A stretch of DNA of 42,926 bases from Acidobacteriota bacterium. GTDB taxonomy: Bacteria; Acidobacteriota; Thermoanaerobaculia; Multivoradales; J023. Positions 1 to 42,926 of the stretch are shown in pieces; the stretch's first letter is position 1, and the number at the start of each line of letters is the position of its first letter. The stretch is from assembly GCA_029263395.1 (NCBI GenBank), contig JAJCXO010000054.1, positions 1 through 42,926 on the forward strand. The letters run 5' to 3'. The translations under genes and the position numbers were made by a program. Under the pieces are notes generated by a model. It saw only the letters and a program-made list of their open reading frames with translations, was not told where the DNA came from and made no database searches.

Positions 1-858
1 TGCAAAAGGTCCGCTGTCGAAGATACGCAGCCAGCCCTTCTTCGTAGTCAGATCGCCCATGGCCTTGGCGGTACGGGACAAGCCGTTGAGTCCGAAGTTA
101 TTTGCGAAGTTGGCGTAGGGCGCCTCTCTCTGGTTGGTGACGTAGAACTTGAGCGCACCGCGCGTGGCCTGCGCGGGATCACCTGCGGTGGCGTCACCAA
201 ACGAGAGCATTCGGTGTTTCGCCTTCTTGATGCCGGCTCGAGCTGCAGCCAGCTGTTCGTCGCTCAGCGTCCACTGCGCCTGGTCTTGCACTCGGAACGC
301 GTCGTTGTTCTTGGTCACGTTGACGTGTCGAGGCCATTGACCCTTCCACACCGGATCTAATCCGAGCCACGGCAGCTGTGCTTGGTCCACGGCGACGTGG
401 GCGATGCGGTCTTGGTGTAGAACCTCATCGAGAGCCTTGCGGCTCTTAGTGGCGCTGCCGCTTTCGAAGCGCTCCGGGGTGATGCCGGCGTGCTCCAATG
501 CCCGATCGACCACCGGACCCGGCAGAGAAAAACTACGGCAGGTCATGGTCAACACCGGCGCGACGTTCTTATATTGAAAGATGAAGCTCATGAAGCCGGT
601 CCCACCGGACAGTCCGAATAGCCGCGTCTCGGTGAAGGGTTCGCCGGTCCCAGGGTCGACGATGCCAGCGTGCCGGAGCGACATAGCCAGGGCACCTAGG
701 TCTGTGAGAATGGTCGCTGCTGGTACGGTCCCAGCTGCTGGAGCGTCGGCGGTGAGGTCAGTTTTTTTGAGCAAGGCTAGCCGCGCCGCTGCGTAGCGTT
801 CTCCGGTTTTGGCCATTCGAGCGCGCACGCGCGACTTGAAACTTGACTGCTGTGTCAT
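1..858 (-). CDS. BtrH-N / DUF4872-like protein, 3' end cut by window edge
   Basis: This open frame runs 286 codons without a stop from an ATG at 858 to the window edge, so the C-terminus is missing. The start is supported by a purine-rich GAGGAAGAG just upstream on the minus strand. The N-terminus (residues 1-30) is basic and helical (RARMAKTGERYAAARLALL). Around residue 80 the stretch LFGLSGGTGFMSFIF resembles the glycine-rich core of the BtrH N-terminal domain, an acyltransferase/peptidase-like fold first seen in butirosin biosynthesis. The later part (WTLSDEQLAAARAGIKKAKH) resembles DUF4872, the usual partner domain. The conserved Cys expected shortly before the GG motif in BtrH was not seen, so activity is uncertain. 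Function unknown; it lies outside the transposon scraps that begin at about 940. Confidence 0.6.
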   Translation of the reverse strand, partial: MTQQSSFKSRVRARMAKTGERYAAARLALLKKTDLTADAPAAGTVPAATILTDLGALAMSLRHAGIVDPGTGEPFTETRLFGLSGGTGFMSFIFQYKNVAPVLTMTCRSFSLPGPVVDRALEHAGITPERFESGSATKSRKALDEVLHQDRIAHVAVDQAQLPWLGLDPVWKGQWPRHVNVTKNNDAFRVQDQAQWTLSDEQLAAARAGIKKAKHRMLSFGDATAGDPAQATRGALKFYVTNQREAPYANFANNFGLNGLSRTAKAMGDLTTKKGWLRIFDSGPFA

Positions 859-937
859 GACATCTCTTCCTCTGATCGCATGAGTACAACTGAAGTCGCC
901 CCCCTCAACTGTGCTCATGGTCTGAGACTAAAGATTG

Positions 938-1149
938 TCAGACATCTGGTGCTGGAGAAGTCGTTGCTTCCCTTTGCTCCTGCGAGAGGCCTCGGGGCGA
1001 GAGGCCTGAAGGAGTTGGGCGCTCAGCGCGGCCGCCAGCAGAAACCCTAACATCGACCGCCGGAGTGATGCAAGGGTGGTCCATGACCCGCCGGCTTCGA
1101 ATCGATCCCAGATCTGTTCGTGGTCTTCGTTGCTCCAATGAACGCCCAT
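938..1149 (-). pseudogene. IS30-type transposase N-terminal remnant
   Basis: Reading the minus strand from 1149, the peptide GVHWSNEDHEQIWDRFEAGG followed by SWTTLA resembles the N-terminal helix-turn-helix region of IS30-family transposases. Downstream the frame breaks: a second frame carries RGLSQEQREA, which looks like the following IS30 segment. No catalytic DDE domain is present nearby. It abuts the Tn3 fragment at 1172 on the opposite strand. The assignment rests on short similarity and is tentative. Confidence 0.35.
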
Positions 1150-1171
1150 CACAACACCACCAATTCTCAAT

Positions 1172-1270
1172 GCCCGGCACTCGCCGAAGTACTTTGGGCT
1201 GAAGAAGGGCGTCGTCTCCTACACGTTGGTGGCCAACCACGTCCCGGTCAATGCCGAGATCATCGGCGCC
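1172..1270 (+). pseudogene. Tn3-family transposase fragment (catalytic domain)
   Basis: Thirty-three codons in one plus-strand frame read ARHSPKYFGLKKGVVSYTLV and then ANHVPVNAEIIGA. This is a hallmark block of Tn3-family TnpA, part of the central catalytic domain around the first conserved Asp. The frame is lost immediately after 1270; another frame then encodes a 26-residue tail (AIDLEPIIEELAKVPIEELR) of unknown origin ending near 1358. A C-terminal TnpA scrap in the same orientation lies at 2454-2569, so both may derive from one destroyed element. It is a different subtype from the intact TnpA at 3411-6422. Confidence 0.8.
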
Positions 1271-1489
1271 CGAGTTTGGCAAAAGAACGAAAGCGATCGA
1301 TTTGGAGCCGATTATTGAGGAATTGGCGAAGGTGCCCATTGAGGAGCTACGAGGCTGATAATTCCTGGAATATACCTTTTCGGGGGGATGGGCAAAAATC
1401 CTCGCCAACCTTGTTTCGACACGCTCAAACCAACTTCCACGCACCCGATCGGCGTGCTCGTGCAAACTTGAGAGGGCCGTTCGGTTTTT

Positions 1490-2221
1490 TCAGGTGGACG
1501 GTTCTACGCAGACAACGTAGGCCTGCCATTCATATTTGGCCCAACCCGAGTACCGAGAAATTTCGTCAAAGAAACTGTTCCAGTAGCTGTAGCTAGAACC
1601 GCTACTGGTGACGTTGCTCCACCAGATCCCTCTGACTGGCTTCTTGCAGGTCTCAGGGCATTCGTCGTAGCCGGCTACTGCCAGGTTGGAGTCCGTACTA
1701 GCACGGTCGTATGCCTGGTTCTCGGCCGCAGACTCCGCTATTGCCTTCGAGGTACTCCTACCTGATGTCGTCGTCTTGCCTTCGCCTGTCAGGTTGGCTT
1801 CAACTCCGCCACAACTGACGTCGAAGATTTCTGTCCCGATATAGGCGAATCCTCCAGCGGTCGGGTTGGGGAGAAACGCCACGATGGCATCGTCCTTATA
1901 GGCCGTTGCACCGTGGGATGCCAGCAACTCCCAATGATCAGTGTGGAGATAGATAGTGACATCACCTTCCGTCATCCAGCGAACCTCTGTAGGTTCCTGT
2001 GCAAACGGCAAGACAATGGCCGTCGGCCCGCCCAGCTCTTGCATGAAGCTCGGCGTCTCTTCCGAAATCTTCAGGATGTCGTACCAGAAATCTTCTCCGA
2101 TATCCTCTTCCGGCCACTCCGAAGCACTTGCAGTGTAAGCACACATAAGCATCACAACGAAGATGGTGGTCATGGTGAAGAACACCTTGTGACGAATAGG
2201 GGTAGATTGAACGTTGATCAT
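1490..2221 (-). CDS. Hypothetical secreted protein, 243 aa
   Basis: The ATG at 2221 is preferred over upstream starts because AAAGGATC lies 9-10 bases before it and it places a clean signal peptide at the N-terminus (basic RHK, then FFTMTTIFVVMLM, cleavage after ASA near residue 30). The mature protein is acidic, rich in Trp, Ser and Tyr, and has a few scattered Cys (CGG, CPETC, VVCVE) that could form disulfides. No known domain was recognised. It sits between two fragments of a Tn3 transposase in the opposite orientation, so it may be cargo or a gene into which the transposon material fell. Base composition is lower in GC than the genes after 14 kb. Confidence 0.6.
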   Translation of the reverse strand: MINVQSTPIRHKVFFTMTTIFVVMLMCAYTASASEWPEEDIGEDFWYDILKISEETPSFMQELGGPTAIVLPFAQEPTEVRWMTEGDVTIYLHTDHWELLASHGATAYKDDAIVAFLPNPTAGGFAYIGTEIFDVSCGGVEANLTGEGKTTTSGRSTSKAIAESAAENQAYDRASTDSNLAVAGYDECPETCKKPVRGIWWSNVTSSGSSYSYWNSFFDEISRYSGWAKYEWQAYVVCVEPST

Positions 2222-2370
2222 CTTGGGTTGATCCTTTTTTTGATGTGTCCATGGTTGAGGCATTGGCAAGAGCCATTCCTCGTTCTTCACAGGACCAAAA
2301 TACGCAGGTTCCATGCCAATCGCAGGAAGCCTTCCTGCCGTGGTTGGAAGACGGAAATCTCATTTCGCAA

Positions 2371-2396
2371 TGAGACAACATGAGACAACATGAGAC
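2371..2396. repeat. 10-bp direct repeat, 2.6 copies
   Basis: The unit TGAGACAACA is repeated in tandem and ends with TGAGAC. It lies upstream of the secreted-protein gene. One of several short tandem duplications in the window. Confidence 0.8.
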
Positions 2397-2453
2397 GTTT
2401 TAGAAATTTGCCCAGCTGGCCCTTCGGCCCCCCAGTTGCGAAAACTTACTGTA

Positions 2454-2569
2454 GCGAATTGGCCGATTGAATCTGCTGCTCTCGGCGAATTTCATATCAG
2501 CCCTATCACCTGGAACAACATCCCCCTCTATGGCGAGTACGTGCTCGAACACGGCCTCGTTCGACTTTG
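2454..2569 (+). pseudogene. Tn3-family transposase C-terminal remnant
   Basis: A plus-strand frame ending in TGA at 2567-2569 reads HISPITWNNIPLYGEYVL followed by EHGLVRL. This matches the C-terminal signature of Tn3 TnpA, where an S-P-x-x-W/Y-x-x-I-N-x-x-G-x-Y block precedes the stop (compare the intact copy here: LSPLRYEHINLHGRYHF). There is no start codon or upstream catalytic domain in frame. It is separated by about 1.2 kb from the central fragment at 1172-1270, somewhat more than the roughly 0.84 kb expected in an intact gene, with the gene at 1490-2221 lying between. Confidence 0.65.
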
Positions 2570-2744
2570 AATCGTCTTATTAGGTGACATTTACGCACGA
2601 ATCTTCGCGATACCCTTACCTGTAGGCAATACCAGGGAATCCCTTTCCTTGGCACCCAGACGGAGAATAAACGTGGCCATCGAGCCGTGAGGACCAACAA
2701 TCTGGGGTTGATGGCCTGCCGGCAGAAGCTGCACATAGTCCTGA

Positions 2745-2766
2745 TTTGGCCCCATATGACAGCTTC
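2745..2766. repeat. 22-bp repeat shared with 13332-13353 (inverted)
   Basis: The reverse complement of this stretch (GAAGCTGTCATATGGGGCCA, then AA) matches 13332-13353 at 21 of 22 bases. The two copies face each other across about 10.6 kb of mobile-element-rich DNA, and the distal copy lies 25 bp from the resolvase remnant. Confidence 0.6.
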
Positions 2767-2923
2767 CTTGTCACTGGGCCATTCCTACTGGGACCCCGGA
2801 TCCAGCCTGTTGTCGGCGTCCAGCGAATCAAGGGTGGCAAAAACCTCTCTCGCAAGAGAATTCGGATCCCGCCTTGTTTCTGACGTGCTGGGTTGACCGA
2901 ATCGGCCCAGTGACAAGGAAGCT
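2761..2923. repeat. 20-bp perfect inverted repeat with 123-bp loop
   Basis: Positions 2761-2780 (AGCTTCCTTGTCACTGGGCC) and 2904-2923 are exact reverse complements. The loop begins directly with a truncated Tn3-like terminus. It could be the footprint of a small inserted or inverted segment. Confidence 0.75.
2780..2797 (+). repeat. Truncated copy of the Tn3-family terminal repeat
   Basis: These 18 bases match the outermost 18 bases of the right inverted repeat of the intact element (6546-6563) with one mismatch. The inner part of the repeat is gone. This suggests an earlier insertion of a related element. Confidence 0.6.
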
Positions 2924-3105
2924 GGGGTAGCGGGGGCATTCGTGTAAAAAGTAGCGGTCTGAGAGGCGCTTGAAGAGGTCAATCGGGACCAGCGGGGCCT
3001 CGGTACATTGTTGGCCCGATCCTAGCGACGCGACCATCAGGGGCCACTCGGTCTGTTCGAGCTCGATATGGAGGAAGCATCCCGCTGCCGGTCGCTGCCT
3101 GAACC

Positions 3106-3135
3106 TGTCTCAAGAAACGTTCGTTTTTCGGGACA
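3106..3135. other. Resolvase-site-like 30-bp imperfect palindrome
   Basis: The site begins TGTCTC and ends GGGACA around an A/T-rich centre. It has the same outline and length as 13980-14009, which lies upstream of a serine resolvase remnant. Serine resolvase crossover sites are palindromes of about 28-30 bp, so this may be an orphan res subsite. Confidence 0.4.
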
Positions 3136-3289
3136 CACTCGGGATCCTCCTCGAGGAGCGCGAGCGCCGCGGTTTCCGTTCTCTCAGAATCCAGTAAACT
3201 CGTCTCGAAAAAGAACATCTCAAGAACCCGTCTAGAGTCGGAGTAAACGCGAATGGGCCGAATGTTGGGTTGGGCTATGCCCGGGGACC

Positions 3290-3328
3290 CTTAGCGTTGG
3301 ATTCTGCTCCGTTACTGTCGAGAACCCC
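3290..3328 (-). repeat. Tn3-type terminal repeat, copy 1 of a tandem pair
   Basis: Read on the minus strand, this 39-bp segment starts GGGGTTCTCGACAGTAACGG and ends CTAAG. GGGG at the outer end, TAAG at the inner end and a 38-42 bp length are typical of Tn3-family inverted repeats. It shares the core CAGTAACGGARCAGAA with the next feature. Confidence 0.5.
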
Positions 3329-3369
3329 TTAATTAACCCTGTTTTCTGTTCCGTTACTGCCCAACCCCC
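3328..3369 (-). repeat. Tn3-type terminal repeat, copy 2 of a tandem pair
   Basis: On the minus strand this 42-bp segment starts GGGGGTTGGGCAGTAACGGA and ends TTAATTAAG. It is directly adjacent to and in the same orientation as copy 1, and lies 6 bp from the left end of the intact element. No matching transposase is left. Confidence 0.5.
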
Positions 3370-3375
3370 GTTTCC

Positions 3376-3414
3376 GGGGTCCCAGTAGTAATGGGACGAA
3401 AACTTTGGTTCTAG
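3376..3414. repeat. Left inverted repeat of the Tn3-family element
   Basis: Exact reverse complement of 6525-6563. The TAG stop codon of tnpA (3411-3413) lies within its innermost bases. Confidence 0.95.
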
Positions 3415-6400
3415 CGGTGTCCGCTCGGCACGCGTAGATCCCGCAGGTTCCCATTCTGGACCTCTTCCGGCAGGCCAAAGTGGTATCTGCCATGGAGATT
3501 GATGTGCTCGTACCGCAGCGGCGAAAGGTGATGGAGATCGGCGGGGTCCACAGGAAACCCGTCGCGTTGCAGACTCTCTACCGCTGCGTTCATGTAGACA
3601 GTGTTCCATAGAACGATAGCGTTCAACACCAGACCAAGAGCCCCGAGTTGATCCTCCTGCCCTTCGCGGTAGGGTTGGCGCAGTTCGCCGCGTTTGCCGT
3701 GAAAGAGCGAACGTGACAACTGGTGGCGTTCCTCGCTGCGGTTGATCTGAGTAAGAACTCGACGTCGATAGGCTTCGATGTCGATGAACCTCAACAGGTG
3801 AAGGGTCTTAGGGATGCGCCCATACTCTGCAATGGCACGCCCCAGGGCAGTCGGTCGGCCGCCAGCCTGGAGGGCACGGATGAGCTGGGAAGCGCTCGAG
3901 GTTCCGAGGAGCAGGGAGCCGCCCACGCGAAGCAGATCGTCCCAGTGGGCTGCAATCCGCTGTGTATTGATGCGATGGCGCGCGAGTTGGTCAAACGGAC
4001 CATAGTCCGGCTGGCTCTCCATGCGCCAGAATCGGGCGGAACCGACATCCGCCAAGCGCGGAGAGAACTGATATCCGAGGAGCCGAAAGAGTCCGAAGAC
4101 CAAATCGCTGTAGGCGGCGGAATCGGTCATGATCTCAAGCGGTCTCAAGCTCGTATCATGCTCGAGCAAGCCATCGAGAATGAAGGTGGAGTCGCGTAGG
4201 GTTCCTGGGATGACGATGCCGTGGAATCCTGTGTACTGGTCACTCATGAAGTTGTAATAGGTGACACCACGACCGGGTCCGAAGTATTTGGGGTTTGGTC
4301 CTGCATGAAGAGATCGTACTGGGACAACGAAGCGTAGTCCGTCCGCGGAAGCGACCTCGCCCCCACCCCAGTGCTGAACCAAGGGAATCGTCGTCTGATG
4401 CTCAACGAGCCTGGCGTTGGCTGCTCGCAAAGTGTCTGACCGCATGTAGTTCTGCTCGATCCAGCTGAGTCGATCGGGACTCAGAGCAGAACTCTCTGCC
4501 GAAGCGACGGGCTCGAAGCCGAGGTTGCAGGCTTCAGCGATGAGGACAGCGCAGACGCTGGTGGGAAGTTCCTTGACGCGGGAACGCGCCTGGCTCGCAT
4601 GTGTGAACTCTTGAGTGAAGCCTGTCCAAACATCCACCTCGAGAAGGACATCGGGTAAGTCCACCGCAGGCAACCGGCCAGCCACTGCCGTCCTCAGCGC
4701 TAGGAGACTCTCCGTCTCCTCAACGGCTTCCAGCCGGGAGAGGACGAGCCGAGACTTGGCACCCTGATCTTCGAAGCGCACTGCCGTGTTCTCAGGCAAG
4801 CGAGCGGCCGTCTGGCAATAGGCCTCGTGGAGTTCCCTCCTGAGCGAGGCGATCGTCGCCTCGGGCGAAGGATCGTGCCCAAGGCTGCGACTTACTCGTG
4901 CTCTGTTGGAAGCCCAGGCTTCGTCATCAAGCAGAAGGTTTCTAGGGTCACCCCAACGCCGGCTTCCGCGAACGAAGAGATCCCGACGACGGAAGCGCTC
5001 CCGGATCTGCTCGGTGAGGTACAGGGTGTAAGCACGGCGATCGATGGTCCCGTCTTTCCGCAGGGTGAGCCGGCGCCATGCTGGGGGAATCCCTTCCAGC
5101 GGCACTTCGTCGGCAAGTACTCGGCGACGCCCTTCGAGCTTGCTCCAGGCTGCGACAGCGTTGAGCAGCGGACTTGACCCTTGCAGAGTTTCCAAGGGAA
5201 TCGTCTCGAGGAAGGACGGAAGGAACTGACGGACGGTGCGATACCGCTTGAGAAGATCTTCGTAGTGGCGGCCATCGGAGGCTTGCGTCAGCTCTCGGAC
5301 CTCTCCCACAGCCTGCTGCAGGCGCTCTGCGGAGAGCCGGTCGAAGAGCGTGGCCTGAAGGCTCTTCAAATCGCGGTGGGGTGAATCGAGCAAGAACTCG
5401 ACCGCAATACTCAGATCCAAGGCCGCTCGGTCGAGTCGTTTGAGTGTACGGAGGCGTTCGGTTTGGTTCGTGCGTTTAGCTCGTGACAGGAGCTGTCCCA
5501 CCAGTTGATCGAAGAGGTCGATGACGTCGTCGGTCGCCTGGACCTCAAGGACACTTGCAAACGCTAATAGCGTCGCCACGCGTCGCTTGGGCTGCAGGCG
5601 CTCGACAGTCTGTGCTCGAGCGGCTGTCGCATACCGAGCCAGTGCCGCGAATCTACTGGAGGGAATTGTAGAGAGGTCTAAGTCCCCAACGCCTATGGCT
5701 CGCACTTCCTCCAGCCGCCTGAGAGCATTCAAGAGACCTCGAGCGCTGAGGTTCGTCGGCGAACGTCGAAGACGATCGAGATCAGAGAGGTGACTGCCAG
5801 AGACCTCGACCAATGCCTCGAGGCGCTGGCGCTGCTCTGGGCTGGGCAGCCGGCTCAGGATACTCCAGAGACGCACCGCCGCCCGGTCGCGGACTCGACC
5901 TACAAGCCGCGCCAGCGTCGAGATGCCCGGCAGGAGTATCTTCGACTCCACAAGCCGAGCGATCGATAGATCGAAGAGGACGCTTGGGCGTTCGGCGCTG
6001 ATCCAAGCTCGGGCATAGAGCCAACGCAGGAAGCGAAAATGCACCAAGGGATTCTGGAACTCACGGTAGCCAAACCGCTCACGGATCTCACGAATGTGTG
6101 CCCAGCGGGTCTGCCCGGTGCCATACCCCGAAAGAGTCCGATGCGGCTGAGAGATTCCCAGTTGGTGGGCGGTGTACTCCAGCACCCCGCGAGGTACCTG
6201 GCTCGGTTCCGACAGGAACGTACCCAGGAAGCGAACTGTCCCGAGCTGAAGCGCGAAACCTAGCCGAGCTCGCCAACTACGGCGCACAGCGATGACCGAG
6301 TGATCGGCCTCATCGAAGTGGAAGAAGCGAGCCAGTTGGTCTTCGGTCAACTCTCCCGCAAAGTGACCGTAGGTACGTTCTTGGTCCGGCGTAACGAAAT

Positions 6401-6422
6401 GGGCGGCCATGACGGAAGTCAT
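3411..6422 (-). CDS. tnpA: Tn3-family transposase TnpA, 1003 aa
   Basis: DDE transposase catalysing replicative transposition of the element. The length of 1003 residues is normal for the family. The N-terminal half (opening VTPDQERTYGHFAGELTEDQ) matches the DUF4158 DNA-binding region. The C-terminal half holds the DDE_Tnp_Tn3 domain, including a block corresponding to the conserved KYFG...SDQY segment and the Asp in IMTDSAAYSDLVFGLF. The family C-terminal motif LSPLRYEHINLHGRYHF is present, as is the NAIVLWNTVY helix carrying the last acidic residue nearby. The frame is open throughout, so the protein is probably functional. The start at 6422 is 102 bp inside the right inverted repeat; an alternative ATG lies four codons downstream. 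Confidence 0.93.
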   Translation of the reverse strand: MTSVMAAHFVTPDQERTYGHFAGELTEDQLARFFHFDEADHSVIAVRRSWRARLGFALQLGTVRFLGTFLSEPSQVPRGVLEYTAHQLGISQPHRTLSGYGTGQTRWAHIREIRERFGYREFQNPLVHFRFLRWLYARAWISAERPSVLFDLSIARLVESKILLPGISTLARLVGRVRDRAAVRLWSILSRLPSPEQRQRLEALVEVSGSHLSDLDRLRRSPTNLSARGLLNALRRLEEVRAIGVGDLDLSTIPSSRFAALARYATAARAQTVERLQPKRRVATLLAFASVLEVQATDDVIDLFDQLVGQLLSRAKRTNQTERLRTLKRLDRAALDLSIAVEFLLDSPHRDLKSLQATLFDRLSAERLQQAVGEVRELTQASDGRHYEDLLKRYRTVRQFLPSFLETIPLETLQGSSPLLNAVAAWSKLEGRRRVLADEVPLEGIPPAWRRLTLRKDGTIDRRAYTLYLTEQIRERFRRRDLFVRGSRRWGDPRNLLLDDEAWASNRARVSRSLGHDPSPEATIASLRRELHEAYCQTAARLPENTAVRFEDQGAKSRLVLSRLEAVEETESLLALRTAVAGRLPAVDLPDVLLEVDVWTGFTQEFTHASQARSRVKELPTSVCAVLIAEACNLGFEPVASAESSALSPDRLSWIEQNYMRSDTLRAANARLVEHQTTIPLVQHWGGGEVASADGLRFVVPVRSLHAGPNPKYFGPGRGVTYYNFMSDQYTGFHGIVIPGTLRDSTFILDGLLEHDTSLRPLEIMTDSAAYSDLVFGLFRLLGYQFSPRLADVGSARFWRMESQPDYGPFDQLARHRINTQRIAAHWDDLLRVGGSLLLGTSSASQLIRALQAGGRPTALGRAIAEYGRIPKTLHLLRFIDIEAYRRRVLTQINRSEERHQLSRSLFHGKRGELRQPYREGQEDQLGALGLVLNAIVLWNTVYMNAAVESLQRDGFPVDPADLHHLSPLRYEHINLHGRYHFGLPEEVQNGNLRDLRVPSGHR

Positions 6423-6524
6423 TCCCGGAATTCAGAAGAGATCGCATCATTATCTCCCGCAAGCTGGACGAGCTTCCGTCAGGGTTAAATATTTTGCAAG
6501 GAATGACCGCTGCGTCCTGCGATT

Positions 6525-6563
6525 CTAGAACCAAAGTTTTCGTCCCATTACTACTGGGACCCC
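6525..6563. repeat. Right inverted repeat of the Tn3-family element
   Basis: Exact reverse complement of the left repeat at 3376-3414. The base after it begins the ISKra4 transposase remnant. Confidence 0.95.
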
Positions 6564-6890
6564 GAGGACACGTATCCCAAAGCGAGAAAACTCGAGAAGG
6601 CGGTCCGTGAGTTCCGGACCTACATCGAGAACAACGGCAGACTCATCCCGAACTACGGCGAACGCTGGCGACACGGCGACGCCATCTCGACGGCCTTTGT
6701 TGAGTCGAGCGTCAACGCCGTCCTCAACAAGCGATTCCGCAAGAAGCAGCAGATGCAGTGGTCGAAGCGAGGAGCGCACCTCTTGCTCCAGACCCGCACA
6801 CGAGTCCTCAACGGGGAGCTGAGATCACGCTTCCAGCAGTGGTACCCGAACTTCCGTGTGGAGACACAACAGGACCAAGAGGCCGCTTAG
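6564..6890 (+). pseudogene. ISKra4-type transposase C-terminal fragment
   Basis: An open plus-strand frame of 108 codons without a start runs from the Tn3 terminus to TAG at 6888-6890. The peptide contains ISTAFVESSVNAVLNKRF, QQMQWSKRGAHLLLQTRTRV and LRSRFQQWYPNF. This is the conserved C-terminal block of ISKra4-family transposases, including the glutamate-bearing AFVESSVN motif. The 5' part of the gene is not on the other side of the Tn3 element, so an adjacent deletion must have followed the insertion. The stop codon is directly followed by a 24-bp sequence that recurs elsewhere and is probably the terminal repeat of this IS. Confidence 0.75.
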
Positions 6891-6914
6891 TGCCCCACAC
6901 TTTTTTACGCTCTC
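6891..6914 (-). repeat. 24-bp IS terminal repeat, copy 1
   Basis: On the minus strand it starts GAGAGCGTAAAAAAGTGTGG. Identical to 10888-10911 and one mismatch from 13104-13127. It directly follows the stop codon of the ISKra4-type remnant, as expected for the 3' terminal repeat of that element. Confidence 0.75.
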
Positions 6915-7408
6915 GTCGGATCACGGACAGGTCAGCGTAGGCTGTCAGCTCTTGGTAGAGCTTCCCGCCGATCACGAAGGCTCGATGATCCGGTCGGCGG
7001 GTATCAACCCGTGCAGCGCGGACAGTGCCCACACGCTCCACCCTGCCGTCAGCTCGGCCGGTCGATGCTTGCGCCAGGTCGACCAGACCGGACCCTGATA
7101 AATCTCGTCTGCTCCAGCTTGGATGCACTGCAAGCGATCACAACCGCGGTTGTATTGGCTCGCGGCTGATGCTTGGCGCGCAACTCCCTGTGGAGTCGGT
7201 CATCCTCGGTCAGTGGTTCCTTGATTCCCAAGGTCTGGACGAGTGAAGCCGCAACGATTGCGGCGGCAGATTGCCCGCTCTCGGCCGCTGCCTTATCAAG
7301 CGCCGCCTTGACGGGTGGCGGTAGCCTGATGGTCATCCTCGGGTAATCTCTCACCCGTCCACCATTGAGACCGGTAGCAGGTCGGCCAACTCGGCTGATA
7401 TTTCGCAT
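6908..7408 (-). pseudogene. RHH DNA-binding / DUF6884 fusion, two frameshifts
   Basis: The first frame (7408 down to about 7060) gives a ribbon-helix-helix domain (YPRMTIRLPPPVKAALDKAA, residues about 21-60) followed by TTAVVIACSASKLEQTRF, the opening of a DUF6884-type domain. The domain then continues in a second frame as IYQGPVWSTWRKHRPAEL and VWALSALHGLIPADRIIEP, with the family's LSAxHGL and P-D-x-I-x-P signatures, and after a second shift as GGKLYQELTAYADLSVIRR. The gene therefore needs at least two frame changes and ends in the IS repeat at 6891-6914. DUF6884 proteins are found on mobile elements and phages; the function of an RHH fusion is unknown. Probably dead. Confidence 0.6.
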
Positions 7409-7474
7409 CAGCCGAGTCTATCGTATTTGTGCCGCCACCTATTCACGGCGTCGAGCTGGCGGATCTTCTTAACC

Positions 7475-8395
7475 TTACTGACAGCATTGCCACATGTAAC
7501 CCTCTAGTTCACAAAAGCAGGGTAAGACATTAGTACAACCAGGAAACAGCACGCGACAGATCGTGTTAGAGCAGCAGCTCAAGCCCAACCCCTGTTGGCC
7601 ACAGAGGATGTCGGCAGTTCTGGACGCTGATTCACAGCATCCCGTAGCATTACCGCGCAAACTTTGCGCGAATCCCGTTACAACTGGGTGGCCAGAACCT
7701 ATCCCACAAAAGCGACTGTACGAGGGACAGCGCGTTACCAGATCCCAAGCCGAAGACTCATCTAGAAGCAACTGATCGAACCCAGCGCCGCCGCCCGGTT
7801 CCTCGCCCGGTTCCTTGACCGGTTCCTCGCTATCGATAATTTTGCGAGCCTTGATCTCAACAAGCGTCATGAAACCGAAGCGCCGATTGTCGAGCCCTAA
7901 CTGCTCGATGCTCTTGTCGGTGCCCGTTACCGTCATTTGCTGACTTCTACAGTCGGCTATCCACGCATCGGTGTCCACCTCTGGCCCCACAGGGGGCACT
8001 TGCGCATAACACTTTGGAACCTGGATTTTGTAAGAGTCTCCGCCTTCGTGGTGAAATGTAGTGGAGTTCTCCACCTCATCGATCCGAAAACGCACAACAT
8101 CGCCGGCCTCAGTGACTAACCCGATCTCAGTGAGCCCTTTTGACGGGTAACGGATCTCGACGATACCCAGCGGCAAACCCTCGGTATCGAAAGCATGCGC
8201 GACAAGCAACCACTCGCTCCGGTTGTCGGGTGGCCCCTCGCGGCGAAGAGTCATCGAACCTAGCCCCGCGTCTCGCTCCTCGATGTGGTCCATCGATATC
8301 ACCCCATACTCTCGCGGGTGTGGGTGTCCATGCTGGCCATTGGCCGGCATCGCAAACAACAACAAAAACGCAACAGCTAAAAGTCTCGGACTCAT
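7475..8395 (-). CDS. Hypothetical secreted protein with Cys-rich tail, 306 aa
   Basis: The ATG at 8395 is chosen over a GTG six codons upstream because AGAGGGG lies 7-9 bases before it and it begins a signal peptide directly (MSPRLLAVAFLLLFAMPANG). The central region (about 45-150) is beta-rich and lacks a recognised domain. A Glu/Pro/Gly linker (PVKEPGEEPGGG) separates it from a C-terminal domain with about a dozen Cys (GCCESAS, SCCSNTICR, CFCELEG, WQCCQ end), which suggests a disulfide-stabilised extracellular module. It sits between the RHH/DUF6884 remnant and a frameshifted gene on the same strand. No function can be assigned. Confidence 0.65.
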   Translation of the reverse strand: MSPRLLAVAFLLLFAMPANGQHGHPHPREYGVISMDHIEERDAGLGSMTLRREGPPDNRSEWLLVAHAFDTEGLPLGIVEIRYPSKGLTEIGLVTEAGDVVRFRIDEVENSTTFHHEGGDSYKIQVPKCYAQVPPVGPEVDTDAWIADCRSQQMTVTGTDKSIEQLGLDNRRFGFMTLVEIKARKIIDSEEPVKEPGEEPGGGAGFDQLLLDESSAWDLVTRCPSYSRFCGIGSGHPVVTGFAQSLRGNATGCCESASRTADILCGQQGLGLSCCSNTICRVLFPGCTNVLPCFCELEGYMWQCCQ

Positions 8396-8456
8396 TTCTA
8401 GCCCCTCTCTCACCTTGGGTATTGGAGTCTGCCGTCTCCGGGTTTGTTCTGTTTCT

Positions 8457-9028
8457 TTACTTGCTGCCGGTCAGCGTCCCTCGTATCGCGTCGAGGCGTT
8501 CATCAGCGATACACACCGCCTCGTAGGCGGATATCTGTTGCAGCCGCTGCCAGAGATCGGCAAACCGCAAGCCGGATTCGCGCCACTCTTCGGTCGACTC
8601 GAAGTTATTGAAATACGGCCGTAAGTCGGCGCCTGGTACCGCTGCACAATGCGAACACCGCACGGCGCTCGAAACGATAGTCGAGCAGATTCCAAAACGG
8701 CGAATAGACCTTGCGGGTTGATACAGATTCCCACAGATTCGAGTGCGGCCCAGTCTGTCGAGATCTCGCCCCACTTAGGTACAGGCCCATTCTGAGCCCC
8801 CCAGCGCGGCGTATGGCTGACCGGCGTCAGTACCGCATCGTCGGCCTGGACTACCGGCATACTTGGCGCCAAGACGTCAACGTCGAGGCGTCGCACGTCG
8901 CCAGCCTCACGGGGCAACAGGGCGCCCACGGAAAAAACCCACCGGTTGCCGTGCTGGTCTAACGCGCAAGCTGTAGTTATTAGCATTCTGCTTTTCATCC
9001 TATCGCCGAAATTTTGCCAAGTCATCAC
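8457..9028 (-). pseudogene. Hypothetical gene with probable frameshift(s)
   Basis: A GTG at 9028, preceded by AAGGAG with 8-base spacing, opens a frame reading NRWVFSVGALLPREAGDVRR and continuing to about residue 130 (GICINPQGLFAVLESA). The last third in that frame is Pro/Ser/Arg-rich and looks non-coding. A second frame over the same bases gives an amphipathic, protein-like tail (FESTEEWRESGLRFADLW, YEAVCIADERLDAIRG) ending at 8457. A short third-frame stretch (FWNLLDYRFERRAVFAL) between them also looks coding. The simplest reading is one gene of about 190 codons with one or two indels between 8590 and 8720. Function unknown. Confidence 0.45.
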
Positions 9029-9223
9029 AAGTCGATCTCCTTCCCCTTCCCTTACGGCCGGGGCAATATATTTATGGATAGATCGAGCTTAGCGAATAAA
9101 TTCCTCCATAACAGATCAATTTACCATTCCAAACGGTCGGTAAATCAGGAGTCCACGACTGTACAATATGCAAATAGGGCGTTTCTACGAGAAATCGCTT
9201 ACCTACCGGTAGGACTGTCGACT

Positions 9224-10328
9224 TTATTTCTTGCGCGATCGACAACAGCCGCCAGGGCCGATGCGAGACTCGACCATCTGGCGAGTCTTCGTCGAGATCT
9301 CCTCGCTAAGCTCACCCGCTTGGATCGCCTCAATCCAGATTCTGAGTACAGCGATAGCTTCGCGGTCTGACTTCAGCGCTTGGACATGCTCAAACGCATC
9401 TTCAGCAACTGCGGCAGCTGCGTCGAAGTCTCGAAAGTAGCAATGCGCGGCGGCAAGGTCGATGGAAACCAACACGATCTCATAGGGTAGGGCCAGTCGG
9501 ACGAATCCACGCCGAGATATTTCTAGAGCGCGGATAGCTCTTGGATGCATCCCAAGCTTCCACCACAACAGGCCCTCGACCCAACCGAGTTTATGCCGTG
9601 GCACACCATCAACTCTCGGCCTTAATAGCGTGCGCGCCTCACGCACCTGAGCAAGGCCACCTTCTAGAGCTGAATGAATTGGCATCGAGGATAAAGTTGC
9701 GTGGGCGAGATTGTGCACAGCTGTATGATGGATGCGGGCGCATCTTGCTGAGAGTTTGGGTCGAGAGAGTGCTATTGCTTCACCGTGGCAAGGAATAGCC
9801 TCAGAAAATTTCTTACTTTCGTTTAGTACGTAGCCGAATCTAGCCAAAGCCTCGGCGAGATCACCAGTATTCCCCTCCTGCTTTCTAAAGGTAGTAACAG
9901 CAGATCGGGCCAAATCGTCTGCCTCATCTAGCCGTTGCTGACAAGCTCTCAACATCGCCTTTCGGCTACTAATCTCAGCATGTACGGTAAGAGGGACAGC
10001 TCTAGCTAGAGCTGGCTATCTTGTGCGCAGTGCAATAGCTGAGCTCGGCCTCGCTGTATCGGCCTGTCGATCTGAGCGCGCCAGCCAACACAGCATGGCC
10101 CATTGCCAATCCCTCAGACCATTCAGGGGTAACTAACAGAGCCAAATCTGGAGCGACCTCGGCCCAGCGGAACCCATTCCAAGGATTGTCAAATAACAGT
10201 CCGTCGACGTACTCAAGATACAGGCAAAAAAAGCTCTTTCGGCGATAGGCTCGACGCCTAAGTAAATGCGCCGGATCGTCGGACATTTCACGAAGCAGAC
10301 GTTTTGCGCGGCTCTTTGACTGACTCAC
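9224..10328 (-). pseudogene. TPR-repeat protein, single frameshift
   Basis: Two minus-strand frames join into one TPR protein. The N-terminal part (GTG at 10328) reads SDDPAHLLRRRAYRRKSFF and VLAGALRSTGRYSEAELSY and stops at about 10002. The next frame carries ARAVPLTVHAEISSRKAMLR and then MLRACQQRLDEADDLARSAV through to 9224. The break falls in a palindromic AGCTCTAGCTAGAGCT tract near 10,000-10,015. The joined product would be about 367 residues of helical repeats with no catalytic domain, so it is probably a scaffold or regulatory protein. It is preceded by an intrinsic terminator and a short ORF. Whether the shift is biological or a sequencing indel cannot be told here. Confidence 0.65.
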
Positions 10329-10346
10329 GATGTTGAGAGATTAGAC

Positions 10347-10380
10347 AAAAAAGGGCACGCAGGGGAAGACCTGCGCGCCC
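10347..10380 (-). terminator. Rho-independent terminator / possible attenuator
   Basis: On the minus strand a GC-rich hairpin (stem GGGCGCGCAGG with CCTGCGTGCCC, one mismatch, 6-base loop) is followed by TTTTTT. It lies 20 nt downstream of the 19-codon ORF at 10400-10459 and 19 nt upstream of the TPR gene start, so it either ends the short transcript or attenuates the TPR gene. Confidence 0.75.
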
Positions 10381-10399
10381 AAAAAGCAACTCAAGAAAT

Positions 10400-10459
10400 C
10401 TAACCGGATGGTATGAGCGATGGGCCGCTCCCTGCACGTACTGCTGTAGAAACAAGCAT
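10400..10459 (-). CDS. Candidate 19-aa short ORF before terminator
   Basis: ATG at 10459 is preceded by AAGGGG at good spacing, and the peptide MLVSTAVRAGSGPSLIPSG ends at TAG. Size, a strong ribosome-binding site and the terminator just downstream suggest a leader or small signalling peptide. No family is recognised and translation is unproven. Confidence 0.35.
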   Translation of the reverse strand: MLVSTAVRAGSGPSLIPSG

Positions 10460-10605
10460 TCCGCACCCCTTCTGATCGCGATCACCGGTCGCGAAATTGC
10501 GACTCGGTGTCAAACGAACCACTTTTCGGAGTTTTAGCCTACCGATCGGTCGGCTGTTTTTCGTAGAAATGCCGTAACTCTTCTCGGTAGTCTTTTCCCC
10601 TACCG

Positions 10606-10953
10606 ATGAACAGCAGGAAGACAAGCCCCGAAACGACGCAAGCTCTACTCGCCAGCCTTGAAACGCTCGCGAGTGAGTGCCCGTCTGATGCTCTCTTGAG
10701 CTACACCGTCACGACGTGGCTCAACAGCCCAGCTCGGCCCGATCTCTTGGCACTGTCCGCTCGATGGGGGATCGAGGATGAGCAACTCGCGGCCACCGTG
10801 GCGAGCACGGCCACAGGGCTCGACACCATCGAACGGCGGCGAGCTGGCTGGCGAACATCTCGCCAAGTCATCGGCGACCAGGCGCCGGAGAGCGTAAAAA
10901 AGTGTGGGGCAATCCGGATGGCGGACCATCACTCCGCATTTTGGAGAGGATGA
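10606..10953 (+). CDS. Hypothetical protein, 3' end replaced by repeat sequence
   Basis: The first 95 residues are helical and protein-like (TQALLASLETLASECPSDAL, DLLALSARWGIEDEQLAATV), with a codon pattern typical of coding DNA. The last 20 residues are encoded by the 24-bp IS terminal repeat at 10888 and adjacent bases, so the native C-terminus has been lost. No Shine-Dalgarno sequence is evident before the ATG. No domain recognised. Confidence 0.4.
   Translation: MNSRKTSPETTQALLASLETLASECPSDALLSYTVTTWLNSPARPDLLALSARWGIEDEQLAATVASTATGLDTIERRRAGWRTSRQVIGDQAPESVKKCGAIRMADHHSAFWRG
10888..10911 (+). repeat. 24-bp IS terminal repeat, copy 2
   Basis: Identical in sequence to the reverse complement of 6891-6914. 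It truncates the gene at 10606. Confidence 0.75.
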
Positions 10954-11043
10954 AAATCCGGGGGCACAATGGTCGTACGGTGCTCTCGGAACCCATGTGC
11001 CAGTCGCCTGAATCGAAAAGTGCCCCGGCTTTTTCATGCTCTC
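10944..11043. mobile_element. MITE-like element, copy A (100 bp)
   Basis: Both ends carry inward-facing versions of the same terminal motif: GAGAGGATGAAAATCCGGGG at left, and at right the reverse complement of GAGAGCATGAAAAAGCCGGG. The whole segment matches copy B at 13137-13235 in inverted orientation with few mismatches. There is no coding capacity. The ends resemble the 24-bp ISKra4-associated repeat, so it is likely a non-autonomous derivative. Confidence 0.75.
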
Positions 11044-11063
11044 CTAGTTGGACCAGCGGGGGC

Positions 11064-11155
11064 ATTTGAAGTCGAGTAGCCCGAGGGGATTTCTCCCCCC
11101 AGGCCCTCACAGATCCGGACGTGCGGAACTCCCGCATCCGGCTCCTTGGGTCACG
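11064..11155 (-). ncRNA. Group II intron 3' end (domains V and VI), fragment
   Basis: On the minus strand, 11144 down to 11111 is a 34-nt domain V-like hairpin: GAGCCGGATGCGG, a GAGT loop, then CCGCACGTCCGGATCT. It has the AGC triad at the start and the two-base bulge expected of the catalytic domain. It is followed by GTGAGGGCC and a GC-rich stem (11064-11110) that fits domain VI and the 3' boundary near CTCGAC. No intron-encoded reverse transcriptase or 5' domains are present upstream, where the peptidase-like gene begins its 3' end at 11193. This is a truncated, non-splicing remnant. Confidence 0.7.
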
Positions 11156-11192
11156 GATTCGCTCCTCGGCGATAGGGGGTGAGCAATCCGCT

Positions 11193-12998
11193 TCATGGCA
11201 CGGCATGGTGCTCTTCCAGCCAGCTCAGGCGTGCCGCAAGACGATCGCGTAGCGCCTGATCACCGGTGATTGCGATCGCCTCATCGAAGAATCTCAAGGC
11301 CTCTTCGATCCGGCCCTCGTCGAACGCCTTGCCGGCTGCTTGCAGGGCCTCGGCACGGTCGATCTCTTCTAGCGCCCAGAGCCGCGCCTCCTCGGCATCG
11401 CGGCCGATGATCGATCGTTCCAGGCGTCGCGCGCGGGCGAAGTCCTCGTTCTTGAGATACAGCTGAATCAAGATCGAGCGCAACTCGTCGCGATCCGGCA
11501 GCCAGCCCCGCGCCTTTTGCAGGGCGACGATGCCCGGTTGCGGATCGACCTCGCCGAAACGATACGCATAGCCCAAGAGCACCCGCGGCTCGGCGAATTC
11601 GCGATCGCGATCGACCGCTCCTCGGAGCACTTCTCGAGCCGTAGCGGCGAGCTCGTCGACTGCCAATATTGCCTCGTCACACGTCAGCGCGTTGACTGGT
11701 AAGGGTGCGGCGTTCACCGGCAACGGTCCGCCGAGGAGGATTCCCCGCGCCGCTTCCGGCACGATACGAGCGAGCAGATGCCGACCGTATCGGAGGTAGG
11801 TCAATGCATCCGCCGGACCGATCTCGAGTGCATCCTGGAAGAACAGCTCGGCCTCTTCCAGGCGCCCATCTAACGCGCGCAGGAGAGCCAGGCCGGCGAG
11901 CGCTTCGGCGTGCTCAGGCCGTCGTTCGAGCGCTTCGACGAAGAAACCCTCGGCACCTTCGAGGTGCCCCAGCTGCAGCAACAAGTTGCCGAGATGAAAC
12001 AACACCTCGTCCGGCGGCAGCGGCTCACTGACCGGTTCCTCCGGCGTTTCGAGCTCGCCCAGATCGAGACGCGTCACCGGGAAGTCTTCGCCGAGCTCAT
12101 AGGCGCCCGGCGTCGCCGGCAGCGCCGACTCGGCATGGGCGCGCAGCGTCTCCTCGAGTTGGTCGAGATGGAGATCGAAGGCGTTCTCGAAGGCGTCATC
12201 GGGGTCTTCGCCGTTGCGCAGGCGAACCAGGTAGTCGGCGAGCTGGTCGAGGCGCTCGGTGCCACTAGTGAGCAGGTAGTGCACCAAGGTCCATGACATG
12301 GCGTAGAAACCGTCGGCACGGCGAATGTGGGAGCCGGACTCACCGGCCAACACTTCGCGTAGTGAGAAGTCGTGTGACAGAAACCGGACTTTGCGGTCTG
12401 CGTCGTCAGCTTGCAGCCAGCGGGCATGGCGCAAAATCGGCCGGCCGAGATAGACCGAATCATCTTCGATAGCGAGGGTGCTGTAGTACTCCGCCATCCC
12501 TTCGTGGAACCAGCGCGGCACCCGGTCAAAGTTGTGCGCTACCAGGTAGTGCACGAACTCGTGATAGATCACTGCGAGCCCCGGCCCCTCCCCGACGCTG
12601 GCGTCGAGGGTCAGGAAGTTGCGATCCGGGTGTCTCAGGAAGTACCCCTGAGTCGAGCCGTTCGACCCATCCGGAATCGGCTTGAACGGCGCATAGCTGT
12701 GACGATCGCGAAAAGCGATGAACGTTGTCGGCACCACCGAGCGTAGCTCGAGCTGCGGAGCCAGGGTGGCGAAGGCACTCCGAAAAACCTCCAGTCGACG
12801 AACCAGCTCTTCCCCTCTCTCAGGATCCGCGTCGGTTAGCAGGACGAAGTGGCGCGAGCTCACCGAGTGCCAGGAGCCCAATTCGATCTCGCGCTGCTGT
12901 CCCGCGAGCGGTGGAGCCAACCCAACGGCCAACAGGGCGGTGATCCAAGGGAAGGTGAAGTGTCGGAGAAGAGGCGAAATACAACGTAATGACAACAT
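11193..12998 (-). CDS. Secreted gluzincin-type peptidase-like TPR protein, 601 aa
   Basis: The ATG at 12998 follows AGGAGG with about 10-base spacing and starts a signal peptide ending near LAGQ (about residue 33). The N-terminal domain (about 40-300) contains HEFVH (H146 to H150) followed by FHEGMAEYYS, a zinc-metallopeptidase arrangement of HExxH plus a downstream Glu ligand, as in DUF1570-type proteins. The C-terminal half (about 330-590) is TPR repeats (LFHLGNLLLQLGHLEGAEGF, EEALRFFDEAIAI). A 7-residue tandem duplication, PLPVNAA then PLPVNAL, sits between repeats. The gene and an intron remnant lie between inverted MITE copies A and B, so the block may have moved or been inverted as a unit. 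Substrate unknown; location outside the cytoplasmic membrane. Confidence 0.8.
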   Translation of the reverse strand: MLSLRCISPLLRHFTFPWITALLAVGLAPPLAGQQREIELGSWHSVSSRHFVLLTDADPERGEELVRRLEVFRSAFATLAPQLELRSVVPTTFIAFRDRHSYAPFKPIPDGSNGSTQGYFLRHPDRNFLTLDASVGEGPGLAVIYHEFVHYLVAHNFDRVPRWFHEGMAEYYSTLAIEDDSVYLGRPILRHARWLQADDADRKVRFLSHDFSLREVLAGESGSHIRRADGFYAMSWTLVHYLLTSGTERLDQLADYLVRLRNGEDPDDAFENAFDLHLDQLEETLRAHAESALPATPGAYELGEDFPVTRLDLGELETPEEPVSEPLPPDEVLFHLGNLLLQLGHLEGAEGFFVEALERRPEHAEALAGLALLRALDGRLEEAELFFQDALEIGPADALTYLRYGRHLLARIVPEAARGILLGGPLPVNAAPLPVNALTCDEAILAVDELAATAREVLRGAVDRDREFAEPRVLLGYAYRFGEVDPQPGIVALQKARGWLPDRDELRSILIQLYLKNEDFARARRLERSIIGRDAEEARLWALEEIDRAEALQAAGKAFDEGRIEEALRFFDEAIAITGDQALRDRLAARLSWLEEHHAVP

Positions 12999-13103
12999 GG
13001 CAAGAGATCCTCCTCGAAGGCTACCGTCATCGACAGCAGGGCCATCATAACACGACGCGCCAACGCGCGAGGTCACTCGAAGTGTCTGAATCGATCCCAA
13101 TAG

Positions 13104-13127
13104 GAGAGCATAAAAAAGTGTGGGGCA
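13104..13127 (+). repeat. 24-bp IS terminal repeat, copy 3
   Basis: One mismatch from copies at 6891 and 10888. It lies 9 bp before MITE copy B, mirroring the arrangement at copy A. Confidence 0.75.
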
Positions 13128-13136
13128 CCTGGCTCC

Positions 13137-13235
13137 GAGAGCATGAAAAAGCCGAGGCACTTTTGATTCAGGCGGCAGGCACATGGGTTCCGAGAGCACC
13201 GTACGACCATTGTGCCCCCGGATTTTCATGCTCTC
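13137..13235. mobile_element. MITE-like element, copy B (99 bp)
   Basis: Inverted counterpart of 10944-11043 with terminal GAGAGCATGAAAA on both ends facing inward. The two copies bracket about 2.1 kb containing the intron fragment and the peptidase-like gene. Confidence 0.75.
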
Positions 13236-13331
13236 TGCCATTGGGGGTGTCGGTAACGAACATGTCATGAAGTGCAAAACGCGGGCTTTCCCGTGCCCGA
13301 TTGAGTGTCCAGTAGACGGAGTGGAGACAAA

Positions 13332-13353
13332 GAAGCTGTCATTTGGGGCCAAA
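13332..13353. repeat. 22-bp repeat shared with 2745-2766 (inverted)
   Basis: Matches the reverse complement of 2745-2766 at 21 of 22 bases. It lies just beyond the end of the resolvase remnant and may be an end of a larger, decayed element. Confidence 0.6.
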
Positions 13354-13377
13354 AAACTCTCTCAACATAATGGTGGG

Positions 13378-13861
13378 CTATCTCATCTGGCAGAACGGTT
13401 TCAACCTAACTTCATTTCTTCGCGCTTCGCTCGAATGTCTTGGCCGCCCGCCTTTGCGACCTCGAGTTCTGGCAGCTGCCAAACCGGCTCGTGTTCGCTC
13501 CTGGATAAGTCGGCGCTCAAACTGGGCCAGGGCCGAGAAGATCATGAACATCAGCTCGCCACTAGCGGTCGTCGTATCGATGGCCCCATCCTGAATCGAT
13601 CGGAAATCCACACCACGATCACGAAGTTCGGTGACGAGGGTCACGAGGTGGCTCATCGATCGGCCGAGCCGATCCAGACGCCACACGACTAGAGTGTCTC
13701 CGCCCACCAAGTCAGCGAGGCAGGCGTCGAGACCGGGTCGGGCGGCGCGAACTCCCGACACCTTGTTCGGCGTGGCAACCAGCCTGGGCTAGAGCGTCGA
13801 GCTGTAGCTCGAGCTCCTGGTCGCTGGTGCTGACTCGGGCATAGCCCAGTGTTCGACTCAT
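13378..13861 (-). pseudogene. Serine resolvase/invertase, frameshifted
   Basis: The N-terminus starts at ATG 13861 and reads MSRTLGYARVSTSDQELELQ, with the catalytic Ser in the YARVSTSDQ motif. After GCHAE the frame shifts, with apparent loss of a few codons, and the rest continues as SGVRAARPGLDACLADL, LVVWRLDRLGRSMSHL and ALAQFERRLIQERTRAGL. These cover the remaining resolvase-domain motifs and helix E. The tail (GRKGGRPRHSS) leads into a short region where the DNA-binding helix-turn-helix is incomplete. The gene would have served cointegrate resolution for a Tn3-like transposon. Upstream DNA contains a candidate crossover site at 13980-14009. Confidence 0.8.
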
Positions 13862-14265
13862 TCTCGCTTACCTTGGTTCTGGTTGGGTTCTTGGGACTTT
13901 CTTACTCGAGACGAGTTTACGAAACTATGCGAGGGCGAGAAACCAAGGTTCTTCGATCCCTCGGGCTTGGCGTTGAATCTGTCTCGAAAAAGGGTCCTTT
14001 TCTGAGACAGCGGGATCCGCTCGTGACGACTTCACCAACCCTGCCAGCCCACCCGATGGGAAGCCTCGAGAACTCCAGATTGGATGAAACCGTTGTGTTT
14101 CGTCGGTGGTCCAAGACGGCATCTCACCCCTGGTAGCCTTCGGCGACCATGCGGCGGTCGCTTTCTCCGACAGCGATAAACCCCCCGATGCCATTTAGGA
14201 ACGGGCTCCTTGATATTCAGCCCAAACGAGGCTGTTGCACTCCTACAACTCGGCTGACGGCATCG
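13862..14265. other. Spacer with candidate res region; no gene seen
   Basis: No frame in this 404-bp stretch looks coding. It lies directly upstream of the resolvase remnant, the usual position of a res site, and contains the 30-bp palindrome at 13980-14009. The remainder up to the GIDE gene holds nothing I recognise. Confidence 0.45.
13980..14009. other. Candidate resolvase crossover site
   Basis: A 30-bp imperfect palindrome starting TGTCTCGAAAAAGG and ending CTGAGACA, located 119 bp upstream of the resolvase start. It resembles 3106-3135. Assignment is by position and symmetry only. Confidence 0.45.
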
Positions 14266-15066
14266 TCATAGGATCAGTAGCAACAGACCGAGCACACCGC
14301 AGACGATCGCGGCGCGACGCATGATTTTTGCTCCGGAGTCAGCTTCACGCAGCAGTTGATCGCGATTTTTAGTGCTGATGAGCAGCTGGCCGTCGACGGG
14401 TCGAGCAATCTTCAGCTCGCCACCAGGGTCGGTGACTTCGCCGAGGATAAAAACCTCTTGGTCCACCGCAATCGCCTGTTCCTCGAAGCGATAGCCGAGG
14501 GTTTTCGAGTCGCCAGCGATGGGCTGACTGGGGACGTCGAGGGCAAATTGGCCGAGACGCAAACTTTGTGGCCCCGCGTTGGCAGGCTCGAATCGGGAGA
14601 TCGTCTTTTCGGCCGTGAAGGTGGCTCCCGCTGGGTCGACGTCGAGCTGGCCGGTGGCGTCTTCGATCATGAAGCTGACGTCGCGCTGGCTGTTGGCCAG
14701 CTGATCGCTGGTGCGCTGAGTCTGGGGAGCGTTACGGGTCTGGGGAGCGTTACGGTTCGACGAGCCGCGGCTCTGAGGACGGGCCTCCTCGCGCTCGCGT
14801 CGGACACTCATCGAGTAGTACACCGATTGCACCTCGCCGAGCTCCGAAACCAGGGGTTCGGCGCACCGCACTTTGCCTTGGATAGCGGCCGCGAAGTGCA
14901 GCGATCCTGGTCCAAGACCCTCCGTCATCGAAACGGCGAGTTGTCTCAAGTGGTCTACCGTGCAGACTTCAGTCGAGGCGATCAGACCGAGCTTGCGCTC
15001 TTTGGAGCGGTGACCGTAGAACAGACCGCCGGCCGCAGCCAGCAGCAAAAGGCCAACGAACCACAT
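14266..15066 (-). CDS. GIDE-domain membrane protein (bacterial MULAN-like), 266 aa
   Basis: An N-terminal membrane segment (residues about 2-18, FVGLLLLAAAGGLFYG) and a C-terminal one (about 250-266, AAIVCGVLGLLLLIL) enclose a soluble domain. Within it IQGKVRCAEPLVSELGEV and VYYSMSV, then SFMIEDATGQLDVDPAGA and GYRFEEQAIAVDQEVFILGE, follow the pattern of the GIDE domain (PF12483) found in mitochondrial E3 ligase MUL1/MAPL and in many bacterial proteins. No RING domain is present, so E3 ligase activity is not implied. An 18-bp duplication produces RNAPQT twice in a linker. The gene is divergent from the S1-domain gene with a short shared promoter region (15067-15170). Role in bacteria unknown. 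Confidence 0.75.
   Translation of the reverse strand: MWFVGLLLLAAAGGLFYGHRSKERKLGLIASTEVCTVDHLRQLAVSMTEGLGPGSLHFAAAIQGKVRCAEPLVSELGEVQSVYYSMSVRREREEARPQSRGSSNRNAPQTRNAPQTQRTSDQLANSQRDVSFMIEDATGQLDVDPAGATFTAEKTISRFEPANAGPQSLRLGQFALDVPSQPIAGDSKTLGYRFEEQAIAVDQEVFILGEVTDPGGELKIARPVDGQLLISTKNRDQLLREADSGAKIMRRAAIVCGVLGLLLLIL
14720..14755. repeat. 18-bp exact tandem duplication inside coding sequence
   Basis: GTCTGGGGAGCGTTACGG occurs twice head to tail, in frame, encoding a repeated RNAPQT hexapeptide in the GIDE protein. Confidence 0.9.
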
Positions 15067-15170
15067 CAGGCGGCGTCCTGCCGTTGGGCAACTGTAGGGG
15101 CTTGCATGGCGATTAGTTTAGCACTTCGAGCGGTGTGTTCTTGGACCCGTGGGTGGGGTAGACTGCGGAG

Positions 15171-16373
15171 ATGTCGAATCATGAAAACGAGCAAGATTTC
15201 GCCAGCATGCTGGCGGACTATGATAACTGGGGCGCACGGCCCGAAGTTGGGCAGAAGGTCGAAGGCACGGTCATGGCGATCGGCGAAGAGGTGATTTTTG
15301 TCGATCTTGGGGGCAAGTCGGAAGGTGCGGTCGACCGCGCTGAGCTGCTCGACGAATATGGCCGGCTGAGTGTGGATATTGGCGACCCGGTGACAGGCTT
15401 GGTGTCGTCGGTTGACGACGGTGGCAATGTCACTCTGCGGGTGCGTCCGGGCCGCGGCGAGGCCATGCGGTCCGAACTCCGCCTGGCCTGGGAGCAGAAG
15501 CTGCCGGTAGAGGGTTTGGTTGGGGAGCAAAACAAAGGCGGCGTCGACGTTACGGTGGGTGGCTTGCGAGCCTTCTGCCCGATCTCGCAGCTCGATTTGC
15601 GGTACGTCGAAGATCCCAGCGTCTTCACCGGCCAGCGGTTCGAGTTCCGGATTACCAAATTCGAAGACTCCGGACGCCATGTCAACCTGGTTGTCTCACG
15701 TCGAGTTCTACTGCAAGAAGAAGCCGACCGCCGAGCGGCTGAAGTGCGCGAGTGGCTCGAAGTGGACGCGGTGATCGAGGGGACTGTGACGTCGATCACC
15801 AGTTATGGCGCGTTTGTTGATCTTGGTGGACTCGAGGGCTTGTTGCACGTCAGCGAGATGAGCTATCAGCGCGACATCGAACCCGGCGAGATGTTGACCG
15901 AGGGGCAGTCGGTCGAGGTGCAAGTACTCAAGATCGAGCCGCCGCAGAAGGCGGGTCAGTCGGAGCGTATCTCGCTTTCGATGCGTGCTCTACAACGGGA
16001 TCCGTGGGACGGTGTCGAACGTCGGTTCCCGGTTGGCAAAATCACCACCGGTCGCGTGATGCGCCTCGAAGCTTATGGCGCGTTTGTTGAACTCTCCCCT
16101 GGTCTCGAAGGCCTGGCCCACATCAGTCGTTTGGGCGGCAAGGGCAGTGAGCGTCACGCCCGGCAGATTGTCGAACTTGGACAGACCGTGCAGGTCCGCG
16201 TCGTCGACGTCGATCCGGAGAAACGTCGGTTGTCTCTCGCTCGGGAGGTTGCCGAAATGTCGGACGAAGAGCGGCAAGAGATTGCGGACTATCAGAAATC
16301 GAGCACAAGCGCGGGAGCGGGAAGCTTCGGCAGTCTGGGAGATTTCTTCAAACAGGATCGTAAAGGGAGTTAA
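15171..16373 (+). CDS. S1-domain RNA-binding protein, RpsA-like, 400 aa
   Basis: Four S1 (OB-fold) domains are visible at about residues 26-93, 108-180, 197-270 and 288-360. Domains 3 and 4 carry the classic motif (VTSITSYGAFVDLGGLEGLL with HVSEMS; VMRLEAYGAFVELSPGLEGL with AHISRL). The protein binds RNA, probably mRNA at the ribosome, but it is shorter than the six-domain ribosomal protein S1 of enterobacteria (557 aa) and could be a paralogue of the essential S1. The C-terminus (SFGSLGDFFKQDR) resembles tails of short S1-like proteins. The stop is four bases before the metallophosphoesterase start, so the two genes are probably cotranscribed. Confidence 0.88.
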   Translation: MSNHENEQDFASMLADYDNWGARPEVGQKVEGTVMAIGEEVIFVDLGGKSEGAVDRAELLDEYGRLSVDIGDPVTGLVSSVDDGGNVTLRVRPGRGEAMRSELRLAWEQKLPVEGLVGEQNKGGVDVTVGGLRAFCPISQLDLRYVEDPSVFTGQRFEFRITKFEDSGRHVNLVVSRRVLLQEEADRRAAEVREWLEVDAVIEGTVTSITSYGAFVDLGGLEGLLHVSEMSYQRDIEPGEMLTEGQSVEVQVLKIEPPQKAGQSERISLSMRALQRDPWDGVERRFPVGKITTGRVMRLEAYGAFVELSPGLEGLAHISRLGGKGSERHARQIVELGQTVQVRVVDVDPEKRRLSLAREVAEMSDEERQEIADYQKSSTSAGAGSFGSLGDFFKQDRKGS

Positions 16374-16377
16374 CGCC

Positions 16378-17994
16378 ATGGCACCAAGTTTTGCTGTCCG
16401 GCCGCACTTTGGACTGACTCTCGTCACGACGGCTCTCACTTTCGTGGTGGGGATGTTCTCAACTGCCGGGTCGTTGTTTGCGTCCACCCCGTCCATCCCA
16501 CGGTCTGAGGCGACCCATGGACACTATGTGGTGCTCGGGTCTGCGGCTGGCGAGACGGTGCCGTACGCACGGATCGTGATGGATCCGGGTTACGCCTGCC
16601 CGACGATCCAGGGCGCAGGAACCACAGGCGGTGGCACCACCATCCAGATGACCACACGATCCAATCCACACGGGTTTCCGGTGCTGGTCTGCGAGGCGGT
16701 GATCGGTTTTGACCAAGAGCTCGAAATTGTGCTGCAAGATCAGTCCCTGGCTCTACCGTCGGTCCGTAAGCAGCCAAGCCGTATCGTGGCTTTTGGCGAC
16801 ACCGGCTGTAAGCTGTACAGCGCCAAGTCCAACTCGGGTTGTGCTGCCGGCACACCGGCACAACCGTTTGCCTCGCTGAGCGCCGCGGCGGCTGAAGGAG
16901 AAACCCCCGACGTGATCCTGCACATGGGGGACTACAACTACCGGGGGACAGCCAGTCGCCTGCTGTTCACTCAGAAGCAAGACGGCAAGTCGACCCAGGT
17001 TGCTGAATGGTCCTACGATGCTGGCGACGGTACCGGCGCCTCCGAGCAGTGTGTGCAAGGTGATGACGCGGAGTTCTGGAGCCAGAACGCCCCAAATTCC
17101 AACCTTCCTGACACTTGGGGCGCCTGGCGGGATGACTTCTTCAGTGCCACTCGCGAGCTTTTACCGAAGGCGCCATGGGTCTTCGCCCGCGGCAATCACG
17201 AGTTGTGCAGCCGAGCCGGGCCGGGGTGGTTCTACTTCCTCGATCCGAGCTCCGATCTCACCGGTAAGCAACTCAGCTGTCCCGAGGCGGATCCGTCGGC
17301 GGGTGCCTTGCCCAATGTGGTGATGAGCGAACCCTACGCGGTGGATCTCGGCACGCTCAAGCTGATCGTGCTCGACTCTGCCAACGCCTGCGACTCGTTC
17401 CTCAACGACACCTTCACCAAGATCTACAGCGAACAATTCGAATCCCTGGGCAAACTAGCCTCGGGCGACGAAACCGCGTGGGTCGTGACCCATCGACCGA
17501 TCTGGGGTGTGACCGGCTTCAGCTCCACCGAAAGCACCGGCTGTACCAGCGCTGATCAGTGGGGGTGTATCAACCAAACCTTACAAGCCGCCTTGAAGAC
17601 GGGGCTCGGTGGCTCGTTCCCGTCGTCAGTGAAGTTGTTCCTGGCCGGTCACATGCATCGGTTCCAGTCGGTAACCTTCCCCGGCAACGATCGACCACCG
17701 GTGGTCGTCATCGGCACCGGTGGGGTAGCCCTGGACGCTTATCCGCCCCTCGGCACCGTCGACCTCCAAGTAGATGGCGAAGAAGCCGATAGCCTGACCA
17801 CCGGCGCCCATGTGATGTCAGGGGACAAACCCTTGCCAGCGTTCGGTTATTTAGACATCACCTACCAGGCCGATGGCACCTGGAGCGGAATCCTCCAGAG
17901 TCCACCGGAAGGTTTAACCCTGGCCAACTGTGGTACCGCACAGCAGGCTGCAGGCTCGGTGTGCGTGCTGGCGTCGGGTGTGAAGGCGAAGTAG
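16378..17994 (+). CDS. Secreted metallophosphoesterase, 538 aa
   Basis: The ATG at 16378 follows GGGAG with 9-base spacing and begins a signal peptide (FGLTLVTTALTFVVGMF, cleavage near LFA, about residue 36). The catalytic domain has the calcineurin-like motifs in order: AFGDTGC (about 140), HMGDYNYRG (about 183), ARGNHELC (about 270), VTHRPIWG (about 370) and LAGHMHRF (about 422). These residues bind two metals and hydrolyse a phosphoester; the substrate is unknown. The spacing and the YRG after GD resemble purple-acid-phosphatase-like secreted enzymes. Several Cys in the mature part suggest disulfides. It is coupled to the S1 gene upstream. The open frame extends far upstream, but that part overlaps the S1 gene and is not used. 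Confidence 0.85.
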   Translation: MAPSFAVRPHFGLTLVTTALTFVVGMFSTAGSLFASTPSIPRSEATHGHYVVLGSAAGETVPYARIVMDPGYACPTIQGAGTTGGGTTIQMTTRSNPHGFPVLVCEAVIGFDQELEIVLQDQSLALPSVRKQPSRIVAFGDTGCKLYSAKSNSGCAAGTPAQPFASLSAAAAEGETPDVILHMGDYNYRGTASRLLFTQKQDGKSTQVAEWSYDAGDGTGASEQCVQGDDAEFWSQNAPNSNLPDTWGAWRDDFFSATRELLPKAPWVFARGNHELCSRAGPGWFYFLDPSSDLTGKQLSCPEADPSAGALPNVVMSEPYAVDLGTLKLIVLDSANACDSFLNDTFTKIYSEQFESLGKLASGDETAWVVTHRPIWGVTGFSSTESTGCTSADQWGCINQTLQAALKTGLGGSFPSSVKLFLAGHMHRFQSVTFPGNDRPPVVVIGTGGVALDAYPPLGTVDLQVDGEEADSLTTGAHVMSGDKPLPAFGYLDITYQADGTWSGILQSPPEGLTLANCGTAQQAAGSVCVLASGVKAK

Positions 17995-18080
17995 AACGTC
18001 AAGGCCTTGAGTGCCGTCAAGGCATGGTAGAGCGTCAAGGCATTAGTAGGCGTCAAGGCATGGTAGAGCGGCCAGGCTCT
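17991..18080. repeat. Five tandem 18-bp repeats at a gene end
   Basis: Five units of exactly 18 bp, core CGTCAAGGCAT, start at the stop codon of the metallophosphoesterase (units at 17991, 18009, 18027, 18045, 18063). The last is the most diverged and runs into a small palindrome (GCCAGGCTCTGGCCTGGC). It lies between convergent genes. Confidence 0.9.
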
Positions 18081-18187
18081 GGCCTGGCTCCCTGACGCTC
18101 TGGATTCAATCAATGATCGCGAGGACGAGCCTTGAGTTTTCGCCCTGAGGATCGCTCTCGATCAGTCAGGGCGTCCGCCCGGCTAGA

Positions 18188-20041
18188 TCAGGTTTCGATG
18201 TTGAGCGGCCACTGATAACCCTGCGGTGAGGCTGGTGAGTATTCTTGGATGAATTCGATCATCGCCTTGCGGAATAGCACCAGTGCTTTGTTGCGCTCGT
18301 CGTCCATGCCGTTCGGGAAGAACAGGTCTTCGTCTAGACCGGCGATCGGAATGAAGGGCTCGTAGGGTACTGAGAACGAGAACGTGAAATAGAACGTCAC
18401 CATACCGGCAATGGTCCCGGTGGTGGGCATCCGACGGAGCAATTCACGGGTGGTCATGGTGCTGTCCGGCGCTGGGATCGATGCGTCCTGCAGGCAAGGC
18501 GGATAGTTGCTGACGAAGGTGAGGCCCGGGTTGGCGGACTTACTGAGTCGTGAGTTGCCATGGGCGGTGATGCGGTACAGGAGACTCTGCAAGACCTTGT
18601 TCAAGGCTGCCTTGCTGTCCATGGTCGGCAAACCACGGAGGTTGCCGCCGTGCGGGTCGCCGGATCTTCGGATCCACTCCTGCAACTGTTCGTCGTCTTT
18701 GACGTCCTGGTCGGTGGCGTAGGTGGTGTCCACAAACACCTGGGTGTAGTTGCCGACCATGTCCCAGATCTGCAGCAGGTGACGGACGAAAGCGTACTTG
18801 TCCCACGGCTCCTTGTCGGTAAAGTCGGCTTCTTTGATCCCGAGTCGCTCGAGCTCGGCGATGGGATCGTCGTCAAAGTAGCTGCGCCCGACTGCGAAGT
18901 GATCACAAAGCTTGAGGAAGCGCTGCGGGGTGTTGATTGCCGTCGGCGGTGCCACGCTCTTCCACAACACCAGCAGGACCGTGTCGAAACCAATCAGGTA
19001 TTTGGACTGCGGGGCCAACAACTGGAAGACCGGGTGGCTATGGGAAAGACACTTGAACATCGTGTACTGCATGGCTGCTGTCACAATGTGCCAGTGATAA
19101 ACATGGCCTAGCCAGATGCCGTAGACGGTGAGCGACACCTTGGCCGCCTGCAAGGCGTAGATCCACGCCGAAGGTGTTGCCGAGCCGCGAACATAAACTT
19201 GTTTGTCAGCCCCTAAGAAGCCCGCTACCCGAACAGCGATCGGTGTCAGATCCTTGGTCTTCGGATCCTGTTCGAGCAAGGTCACCGTCCCAGGTGTGAA
19301 CCGTTGCAGACCGTCGACCTCACGGGGCTTGAAGCCATCGAAGATCGTCATGTCGATCGCGTAGAGCAGGCCCTTTGCTTCGAGATCGTCCCATCGGTCT
19401 TCCCAAACATCGACAAACTCAATGCGTGGATCAGGCATATGGGACGAGCCGAGTTTTTGCGCCACCAACAGGTTGTAGGACAAGCCATACTCGGAGATTG
19501 TTGGCCAGAATTGGCGGGTTGCTTCGTCGGCGTCGGTCAACGAGGCGGCAAACTTTGGCAGCAGATTTTTGGAGCTGTCGTAAACGTCCGGCATCACGGT
19601 CCAGGAGATCGAGAACTGCTCGGGCTCTTCGAGGGGAAGCTTGGTCAGCGGGTCGCCCTCATTGTCGCGTTCGTCGCCAGCGAGGTTGAGGGATGGCCCG
19701 AATAAACCGTCGACGAAACGTCTGAAGAATCCCGACTGCTTCTTGTCGCCGAAGATCTGCTCACTCATGCTCGCCAAGAGCTTCAGGTTGTCGCCATGGG
19801 AGAGCGCTCTCTCGAGGTCACTGCGGGCGTCCGCGTCCTCGGCGGTCAGGTTCTTGCCAAAAAGAAAGTTGTACCCCGTGGTCTCGGCGCCGTCGATGGT
19901 GTACAGCGTGGTCAGGCCTTGTTTCGCTTGCTTAGTCTCGATTTCACGTTCGCCGAGCTTGAGCAGTGTCTTCAGAGCATCGTCGACGTCGACGGGAACC
20001 GCTGGGATGTTGTGAAAGGAAATGACTGGAAGCTTATGCAT
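18188..20041 (-). CDS. Lipoxygenase family protein, 617 aa
   Basis: Predicted non-heme iron dioxygenase that would insert O2 into a polyunsaturated fatty acid to give a hydroperoxide. The iron-binding helix is recognised as HVYHWH (H313 and H318, the H-x4-H pair), followed after 17 residues by HPVFQLLAPQ (H336-P337), the conserved HPxxxLLxP block of lipoxygenases. A further His (H494, in ITAHGNS) is near where the third His ligand should lie. The N-terminal 150 residues replace the PLAT domain of plant enzymes, as in other bacterial members. The C-terminus ends WPLNIET rather than the usual Ile that ligates iron, so the metal site may differ. It is divergent from the P450 at 20253, separated by 211 bp. 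Confidence 0.8.
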   Translation of the reverse strand: MHKLPVISFHNIPAVPVDVDDALKTLLKLGEREIETKQAKQGLTTLYTIDGAETTGYNFLFGKNLTAEDADARSDLERALSHGDNLKLLASMSEQIFGDKKQSGFFRRFVDGLFGPSLNLAGDERDNEGDPLTKLPLEEPEQFSISWTVMPDVYDSSKNLLPKFAASLTDADEATRQFWPTISEYGLSYNLLVAQKLGSSHMPDPRIEFVDVWEDRWDDLEAKGLLYAIDMTIFDGFKPREVDGLQRFTPGTVTLLEQDPKTKDLTPIAVRVAGFLGADKQVYVRGSATPSAWIYALQAAKVSLTVYGIWLGHVYHWHIVTAAMQYTMFKCLSHSHPVFQLLAPQSKYLIGFDTVLLVLWKSVAPPTAINTPQRFLKLCDHFAVGRSYFDDDPIAELERLGIKEADFTDKEPWDKYAFVRHLLQIWDMVGNYTQVFVDTTYATDQDVKDDEQLQEWIRRSGDPHGGNLRGLPTMDSKAALNKVLQSLLYRITAHGNSRLSKSANPGLTFVSNYPPCLQDASIPAPDSTMTTRELLRRMPTTGTIAGMVTFYFTFSFSVPYEPFIPIAGLDEDLFFPNGMDDERNKALVLFRKAMIEFIQEYSPASPQGYQWPLNIET

Positions 20042-20252
20042 GGTCGTCTCTGCGCCTCCCGTAGGGTCGTGAATAGTTCAGGTTCAAAAGGCTAACATGA
20101 ATCCTTCGGGGCCGGCGATCGGCCCAAGCTGCCACCAGACTGTGCTGCCACCAGACGGTAGTCGTGGCGTCTGTCCCGTGGCGCCGGTATCGTATATCCT
20201 CTATCAAAACTATAGTTCAACGCATTGGGGCGGTGCTTAACTAGGAGGAGCC
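20042..20252. promoter_or_regulatory. Divergent promoter region, lipoxygenase / P450
   Basis: This 211-bp region lies between the two divergent start codons and must hold both promoters. An A/T-rich stretch, CTCTATCAAAACTATAGTTC, about 35 bases before the P450 start is the best -10 candidate. GCTGCCACCAGAC is duplicated with a 16-bp period at 20128-20156. AGGAGG directly before the P450 start is a strong ribosome-binding site. Confidence 0.45.
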
Positions 20253-21569
20253 ATGAGCGAGACGCGAGAGATACCTTGCCGCGGCGCTAGGATGTCTGCC
20301 TTGCGGAGTGTCCTTCAATTCCGGGATTACTTCGAGCACATGGGCAGCTGGGTCGACAAGGCCAAAGCCGAGGCCGGTGCGCCGATCTTCTTTGCACACC
20401 TGGGGATGCCTAGCATCGTGGTGACTGACGTGGTTGCCGCGGCAAACATCTTCGCAGCCCCCAAGGACGTCGTCGATCGTATCGGTCAACCAGGTTTTGG
20501 ACCGATCGAGCTGCGCGAGCGATTGACCGGGGGGATCTTGCCGGCGGTGGTTTCACACGGTGAGAAGAATGCCAGTACGCGCCGTTTTCTCGACGCGATG
20601 CTCGAGGATGCTCGTGGCAGATTCGATGAGATGCTGACGAAGTCACTCGAAGACATCGCGGCCGAGTGGGTCGCCAGCGGGGGCGTGACGCTCAACGCCG
20701 TGAGTGGTGTCAGCGGCAAGATGACCGGACGATGGCTACTGGACATCGATCTCGACGCCGCGGAGGTCAGCGAGTGGCCCGGGCTGACTTTTGGCATCAA
20801 GACCAGCTCGCGGCTGGTCAATTTTGTGCTCGGTACCCTCAATCGCCCCAAAAAATCTGCCGTCGAGATGTCCGACCGCCTGGTCGAGACATTCCGCAAA
20901 GCGCCGCGACTCGACCACATCTGCCGCATCGGCAAGGATGCGGGGCTGGATGAAGAAGAGACGTTGCGCCAGATGGCCTTCTTCACCCTGTTCAACACCG
21001 GGGCCCTCGGTCGGGTGGCTGGTGGAGCCTTGGCCCAGCTGAAGTTGACCCCCGAATGGGCGACGGCGATTCGCAACGAGCTCGGTGACAAGCAACTTGT
21101 GCCGAGCGCCATGAATGAGTTCCCGATCCTCGACAAAGTTTTCACCGAGTGCTGTCGGCTGTTCGGGCGCCCACGAGCGTACTACCGCAGGGCACTCAAA
21201 GACTTCGATCTTCCCTGTGGCGATGGCCATATTTATCGTGTGCTCGAGGGCGACACGTTGCTCCTGTCGATGCGCTCCATTCATCACGACGAGCGGATGT
21301 TTACGGACGGTCACTCCTTCAATCCGAAGCGTTTCGACGACAACCCGAAGCTGTTGCACTATGTATTCATCTTCGGCCCACACGACAAACCCTACCGTTG
21401 CGCTCCGGCCGATCTCGGAATGGCGGATGTTTTCTTCAAATACGTGCTGGGACGCCTGGTTCAAGGTTACACCTGGGATATCTCGCCGCCACCGGAGATC
21501 CACGCGGACAATGTCGACGACGTTGCACCGGAGGATGTGAGCCTGGTGAATTTCAGGCCGCGATCCTAA
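20253..21569 (+). CDS. CYP74-like cytochrome P450, 438 aa
   Basis: Heme-thiolate protein. The K-helix ExxR is E299-R302 (TECCRLFGRP), and the heme loop is FGPHDKPYRCAPADLG with C383 as the thiolate ligand. The loop and what follows (MADVFFKYVLGRL) resemble CYP74 enzymes (allene oxide synthase, hydroperoxide lyase) more than monooxygenases. The I-helix reads LFNTGALGRVAGG (F247-N248): the acid-Thr pair used for O2 activation is absent, and the Asn aligns with the catalytic Asn of CYP74 FNxxGG motifs. It therefore probably acts on a preformed hydroperoxide without a redox partner. The divergent lipoxygenase would supply that substrate. The start is fixed by AGGAGG five to nine bases upstream. 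Confidence 0.75.
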   Translation: MSETREIPCRGARMSALRSVLQFRDYFEHMGSWVDKAKAEAGAPIFFAHLGMPSIVVTDVVAAANIFAAPKDVVDRIGQPGFGPIELRERLTGGILPAVVSHGEKNASTRRFLDAMLEDARGRFDEMLTKSLEDIAAEWVASGGVTLNAVSGVSGKMTGRWLLDIDLDAAEVSEWPGLTFGIKTSSRLVNFVLGTLNRPKKSAVEMSDRLVETFRKAPRLDHICRIGKDAGLDEEETLRQMAFFTLFNTGALGRVAGGALAQLKLTPEWATAIRNELGDKQLVPSAMNEFPILDKVFTECCRLFGRPRAYYRRALKDFDLPCGDGHIYRVLEGDTLLLSMRSIHHDERMFTDGHSFNPKRFDDNPKLLHYVFIFGPHDKPYRCAPADLGMADVFFKYVLGRLVQGYTWDISPPPEIHADNVDDVAPEDVSLVNFRPRS

Positions 21570-21615
21570 TCAGACCGCGGTCCTGAAATGACCACCTCTG
21601 AGGGCAACAGCTGGG

Positions 21616-23238
21616 TTAATGCCACTGCGCAGCGACCTGCGATGGCCTCAGGTCGTAAGCGGCCGCCTCTTCGTCGCTGCGGACATAGAGGATCCCGTCG
21701 CGAACGACGGGATGGTTCCAGCAGCGGCCGTCGATGGCATGGAAGCGAGCGATCTCGGTCATGCCTTCGGACGAGATTTCGAGCAGGGCAACGTCACCGG
21801 ATTCGGCGAGGACCAGCAGATGGTCGCGCAGCAACAGGATCTGACCAAACCGGTAGCGACCTTTTTTCCACGTACGTTCCCCCTCGTTGAGGTCGAATGC
21901 GGCGAGGATACCGCCGTCGAGACCGTAGACGTGGTCGTCTTTCAGCACACCGCCGTTAAAGCGCAATTTGAAGCGGTTGGGACGTTCCCAGCGGGCGGTG
22001 ACCGACCAAGTGTCGCCGGTGCGACGCGGCTCGAGCATCGCGGAGCCGGTCGCCTCGGTGGTGATGAAAACGCCGCCGTCGTCGGTGACGATGGGCTGGA
22101 CACTGTTGGTGCCGTAGGGATTGATCCACTCCCACCACCAAAGCTCCTCACCGGTAGTCGGGTCGTGACCACCGAGGCCCCAGGCACTGTAAATCAGAAT
22201 CTGTGGTACACCGGCAATGGTCTCGAGTCGAGGCGCTGCATAACCGGCTTGACGTTGGCCGGTCCGCCAGACGATGTCTCCGGTGGTTCGATGGTAGGCG
22301 ATCACAGCTCCAGGGGGTGTGCCGTCGTACATCGCCTTGTCACCGCCCTGAGGCACATTCTTACCTGGGTTGACGACCACCAAGTCATCGAAGATCAGGG
22401 GCGAGCCGGCGAAGCCGAAGTCGAGCTGTTCGGTGCCGGCGTCGTCGGCGATGTTGCGCGACCAGATCAACTCGCCGGTCAACGGGTTCAGGCAATCGAG
22501 CACACCGGTGGCACCGAGGGCATAGAGGCGCGAGTCATGGAGAACCGGGGTAGCCCGCGGTCCAGTGCCGCCAAGGAAGGTTTCGTGACGGGCTTGATTG
22601 AGGTGTGCCCAGACTTCATCGCCGGTGGCAGCAAGGTAGGCGACCACCGCTTCGTGTTCACCGCGTTGCTCCTGGGTGAAGAGAAGGTCGCCGACGACCG
22701 CAAACGATGACCAAGCTGGACCAATTTTGTGGCGCCACACCTGACGTGGGGCCTGGGTGTTCCAGTTGGTGCTGACGACCTCGTGCAGGGCACGGCCATC
22801 GCGGTTGGGGCCGCGAAAATCTGGCCAATCCGACGGCCCAATGTCCAGACGCTGGCGACCGTCAGTGGCGGCTTGAGGAGCCGAGCCTCGAGCTTCGAGG
22901 TAGGCCGCTGCCTGTTCCTCGGCAGTGTCAGCAAAACGGTAACCAAACCGCGGCACAAAATCGCCTGCGAAGCCTTCGTAGCGGAAAATTCCGAAGAAAA
23001 GGCTGGCGAGGAGGCCCAGGCACCCCAAGCCCGCCAATCGGATCTTCCACCGCAGGCGGGAGAAGAAAGTCCACCACAGGAGCAGCAGAATAGAGATTAC
23101 AAAACCGACGATCCAGGTAGAGATCACCTGCTGGGCGGCATCATCAGAGTACCGGATCCAGACCACCAGTTCGGCGATCGCAGCCAGAGCCAGGATCACG
23201 CCAGCGATCCACCAGCGGGGTTTGAAAACTTGTGTCAT
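21616..23238 (-). CDS. Membrane-anchored PQQ-like beta-propeller protein, 540 aa
   Basis: Three N-terminal hydrophobic segments (about 8-28, 38-56, 66-84: WWIAGVILALAAIAELVVW, TWIVGFVISILLLLWW, GLGCLGLLASLFFGIF) anchor a periplasmic eight-blade PQQ-type propeller (about 135-540). It opens with WPDFRGPNRDG, a motif common in such proteins, and shows repeated W-docking motifs (GDEVWAHL, GELIWSRNI, GDIVWRTGQ, GEELWWWEW, GERTWKKG). PQQ-binding or catalytic residues of dehydrogenases were not evident, so it is more likely a binding/scaffold protein of the BamB-like fold class. It is convergent with the P450 (46-bp gap). Confidence 0.8.
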   Translation of the reverse strand: MTQVFKPRWWIAGVILALAAIAELVVWIRYSDDAAQQVISTWIVGFVISILLLLWWTFFSRLRWKIRLAGLGCLGLLASLFFGIFRYEGFAGDFVPRFGYRFADTAEEQAAAYLEARGSAPQAATDGRQRLDIGPSDWPDFRGPNRDGRALHEVVSTNWNTQAPRQVWRHKIGPAWSSFAVVGDLLFTQEQRGEHEAVVAYLAATGDEVWAHLNQARHETFLGGTGPRATPVLHDSRLYALGATGVLDCLNPLTGELIWSRNIADDAGTEQLDFGFAGSPLIFDDLVVVNPGKNVPQGGDKAMYDGTPPGAVIAYHRTTGDIVWRTGQRQAGYAAPRLETIAGVPQILIYSAWGLGGHDPTTGEELWWWEWINPYGTNSVQPIVTDDGGVFITTEATGSAMLEPRRTGDTWSVTARWERPNRFKLRFNGGVLKDDHVYGLDGGILAAFDLNEGERTWKKGRYRFGQILLLRDHLLVLAESGDVALLEISSEGMTEIARFHAIDGRCWNHPVVRDGILYVRSDEEAAAYDLRPSQVAAQWH

Positions 23239-23280
23239 ACGTCACCCAGAGTTATGGCATCAAAGGTCAGTAGGCGTCAC

Positions 23281-23325
23281 AGGTCTTGTTGCAACAGGTC
23301 TTGTTGCAACAGGTCTTGCAGTAAC
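23281..23325. repeat. Three tandem 15-bp repeats
   Basis: AGGTCTTGTTGCAAC twice exactly, then a diverged third copy (AGGTCTTGCAGTAAC). It lies in the gap between the PQQ gene and the acyltransferase gene. Confidence 0.9.
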
Positions 23326-23356
23326 AACCTGCAGGTTAGCATTCCGTAACGTGATC

Positions 23357-24130
23357 TCAACGGAAGCTGTCTCGAGTGGATGATGGTCTCAGTTGAGATT
23401 CGAGGGCCTGAAGCGAGTCGTGGCTCCACTCGGTGATCCGTTCCCAGGTTTGGAGGGGTTCGTCGCCCGCAAACTGCGCCTGGAATCGATCGTCGCAGTG
23501 GGTGGGTTGACCAAACAACACCCGGACGTGATGGCCGCGCTGGGGTGCTTTACGGTGGGGCGCGACGTGCTGCATGCCGAGATGGTAAAAGGGCAGGGTG
23601 AGGGGCTTCGCTTCGGCAATCAAGCGACCGATCCCGGTCTTGAAAGGCTGGCGCAGCCATCCCTCTGGGTCGCGACTGGCGCCACCTTCGGGGAAGATGT
23701 GGACCCACGCACCTTCGCGCAGCTGCTGACTGAGAAAGTGTAGACCGGGTTGATCGAGCCCGCCGCCGCGTACGATCGGTACACATTTGCCAGCACTGAA
23801 GATGAAGCCGCTCAGCCTTCTGTTGAAGAGCTTGAGAGCATCCGCCGCCACCCAGCGGATGCGGTCGTAAGGCATCGCCGCTAGCCCGAAGTTGCAGACC
23901 AGCAGCGGATCATCGAGTCGTGAGACGTGATTGCTGAAGGTCAGCAAGCCTCGATCACCACGGTGCTGTAAGGCGTTCAGGCGGTCGAGCCCGTCGACGG
24001 ACAGGTGGTTCCACCGCGTCATCACATGCTGCGACAGACGGATGACCAACCAGGCGATTAGACGGTTGGTTCTCGTATTACCGGGATGCCAGCGTCCGAT
24101 AGCCTCCCGTTCCCGCGGCTGCAGCTCCAT
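23357..24130 (-). CDS. PlsC/tafazzin-type acyltransferase, 257 aa
   Basis: Phospholipid/glycerolipid acyltransferase. The HX4D motif appears as FSNHVSRLDDPLL (about residue 66), in the NHxSxxDDP form typical of tafazzins. The second block is VPIVRGGGLDQPG, the third HIFPEGGASRDPEG (about 145), and the fourth is LPFYHLGM (about 178). The N-terminal amphipathic stretch (RLIAWLVIRLSQHVM) would associate with the cytoplasmic membrane. Substrates are likely lysophospholipids and acyl donors; exact specificity is not predictable. There is no strong Shine-Dalgarno close to the ATG. Same strand as the flanking PEGA and PQQ genes. Confidence 0.82.
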   Translation of the reverse strand: MELQPREREAIGRWHPGNTRTNRLIAWLVIRLSQHVMTRWNHLSVDGLDRLNALQHRGDRGLLTFSNHVSRLDDPLLVCNFGLAAMPYDRIRWVAADALKLFNRRLSGFIFSAGKCVPIVRGGGLDQPGLHFLSQQLREGAWVHIFPEGGASRDPEGWLRQPFKTGIGRLIAEAKPLTLPFYHLGMQHVAPHRKAPQRGHHVRVLFGQPTHCDDRFQAQFAGDEPLQTWERITEWSHDSLQALESQLRPSSTRDSFR

Positions 24131-24207
24131 ACCACAGAGTTTAGTACCCTCAAGATTTCCGTGCGGCGCGACCTGACAGTCGCACCGAACGGAGTCCGGG
24201 CTAGCCG

Positions 24208-25185
24208 TCAGGCAGAGATGCCGGCTTTGGCGGCGGCGGGCTTGAGCTTCAGTTTGAGCTGGAGATCCTGGCCCGCGTCGACCGAGAAGCTCTGCTGGCG
24301 ATTGTTGAAGCCAGGTCGGACGATTTCGATGACGTGTTGACCGGGATCGATCAGCATGCCGTCAGGGCGTTCGTTGATCTCCGTGGCCAGGCCCAGGAAG
24401 CGGCCATCGAGGTAAACCGAGGCATCACCAGGCTCGACGGTAAGGCGGATCCGAGCGGGCTCCTGGCGGGCATCGAGTACCCCTGGGCGAGATCTGTCGT
24501 CAGGAGGCTGGGCGGTTTTTGGGCGATTCCCAGGCTGTTCCATCGGTGGGTTTTCCGGCGCGTAGCGACGGAACTGAGGTTTGGGATCTTCCGGTTTCTG
24601 AGTCGCCCGCGTCAGCTCTTCGACCGATTTCGACTCACCCGGTCGCATCACTTCTCTAATGTCGAGCACCACCCGCGGCTGGATCTCGACTTGCCGCACG
24701 ACGGTTTCGTAACCCGGGTTGTAGAGGATCACCTCGTAGCTGTCCTTCTCCAGCCACAGATGCTGTGGCCAGCCGTCAAAGTTGCCGGCGGTACCAACGT
24801 AGTTACCGTCGATGTAGACCTGGGTCGTTTTCTTCGGCTTGACGTTCAGGTCGAGTGCACCAAAGAACCGCGAGCCATACCGTGGGTAGCCGTAGTCGCC
24901 GTAGGTGTGATGATAGGGGTAGTAGTGGCGGTAGTGGCTATAGGGGCGGTAGTAGTGCCCGCGATAGCGGTAGCTGCCGTAGCCGTAATAGCCATGGTGA
25001 TACCGGTGATGGCCGTGGTATCCGATGCCAATGCGGAATCCTGCCTGGTGGTACCCACTCTTCTGTACGCTGACTCCCACTCGGCCACCGTCCGCCGCGA
25101 GCTGCGGAGTGCTCGATAGGCACAAGGCGGCTGCGACGAGGAGTGTGAGCCTGCGTCGCGGTGCACTTGAACTTCTCTCGGTCAT
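24208..25185 (-). CDS. Secreted PEGA-domain protein with His/Tyr-rich region, 325 aa
   Basis: The ATG at 25185 follows GGGAG by 7 bases and starts a signal peptide (RRLTLLVAAALCLSSTPQLA). Residues about 45-110 are strikingly rich in His, Tyr and Gly (GYHGHHRYHHGYYGYGSYRY), a possible metal-binding or low-complexity surface segment. Two PEGA-like beta domains follow: TTQVYIDGNYVGTAGNFDG (about 120-180) and EPGDASVYLDGRFLGLATE (about 255-320), separated by a Pro-rich linker. PEGA domains occur in cell-envelope and surface proteins of bacteria. Function unknown. Confidence 0.75.
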   Translation of the reverse strand: MTERSSSAPRRRLTLLVAAALCLSSTPQLAADGGRVGVSVQKSGYHQAGFRIGIGYHGHHRYHHGYYGYGSYRYRGHYYRPYSHYRHYYPYHHTYGDYGYPRYGSRFFGALDLNVKPKKTTQVYIDGNYVGTAGNFDGWPQHLWLEKDSYEVILYNPGYETVVRQVEIQPRVVLDIREVMRPGESKSVEELTRATQKPEDPKPQFRRYAPENPPMEQPGNRPKTAQPPDDRSRPGVLDARQEPARIRLTVEPGDASVYLDGRFLGLATEINERPDGMLIDPGQHVIEIVRPGFNNRQQSFSVDAGQDLQLKLKLKPAAAKAGISA

Positions 25186-25492
25186 GATAAATCTCCCATG
25201 TCGAATTGCTTGCGGCGACCGGCGGGGACGTCGCTGCTCTTCAAAGTTTAAAGCAACTTCTGGGCCAGGATGGCTGGAAAACGCCGTGGGCGGGTTGATC
25301 TCGAGGATCAACGGCTGAGCGGTGGCTAGCGCGGTAAACTTGCCCCCGAACGCAGGCTCGTCATCTCCTAGGAGAGACGATACTGTCACCTGGTGTGGTC
25401 GAGCCTGAAGGGTGCCTGACCCATCGATCGAAGTGCCTGAAGACGGAATTGCTTGAAGACGGAATTACCTGAAGACCGAGGTACTGAAAAAC
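25186..25492. other. Divergent spacer with three 16-bp tandem repeats
   Basis: This 307-bp region separates the PEGA and deaminase genes. At 25435-25482 three 16-bp units (GCCTGAAGACGGAATT, GCTTGAAGACGGAATT, then a diverged ACCTGAAGACCGAGGT) run up to 10 bp before the deaminase start, so they form its untranslated leader. GAGG in the last unit may serve as its ribosome-binding site. No RNA gene or terminator was recognised. Confidence 0.7.
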
Positions 25493-26962
25493 ATGCGAAT
25501 CATCCAGCGAGATCAACTGACCGGTTGGCGTCGGGAGTTACTCGAAGCGGCCAAACAAGCGTCGGTTACAGCGAATTGTGACTACTCGCATTACCCGGTC
25601 GGAGCTGCCATCAAGATCGAGACTCCAGCCGGCGAAGAACGGGTGGTGTTGGGCAACAACTACGAGCTTGCGACCTATCGCTCGATCTGCGCCGAGCGTC
25701 ATGCCATCCATCGAGCCTATGCTGATTACACAGTGATCGGTCCTGACGGGCCAATTCGTCCCCGGGTGAAGGCGGTTGCCGTGTACTGTGCCATTGCCGC
25801 GGCACCCCAGCAGCCTTGTGGTGATTGCCGGCAAGCTTTGCACGAAGTGAATCCAGAGATCGAAGTCATCGCTGCTGCCGGCCCAGGTCGAGATGGCAGC
25901 CCGCACGATGAACGGGTGACGTTGACGACCGTCCGTTCATTGTTGCCCCATGGTTTTGATGTCACCAGCCTAGGCGGCGACCTCGAGCCAGGGCAGACAC
26001 GGACTGAGGATGCGGTAGGACTGGCGCAGCACGTGGTGCACTTGCCCAAACCGGATGAGCTGAAGAGTGATGCCGCCCGTCGCACCGCCTTGCTCGAAGG
26101 CATTCGACATTTGATCGTGGTCGGTAGCCCGAGTCGCGCTCGTCGTATCGCTGAGTTGGCCCACCAACGTTACGGTGCAAGTCGCGATGCGGCGGCCAGC
26201 TGCTACTGTGATCTGACGGCTCCGGGCCGCGATGAATCCGGGCGGGAGTTCGTGGTCTACGGCGTCGAATTGCCGGGAACCAAGATTGCTGTCGCCTCGC
26301 ACGGAATTGGCAAAGCTGGAGTCGAGATTGTGATGTCCGAGCTGCCGGCCCTGATTGCCTTGATCCAAGGTACGGCACCCGAGCTGCGCGGCGTGTTGCG
26401 TTGTGGCACCCGAGCTACCTTGAGCCAGGTGCCGCCGGGGGCGATCGCCTTGTCGACGCGTTCCCATGATGAACTGCTGGCGCCGATCGCCCCATCCTCC
26501 GAGTGGCTAGAGCGGATCCGCAACGCCAGCCGAACTCGTGGCATGACCCTGGTCGCTGACTCCGAGGTTGATACGCACACGGATTGGTCGTCCCCAGGGA
26601 AGGTCTTGGCGGAAGGCGCTGGAATCTCGACGTCGTTCTTCTGGCATGGCCAAGGGCGGCCGATTTACCGCGCCGGTGAAGCGACATTGCCGGAAGAAAC
26701 TCGCTCATTCGAGCGCCGGCAACGCGCCGAACAGTTGACACGATGGGTTGATGCCGGCGTTCGGTGGATCGAAATGGAGGACTACACGGTGCTGAGAGTG
26801 GCCGAAATGTGCGGTATTCCAGCCGCCTCTTTGGGTGCCGTGTTGGCGCAGCGTCGTCGTGCGGATGGCAGCTTTCAGCTCGACTACAGCAAGCAAGCGC
26901 TCGCCGATAGCGAACTCGTTCCGGCCGAGCTTGCGCTCGAAGCGATCTTGTCGGATCAGTGA
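25493..26962 (+). CDS. Cytidine deaminase-uridine phosphorylase fusion, 489 aa
   Basis: Residues about 1-150 form a cytidine deaminase: YSHYPVGAAI, then C66-A67-E68 (ICAERHAIHRA) and PCGDCRQ (C109, C112) supply three Cys zinc ligands and the catalytic Glu, as in small tetrameric enzymes. Residues about 190-489 form a nucleoside phosphorylase of the PNP/UDP class: RHLIVVGSPSRARRIAEL, VASHGIGKAGVEIVMSEL, VLRCGTRATLSQVPPGAIAL and VRWIEMEDYTVLRVAEM. Together they would convert cytidine to uridine and then to uracil plus ribose 1-phosphate in one polypeptide. The usual SxxGxPxAAI or similar contacts need modelling. It may act in the same salvage network as the nucleoside transporter at 32635. Convergent with the SufR-like gene. 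Confidence 0.85.
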   Translation: MRIIQRDQLTGWRRELLEAAKQASVTANCDYSHYPVGAAIKIETPAGEERVVLGNNYELATYRSICAERHAIHRAYADYTVIGPDGPIRPRVKAVAVYCAIAAAPQQPCGDCRQALHEVNPEIEVIAAAGPGRDGSPHDERVTLTTVRSLLPHGFDVTSLGGDLEPGQTRTEDAVGLAQHVVHLPKPDELKSDAARRTALLEGIRHLIVVGSPSRARRIAELAHQRYGASRDAAASCYCDLTAPGRDESGREFVVYGVELPGTKIAVASHGIGKAGVEIVMSELPALIALIQGTAPELRGVLRCGTRATLSQVPPGAIALSTRSHDELLAPIAPSSEWLERIRNASRTRGMTLVADSEVDTHTDWSSPGKVLAEGAGISTSFFWHGQGRPIYRAGEATLPEETRSFERRQRAEQLTRWVDAGVRWIEMEDYTVLRVAEMCGIPAASLGAVLAQRRRADGSFQLDYSKQALADSELVPAELALEAILSDQ

Positions 26963-27054
26963 AGTATTCAACTCTGAGTCCCGCTAGACGGAGGCGGAGC
27001 CGGAGTACTTCATCACTGAGCGAGGGTTTCATCCCCTCGTGCGCAGGCTTCGGA

Positions 27055-27744
27055 TTAAGCGTTTTCCCACGTGAACGTGGTGGTCGCTTGGTCGATCGGT
27101 TGGTCGGTGAGCACGCGAAAGGCGCAGCAGCCGTCGCCGTTTTGGAAAGTTTGGTCGCGTTGTACTCGATAACCCAGCAGGCGCGTTAGGGTTGAAACGG
27201 TGACACTGCACAGGGCAGGTCGTCGCCGCGCCACATCTAGAAAGGGGCAGTTGCGTTCGACCAATCTCAGGGTGCCGTCTTCAGAAGACTCGACGACGGT
27301 GTACGGATCGTCTTCCTGATAGATCTCGCGCAGAGCTTCCAGGCGTTGTGGCAGAGTTTTGCCTTCCATCGCAGGCTGCCAGCGCTTGACTCGTGCTTCG
27401 GTCAGGGCGGTTAAGACCGTCTTCAGAGCTGTTGGCTCGAGCTCGGTGGCGACGGTGTCGACAATTTCTACCGTCAGGTCGCTGTAGCGCTTGGCGAAGA
27501 GATGATCACCCTCGGCAGTGAGGAGGAAGGCCCGCCGTGGACGCCCGGGCTTGCCATCCCGATTCAAGTTCTCGTCGCGGGCGATCCAGCCCTCGCCAAC
27601 CAGTTGCCGCACTTGCTGACGGACCGCCTCGTAGGTGACGCCTAGCCGGCTGGCTAGCTGTTCGATAGCTAGAGGTCCATGCTGCTTGATGGCTAGAACG
27701 ATCCCTCGGCGTAGGTTGGAAAACGTCTCGAGGGCTCGTTCCAT
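27055..27744 (-). CDS. SufR-like HTH regulator with Cys cluster, 229 aa
   Basis: The N-terminal winged helix (about 1-75) reads HGPLAIEQLASRLGVTYEAV and GKPGRPRRAFLLTAEGDHLF, the pattern of ArsR/SufR-type regulators. The C-terminal part has NCPFLDVA, ALCSVTVS and GDGCCAFRV, the Cys arrangement that in SufR homologues ligates an Fe-S cluster sensed by the regulator. No suf genes are in the window, so its target is unknown. It follows the frameshifted DUF2231 gene by 13 bases, with GAGGA overlapping the upstream stop as ribosome-binding site, so the two form an operon and may be co-regulated. Confidence 0.75.
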   Translation of the reverse strand: MERALETFSNLRRGIVLAIKQHGPLAIEQLASRLGVTYEAVRQQVRQLVGEGWIARDENLNRDGKPGRPRRAFLLTAEGDHLFAKRYSDLTVEIVDTVATELEPTALKTVLTALTEARVKRWQPAMEGKTLPQRLEALREIYQEDDPYTVVESSEDGTLRLVERNCPFLDVARRRPALCSVTVSTLTRLLGYRVQRDQTFQNGDGCCAFRVLTDQPIDQATTTFTWENA

Positions 27745-27757
27745 GGTGCTGTCGTCC

Positions 27758-28070
27758 TCAGGTCGGCGGTTTGGGTGGCCCGTGACGTGTTTCTGTGGGC
27801 CGCTCGACGCTAACCCCGTGGCCAGATATCAGCTCGCCTCCGAGCCAGCGAGCCACCACCACCAACACCATCCCCACGATCGAGAGTACCGGTAGGCGCC
27901 GCCTGGAAACGCCTTGTTAGAAGGCTGATCGCGAAACATGACGCGGTTTCGACGCTAGTCAGCATGTGCCGGGTGGCTACACGTCCTGGCGAATCGTGAT
28001 CGGATAACGTCAGAAAGTCAAGGAATCCGGTCATCGCCGCCGGTAGGAACGACACCAGCCCGAGTGCCAC
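27758..28070 (-). pseudogene. DUF2231 membrane protein, truncated and frameshifted
   Basis: The first frame (from 28070) reads LGLVSFLPAAMTGFLDFLTL, RVATRHMLTSVETASCFAIS and LLTRRFQAA. After about 27,897 the protein continues in another frame as LPVLSIVGMVLVVVARWLGG and ELISGHGVSVERP, ending at TGA 27758-27760. Both parts match the second half of DUF2231 integral membrane proteins. The N-terminal membrane helices are absent and the upstream bases do not encode them, so the gene is truncated as well as shifted. Confidence 0.65.
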
Positions 28071-28212
28071 AGTTCAAAAGGCCACCTGGCTCCAAATCGG
28101 CTTGTGCGGGCCTGGATAGCCCGGTCTAGGTGGTTTCACTCTTCCAAACCAGGGACCCTCCGTATTTCGACCGATCGGGCGTTCCTCGCTTTCGGGAGGT
28201 AACATACGCGGT

Positions 28213-30666
28213 GTGTTGTGCCTGGATGGATCTGCTGGTGATGTTCCCAAATTGAGCCCAACCCAAGTGTGGGCCGCACCCCGCATCTCTCTACTGTTCG
28301 TGGCTGTGCTCGGCTTCTACGCGCCGACGGTATTTGCTGATTTCTGGTACGTCCACTATGCCCAAGCCGAGAAGGCCCTGGCGAGTGGGGAATGGAGCGA
28401 GGCGATCGAGCAACTGCAACAAGCTCTCGAGCGGCGAGGAGACTCGGGGGCGAAGGTGAAGACGTATGGGATGAACTTCATCCCGTACTTCCCCCATCTC
28501 AAGCTCGGTATCGCCTACTACGAGTTGGAGGAGTTCAACGCGGCATTACAAGCCTTCGAGACCGAAGAACTGTTGCAAGCGATCGACAAATCCAAACCTG
28601 CTCTGGCGGAGCTGCAAAACTACCGGCAGCGAGTTCAACAAGGTTTGTCAGACGCCGCGGGGGCTGAGCAAGAACGGATCCGCGAGATCCTCGCGGACAG
28701 TTTGCAGGAAGCCCGCGATCTGGAGCGTAGTGGCGCTTTCGAAGCGGCACTGAGTGCTCTCGACCGCGGCTTGGCAGTGGCGCCGGAAGATCCTGGCGCC
28801 TTGGCGTTGGTTGACGAGTTGAGACGGCAGTTGGCCGAACAGGAGCAGCAAGCTCAGTTACGCCAGCGGTCCGCGGCTGCAATTGCGGAAGGCCAGAAGC
28901 TGTTGGCGTCCAACCAACTCGGAGAGGCCGCGAGTGCGTTTCAACGGGCGCTCGCCCTGCAACCCAGCGAGGAGGCGCGGACCCTGCTTGCAACCGCTCA
29001 GCAGCGACTCCGGGTCGAGTTCGAACGTTCGCAGCTCGAGCAAGACGCCGCTCAGCGGGCCGCTACGGTCCGTGATCAGTTGGGCGAAGCATCAGCTCTG
29101 GAAGCGGCGGGGCAGGCGACCGCAGCCTTGGATCGGCTACAAGCCCTATTGGCCCTGGACCCCGTCAACGCCGAAGCCTTGGCGCTCCAGCGCCGCATTC
29201 TCGACGCCCAGGCCAAGACCGAGCAGGAGGCCACCCGCCAACAAGAGATCCAGCGCCTACTAGCAACCGCCGACGAACACTGGACCGCACGCCTTGTCGA
29301 GGCCTCGCTGACTGCCGCCAATCGGGTGTTGGCTTTGGATCCGGCAAACGACACCGCCCTGGTTTATGTCCTACGTGCCCACCGCAAGATCAGTCGCGAT
29401 CTGCTGGGAGGCCAACAAAATATTCCACCTGCGATTCGATTCATTGATCTGCGGGCAGAAGATGCCGACGGCCTCAGGGTTCAAACCGTGACAAGTCCCG
29501 AGTTTCTTTTGTCTGGCATGATCGTTGATGAATCCCCGGTCGATGTGTCGTTTCAAGATGATGCAGGGCATGAGATCCCGGGGACGAGTCGCAGCCAGCC
29601 TGTGGGCGAGGTGGTCCTCACCGAGTTCAACCTCAGCACTCAGTTGGCCGGTGGTCCAGCGGTGTTTCGACTGACCGCAACCGATGAAGAAGGGTTGAGC
29701 TCTTCCAGCGAGTACGCGGTCGCCTACGCGCCACCGTTTCACCGCTCCCTGTGGTTCTATGGCTTAATGGCGACTCTGGTGCCATTGGTGGCAGGAGTGT
29801 GGTGGTGGTCCCGTTATCGTCAGCGTCAACGCCTTCTGAAGCGTCGTTTCAATCCATACATTGCAGGTGCTCCGGTGCTGGCCGAAGATCTCTTTTTTGG
29901 CCGCGAAGCACTGCTCAATCGCATTTTGCAAACGGTGCATAACAACAGCCTGTTGCTGCATGGCGAGCGCCGGATCGGCAAAACCTCGTTGCAGCATCAT
30001 CTCAAGCGTCGATTACAGCAGCTCGACGATCCAGACTACGAGTTCTTCCCGGTCTACATCGATCTCCAGGGTACCCCGCAAGAGAAGTTCTTCGCCACTT
30101 TGGCGGAGGACACGTTTCTCGAGTTGGAGCCGGTGTTGGGTGACCTCTCGCCGAACTTCTCGGACGACCGGGAATACGCTTATCGTGACTTGGTGCGCGA
30201 CCTGCGGCGGCTGTTGGCGGCGCTGGCCGAGAAGACCACCAAGCAGGTCAAATTGGTGCTGCTGATCGACGAGGTCGACGAGTTGAACGAATATGACCCC
30301 AAGATCAATCAGAAGCTTCGCAGCCTGTTCATGAAAAGCTTCGCGGAGAATCTAGTGTCGGTGGTCTCGGGAGTGGCGATCAAGAAGCAATGGGAACGCG
30401 AGGGTAGCCCCTGGTACAACTTCTTCGAAGAGATCGAGGTCAAGGCGTTTCGGCGCGAAGACGCCGAGAAGTTGATCGTCGATCCCATCCGCGGCCTGTT
30501 CAAGCTCGAAGAGGGCCTGATCGACCGTGTCCTCGAGCTAACGGACTGTAAACCCTATCTGATCCAAAAGCTGTGTATTGCCCTGGTCAACCGACTGCAC
30601 GAGCAGGGGCGGCAACTCATCACGCTGGCGGATGTCGAGTCGATTGGCCGACCGGAGGAAGCGTGA
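28213..30666 (+). CDS. TPR-transmembrane-STAND ATPase, 817 aa
   Basis: Architecture in order: signal/anchor segment (about 25-42, SLLFVAVLGFYAPTVFA); TPR and coiled-coil region (about 45-400) with repeated ALQxxPxxxxA units; a beta-rich segment (about 405-500, PEFLLSGMIVDESPVDV); a transmembrane helix (about 511-530, YGLMATLVPLVAGVWWW); and a cytoplasmic AAA/STAND-type ATPase (about 545-817). Walker A is HGERRIGKTSLQHHL (about 582) and Walker B is LVLLIDEVDEL (about 683). The topology suggests a receptor whose periplasmic TPR part senses a ligand and whose ATPase responds inside. The GTG start at 28213 has GGAGG upstream; a TTG is next to it. The stop overlaps the next start in GTGA, so translation of the two is coupled. 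Confidence 0.82.
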   Translation: MLCLDGSAGDVPKLSPTQVWAAPRISLLFVAVLGFYAPTVFADFWYVHYAQAEKALASGEWSEAIEQLQQALERRGDSGAKVKTYGMNFIPYFPHLKLGIAYYELEEFNAALQAFETEELLQAIDKSKPALAELQNYRQRVQQGLSDAAGAEQERIREILADSLQEARDLERSGAFEAALSALDRGLAVAPEDPGALALVDELRRQLAEQEQQAQLRQRSAAAIAEGQKLLASNQLGEAASAFQRALALQPSEEARTLLATAQQRLRVEFERSQLEQDAAQRAATVRDQLGEASALEAAGQATAALDRLQALLALDPVNAEALALQRRILDAQAKTEQEATRQQEIQRLLATADEHWTARLVEASLTAANRVLALDPANDTALVYVLRAHRKISRDLLGGQQNIPPAIRFIDLRAEDADGLRVQTVTSPEFLLSGMIVDESPVDVSFQDDAGHEIPGTSRSQPVGEVVLTEFNLSTQLAGGPAVFRLTATDEEGLSSSSEYAVAYAPPFHRSLWFYGLMATLVPLVAGVWWWSRYRQRQRLLKRRFNPYIAGAPVLAEDLFFGREALLNRILQTVHNNSLLLHGERRIGKTSLQHHLKRRLQQLDDPDYEFFPVYIDLQGTPQEKFFATLAEDTFLELEPVLGDLSPNFSDDREYAYRDLVRDLRRLLAALAEKTTKQVKLVLLIDEVDELNEYDPKINQKLRSLFMKSFAENLVSVVSGVAIKKQWEREGSPWYNFFEEIEVKAFRREDAEKLIVDPIRGLFKLEEGLIDRVLELTDCKPYLIQKLCIALVNRLHEQGRQLITLADVESIGRPEEA

Positions 30667-32594
30667 ACGCCCGATCGTCGATTCCTTTTGTTGTCGGGCA
30701 GTGGGTGCGCGGTGAGAAGTTCTACGGTCGCTCCTCACAGCTCGAGGAGGTCCTCGAAGGGCAACGCAACTGCGTGTGGCTGTTGGGCACCCGCAGAGTT
30801 GGTAAAACCTCGCTATTGAAGCAACTCGAGCACCTCACCGCGAGCTCTCCTGAGCGAGGCTACTTCCCGGTGTTCTGGGACTTCCAGGGCACCGACGATC
30901 CAGCAGAGCTGCATGGCGACTTCGCCGACACCTTGCTCGACGCCGAAGAACGCCTGGAGTTTTTGGGTATCCCGCTGGAAGAGGTCGAGGCCGACGACCT
31001 TTTTGTCTCTCTCGGCAAGCTGCGCCGAAAGTTGCAAGCCAAGGGATTGTCGCTTTTGCTGCTGTGTGACGAAGTTGAAGAGCTGATCCACCTCAACCGG
31101 AAGGCGCCTGCGTTGTTGCGTAAGCTGCGGCGTGCGATGCAGTCTCGGGAGGGGGTGCGCTCGGTGTTGGCGTCGAGTATTCGGCTGTGGGCGCTGGCTG
31201 AGCAGCGGGACGACACGTCGCCGTTCCTGCACGGCTTCACGCCGCCGCTTTATATCCAAACCCTGAGTGATGACGAGGCACGGGGTTTGATTCGACAGGA
31301 GCAACTACCGAGCGATCGGCGTCCAAACTTTGACGGCGAAACCGTCGAGTTGATCCGTGAGCGCTGTGCCAACCATCCTTACTTGATCCAGTTGGTCTGT
31401 AAGCGTTGTCTGGAACTCGGCGACATCGAAGAGGCGTGTGAAGAAGTGGCGACCGATCGTATGGTCAGCTACTTCTTTTCGGTCGATTTCGACATGCTGA
31501 GCACCGCCGAGCGCGACGTGATCCACCTGATTGCCGAGCAGACGGCGGCGACCAGCAAGTCGATTCAGCAGGATCTGCCGTTGGACTCCGGAGCGGTGGG
31601 GAGCAGTCTGCATCGTCTCGAGCATCTCGGCCTTATTCGGCGCGACTCCGGACGCCGTTTTCGGTTGCCCAACTACTTCTTCCGACGTTGGCTCGCTGAG
31701 TTGTCCAGCAGTCGACCGCGACCGACGGCGGTTGCTGTGCCACCGGTCAATGACCCTGAGCAGACCTTGGTGCGAGACCCAAGGCTCGGCGTGTTGGATG
31801 GCCGCTACGAGCTCCAGCTCAAGCTGGGTACTGGGGCTACCGGCGTCGTCTACAAGGCTTACGATACGTTGCTGGGAGTCAAGATAGCGGTCAAGGTGTT
31901 GAAAGACGAATATGCCGACAACGAGGAGGCGCTGGAACGGTTTCGTCAGGAGATCGTGCTGTCTCGCGACATCGGCCACAGTAACATCTTGCGGGTTTAT
32001 CATCTCGGCCAGTCCGACGGCAAAACCTACATCACCATGCAGTTGGTCGAAGGCCAGACGTTGGCCCGGCTGTTGGCCACCGACGGCCCGCTCTTCGAAG
32101 CCCGCATCGTCAGCCTGGCAACTCAGTTGGCGGATGCTTTAGCCGCAGCTCATGCGCGCCAGGTGTTACATCGCGACATCAAGCCACAGAACATCATGGT
32201 GGATGCCCTGGACAACGTCTGTGTCACCGATTTTGGGCTGGCACGGGTGATCGGCCATCCCGGCATCACTCGCGGTGGGTTGTTCCTCGGTACCCCTTAT
32301 TACACGTCACCGGAGCAGGCGAATCTCGGGCCGCTGGACGGGCGTTCGGATCTCTACTCTCTGGGCTTGATCCTTTACGAGCTGGCAGTTGGCCGGCGAC
32401 CGTTCGAGGCCGACTCCACCCAAGAGATTCTGGATCTACACCGTCACACTCCGGCACCCGATCCCAGGGCGCGTCGGCCAGATCTCAGCCCCGCCTTCAG
32501 TGAGTTGATCTTGCGCTGCCTGGAGAAGGATCCGGCGCGGCGTTTTGCCGACGCTGAGTCCCTGGGTCGGGCACTGCGTGAGCTTGGCGTATGA
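30663..32594 (+). CDS. STAND ATPase-Ser/Thr protein kinase fusion, 643 aa
   Basis: The GTG at 30663 overlaps the preceding stop and has GGAGG 5 bases upstream. Residues about 8-360 form a STAND-type ATPase: Walker A LLGTRRVGKTSLLKQL (about 40-52), Walker B LLLLCDEVEEL (about 134), then a winged-helix-like tail (LPLDSGAVGSSLHRLEHLGL). Residues about 380-640 form a Hanks-type kinase: glycine loop KLGTGATGVVYKAYD, Lys in IAVKVLKDEY, catalytic VLHRDIKPQNIM (about 502), DFG in VTDFGLARVIG (about 522) and GTPYYTSPEQ. All key residues are present. The ATPase module is a close paralogue of the one at 40420 fused to a DNA-binding domain. The inferred role is signalling with the TPR-ATPase upstream; substrates unknown. 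Confidence 0.88.
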   Translation: MNARSSIPFVVGQWVRGEKFYGRSSQLEEVLEGQRNCVWLLGTRRVGKTSLLKQLEHLTASSPERGYFPVFWDFQGTDDPAELHGDFADTLLDAEERLEFLGIPLEEVEADDLFVSLGKLRRKLQAKGLSLLLLCDEVEELIHLNRKAPALLRKLRRAMQSREGVRSVLASSIRLWALAEQRDDTSPFLHGFTPPLYIQTLSDDEARGLIRQEQLPSDRRPNFDGETVELIRERCANHPYLIQLVCKRCLELGDIEEACEEVATDRMVSYFFSVDFDMLSTAERDVIHLIAEQTAATSKSIQQDLPLDSGAVGSSLHRLEHLGLIRRDSGRRFRLPNYFFRRWLAELSSSRPRPTAVAVPPVNDPEQTLVRDPRLGVLDGRYELQLKLGTGATGVVYKAYDTLLGVKIAVKVLKDEYADNEEALERFRQEIVLSRDIGHSNILRVYHLGQSDGKTYITMQLVEGQTLARLLATDGPLFEARIVSLATQLADALAAAHARQVLHRDIKPQNIMVDALDNVCVTDFGLARVIGHPGITRGGLFLGTPYYTSPEQANLGPLDGRSDLYSLGLILYELAVGRRPFEADSTQEILDLHRHTPAPDPRARRPDLSPAFSELILRCLEKDPARRFADAESLGRALRELGV

Positions 32595-32634
32595 TCGAGG
32601 CTGATCTACAACGTCGCGTAATGGGGAGACCCCG

Positions 32635-34251
32635 CTGAATCTCGTCTCGATCCTCGGTCTGATCGTCTTACTCGGGCTGGCGTGGGGGATGTCCTACCAC
32701 CGGCGTCAGGTTCGCTTGCGTCCGATCGTATGGGGGATCGGTCTGCAGTTCTTGTTGGCCCTCATCATCCTGCGACGGGACGTTTGGAGCTTCGTTGGCT
32801 TGGCGCTCCTCGGGTTGCTGGTGGTGAGTTACATCAATCACCAGGGAGAGCGGCGATCCGCCTCCGGTTGGACGGTGATTGCCGGGGTTTGTGCTGCGGC
32901 GCTTGCGGTTGGCGTTGTGCTCTATCAGCTGCCAGGGCAGATCCAGAGTGGGCTTTTCCTGGCCGTCGCCGCGGGCCTGGTGTTGGCATCTGGGTTGCCG
33001 CCGTCACGCTCCAGGCAGCTGGCCGGCATGCTGCTGGTGGTGAGTGGTGTCACCTGGGGGATTCACCGCCAGCTTTATGGCTACGAGGTTTTCAAAACAT
33101 TCGGTGGGGCGATCACCAGCTTTCTCGACCTGGCGAGTTATGGCTCCCGGTTTCTGTTTGGCAACCTGTCGGATCCGCAGCATTTTTTTCCTGCGTCGGA
33201 GGGTTGGCCGGGTTTCGGTTTCCAATTCGCCTTCTACCTGCTGCCGGTGATCATCTTCTTCGCCGCCTTCATGTCGGTGCTCTACTACTTCGGGATCATG
33301 CAGAAGGTGATCGAGGCGGTGAGCGGTTTCATGCGCTGGACGATCGGCACCAGCGGCGTCGAGACGTTGTCGTGCAGTGCCAACATGTTCATCGGCCAGA
33401 CCGAAGCTCCGCTGATGGTGCGGCCTTATCTGGCCGGCACGACACGATCCGAGCTGTTGACGATCATGGTTGGGGGGTTCTCGACGGTGGCCGGCAGCGG
33501 CCTGGCGGTGTACGCGGCGATGGGAATGCCGGCAGCGCATCTACTGGCGGCCTCGATCATGTCGGCACCGGCAGCGCTGGTGATCGGCAAGATCATCTTC
33601 CCCGAGCTCGAATCCTCGGCAACCGCGGGGGACGCCAAGTTGCCCGACGTCGAGGTCGGCAGCAATGTGATCGAAGCCGCATCCAACGGCATCAGTGACG
33701 GCCTCAAGCTGGCGCTCAACGTCGGTGCGATGTTGATTGGTTTTATCGCCCTGATTGCTGCTTTGGATGTGTTGCTGAGCTACCTCGACTCGTTGATCGA
33801 CGGTCGCCTATTGAGTGGTGAGGTGGTGCACTACACCGCCAACAACATGTCGCCGGTAGTGTCGGAGTTCCGGGGGGTTTTTCCCGGTTCGCTGCGCACC
33901 CTCTTTGGCACCTTGTTGGCCCCGCTGGCCTGGTTGATGGGAGTGCCATGGGCGGATGCCGCAGCTGTTGGGCACCTGCTCGGCGTCAAGCTCAGCCTCA
34001 ATGAGTTTGTTTCTTATGGCATCTTGCAGACCAGCATCCAGGATGGCTCGCTCAGCGAGAGGTCGGTCATCATCTCGACTTACGCGCTGTGTGGTTTTGC
34101 CAACTTTTCGTCGATCGGTATCCAGATTGGTGGTCTCGGTGCCCTCGCTCCCGAACGCCGCAGCGATTTGGCAAAGCTTGGCCTGCGGGCGATGTTTGGG
34201 GGCGCCATCGCGTCTTGGATGACGGCAACAATCGCTGGGATTCTGCTCTAG
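32635..34251 (+). CDS. Concentrative nucleoside transporter (CNT/NupC family), 538 aa
   Basis: Ion-coupled uptake of nucleosides across the inner membrane. About 10-12 hydrophobic helices are visible. The family core includes GVETLSCSANMFIGQTEAPL, the GGFSTVAGSGLAVYAAMGMP block and ASNGISDGLKLALNVGAMLI. The CTG at 32635 is chosen as start because the family N-terminus (LNLVSILGLIVLLGLAWGMS) is encoded upstream of the first ATG at 32689, no ATG, GTG or TTG exists in that stretch, and GGGGAG lies 6 bases before CTG. A six-codon ORF (ATG 32621 to TGA 32638) overlaps this start and could couple translation. Its stop directly abuts the next gene. It probably imports the nucleoside handled by the kinase fusion. 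Confidence 0.85.
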   Translation: MNLVSILGLIVLLGLAWGMSYHRRQVRLRPIVWGIGLQFLLALIILRRDVWSFVGLALLGLLVVSYINHQGERRSASGWTVIAGVCAAALAVGVVLYQLPGQIQSGLFLAVAAGLVLASGLPPSRSRQLAGMLLVVSGVTWGIHRQLYGYEVFKTFGGAITSFLDLASYGSRFLFGNLSDPQHFFPASEGWPGFGFQFAFYLLPVIIFFAAFMSVLYYFGIMQKVIEAVSGFMRWTIGTSGVETLSCSANMFIGQTEAPLMVRPYLAGTTRSELLTIMVGGFSTVAGSGLAVYAAMGMPAAHLLAASIMSAPAALVIGKIIFPELESSATAGDAKLPDVEVGSNVIEAASNGISDGLKLALNVGAMLIGFIALIAALDVLLSYLDSLIDGRLLSGEVVHYTANNMSPVVSEFRGVFPGSLRTLFGTLLAPLAWLMGVPWADAAAVGHLLGVKLSLNEFVSYGILQTSIQDGSLSERSVIISTYALCGFANFSSIGIQIGGLGALAPERRSDLAKLGLRAMFGGAIASWMTATIAGILL

Positions 34252-36036
34252 ATGTCCGAGCGGGTGGTCGTGGTCGGTGGCGCATCCCTGGACACGCTCC
34301 ATTTCCGTGGCCAAATCGTGCGATCGGCCGGGGGCGCGGGTCTCTACACCGCCTTGGCGGCCCACCGTGCCGGTGCACAGGTCACGATGATTGGGCCACG
34401 GCCCGATCCCATGCCGACAGAGCTGAAGGGAGCCGCGGAGCGCCTCGATTGGCGTGGTCGGACGGTGCCTCCCGAACATCTGCCAAATTTCGAAATCGCT
34501 CATCTCGGGGATGGACTGACCGAGCTGCGAAGCGCTTTCTCGGGAGCTGAAGCGGACCTTGGGATCGACTGGATCCCGGCGGAGTTGTCCGGCGACTGGG
34601 TGTATTGCATCCCACTCACCAACCCGCGGCGCCAACTCGAACTGTTGCGGTATGTCGCGGGCCGTGGCCATAAAACGGCCTGTGGAACCTACAGTGAGGC
34701 GGTCGCCAGCGAGCCTGGCGTCGTGCGTCAGGCGCTCGCCGTCGCCGATGTGTTCTTCTGCAACGAATCCGAAGCGCTCGGTCTTTTCGGCCGGCTCGAC
34801 GCGGCGCGGACCGAGCCAGGCCGGTTGCTGTTTGTGACCCGCAGCGCCCGAGGAGTGCGGGTGATCCAAGGTGACTTTGCCACCGATGTGCCAGCGGTGG
34901 CGGTCGAGGAGCTTGATCCCACCGGCGCTGGCGATACGTTCTGTGGCACGGTCCTGGCTCGTTTGGCTGCGGGCGATCATCCCGTAGCAGCGGCACGGCA
35001 GGCGGTTGCGGCGGCAGCGGAAACGGTGACGGCGGTTGGCCCGCAAGCGTTGTTGCGTTCGCTTTCACCGGTATCGCAGCTCATGTCGTCTACCCGCGTG
35101 AGGATCGACGATGAGCAGATCTCGCGAATTGCCGCTGAGCTAGCCAACATGGACGAGGTTGCTCCCTTCGACTTCACCGGGCGAGATTTTCCCCCATCGG
35201 GCCATGCCTCGACACTCGAATACTTCTTTACAGCGACATTGCAGCAATTTGGCTTCTGGACCGCCGTCGACGGTCGGTTTGCGTCTCCAGCGGTGCTGCG
35301 TCTCGGGGACCGCCACCTCAAGGGTAGCGACTATTTGTGGGCCGTGTACCACCGCTGGCTGGAGGACGATCCAGTCGGTCTCACGCCATCAGGCCAGCGA
35401 GATCTCGATGCAGAGTCGTTCCTACGACGGCTGCAGTCCAGCGACGGACGACCGTTGCCGGCCCAAGCGTTACATCTTCAGCAGGCTCAGGCCTACGGTC
35501 GCGATCTCGACGCCTTGGGTTGGCGCCCGGCAAAGGTTGTTGCCCAGGCTAATGCTGATCCACATCCCTTGCGTTGCTTCCTGAGCCTGCTCGATCATGT
35601 CGGAGGCTACAAGGAAGATCCGCTGCGCAAGAAGTCGGTGCTTTTGGCGCTCATCCTGCGTCAGCGTCCTGAAGGTTTCCTGGCCGTCTCGGATGCTGAG
35701 CCGGTGCCGCCGGTGGTCGATTACCACATCCAGAGGAGTTGTCTGCGGATCGGGTTGGTACGCGTCGACGACCCGGACCTCCGGCAGCGTCTGATCAACC
35801 GCCAAATGCTTCCGCCTGCGGACGAAGAGGCGATACGCCAAACGTGTTACCACGCGACGGAGCAGGTGCAGCAGGCGAGCGGCCGTTCGATGGGGGCGGT
35901 GGACTGGTTTTTCTTTCAGAACCGCCAGCGGTGTCCAGAGATGACTGAGCCGGTGTGCAGCCAGTGTCCGCTCGATCGAGCCTGTGCCCAGGACAAGGCT
36001 CTGTTCCAGCCTGTGTTACGAACCACGTTCTATTGA
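34252..36036 (+). CDS. PfkB-family kinase fused to queuosine-salvage/Fe-S glycosylase-like domain, 594 aa
   Basis: Residues about 1-270 are a ribokinase/PfkB sugar or nucleoside kinase: RSAGGAGLYTALAAHRAGA near the start and the catalytic anion-hole motif DPTGAGDTFCG (about 222). Residues about 285-594 form a helical domain resembling DUF2419 (Qng1, queuosine 5'-phosphate glycosidase): EYFFTATLQQFGFWTAVDG, LKGSDYLWAVYHRWLEDD, VVDYHIQRSCLRIGLV with a candidate catalytic Asp, and MGAVDWFFFQNRQ. It ends with C-x7-C-x2-C-x5-C (CPEMTEPVC, QCPLDRAC), like the 4Fe-4S loop of HhH DNA glycosylases. Inferred action: phosphorylate an imported nucleoside and then release its base. The start abuts the transporter stop. 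The fusion and the Fe-S loop are unusual; the substrate is unproven. Confidence 0.6.
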   Translation: MSERVVVVGGASLDTLHFRGQIVRSAGGAGLYTALAAHRAGAQVTMIGPRPDPMPTELKGAAERLDWRGRTVPPEHLPNFEIAHLGDGLTELRSAFSGAEADLGIDWIPAELSGDWVYCIPLTNPRRQLELLRYVAGRGHKTACGTYSEAVASEPGVVRQALAVADVFFCNESEALGLFGRLDAARTEPGRLLFVTRSARGVRVIQGDFATDVPAVAVEELDPTGAGDTFCGTVLARLAAGDHPVAAARQAVAAAAETVTAVGPQALLRSLSPVSQLMSSTRVRIDDEQISRIAAELANMDEVAPFDFTGRDFPPSGHASTLEYFFTATLQQFGFWTAVDGRFASPAVLRLGDRHLKGSDYLWAVYHRWLEDDPVGLTPSGQRDLDAESFLRRLQSSDGRPLPAQALHLQQAQAYGRDLDALGWRPAKVVAQANADPHPLRCFLSLLDHVGGYKEDPLRKKSVLLALILRQRPEGFLAVSDAEPVPPVVDYHIQRSCLRIGLVRVDDPDLRQRLINRQMLPPADEEAIRQTCYHATEQVQQASGRSMGAVDWFFFQNRQRCPEMTEPVCSQCPLDRACAQDKALFQPVLRTTFY

Positions 36037-36060
36037 TGCCGTGATGTACAATGCTGGCCA

Positions 36061-37017
36061 ATGAGTGCCGACCGTCCACTGGCCGTCGTCGCGGTTGGCG
36101 GCAATTCGCTGATCGTGGATGCCGACCACATCGCTATCCCGTGCCAAAGTGACGCCGCGGCGGAAACGGCTCACCACCTCGCCGATATGGTCGAAAGCGG
36201 TTGGGATGTGATCGTGACCCATGGTAACGGGCCCCAAGTCGGTTTTATCCTGCGTCGGGTCGAGCTTGGTATCCACGAAGTGCCACCCATCCCGATGAAC
36301 TATGCAACCTCCAACACGCAGGGGTCGATCGGCTACATGTTCCAGCGGGCGTTACGCAACGAGTTCCGTCGTCGCGGAATCGATCGTGAAGTGGCGACGC
36401 TGGTGTCCGAGACCTTGGTGGACCGAGAGGATCCAGCGTTTGCGGAGCCTACCAAGCCGATTGGTCCGCATTTGGACGAGGCGACCGCCCGCCAGCGTGC
36501 AGCGGAGCAGGGTTGGGTAGTCAAGGAAGATGCCGGCCGGGGTTGGCGACGAGTGGTGCCGTCCCCGCGGCCGCAGGAGATCTTGGAACTGGGGCTGATT
36601 CGGCAGCTGATTGCGGCGGATACTATCGTTATCGCCTGCGGTGGCGGTGGCATCCCAGTCTTCAAGAATGACCGCGGCGACCTGCAAGGAGTGGAAGCGG
36701 TGATCGACAAAGACCATGCGTCGAGCCTGTTGGCCCGCGAGCTGAATGCCGACTTGCTGGTGATTTTGACTGCCGTCGAACGGGTAGCCCTCCACTTCAA
36801 CCAGCCGAACCAACGCTGGCTCGATCGTCTGACCCTCGTCGAAGCTCGCCGCTACCACGACGAGGGCCATTTTCTAGCAGGTAGCATGGGGCCCAAGATC
36901 CGAGCCATGATCGATTTTGTAGAACATACGGGCAACCCCGGAGTGATCACAGATCCGCCGCATTTAATGCAGGCGCTCGCCGACGATAGCGGCACCCGCA
37001 TCGTGCAGGACGGGTAG
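36061..37017 (+). CDS. arcC: Carbamate kinase, 318 aa
   Basis: Amino-acid-kinase fold enzyme that makes ATP from carbamoyl phosphate and ADP, releasing ammonia and CO2 (EC 2.7.2.2). Family motifs are all present: AVGGNSLI at the start, VTHGNGPQVGFIL, the NTQGSIGYMFQRALRNE segment, IACGGGGIPV, VIDKDHASSLLARELNADLL, VILTAVERVAL and GSMGPKIRAMIDFVE. Length is normal (about 310). It lies 24 bases after the kinase/glycosidase fusion and ends the operon. No arginine deiminase or ornithine transcarbamoylase is in the window, so the source of carbamoyl phosphate is elsewhere (for example purine/allantoin breakdown). Confidence 0.9.
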   Translation: MSADRPLAVVAVGGNSLIVDADHIAIPCQSDAAAETAHHLADMVESGWDVIVTHGNGPQVGFILRRVELGIHEVPPIPMNYATSNTQGSIGYMFQRALRNEFRRRGIDREVATLVSETLVDREDPAFAEPTKPIGPHLDEATARQRAAEQGWVVKEDAGRGWRRVVPSPRPQEILELGLIRQLIAADTIVIACGGGGIPVFKNDRGDLQGVEAVIDKDHASSLLARELNADLLVILTAVERVALHFNQPNQRWLDRLTLVEARRYHDEGHFLAGSMGPKIRAMIDFVEHTGNPGVITDPPHLMQALADDSGTRIVQDG

Positions 37018-37059
37018 TCGGTGTTGTAAGGGGGGATCTTGTGTCCGTCGGTCCCTACG

Positions 37060-38640
37060 TCACGACGACCAACTCGACGAATCACCGGACTCGAAACCGT
37101 CGGTGAAGATGCTGCCACCATCGGAACAGACTTCGGGACCCGGGATGACGGCGCGGATTGCTCCCCAGCCAAATGTGTTGTTGGGTACTTCGCTGCCGGC
37201 GATTCCGCCACAGGTTTGGGTGCTGGTCTGGGGTGCTGCTGTGTCCCGGATGTATTGCTCGATCGCATCGACGTCACCGCGCAAGCAGGGTTGGGCGGAG
37301 ATCAACAACGCCACCAATCCGGCAACGTGGGGTCCCGCCATGCTGGTGCCGCTGATCGAGCCGTAGGAGTCTCCTGGAAAGCTCGAGCAGACGCTGACTC
37401 CGGGCGCCGAAATATCTGGTTTGAGACGGTTGGAGCCATCGACGGTCACCGGGCCACGGCTGCTGAAGCTGGCGATGCTGTCGGTGACCGTGGTGGCGCC
37501 GACGCTGAAGGCGGCGTCATAAATTGCCGCCGGGGTGCTGACACTGCCACAGCTCGAGCCCGAGTTGCCGGCCGAGACGACCACCACAATACCCGCCGCA
37601 CGAGTGTTCTCGACCACCATGCGCATGACGTTGGGATCGGTGCAGCCTTCCGAAGGCGGGCAGCCCCAGGAGTTGTTGATCACATCCGGAGCCTTCGTCG
37701 GGTCCGGATTCAGGCCATTGCCGTCCGTCGGCGCGATGAAGAACTGAAAACACTCACTGTAGGTGGTCGGCGTGCCGTTGCCTTGGTCCATATTGCGGCA
37801 GCCGATCCACGCGGCCCCAGGAGCCATGCCGATCATACTGCCACCGGACGATCCAACCATGGTGCCGGCGGTGTGGGTGCCGTGGCCGTTGTCATCGCAG
37901 GGGAACGGGGAGTCGGCACCACAGCTGCCGCCACCAATATGGACCGAGTCGTGCCAGTTGAAGTTGTGGTCAGCACTGGCGCCGTTCCAGCCACGGTATT
38001 GACCCTGAAGGGCTTCGTGGTCCCAGTCATAGCCGGTATCTTGGCCACCGACGATGGCGCCATCGCCGTTGAACCCCGCGGCCCAAAAGTCTGGTGCGCC
38101 GGTGTGGTCGATGCCAGCTTCGATGGCACCGGGCGGGCAAGCTCCATCGGGGGTGCGTTCGTTGCGGTTGATACCTTCCGGTTCCAGGGCGACCCAGGGA
38201 TTGGCGCTAACCCGTCGCACATCGGCGCGGCGTGCCATCGCCTCGGCGATTGAGTGGTTACCCCGCACCCAGATCATGTTGGCGATCCAGAGCGACTGGG
38301 TCTGCGCACCGCGAGCGGTCAGATCTGCGATCACTGACGGTTGCGTCACGGCTGCCAGGTCTCGCAGCTGCTCGAACACGTACTGCCCACGGGCCTCCTT
38401 GGTCGACATGCGATCAGCCAAGCTGACGTCCGCCTGCGCCTCGAGTACAACCAGAAACTCGACGGTACCACTGCGGGTTGCCGTCTCCATGACCCAGGGG
38501 TCGATCTTGTTTTGCCAAGCGAGGTCTTCGGTACCGCCGATAGCGTGGACTGGGGTTCCGAGAGCAAGTAGGCAGAACATCGAGACGACCGATAACGACA
38601 CGGCCTGAGGCACAATTTTACGGACTGGGATCAGATGCAT
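37060..38640 (-). CDS. Secreted subtilisin-like serine protease (S8), 526 aa
   Basis: The ATG at 38640 follows GGAGG by 5 bases and starts a signal peptide (AVSLSVVSMFCLLALGTPVHA). A propeptide-like region (about 50-150) contains VEFLVVLEAQADVSLADRM. The S8 domain shows the triad: Asp in GGQDTGYDWDH (about 200), His in GHGTHTAGTMVGSS (about 252) and Ser in SGTSMAGPHVAGLVAL (about 430), with the oxyanion Asn in INNSWGCPP. Paired Cys suggest disulfides. The protein ends SIFTDGFESGDSSSWSS, a tail shared with the HAD protein at 38913 and probably a surface-attachment or secretion signal. It is convergent with carbamate kinase. Confidence 0.9.
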   Translation of the reverse strand: MHLIPVRKIVPQAVSLSVVSMFCLLALGTPVHAIGGTEDLAWQNKIDPWVMETATRSGTVEFLVVLEAQADVSLADRMSTKEARGQYVFEQLRDLAAVTQPSVIADLTARGAQTQSLWIANMIWVRGNHSIAEAMARRADVRRVSANPWVALEPEGINRNERTPDGACPPGAIEAGIDHTGAPDFWAAGFNGDGAIVGGQDTGYDWDHEALQGQYRGWNGASADHNFNWHDSVHIGGGSCGADSPFPCDDNGHGTHTAGTMVGSSGGSMIGMAPGAAWIGCRNMDQGNGTPTTYSECFQFFIAPTDGNGLNPDPTKAPDVINNSWGCPPSEGCTDPNVMRMVVENTRAAGIVVVVSAGNSGSSCGSVSTPAAIYDAAFSVGATTVTDSIASFSSRGPVTVDGSNRLKPDISAPGVSVCSSFPGDSYGSISGTSMAGPHVAGLVALLISAQPCLRGDVDAIEQYIRDTAAPQTSTQTCGGIAGSEVPNNTFGWGAIRAVIPGPEVCSDGGSIFTDGFESGDSSSWSS

Positions 38641-38912
38641 GATTCCTCCGTCGGACCTGGGTTGCAGATGACAGCAAGACGCCAACAAGTGGTCTTTATA
38701 TAGCCATCATACGATCAATGAGGCACCAGCGAAAGCAGAGATTTTGTTGTCGCTCGATGAGCCTTGGCAGACTCGACCCGACCCGTATCGACGAAGGAGA
38801 GTCCGTGGTAGCTTGAGGGGCTGGAAAGTTGATGTCGTCGGCTTGTCGAATAGCAAAGCCCTGACTCGATCAAGTCTGCGATTTTGGGGCAACTCACACT
38901 AGGAGAGTCAAC

Positions 38913-39560
38913 ATGAGCGTAACCAACCTCGCAGCAGGAAGTACCAGGCGTGGCATGATCTTGAGCCTGCTGATCGTCGGGGCAGTCGCCGGTTCATTGC
39001 CAGCGCAGGCGCAGCCAATCCAGGCGGTTTTCTTTGATCTGGGGGATACCCTGGTCGAAGACGCGGGGGGTGGCATGTTCGGTCTGCGAGCTGGTGCCGC
39101 AGAGACGGTGGATGCCTTCCAAGCCTTGGGGATCGAGCTCGGGATTATCACCAACGTGCCAGCAGGGTGGACCCGGGACGACTTGGAAGCGGTTCTGCTC
39201 CAGCCCGAGTTTTTAGACGAGTTCAGTGTTCTCGTGTTGTCGTCTCAGGCGCCGGCATCCAAGCCCGATCCAGCCATCTACACCTTCGCTCACGACCAGC
39301 TGGCGATTGCGATTCCAATCACTGAGGTTGCCTTCGTCGGCGAGACGCTGGGTGAGATCGCCAATGCCGAGATCAATCCGACCGAGGGTTGTCGAGCGGT
39401 GGGGATGGTCGGCATCCATCTTTCGGATGCCGCCCCCAGCCCGCTAACGGATTTTACGATTCCAACCGATGATCTGATGCAGGCGGTGGTGATCGTTGAT
39501 GGTCGCAACACAATTTTTGTCGATGGGTTCGAAAGCGGAGATACGACGGGCTGGGACTAG
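38913..39560 (+). CDS. Secreted HAD-superfamily protein with DGFESGD tail, 215 aa
   Basis: AGGAG precedes the ATG, and a signal peptide (MILSLLIVGAVAGSLPAQA) ends near residue 33. The HAD core has motif I FFDLGDTLVED (about 40), motif II IITNVPA, and motif III Lys in ASKPDPAIY. Motif IV, usually GDxxxxD, reads FVGETLGEIANAE, so the metal-binding Asp residues are replaced by Glu and activity is uncertain. The C-terminus is TIFVDGFESGDTTGWD, nearly the same tail as the neighbouring subtilase. Exported HAD hydrolases are uncommon. Divergent from the subtilase (272 bp apart). Confidence 0.75.
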   Translation: MSVTNLAAGSTRRGMILSLLIVGAVAGSLPAQAQPIQAVFFDLGDTLVEDAGGGMFGLRAGAAETVDAFQALGIELGIITNVPAGWTRDDLEAVLLQPEFLDEFSVLVLSSQAPASKPDPAIYTFAHDQLAIAIPITEVAFVGETLGEIANAEINPTEGCRAVGMVGIHLSDAAPSPLTDFTIPTDDLMQAVVIVDGRNTIFVDGFESGDTTGWD

Positions 39561-39729
39561 CGTGCCCTGCAGCTAGAGACCTGGCCAGTTTGCCGTTTAC
39601 GGCTCAGGGAGGTCTTGTGGAGCGAGCAAGCAGCGAGCGTGTTGAGCTGCGCACCTGCTCGCATCTCGTAATTCGGTGGCAGCCCACAAAGCCGACCTAC
39701 CTGTCGATGCGTTCTTGGGCAGGATCCAA

Positions 39730-40338
39730 CTAGTGCTGGTGGCGCCTCGCTCGCAGCCACAACACGACGGTGGTCGCCAGAATCGACTTGAGGAACGCTC
39801 CCGCCAGAAAGGGCGCGATGCCTCGAGCCCACGCGGCTTGTGGGTCGAGGAACATCGCCAAACGACCGCCACCGAGGACAAGGATGGCGCCGTGAGCCAC
39901 GAGCATCGCGATCAGCAAGCGGCTGAACGATGGCCATCCGAAACGCCGACTCGACTCACGCTCCGTCGCCCAGCCGGCAAACCACGCCCCGACAACAAAA
40001 CCGACGAGATAGCCGCCGGTTGGTCCCGTCAGGCGTTCTAAGCCGGCGGCGCCGTTGGCAAATATCGGCAGGCCAGCTAACCCGGCCATCAAGTAGAGGC
40101 CAACCGCCAGCGGTCCTGAATGTTTGCCGAGCACCGCTCCAACCAGTAAAACAGCCAGCGTTTGGCCGGTGACCGGCACCGGGCTAAGCGGTATTGGAAT
40201 AGAAATTCTGGCCGAGATCGCAATCGCCACAACGGCAAAAAGTAGGCCTCCGAGGTCCCGCCAGCGAAGGCTGGAATTCGTCGATGGCACGGCGGGTGTA
40301 TCTGGCGAGGTGGCGTGAGGGTGGGAGTCGTCGGTCAT
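39730..40338 (-). CDS. bioY: Biotin transporter BioY
   Basis: Substrate-binding S component of an ECF-type biotin importer, or a solitary BioY. About six membrane helices are visible. The family signature is PIPLSPVPVTGQTLAVLLVG in the first helices and RLTGPTGGYLVGFVVGAWFA later. The start at 40338 (MTDDSHPH) is chosen because longer versions would run into the divergent winged-helix gene; an ATG three codons upstream at 40347 is an alternative. No ECF ATPase or T component is in the window. No biotin operator was recognised in the short divergent region 40339-40419. Confidence 0.88.
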   Translation of the reverse strand: MTDDSHPHATSPDTPAVPSTNSSLRWRDLGGLLFAVVAIAISARISIPIPLSPVPVTGQTLAVLLVGAVLGKHSGPLAVGLYLMAGLAGLPIFANGAAGLERLTGPTGGYLVGFVVGAWFAGWATERESSRRFGWPSFSRLLIAMLVAHGAILVLGGGRLAMFLDPQAAWARGIAPFLAGAFLKSILATTVVLWLRARRHQH

Positions 40339-40419
40339 AGGGAGCATCCGTTGGATCGATGGCAAAAGAACTCGCAGGGATTCTCTTCGATTCCTGCGCT
40401 TCACAGTAGAATCCCCGCA

Positions 40420-41964
40420 ATGAGCCGGGTTCAAGCTGCCGACAAGTCGTCCCCCGAAGCGTTCATGCTTGCCGATTGGCGGGTCGAGCCGAGCCTCAAT
40501 CGCCTGTTACGGGGCGATCATACGGTGCAGGTTGAGCCCAAGCTGATGGATGTTCTGAGCTTTCTGGCAAAGAATGCCGGTGAGGTGGTCTCCAAGGACG
40601 ACATCACCAACGCAGTGTGGACCGATCAGTTCATCACAGACTCGGTGGTCACGCGAGCTATCGCCGCGCTGCGTCGTGCGCTCGAAGACGACGCTCACAA
40701 CCCACGCTACATCGAGACGATATCCAAGCGCGGCTATCGGCTGATCGCAACTGTCGTTACCCAGCCGGTAGTTGATGAGGTCGATTCTCGAGCAGAGTCG
40801 CCGGTGCCGTCGCCAGCGCTTGCAGAGTCCCCAGCACCTAGAACAGCGTCATCAGCGTCGCCGTTTGTGGTGGGTCAATGGGTGCGCGGCGAACATTTTT
40901 ATGGTCGTGCTGCTCAAATCAGCGAGATTCTGGACGGCAACCGCAATTGGCTGTGGTTGTTGGGAACCCGTCGGATCGGCAAAACGTCGCTGCTCAAGCA
41001 ACTCGAATACTTGACGGCTAGTTCACCTGAAAGTGGTTACTTCCCGATCTTCTGGGATCTGCAGGGTGCCGAAAGCTCCGACGAGCTACACGAAGACTTC
41101 GCCGAAGCGCTGCTCGACACCGAAGAGCGGCTCGGCCGCCTCGGCATTTCGGTTTCGGACGTTGCGGCTGATGATCTTTTCACCAGTCTCGGGCGCCTGC
41201 GGCGCAGGCTACGCGCCAAGAATATATGCCTCTTGTTGCTGTGTGACGAGGTCGAGGAGCTGATCCAGCTCAAGGCCAAAGACCCCTCGTTGCTGCGCAA
41301 GCTGCGGCGGGCTATGCAATCGCGCGAGGGTGTCCGCTCGGTGTTGGCGTCGAGTGTTCGGCTGTGGGCGTTGGCCGACCAGAAAGAAGATACCTCACCG
41401 TTTCTTCACGGCTTCACACCACCGGTCTACCTCGATCCACTGGCCGACGACGAGGCCCGAGCGCTGATTCGTCAGACCCAACTGGGGCCGGACGGGCGTC
41501 AGGCTCTGGCTGCTTCGAACGCGTTTGATGACCGAGCCGTTGAGGAGATCCGCCGCCGCTGTGGCAACCATCCCTATCTTATGCAGCTGGTCAGCGAACG
41601 GTGTCTCGACCTGTCGGACCTCGACGAAGCCTTCGAAGAGGTTGCGACGGATTCGATGGTGAGTTTCTTCTTCTCGGTCGACTTCGAGCTCTTGTCCGAA
41701 ACCGAACAGCGTATCCTCTATGCGGTGGCCGAGCGCAGCGCCGCCTCGAGCAAAACGATCCAGCTGGATTTGTCCTTCGACTCGCCGTCGCTAGTGGGCA
41801 GCCTGAATCGTCTCGAACACCTCGGTTTCGTCCGGCGTAATCAGGAGCGGCGGTTCTTTCTCGTCAACGATTTTTTCCGTCGTTGGCTGCAGAACCTACC
41901 GCTCACCCGACCATTGTCTGGGGCGGCCAAGGCGTCGCATCCCAGAAGTCCTTACGACGGATAG
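40420..41964 (+). CDS. Winged-helix DNA-binding domain fused to STAND ATPase, 514 aa
   Basis: Residues about 15-110 are an OmpR/CadC-type winged helix: VEPKLMDVLSFLAKNAGEVV, VVTRAIAALRRALEDD and YIETISKRGYRLIATV. A Pro/Ala/Ser linker follows. Residues about 147-505 are a STAND-type ATPase with Walker A LLGTRRIGKTSLLKQL (about 183) and Walker B LLLLCDEVEEL (about 275). That module matches the ATPase half of the kinase fusion at 30663 nearly residue for residue in long blocks (LLRKLRRAMQSREGVRSVLA; SPFLHGFTPP). It likely regulates transcription in an ATP-dependent way; no receiver domain is present. The start at 40420 is the ATG just before the recognisable domain. Its stop overlaps the convergent lipoprotein gene by 13 bp. 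Confidence 0.85.
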   Translation: MSRVQAADKSSPEAFMLADWRVEPSLNRLLRGDHTVQVEPKLMDVLSFLAKNAGEVVSKDDITNAVWTDQFITDSVVTRAIAALRRALEDDAHNPRYIETISKRGYRLIATVVTQPVVDEVDSRAESPVPSPALAESPAPRTASSASPFVVGQWVRGEHFYGRAAQISEILDGNRNWLWLLGTRRIGKTSLLKQLEYLTASSPESGYFPIFWDLQGAESSDELHEDFAEALLDTEERLGRLGISVSDVAADDLFTSLGRLRRRLRAKNICLLLLCDEVEELIQLKAKDPSLLRKLRRAMQSREGVRSVLASSVRLWALADQKEDTSPFLHGFTPPVYLDPLADDEARALIRQTQLGPDGRQALAASNAFDDRAVEEIRRRCGNHPYLMQLVSERCLDLSDLDEAFEEVATDSMVSFFFSVDFELLSETEQRILYAVAERSAASSKTIQLDLSFDSPSLVGSLNRLEHLGFVRRNQERRFFLVNDFFRRWLQNLPLTRPLSGAAKASHPRSPYDG

Positions 41965-42686
41965 GGAAACTTCTTCGCCAGCTTCTTGGTCAACCCTTCG
42001 ATGACGTCATTGGCGGGGCGGGTCCAGTCGGTTTCCCGGGCCACCGCAACCCGCCACAAGAGTTCGCCGTCATGGCCGCTCAACAGCGCGCCATCGGCGA
42101 AGATGTCGTGGGTTTTGACCAGGCCGTGGGGCAGCGATAGGTAGATGTCGTCGTGATCGTGGGCATGATCGTCATCGTCGAGGATCTCAGCCAGGATATG
42201 TGTCCCGAGGTCAATGCCGAAGGAGACGCCGTCCGACAGGTAGCGGGTTTTCTCGACCCGGGTGCGGACCACTGCGTCGACATCCAACAGGCGAGCAAGC
42301 TCCTGCGTTGCCATCTCCCAGGACTCGCGCACATCGATGTGGTTGGCGGCCAAGACGCGGTTGGTTTCTTCGACCTGTTGGACGTCGATGCCAACGTGAC
42401 CTTTGTCGATACGGTTGAGTAGCCGCAGGTAAAGCGAGGTTTGGAAGGCCACACTTTCGCTTTCTTCGATGTGTTGGATCTGGGAGGCTGACAAGCCGCG
42501 GGGTGCCTTGCCGGCGAAGATCATTTCGAAGGGCAGGACCGCAACCTTCTGATGGCCTCGGGTTTGATCGATGAAGCGAGGGGATTGATAGTTGACCGTA
42601 GTGCAGGCGATCGTGGTGCAGGCGATCGAGATCAGGCTGAGGATGACGATTGGGGAGAGAAAGGGTAGGGCTCTCGAATGTTTCAT
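41952..42686 (-). CDS. Probable lipoprotein, 244 aa
   Basis: The start at MKHSRALPFLSP is preferred to an ATG 16 codons upstream because it begins a hydrophobic export signal (FLSPIVILSLISIAC). A lipobox-like SIAC and a duplicated TIAC, from a 15-bp tandem duplication, offer two possible lipidated Cys. The mature domain (QKVAVLPFEMIFAG, TNRVLAANHIDVRESWEMAT, ELARLLDVDAVVRTRVEK) has the layout of periplasmic proteins that derive from the CsgG/TolB-N-like fold, but I cannot name a family. A His/Asp-rich loop (DDDDHAHDHDDIY) may bind metal. Convergent with, and overlapping, the winged-helix-STAND gene. Confidence 0.65.
   Translation of the reverse strand: MKHSRALPFLSPIVILSLISIACTTIACTTVNYQSPRFIDQTRGHQKVAVLPFEMIFAGKAPRGLSASQIQHIEESESVAFQTSLYLRLLNRIDKGHVGIDVQQVEETNRVLAANHIDVRESWEMATQELARLLDVDAVVRTRVEKTRYLSDGVSFGIDLGTHILAEILDDDDHAHDHDDIYLSLPHGLVKTHDIFADGALLSGHDGELLWRVAVARETDWTRPANDVIEGLTKKLAKKFPYPS
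42601..42630. repeat. 15-bp tandem duplication in lipoprotein signal region
   Basis: GTGCAGGCGATCGTG is followed by GTGCAGGCGATCGAG. On the coding strand this gives the repeated IACTT pentapeptide and two potential lipobox Cys. Confidence 0.85.
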
Positions 42687-42844
42687 GATGTGTCTCGCTA
42701 GGATGATGGCTGGAGCGACGGCTCTCCGGGGCATGGCCTAGGGTTGCCAGGCCACCGACAACCATCACTCTAGGCTGCTTGGCCCGGCGACACTTGATGG
42801 AAAGATGAGGTTGCGGTGAGGGAACGGCGAGGAGCGAGGCGACT

Positions 42845-42926
42845 TGTGCCCTCGCACATGCCCTACGTGGGCCCTACACCGTGCCCTGCGCGTGCCCTGC
42901 GCGTGCCCTGCGCCGTGCCTTGCGCG
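42845..42926. repeat. Degenerate 11-13 bp GC-rich tandem repeats at right edge
   Basis: Units of the type GTGCCCTGCGC recur about seven times and continue to the end of the window, so the array may extend further. No gene was seen from 42735 onward. Confidence 0.8.

Follow-up and report, generated by a model that had tools for sequence, protein, structure and literature searches.

A lipoxygenase-fold protein that appears to lack the canonical iron site, encoded beside a CYP74/CYP8A-like cytochrome P450 in an Acidobacteriota bacterium

Results

Gene layout of the locus

The window, i.e., the whole stretch of 42,926 nucleotides, carries a gene for a lipoxygenase-fold protein and, divergent from it, a gene for a cytochrome P450 (Table 1). 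The ORF calls bore out the coordinates and strands given for this pair in the initial annotation, as well as the spacing of 211 bp between the two starts, which is possibly a shared promoter region for both genes. Ten nearby ORFs were given to Pfam, and their types comprise an S1 domain, a metallophosphatase, a PQQ propeller, GIDE, TPR, PEGA, a deaminase/phosphorylase, MarR and an ATPase, the sole lipid gene among them being an acyltransferase. None of the ten is an obvious oxylipin partner, and a larger oxylipin cluster around the pair is unsupported.

Table 1. Positions of the genes and of the residues discussed in the text, numbered along the window
Feature	Position	Strand	Basis or remark
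Lipoxygenase-fold protein ORF	18188..20041	-	617 aa; intact frame
Thr617 codon, C-terminal residue, Ile replaced	18191..18193	-	comparison of C-termini
H494-G-x-S-R498, region of third iron His	18548..18562	-	MAFFT
His318 codon, at conserved non-ligand His (presumed)	19088..19090	-	MAFFT and register scan
His313 codon, at second iron His	19103..19105	-	ALOX15B alignment, MAFFT, register scan
Gly308 codon, site of first iron His	19118..19120	-	gapless ALOX15B alignment; seven lipoxygenase ORFs of the phylum
Intergenic region between divergent starts	20042..20252	.	211 bp
Cytochrome P450 ORF, CYP74/CYP8A-like	20253..21569	+	438 aa
F247-N248, I-helix, at F-N321 of CYP74A	20991..20996	+	alignment to 2rcm; PMC13049297
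ExxR, E299-C-C-R302	21147..21158	+	alignment
Cys383, predicted heme thiolate ligand	21399..21401	+	alignment
PF01553 acyltransferase	23357-24130		Pfam

A lipoxygenase family member with a substituted iron site

The minus-strand protein matches the Pfam lipoxygenase profile (PF00305) at 43.6 bits, above the cut-off of 23.6, with a best stretch that takes in 115 of the 673 profile positions, and its best match in the PDB is human ALOX15B (3e-17). H313, H318 and HPVFQLLAPQ are all present. The reading of H313-x4-H318 as the iron pair, however, is out of register: H313 and H318 fall at His two and His three of the five-His motif, and the first iron His is replaced by Gly308. The third His of that motif, in whose column His318 falls, is presumably not a ligand. 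The alignment with ALOX15B is gapless through the His-rich stretch, and the same register was obtained with MAFFT when seven lipoxygenase ORFs of the phylum were included. A register scan of the protein against six of these seven lipoxygenases, at offsets from -8 to +8, gave +41.8 at the register of Gly308 and H313, negative values at the 16 other offsets and -41.0 at the register in which H313 and H318 would be the iron pair, which was rejected on this ground. A four-residue deletion was also ruled out, since the alignment is gapless from W293.

If H494 is the third iron His, Arg498 stands where Asn, His or Ser is expected, and no such fourth ligand is evident in the protein. H494 lies one residue out of column in the MAFFT alignment, which has a one-residue insert there and may be off by one to two residues around this site. 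The C-terminal carboxylate is still there despite the change to Thr617. Judged by the ALOX15B alignment, MAFFT and the register scan, the protein appears to lack the canonical iron site, on whose presence the initial annotation had staked its interpretation. AlphaFold models of this protein (two sequences, mean pLDDT 37.0) and of the P450 (one sequence, mean pLDDT 35.6) were too poor for a fold search, and the readings of the iron site and of the heme stand on sequence.

The substitutions are common to a subfamily

Two full-length relatives were found, both in Bacteroidota and 44-49% identical to the window protein (P0003 and P0004). The plasmid scan yielded one on an Aureibacter plasmid, where it carries the annotation 'lipoxygenase family protein', and the scan of genomic contigs yielded one on an Aquimarina contig (L017); none was found in the viral contigs and phages scanned. 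The three full-length members, from the window genome, a Cytophagales bacterium and a Flavobacteriales bacterium, share 44-54% identity. A C-terminal fragment of the same lipoxygenase type, ending in VET, lies on a 6.9-kb contig of genome G021.

All three full-length members have Gly at the site of the first iron His, which is His in six of the seven comparison lipoxygenases of the phylum and Ser in the remaining one (L022). The C-terminal residue is Thr in the three members and in the G021 fragment, and Ile or Val in each of the seven comparison lipoxygenases (IET, IET and VET in the members vs. INI, INV or ISI). H313, H318 and H494 are kept in all three members. The columns of H313, H318 and H336 are His in the seven comparison lipoxygenases as well, so their conservation is not special. 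Because the two relatives carry the same iron-site substitutions, the window protein belongs to a conserved subfamily rather than to a line in decay, and the sharing of these substitutions across different orders at 44-54% identity argues for selection. A decaying pseudogene was rejected, given the intact frame and substitutions held in common with relatives at 44-49% identity. Among the literature matches listed (open papers), there was no report of a bacterial lipoxygenase subfamily without the iron site.

A P450 with a CYP74-like I-helix

The plus-strand protein matches the Pfam p450 profile (PF00067) at 39.7 bits, above the cut-off of 22.8, and contains every feature first ascribed to it, i.e., C383, ExxR, an FN motif and an I-helix free of the acid-Thr pair. 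Its I-helix stretch FFTLFN248TGA matches FATCFN321TWGG of the plant allene oxide synthase CYP74A and is ungapped there. An ortholog in the congener G001 (P0005) is 53% identical, and in both orthologs the acid and the Thr are replaced (FN248TGA and FNSKA), with FN replacing AG; among 22 comparison P450s, Thr is present in 22 and the acid in 21. The Asn is not needed in every peroxide-splitting P450 (PMC13049297). The plasmid scan for relatives of the P450 returned one weak match, in Halobellus (24% over 68% of the query).

When the PDB was searched with the window P450 alone, prostacyclin synthase (CYP8A1) was the best match and CYP74A was seventh listed (0.0017), with monooxygenases ahead of it, among them ferruginol synthase (0.00024) and CYP51 (0.00037). 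With a two-sequence profile, CYP8A1 was on top and CYP74A came next (2.2e-5), with a monooxygenase close behind (4.1e-5). In a tree built partly on short fragments and with long branches, CYP74A and CYP8A1 are the weakly supported neighbours of the P450 (67/75); it does not fall firmly among the O2-activating monooxygenases, the placement that the initial annotation had regarded as telling against a CYP74-like enzyme. The nine-residue Cys-loop insert of CYP74 is absent, as the stretch leading to the Cys does not exceed its length in the 22 comparators, and a two-residue insert follows Cys383. Because that nine-residue insert is missing, the protein is named CYP74/CYP8A-like and not CYP74. Its identity to the 2rcm fragment of CYP74A, the sole member compared, is 30% over 136 aligned residues and thus below the 40% family level; membership of the CYP74 family calls for over 40% identity to members (PMC10813956). 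On its motifs, the P450 looks peroxide-isomerase-like, and this part of the earlier reading stands.

Distribution of the two genes and of PUFA synthase

Among 148 genomes of the class, the P450 was found in two and the lipoxygenase type in two, with both in the window genome only. The congener G001 keeps the P450, with no lipoxygenase in the surrounding 18 kb nor in its 86%-complete genome, and G021 has the lipoxygenase type alone. No P450 lies near the lipoxygenase relatives on the Aureibacter plasmid, the Aquimarina contig or the 6.9-kb G021 contig, the Aureibacter and Aquimarina searches having covered that plasmid and that contig. The two genes adjoin solely in the window genome so far, and the conserved pairing that had been envisaged is not borne out in the sequences searched. 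No report of a lipoxygenase-P450 gene pair was present among the literature matches listed (open papers).

The window genome encodes a PUFA synthase, pfaD-pfaA (PfaA 1846 bits, cut-off 1010; PfaD 642, cut-off 449). With these genes, endogenous PUFA is likely, i.e., the bacterium probably makes its own. Within the taxonomic family, pfaA occurs in 3/3 genomes with a lipoxygenase or this P450 and in 0/4 without them, and PfaD agrees. This association (Fisher's test, 0.029) is post hoc, pools genes of more than one kind and counts two congeners; at the class level, three of the six carriers are without pfaA at the threshold used.

Discussion

The initial annotation proposed that an active lipoxygenase makes fatty-acid hydroperoxides and that the CYP74-like P450 turns these into oxylipins. 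The divergent arrangement, the family score above the cut-off, the CYP74-like I-helix and the PUFA synthase all fit such a route. However, Gly at the first iron His, Thr in place of the C-terminal Ile and a fourth ligand that is not evident speak against it, as do the occurrence of both genes in only one of 148 class genomes and a congener that has the P450 without this lipoxygenase; we regard the route as unsupported and quite improbable. The lipoxygenase-like protein might instead hold a rearranged metal site, built from H313, H494, the C-terminal carboxylate and perhaps H318, and act as an unusual dioxygenase or hydroperoxide isomerase. Retention of H313, H318 and H494 in all three full-length members and a C-terminus that aligns with those of normal lipoxygenases would suit this alternative. 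It seems unlikely nonetheless, as the H313, H318 and H336 columns are His in the seven comparison lipoxygenases too and the helix is in normal register on both sides, which would leave little room for a slid metal site.

The P450, for its part, could be an ordinary monooxygenase with an odd I-helix and an unrelated substrate, lying next to the lipoxygenase-like gene by chance. In the PDB searches, the scores of monooxygenases come near that of CYP74A or surpass it, the Cys-loop insert is absent and the pair is not conserved, but both proton-delivery residues are replaced in the two orthologs and FN stands instead of AG, and we attach little probability to this account.

The explanation we prefer, which we judge to have an even chance of being right, is that the locus encodes two diverged oxylipin-type proteins, a P450 peroxide isomerase or lyase and a lipoxygenase fold without a metal site that binds PUFA, possibly oxidised. 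The P450 would most likely be self-sufficient and take a fatty-acid (hydro)peroxide as substrate. Asn248 of the I-helix may position the distal oxygen above the Cys383-heme, whereupon the O-O bond would be cleaved and the radical rearranged without O2 or a reductase. In the lipoxygenase-fold subfamily, the iron site appears to have been dismantled, with Gly308 for the first His, Thr617 for the C-terminal Ile and Arg498 close to where the fourth ligand would sit. The protein most likely yields no hydroperoxide through normal lipoxygenase chemistry, but would bind PUFA, oxidised or not, and so work as a carrier, a sensor or an isomerase. Where the metal is missing, Arg498 could form a salt bridge with the C-terminal carboxylate that stabilises the fold. 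The cell's own PUFA synthase would supply the PUFA, and the two proteins may be linked in function. A more specific proposal, which we offer tentatively and hold to be somewhat doubtful, is that the subfamily of the window bacterium, the Cytophagales and the Flavobacteriales has exchanged its metal centre for a protein-only one of Gly308, Arg498 and the C-terminal Thr, and handles PUFA or a hydroperoxide as a carrier, a sensor or a cofactor-free isomerase, here beside a peroxide-isomerase P450 outside CYP74 in a PUFA-making bacterium.

Iron is the defining feature of lipoxygenases. If the preferred explanation is true, the subfamily represents a lipoxygenase fold that occurs in nature without metal and has been kept in different bacterial orders, and lets one ask what this fold does without its usual chemistry. 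It also cautions against labelling such genes lipoxygenases, as in the Aureibacter annotation. The P450 would add a peroxide-isomerase-like enzyme to a bacterium with a PUFA synthase, so that the formation of oxylipins by bacteria could be tested within a single organism.

Comparison with known systems

The window protein shares with human ALOX15B and bacterial lipoxygenases (PF00305) the ungapped His-rich helix, the second iron His and the HPxxxLLxP motif. It differs from them in Gly308, in Thr617, in having no evident fourth ligand and in Gln345, which replaces the last His of the motif. The window P450 has in common with the CYP74 clan FN at the catalytic Asn, the lack of an acid-Thr pair and an ungapped part of the I-helix. 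Unlike CYP74, it is without the nine-residue Cys-loop insert, its identity of 28-30% is confined to the aligned part of its C-terminal half, and Ile/Leu occupies the likely F/L toggle. The clan includes MnHPL of Methylobacterium nodulans (PMC10813956). Among solved structures, prostacyclin synthase was the best match of the window P450 in both searches. This enzyme is a peroxide isomerase without the normal acid-Thr pair. Its Asn287 sits elsewhere in the motif, TQGNMG (PMC13049297). It differs further in that the match to the window P450 spans about 150 residues. In cyanobacteria (Anabaena, Acaryochloris), an active lipoxygenase is fused with a heme domain of the catalase type. A bacterial lipoxygenase there stands beside a hydroperoxide-converting heme protein, a layout that resembles the pair of the window. 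In the window, by contrast, the P450 is a protein of its own, and its lipoxygenase-like neighbour appears to be without the iron site.

The gene pair and its genome

As the initial annotation had described, two divergent genes lie 211 bp apart, one encoding a lipoxygenase (LOX)-like protein and the other a P450. Both are intact, and each product exceeds its Pfam gathering threshold, if weakly (43.6 bits against 23.6 for the LOX-like protein, 39.7 against 22.8 for the P450). The GC contents of the genes are 57% and 60%, and that of the window is 60%. Within the 10.7-Mb genome (completeness 96%), the LOX-like protein is the sole PF00305 match; PF00067 has seven matches at six loci, one of which is the P450. 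This genome also contains numerous polyketide-synthase-type open frames of great length, the longest with 11071 codons, which suggests a large secondary-metabolite repertoire.

Features and their coordinates
Feature	Sequence	Coordinates	Strand	Remarks
LOX-family protein, 617 aa	window	18188-20041	-	intact ORF, PF00305
P450, 438 aa	window	20253-21569	+	intact ORF, PF00067
pfaD-pfaA and following ketosynthase protein (L056)	contig C59, window's genome	7354-19380		contig end cuts last protein
Second LOX (L022)	contig C5, genome G422	45578-46129 and around		contig shared with normal LOX L019
Full-length LOX relative P0004	Aquimarina contig (L017)	9905-11821		extra N-terminal, membrane-anchor-like stretch, lacking in window protein
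LOX-like gene and neighbors	Aureibacter plasmid pAT1 (L016)	8915-13202		flanked by AraC regulator and NO-inducible flavohemoprotein genes

Iron site of the LOX-like protein

The classical LOX motif is H-x4-H-x4-H-x17-H-x8-H. In a phmmer alignment with ALOX15B, gapless through the His-rich stretch, G308 occupies the first iron His position, H313 the second and H318 that of the conserved third His. MAFFT alignment with seven LOX ORFs from five genomes of the same phylum gave the identical register. A register scan (BLOSUM62, 53-residue segment) against the six of these with complete motifs scored +41.8 at this register and negative at all 16 other offsets, and both full-length relatives behaved likewise. 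On the same scale, pairs among the six average +152, which puts the subfamily at a large distance from them. The initial annotation had read H313-x4-H318 as the iron pair; its offset scored -41.0 and was rejected.

The five motif positions are G-H-H-H-Q in the window protein and both full-length relatives, versus H-H-H-H-H in six of the seven comparison LOXs. The seventh, L022, has S-H-H-H-H and retains its C-terminal Ile; in it, one iron ligand has been lost separately. The window protein (IET), the relatives (IET, VET) and, in class genome G021, a fragment of the C-terminal part (VET) all end in Thr; all seven comparison LOXs end in Ile or Val. Near the third iron His the subfamily carries HGxSR; Arg498 would fall at the Asn/His/Ser position if H494 is the third iron His, and MAFFT sets H494 one residue off. 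Based on G308, the Thr C-terminus, the retained H313 and the uncertain H494/Arg498 alignment, two of five ligands are clearly changed, one (H313) is kept and two are uncertain. Judged from its sequence, the protein is probably not a hydroperoxide-making LOX.

The full-length relatives occur on plasmid pAT1 of Aureibacter tunicatorum (Cytophagales; 44%) and on an uncultured Aquimarina contig (Flavobacteriales; 47%). The same substitutions persist at this divergence, which argues against decay. Bacterial LOXs are rare, in <0.5% of species according to PMC6612559. The subfamily was found in 2 of 148 genomes of the class (the window's and, as the fragment, G021), and distant LOXs with complete motifs in three more (G006, G490, G491). 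A two-row LOX profile matched 4 of 396 phylum genomes, the window's and three carrying distant LOXs.

Pairing and possible substrate

The P450 ortholog is present in 2 of 148 class genomes, the window's and its congener G001 (53% identical); across 347 phylum genomes, the window P450 scored 920 bits and the next best 37. Co-occurrence of the pair did not extend to the relatives searched. No LOX match was found in G001 (86% complete), including the ORFs of the 18 kb surrounding its P450, and no P450 ortholog in G021. No P450 was found on the Aureibacter plasmid, or among the annotated or listed ORFs in the 10-kb LOX flanks of Aureibacter and Aquimarina. The arrangement is therefore known from one genome, and a functional link between the two proteins is possible but unsupported.

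The window's genome has a PUFA synthase. PfaD scores 642 bits against a cut-off of 449; PfaA, encoded after it, scores 1846 against 1010 and comprises KS, AT, three phosphopantetheine sites, KR and a DH-type domain. At a self-chosen threshold of E <= 1e-250, PfaA occurs in 7 of 148 class genomes, four exceeding the curated cut-off. Of the seven genomes in the window's family, exactly the three with a LOX or this P450 (the window's, G001, G006) carry PfaA, and it was not found in the other four; PfaD agrees. Class-wide, 3 of 6 carriers of a LOX or this P450 have PfaA versus 4 of 142 others (Fisher 0.0012). Both comparisons are post hoc, count two congeners and pool subfamily LOX, other LOXs and this P450. 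PfaD is also present in LOX-bearing G422, and was not found in genomes G021, G490, G491 and G384.

Class of the P450

Comparator P450s were drawn from the window's genome and its phylum and include many near-duplicates. The Thr of the acid-Thr pair is present in 22 of these 22 and the acid in 21; both are substituted in the window P450 and its G001 ortholog. The I-helix FFTLFN248TGA aligns gaplessly with FATCFN321TWGG of CYP74A. In plant AOS this Asn touches the peroxide, as stated in PMC13049297 and PMC6627107; the former also stresses that not every such enzyme requires it. Identity to CYP74A is 30% across 136 aligned residues.

Searched alone against solved structures, the window P450 best matched two prostacyclin synthases (2.8e-5 and 3e-5), with the monooxygenases ferruginol synthase (0.00024) and CYP51 (0.00037) ahead of CYP74A (0.0017). 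With a two-sequence profile, prostacyclin synthase was first (3.8e-6 and 4.1e-6), CYP74A second (2.2e-5, two entries) and a monooxygenase after (4.1e-5). In a tree of 174 columns with 10 of the 22 comparators and PDB rows as fragments, the two orthologs cluster with CYP74A and CYP8A1 (67/75 support, long branches), and 11 monooxygenase-like rows stand apart. The nine-residue Cys-loop insertion, a CYP74 feature described in PMC6627107, was not found in the window P450 on comparison with the 22. By definition this P450 is not a CYP74; in character it is probably, from these sequence comparisons, a peroxide-isomerising type related to CYP74 and CYP8A.
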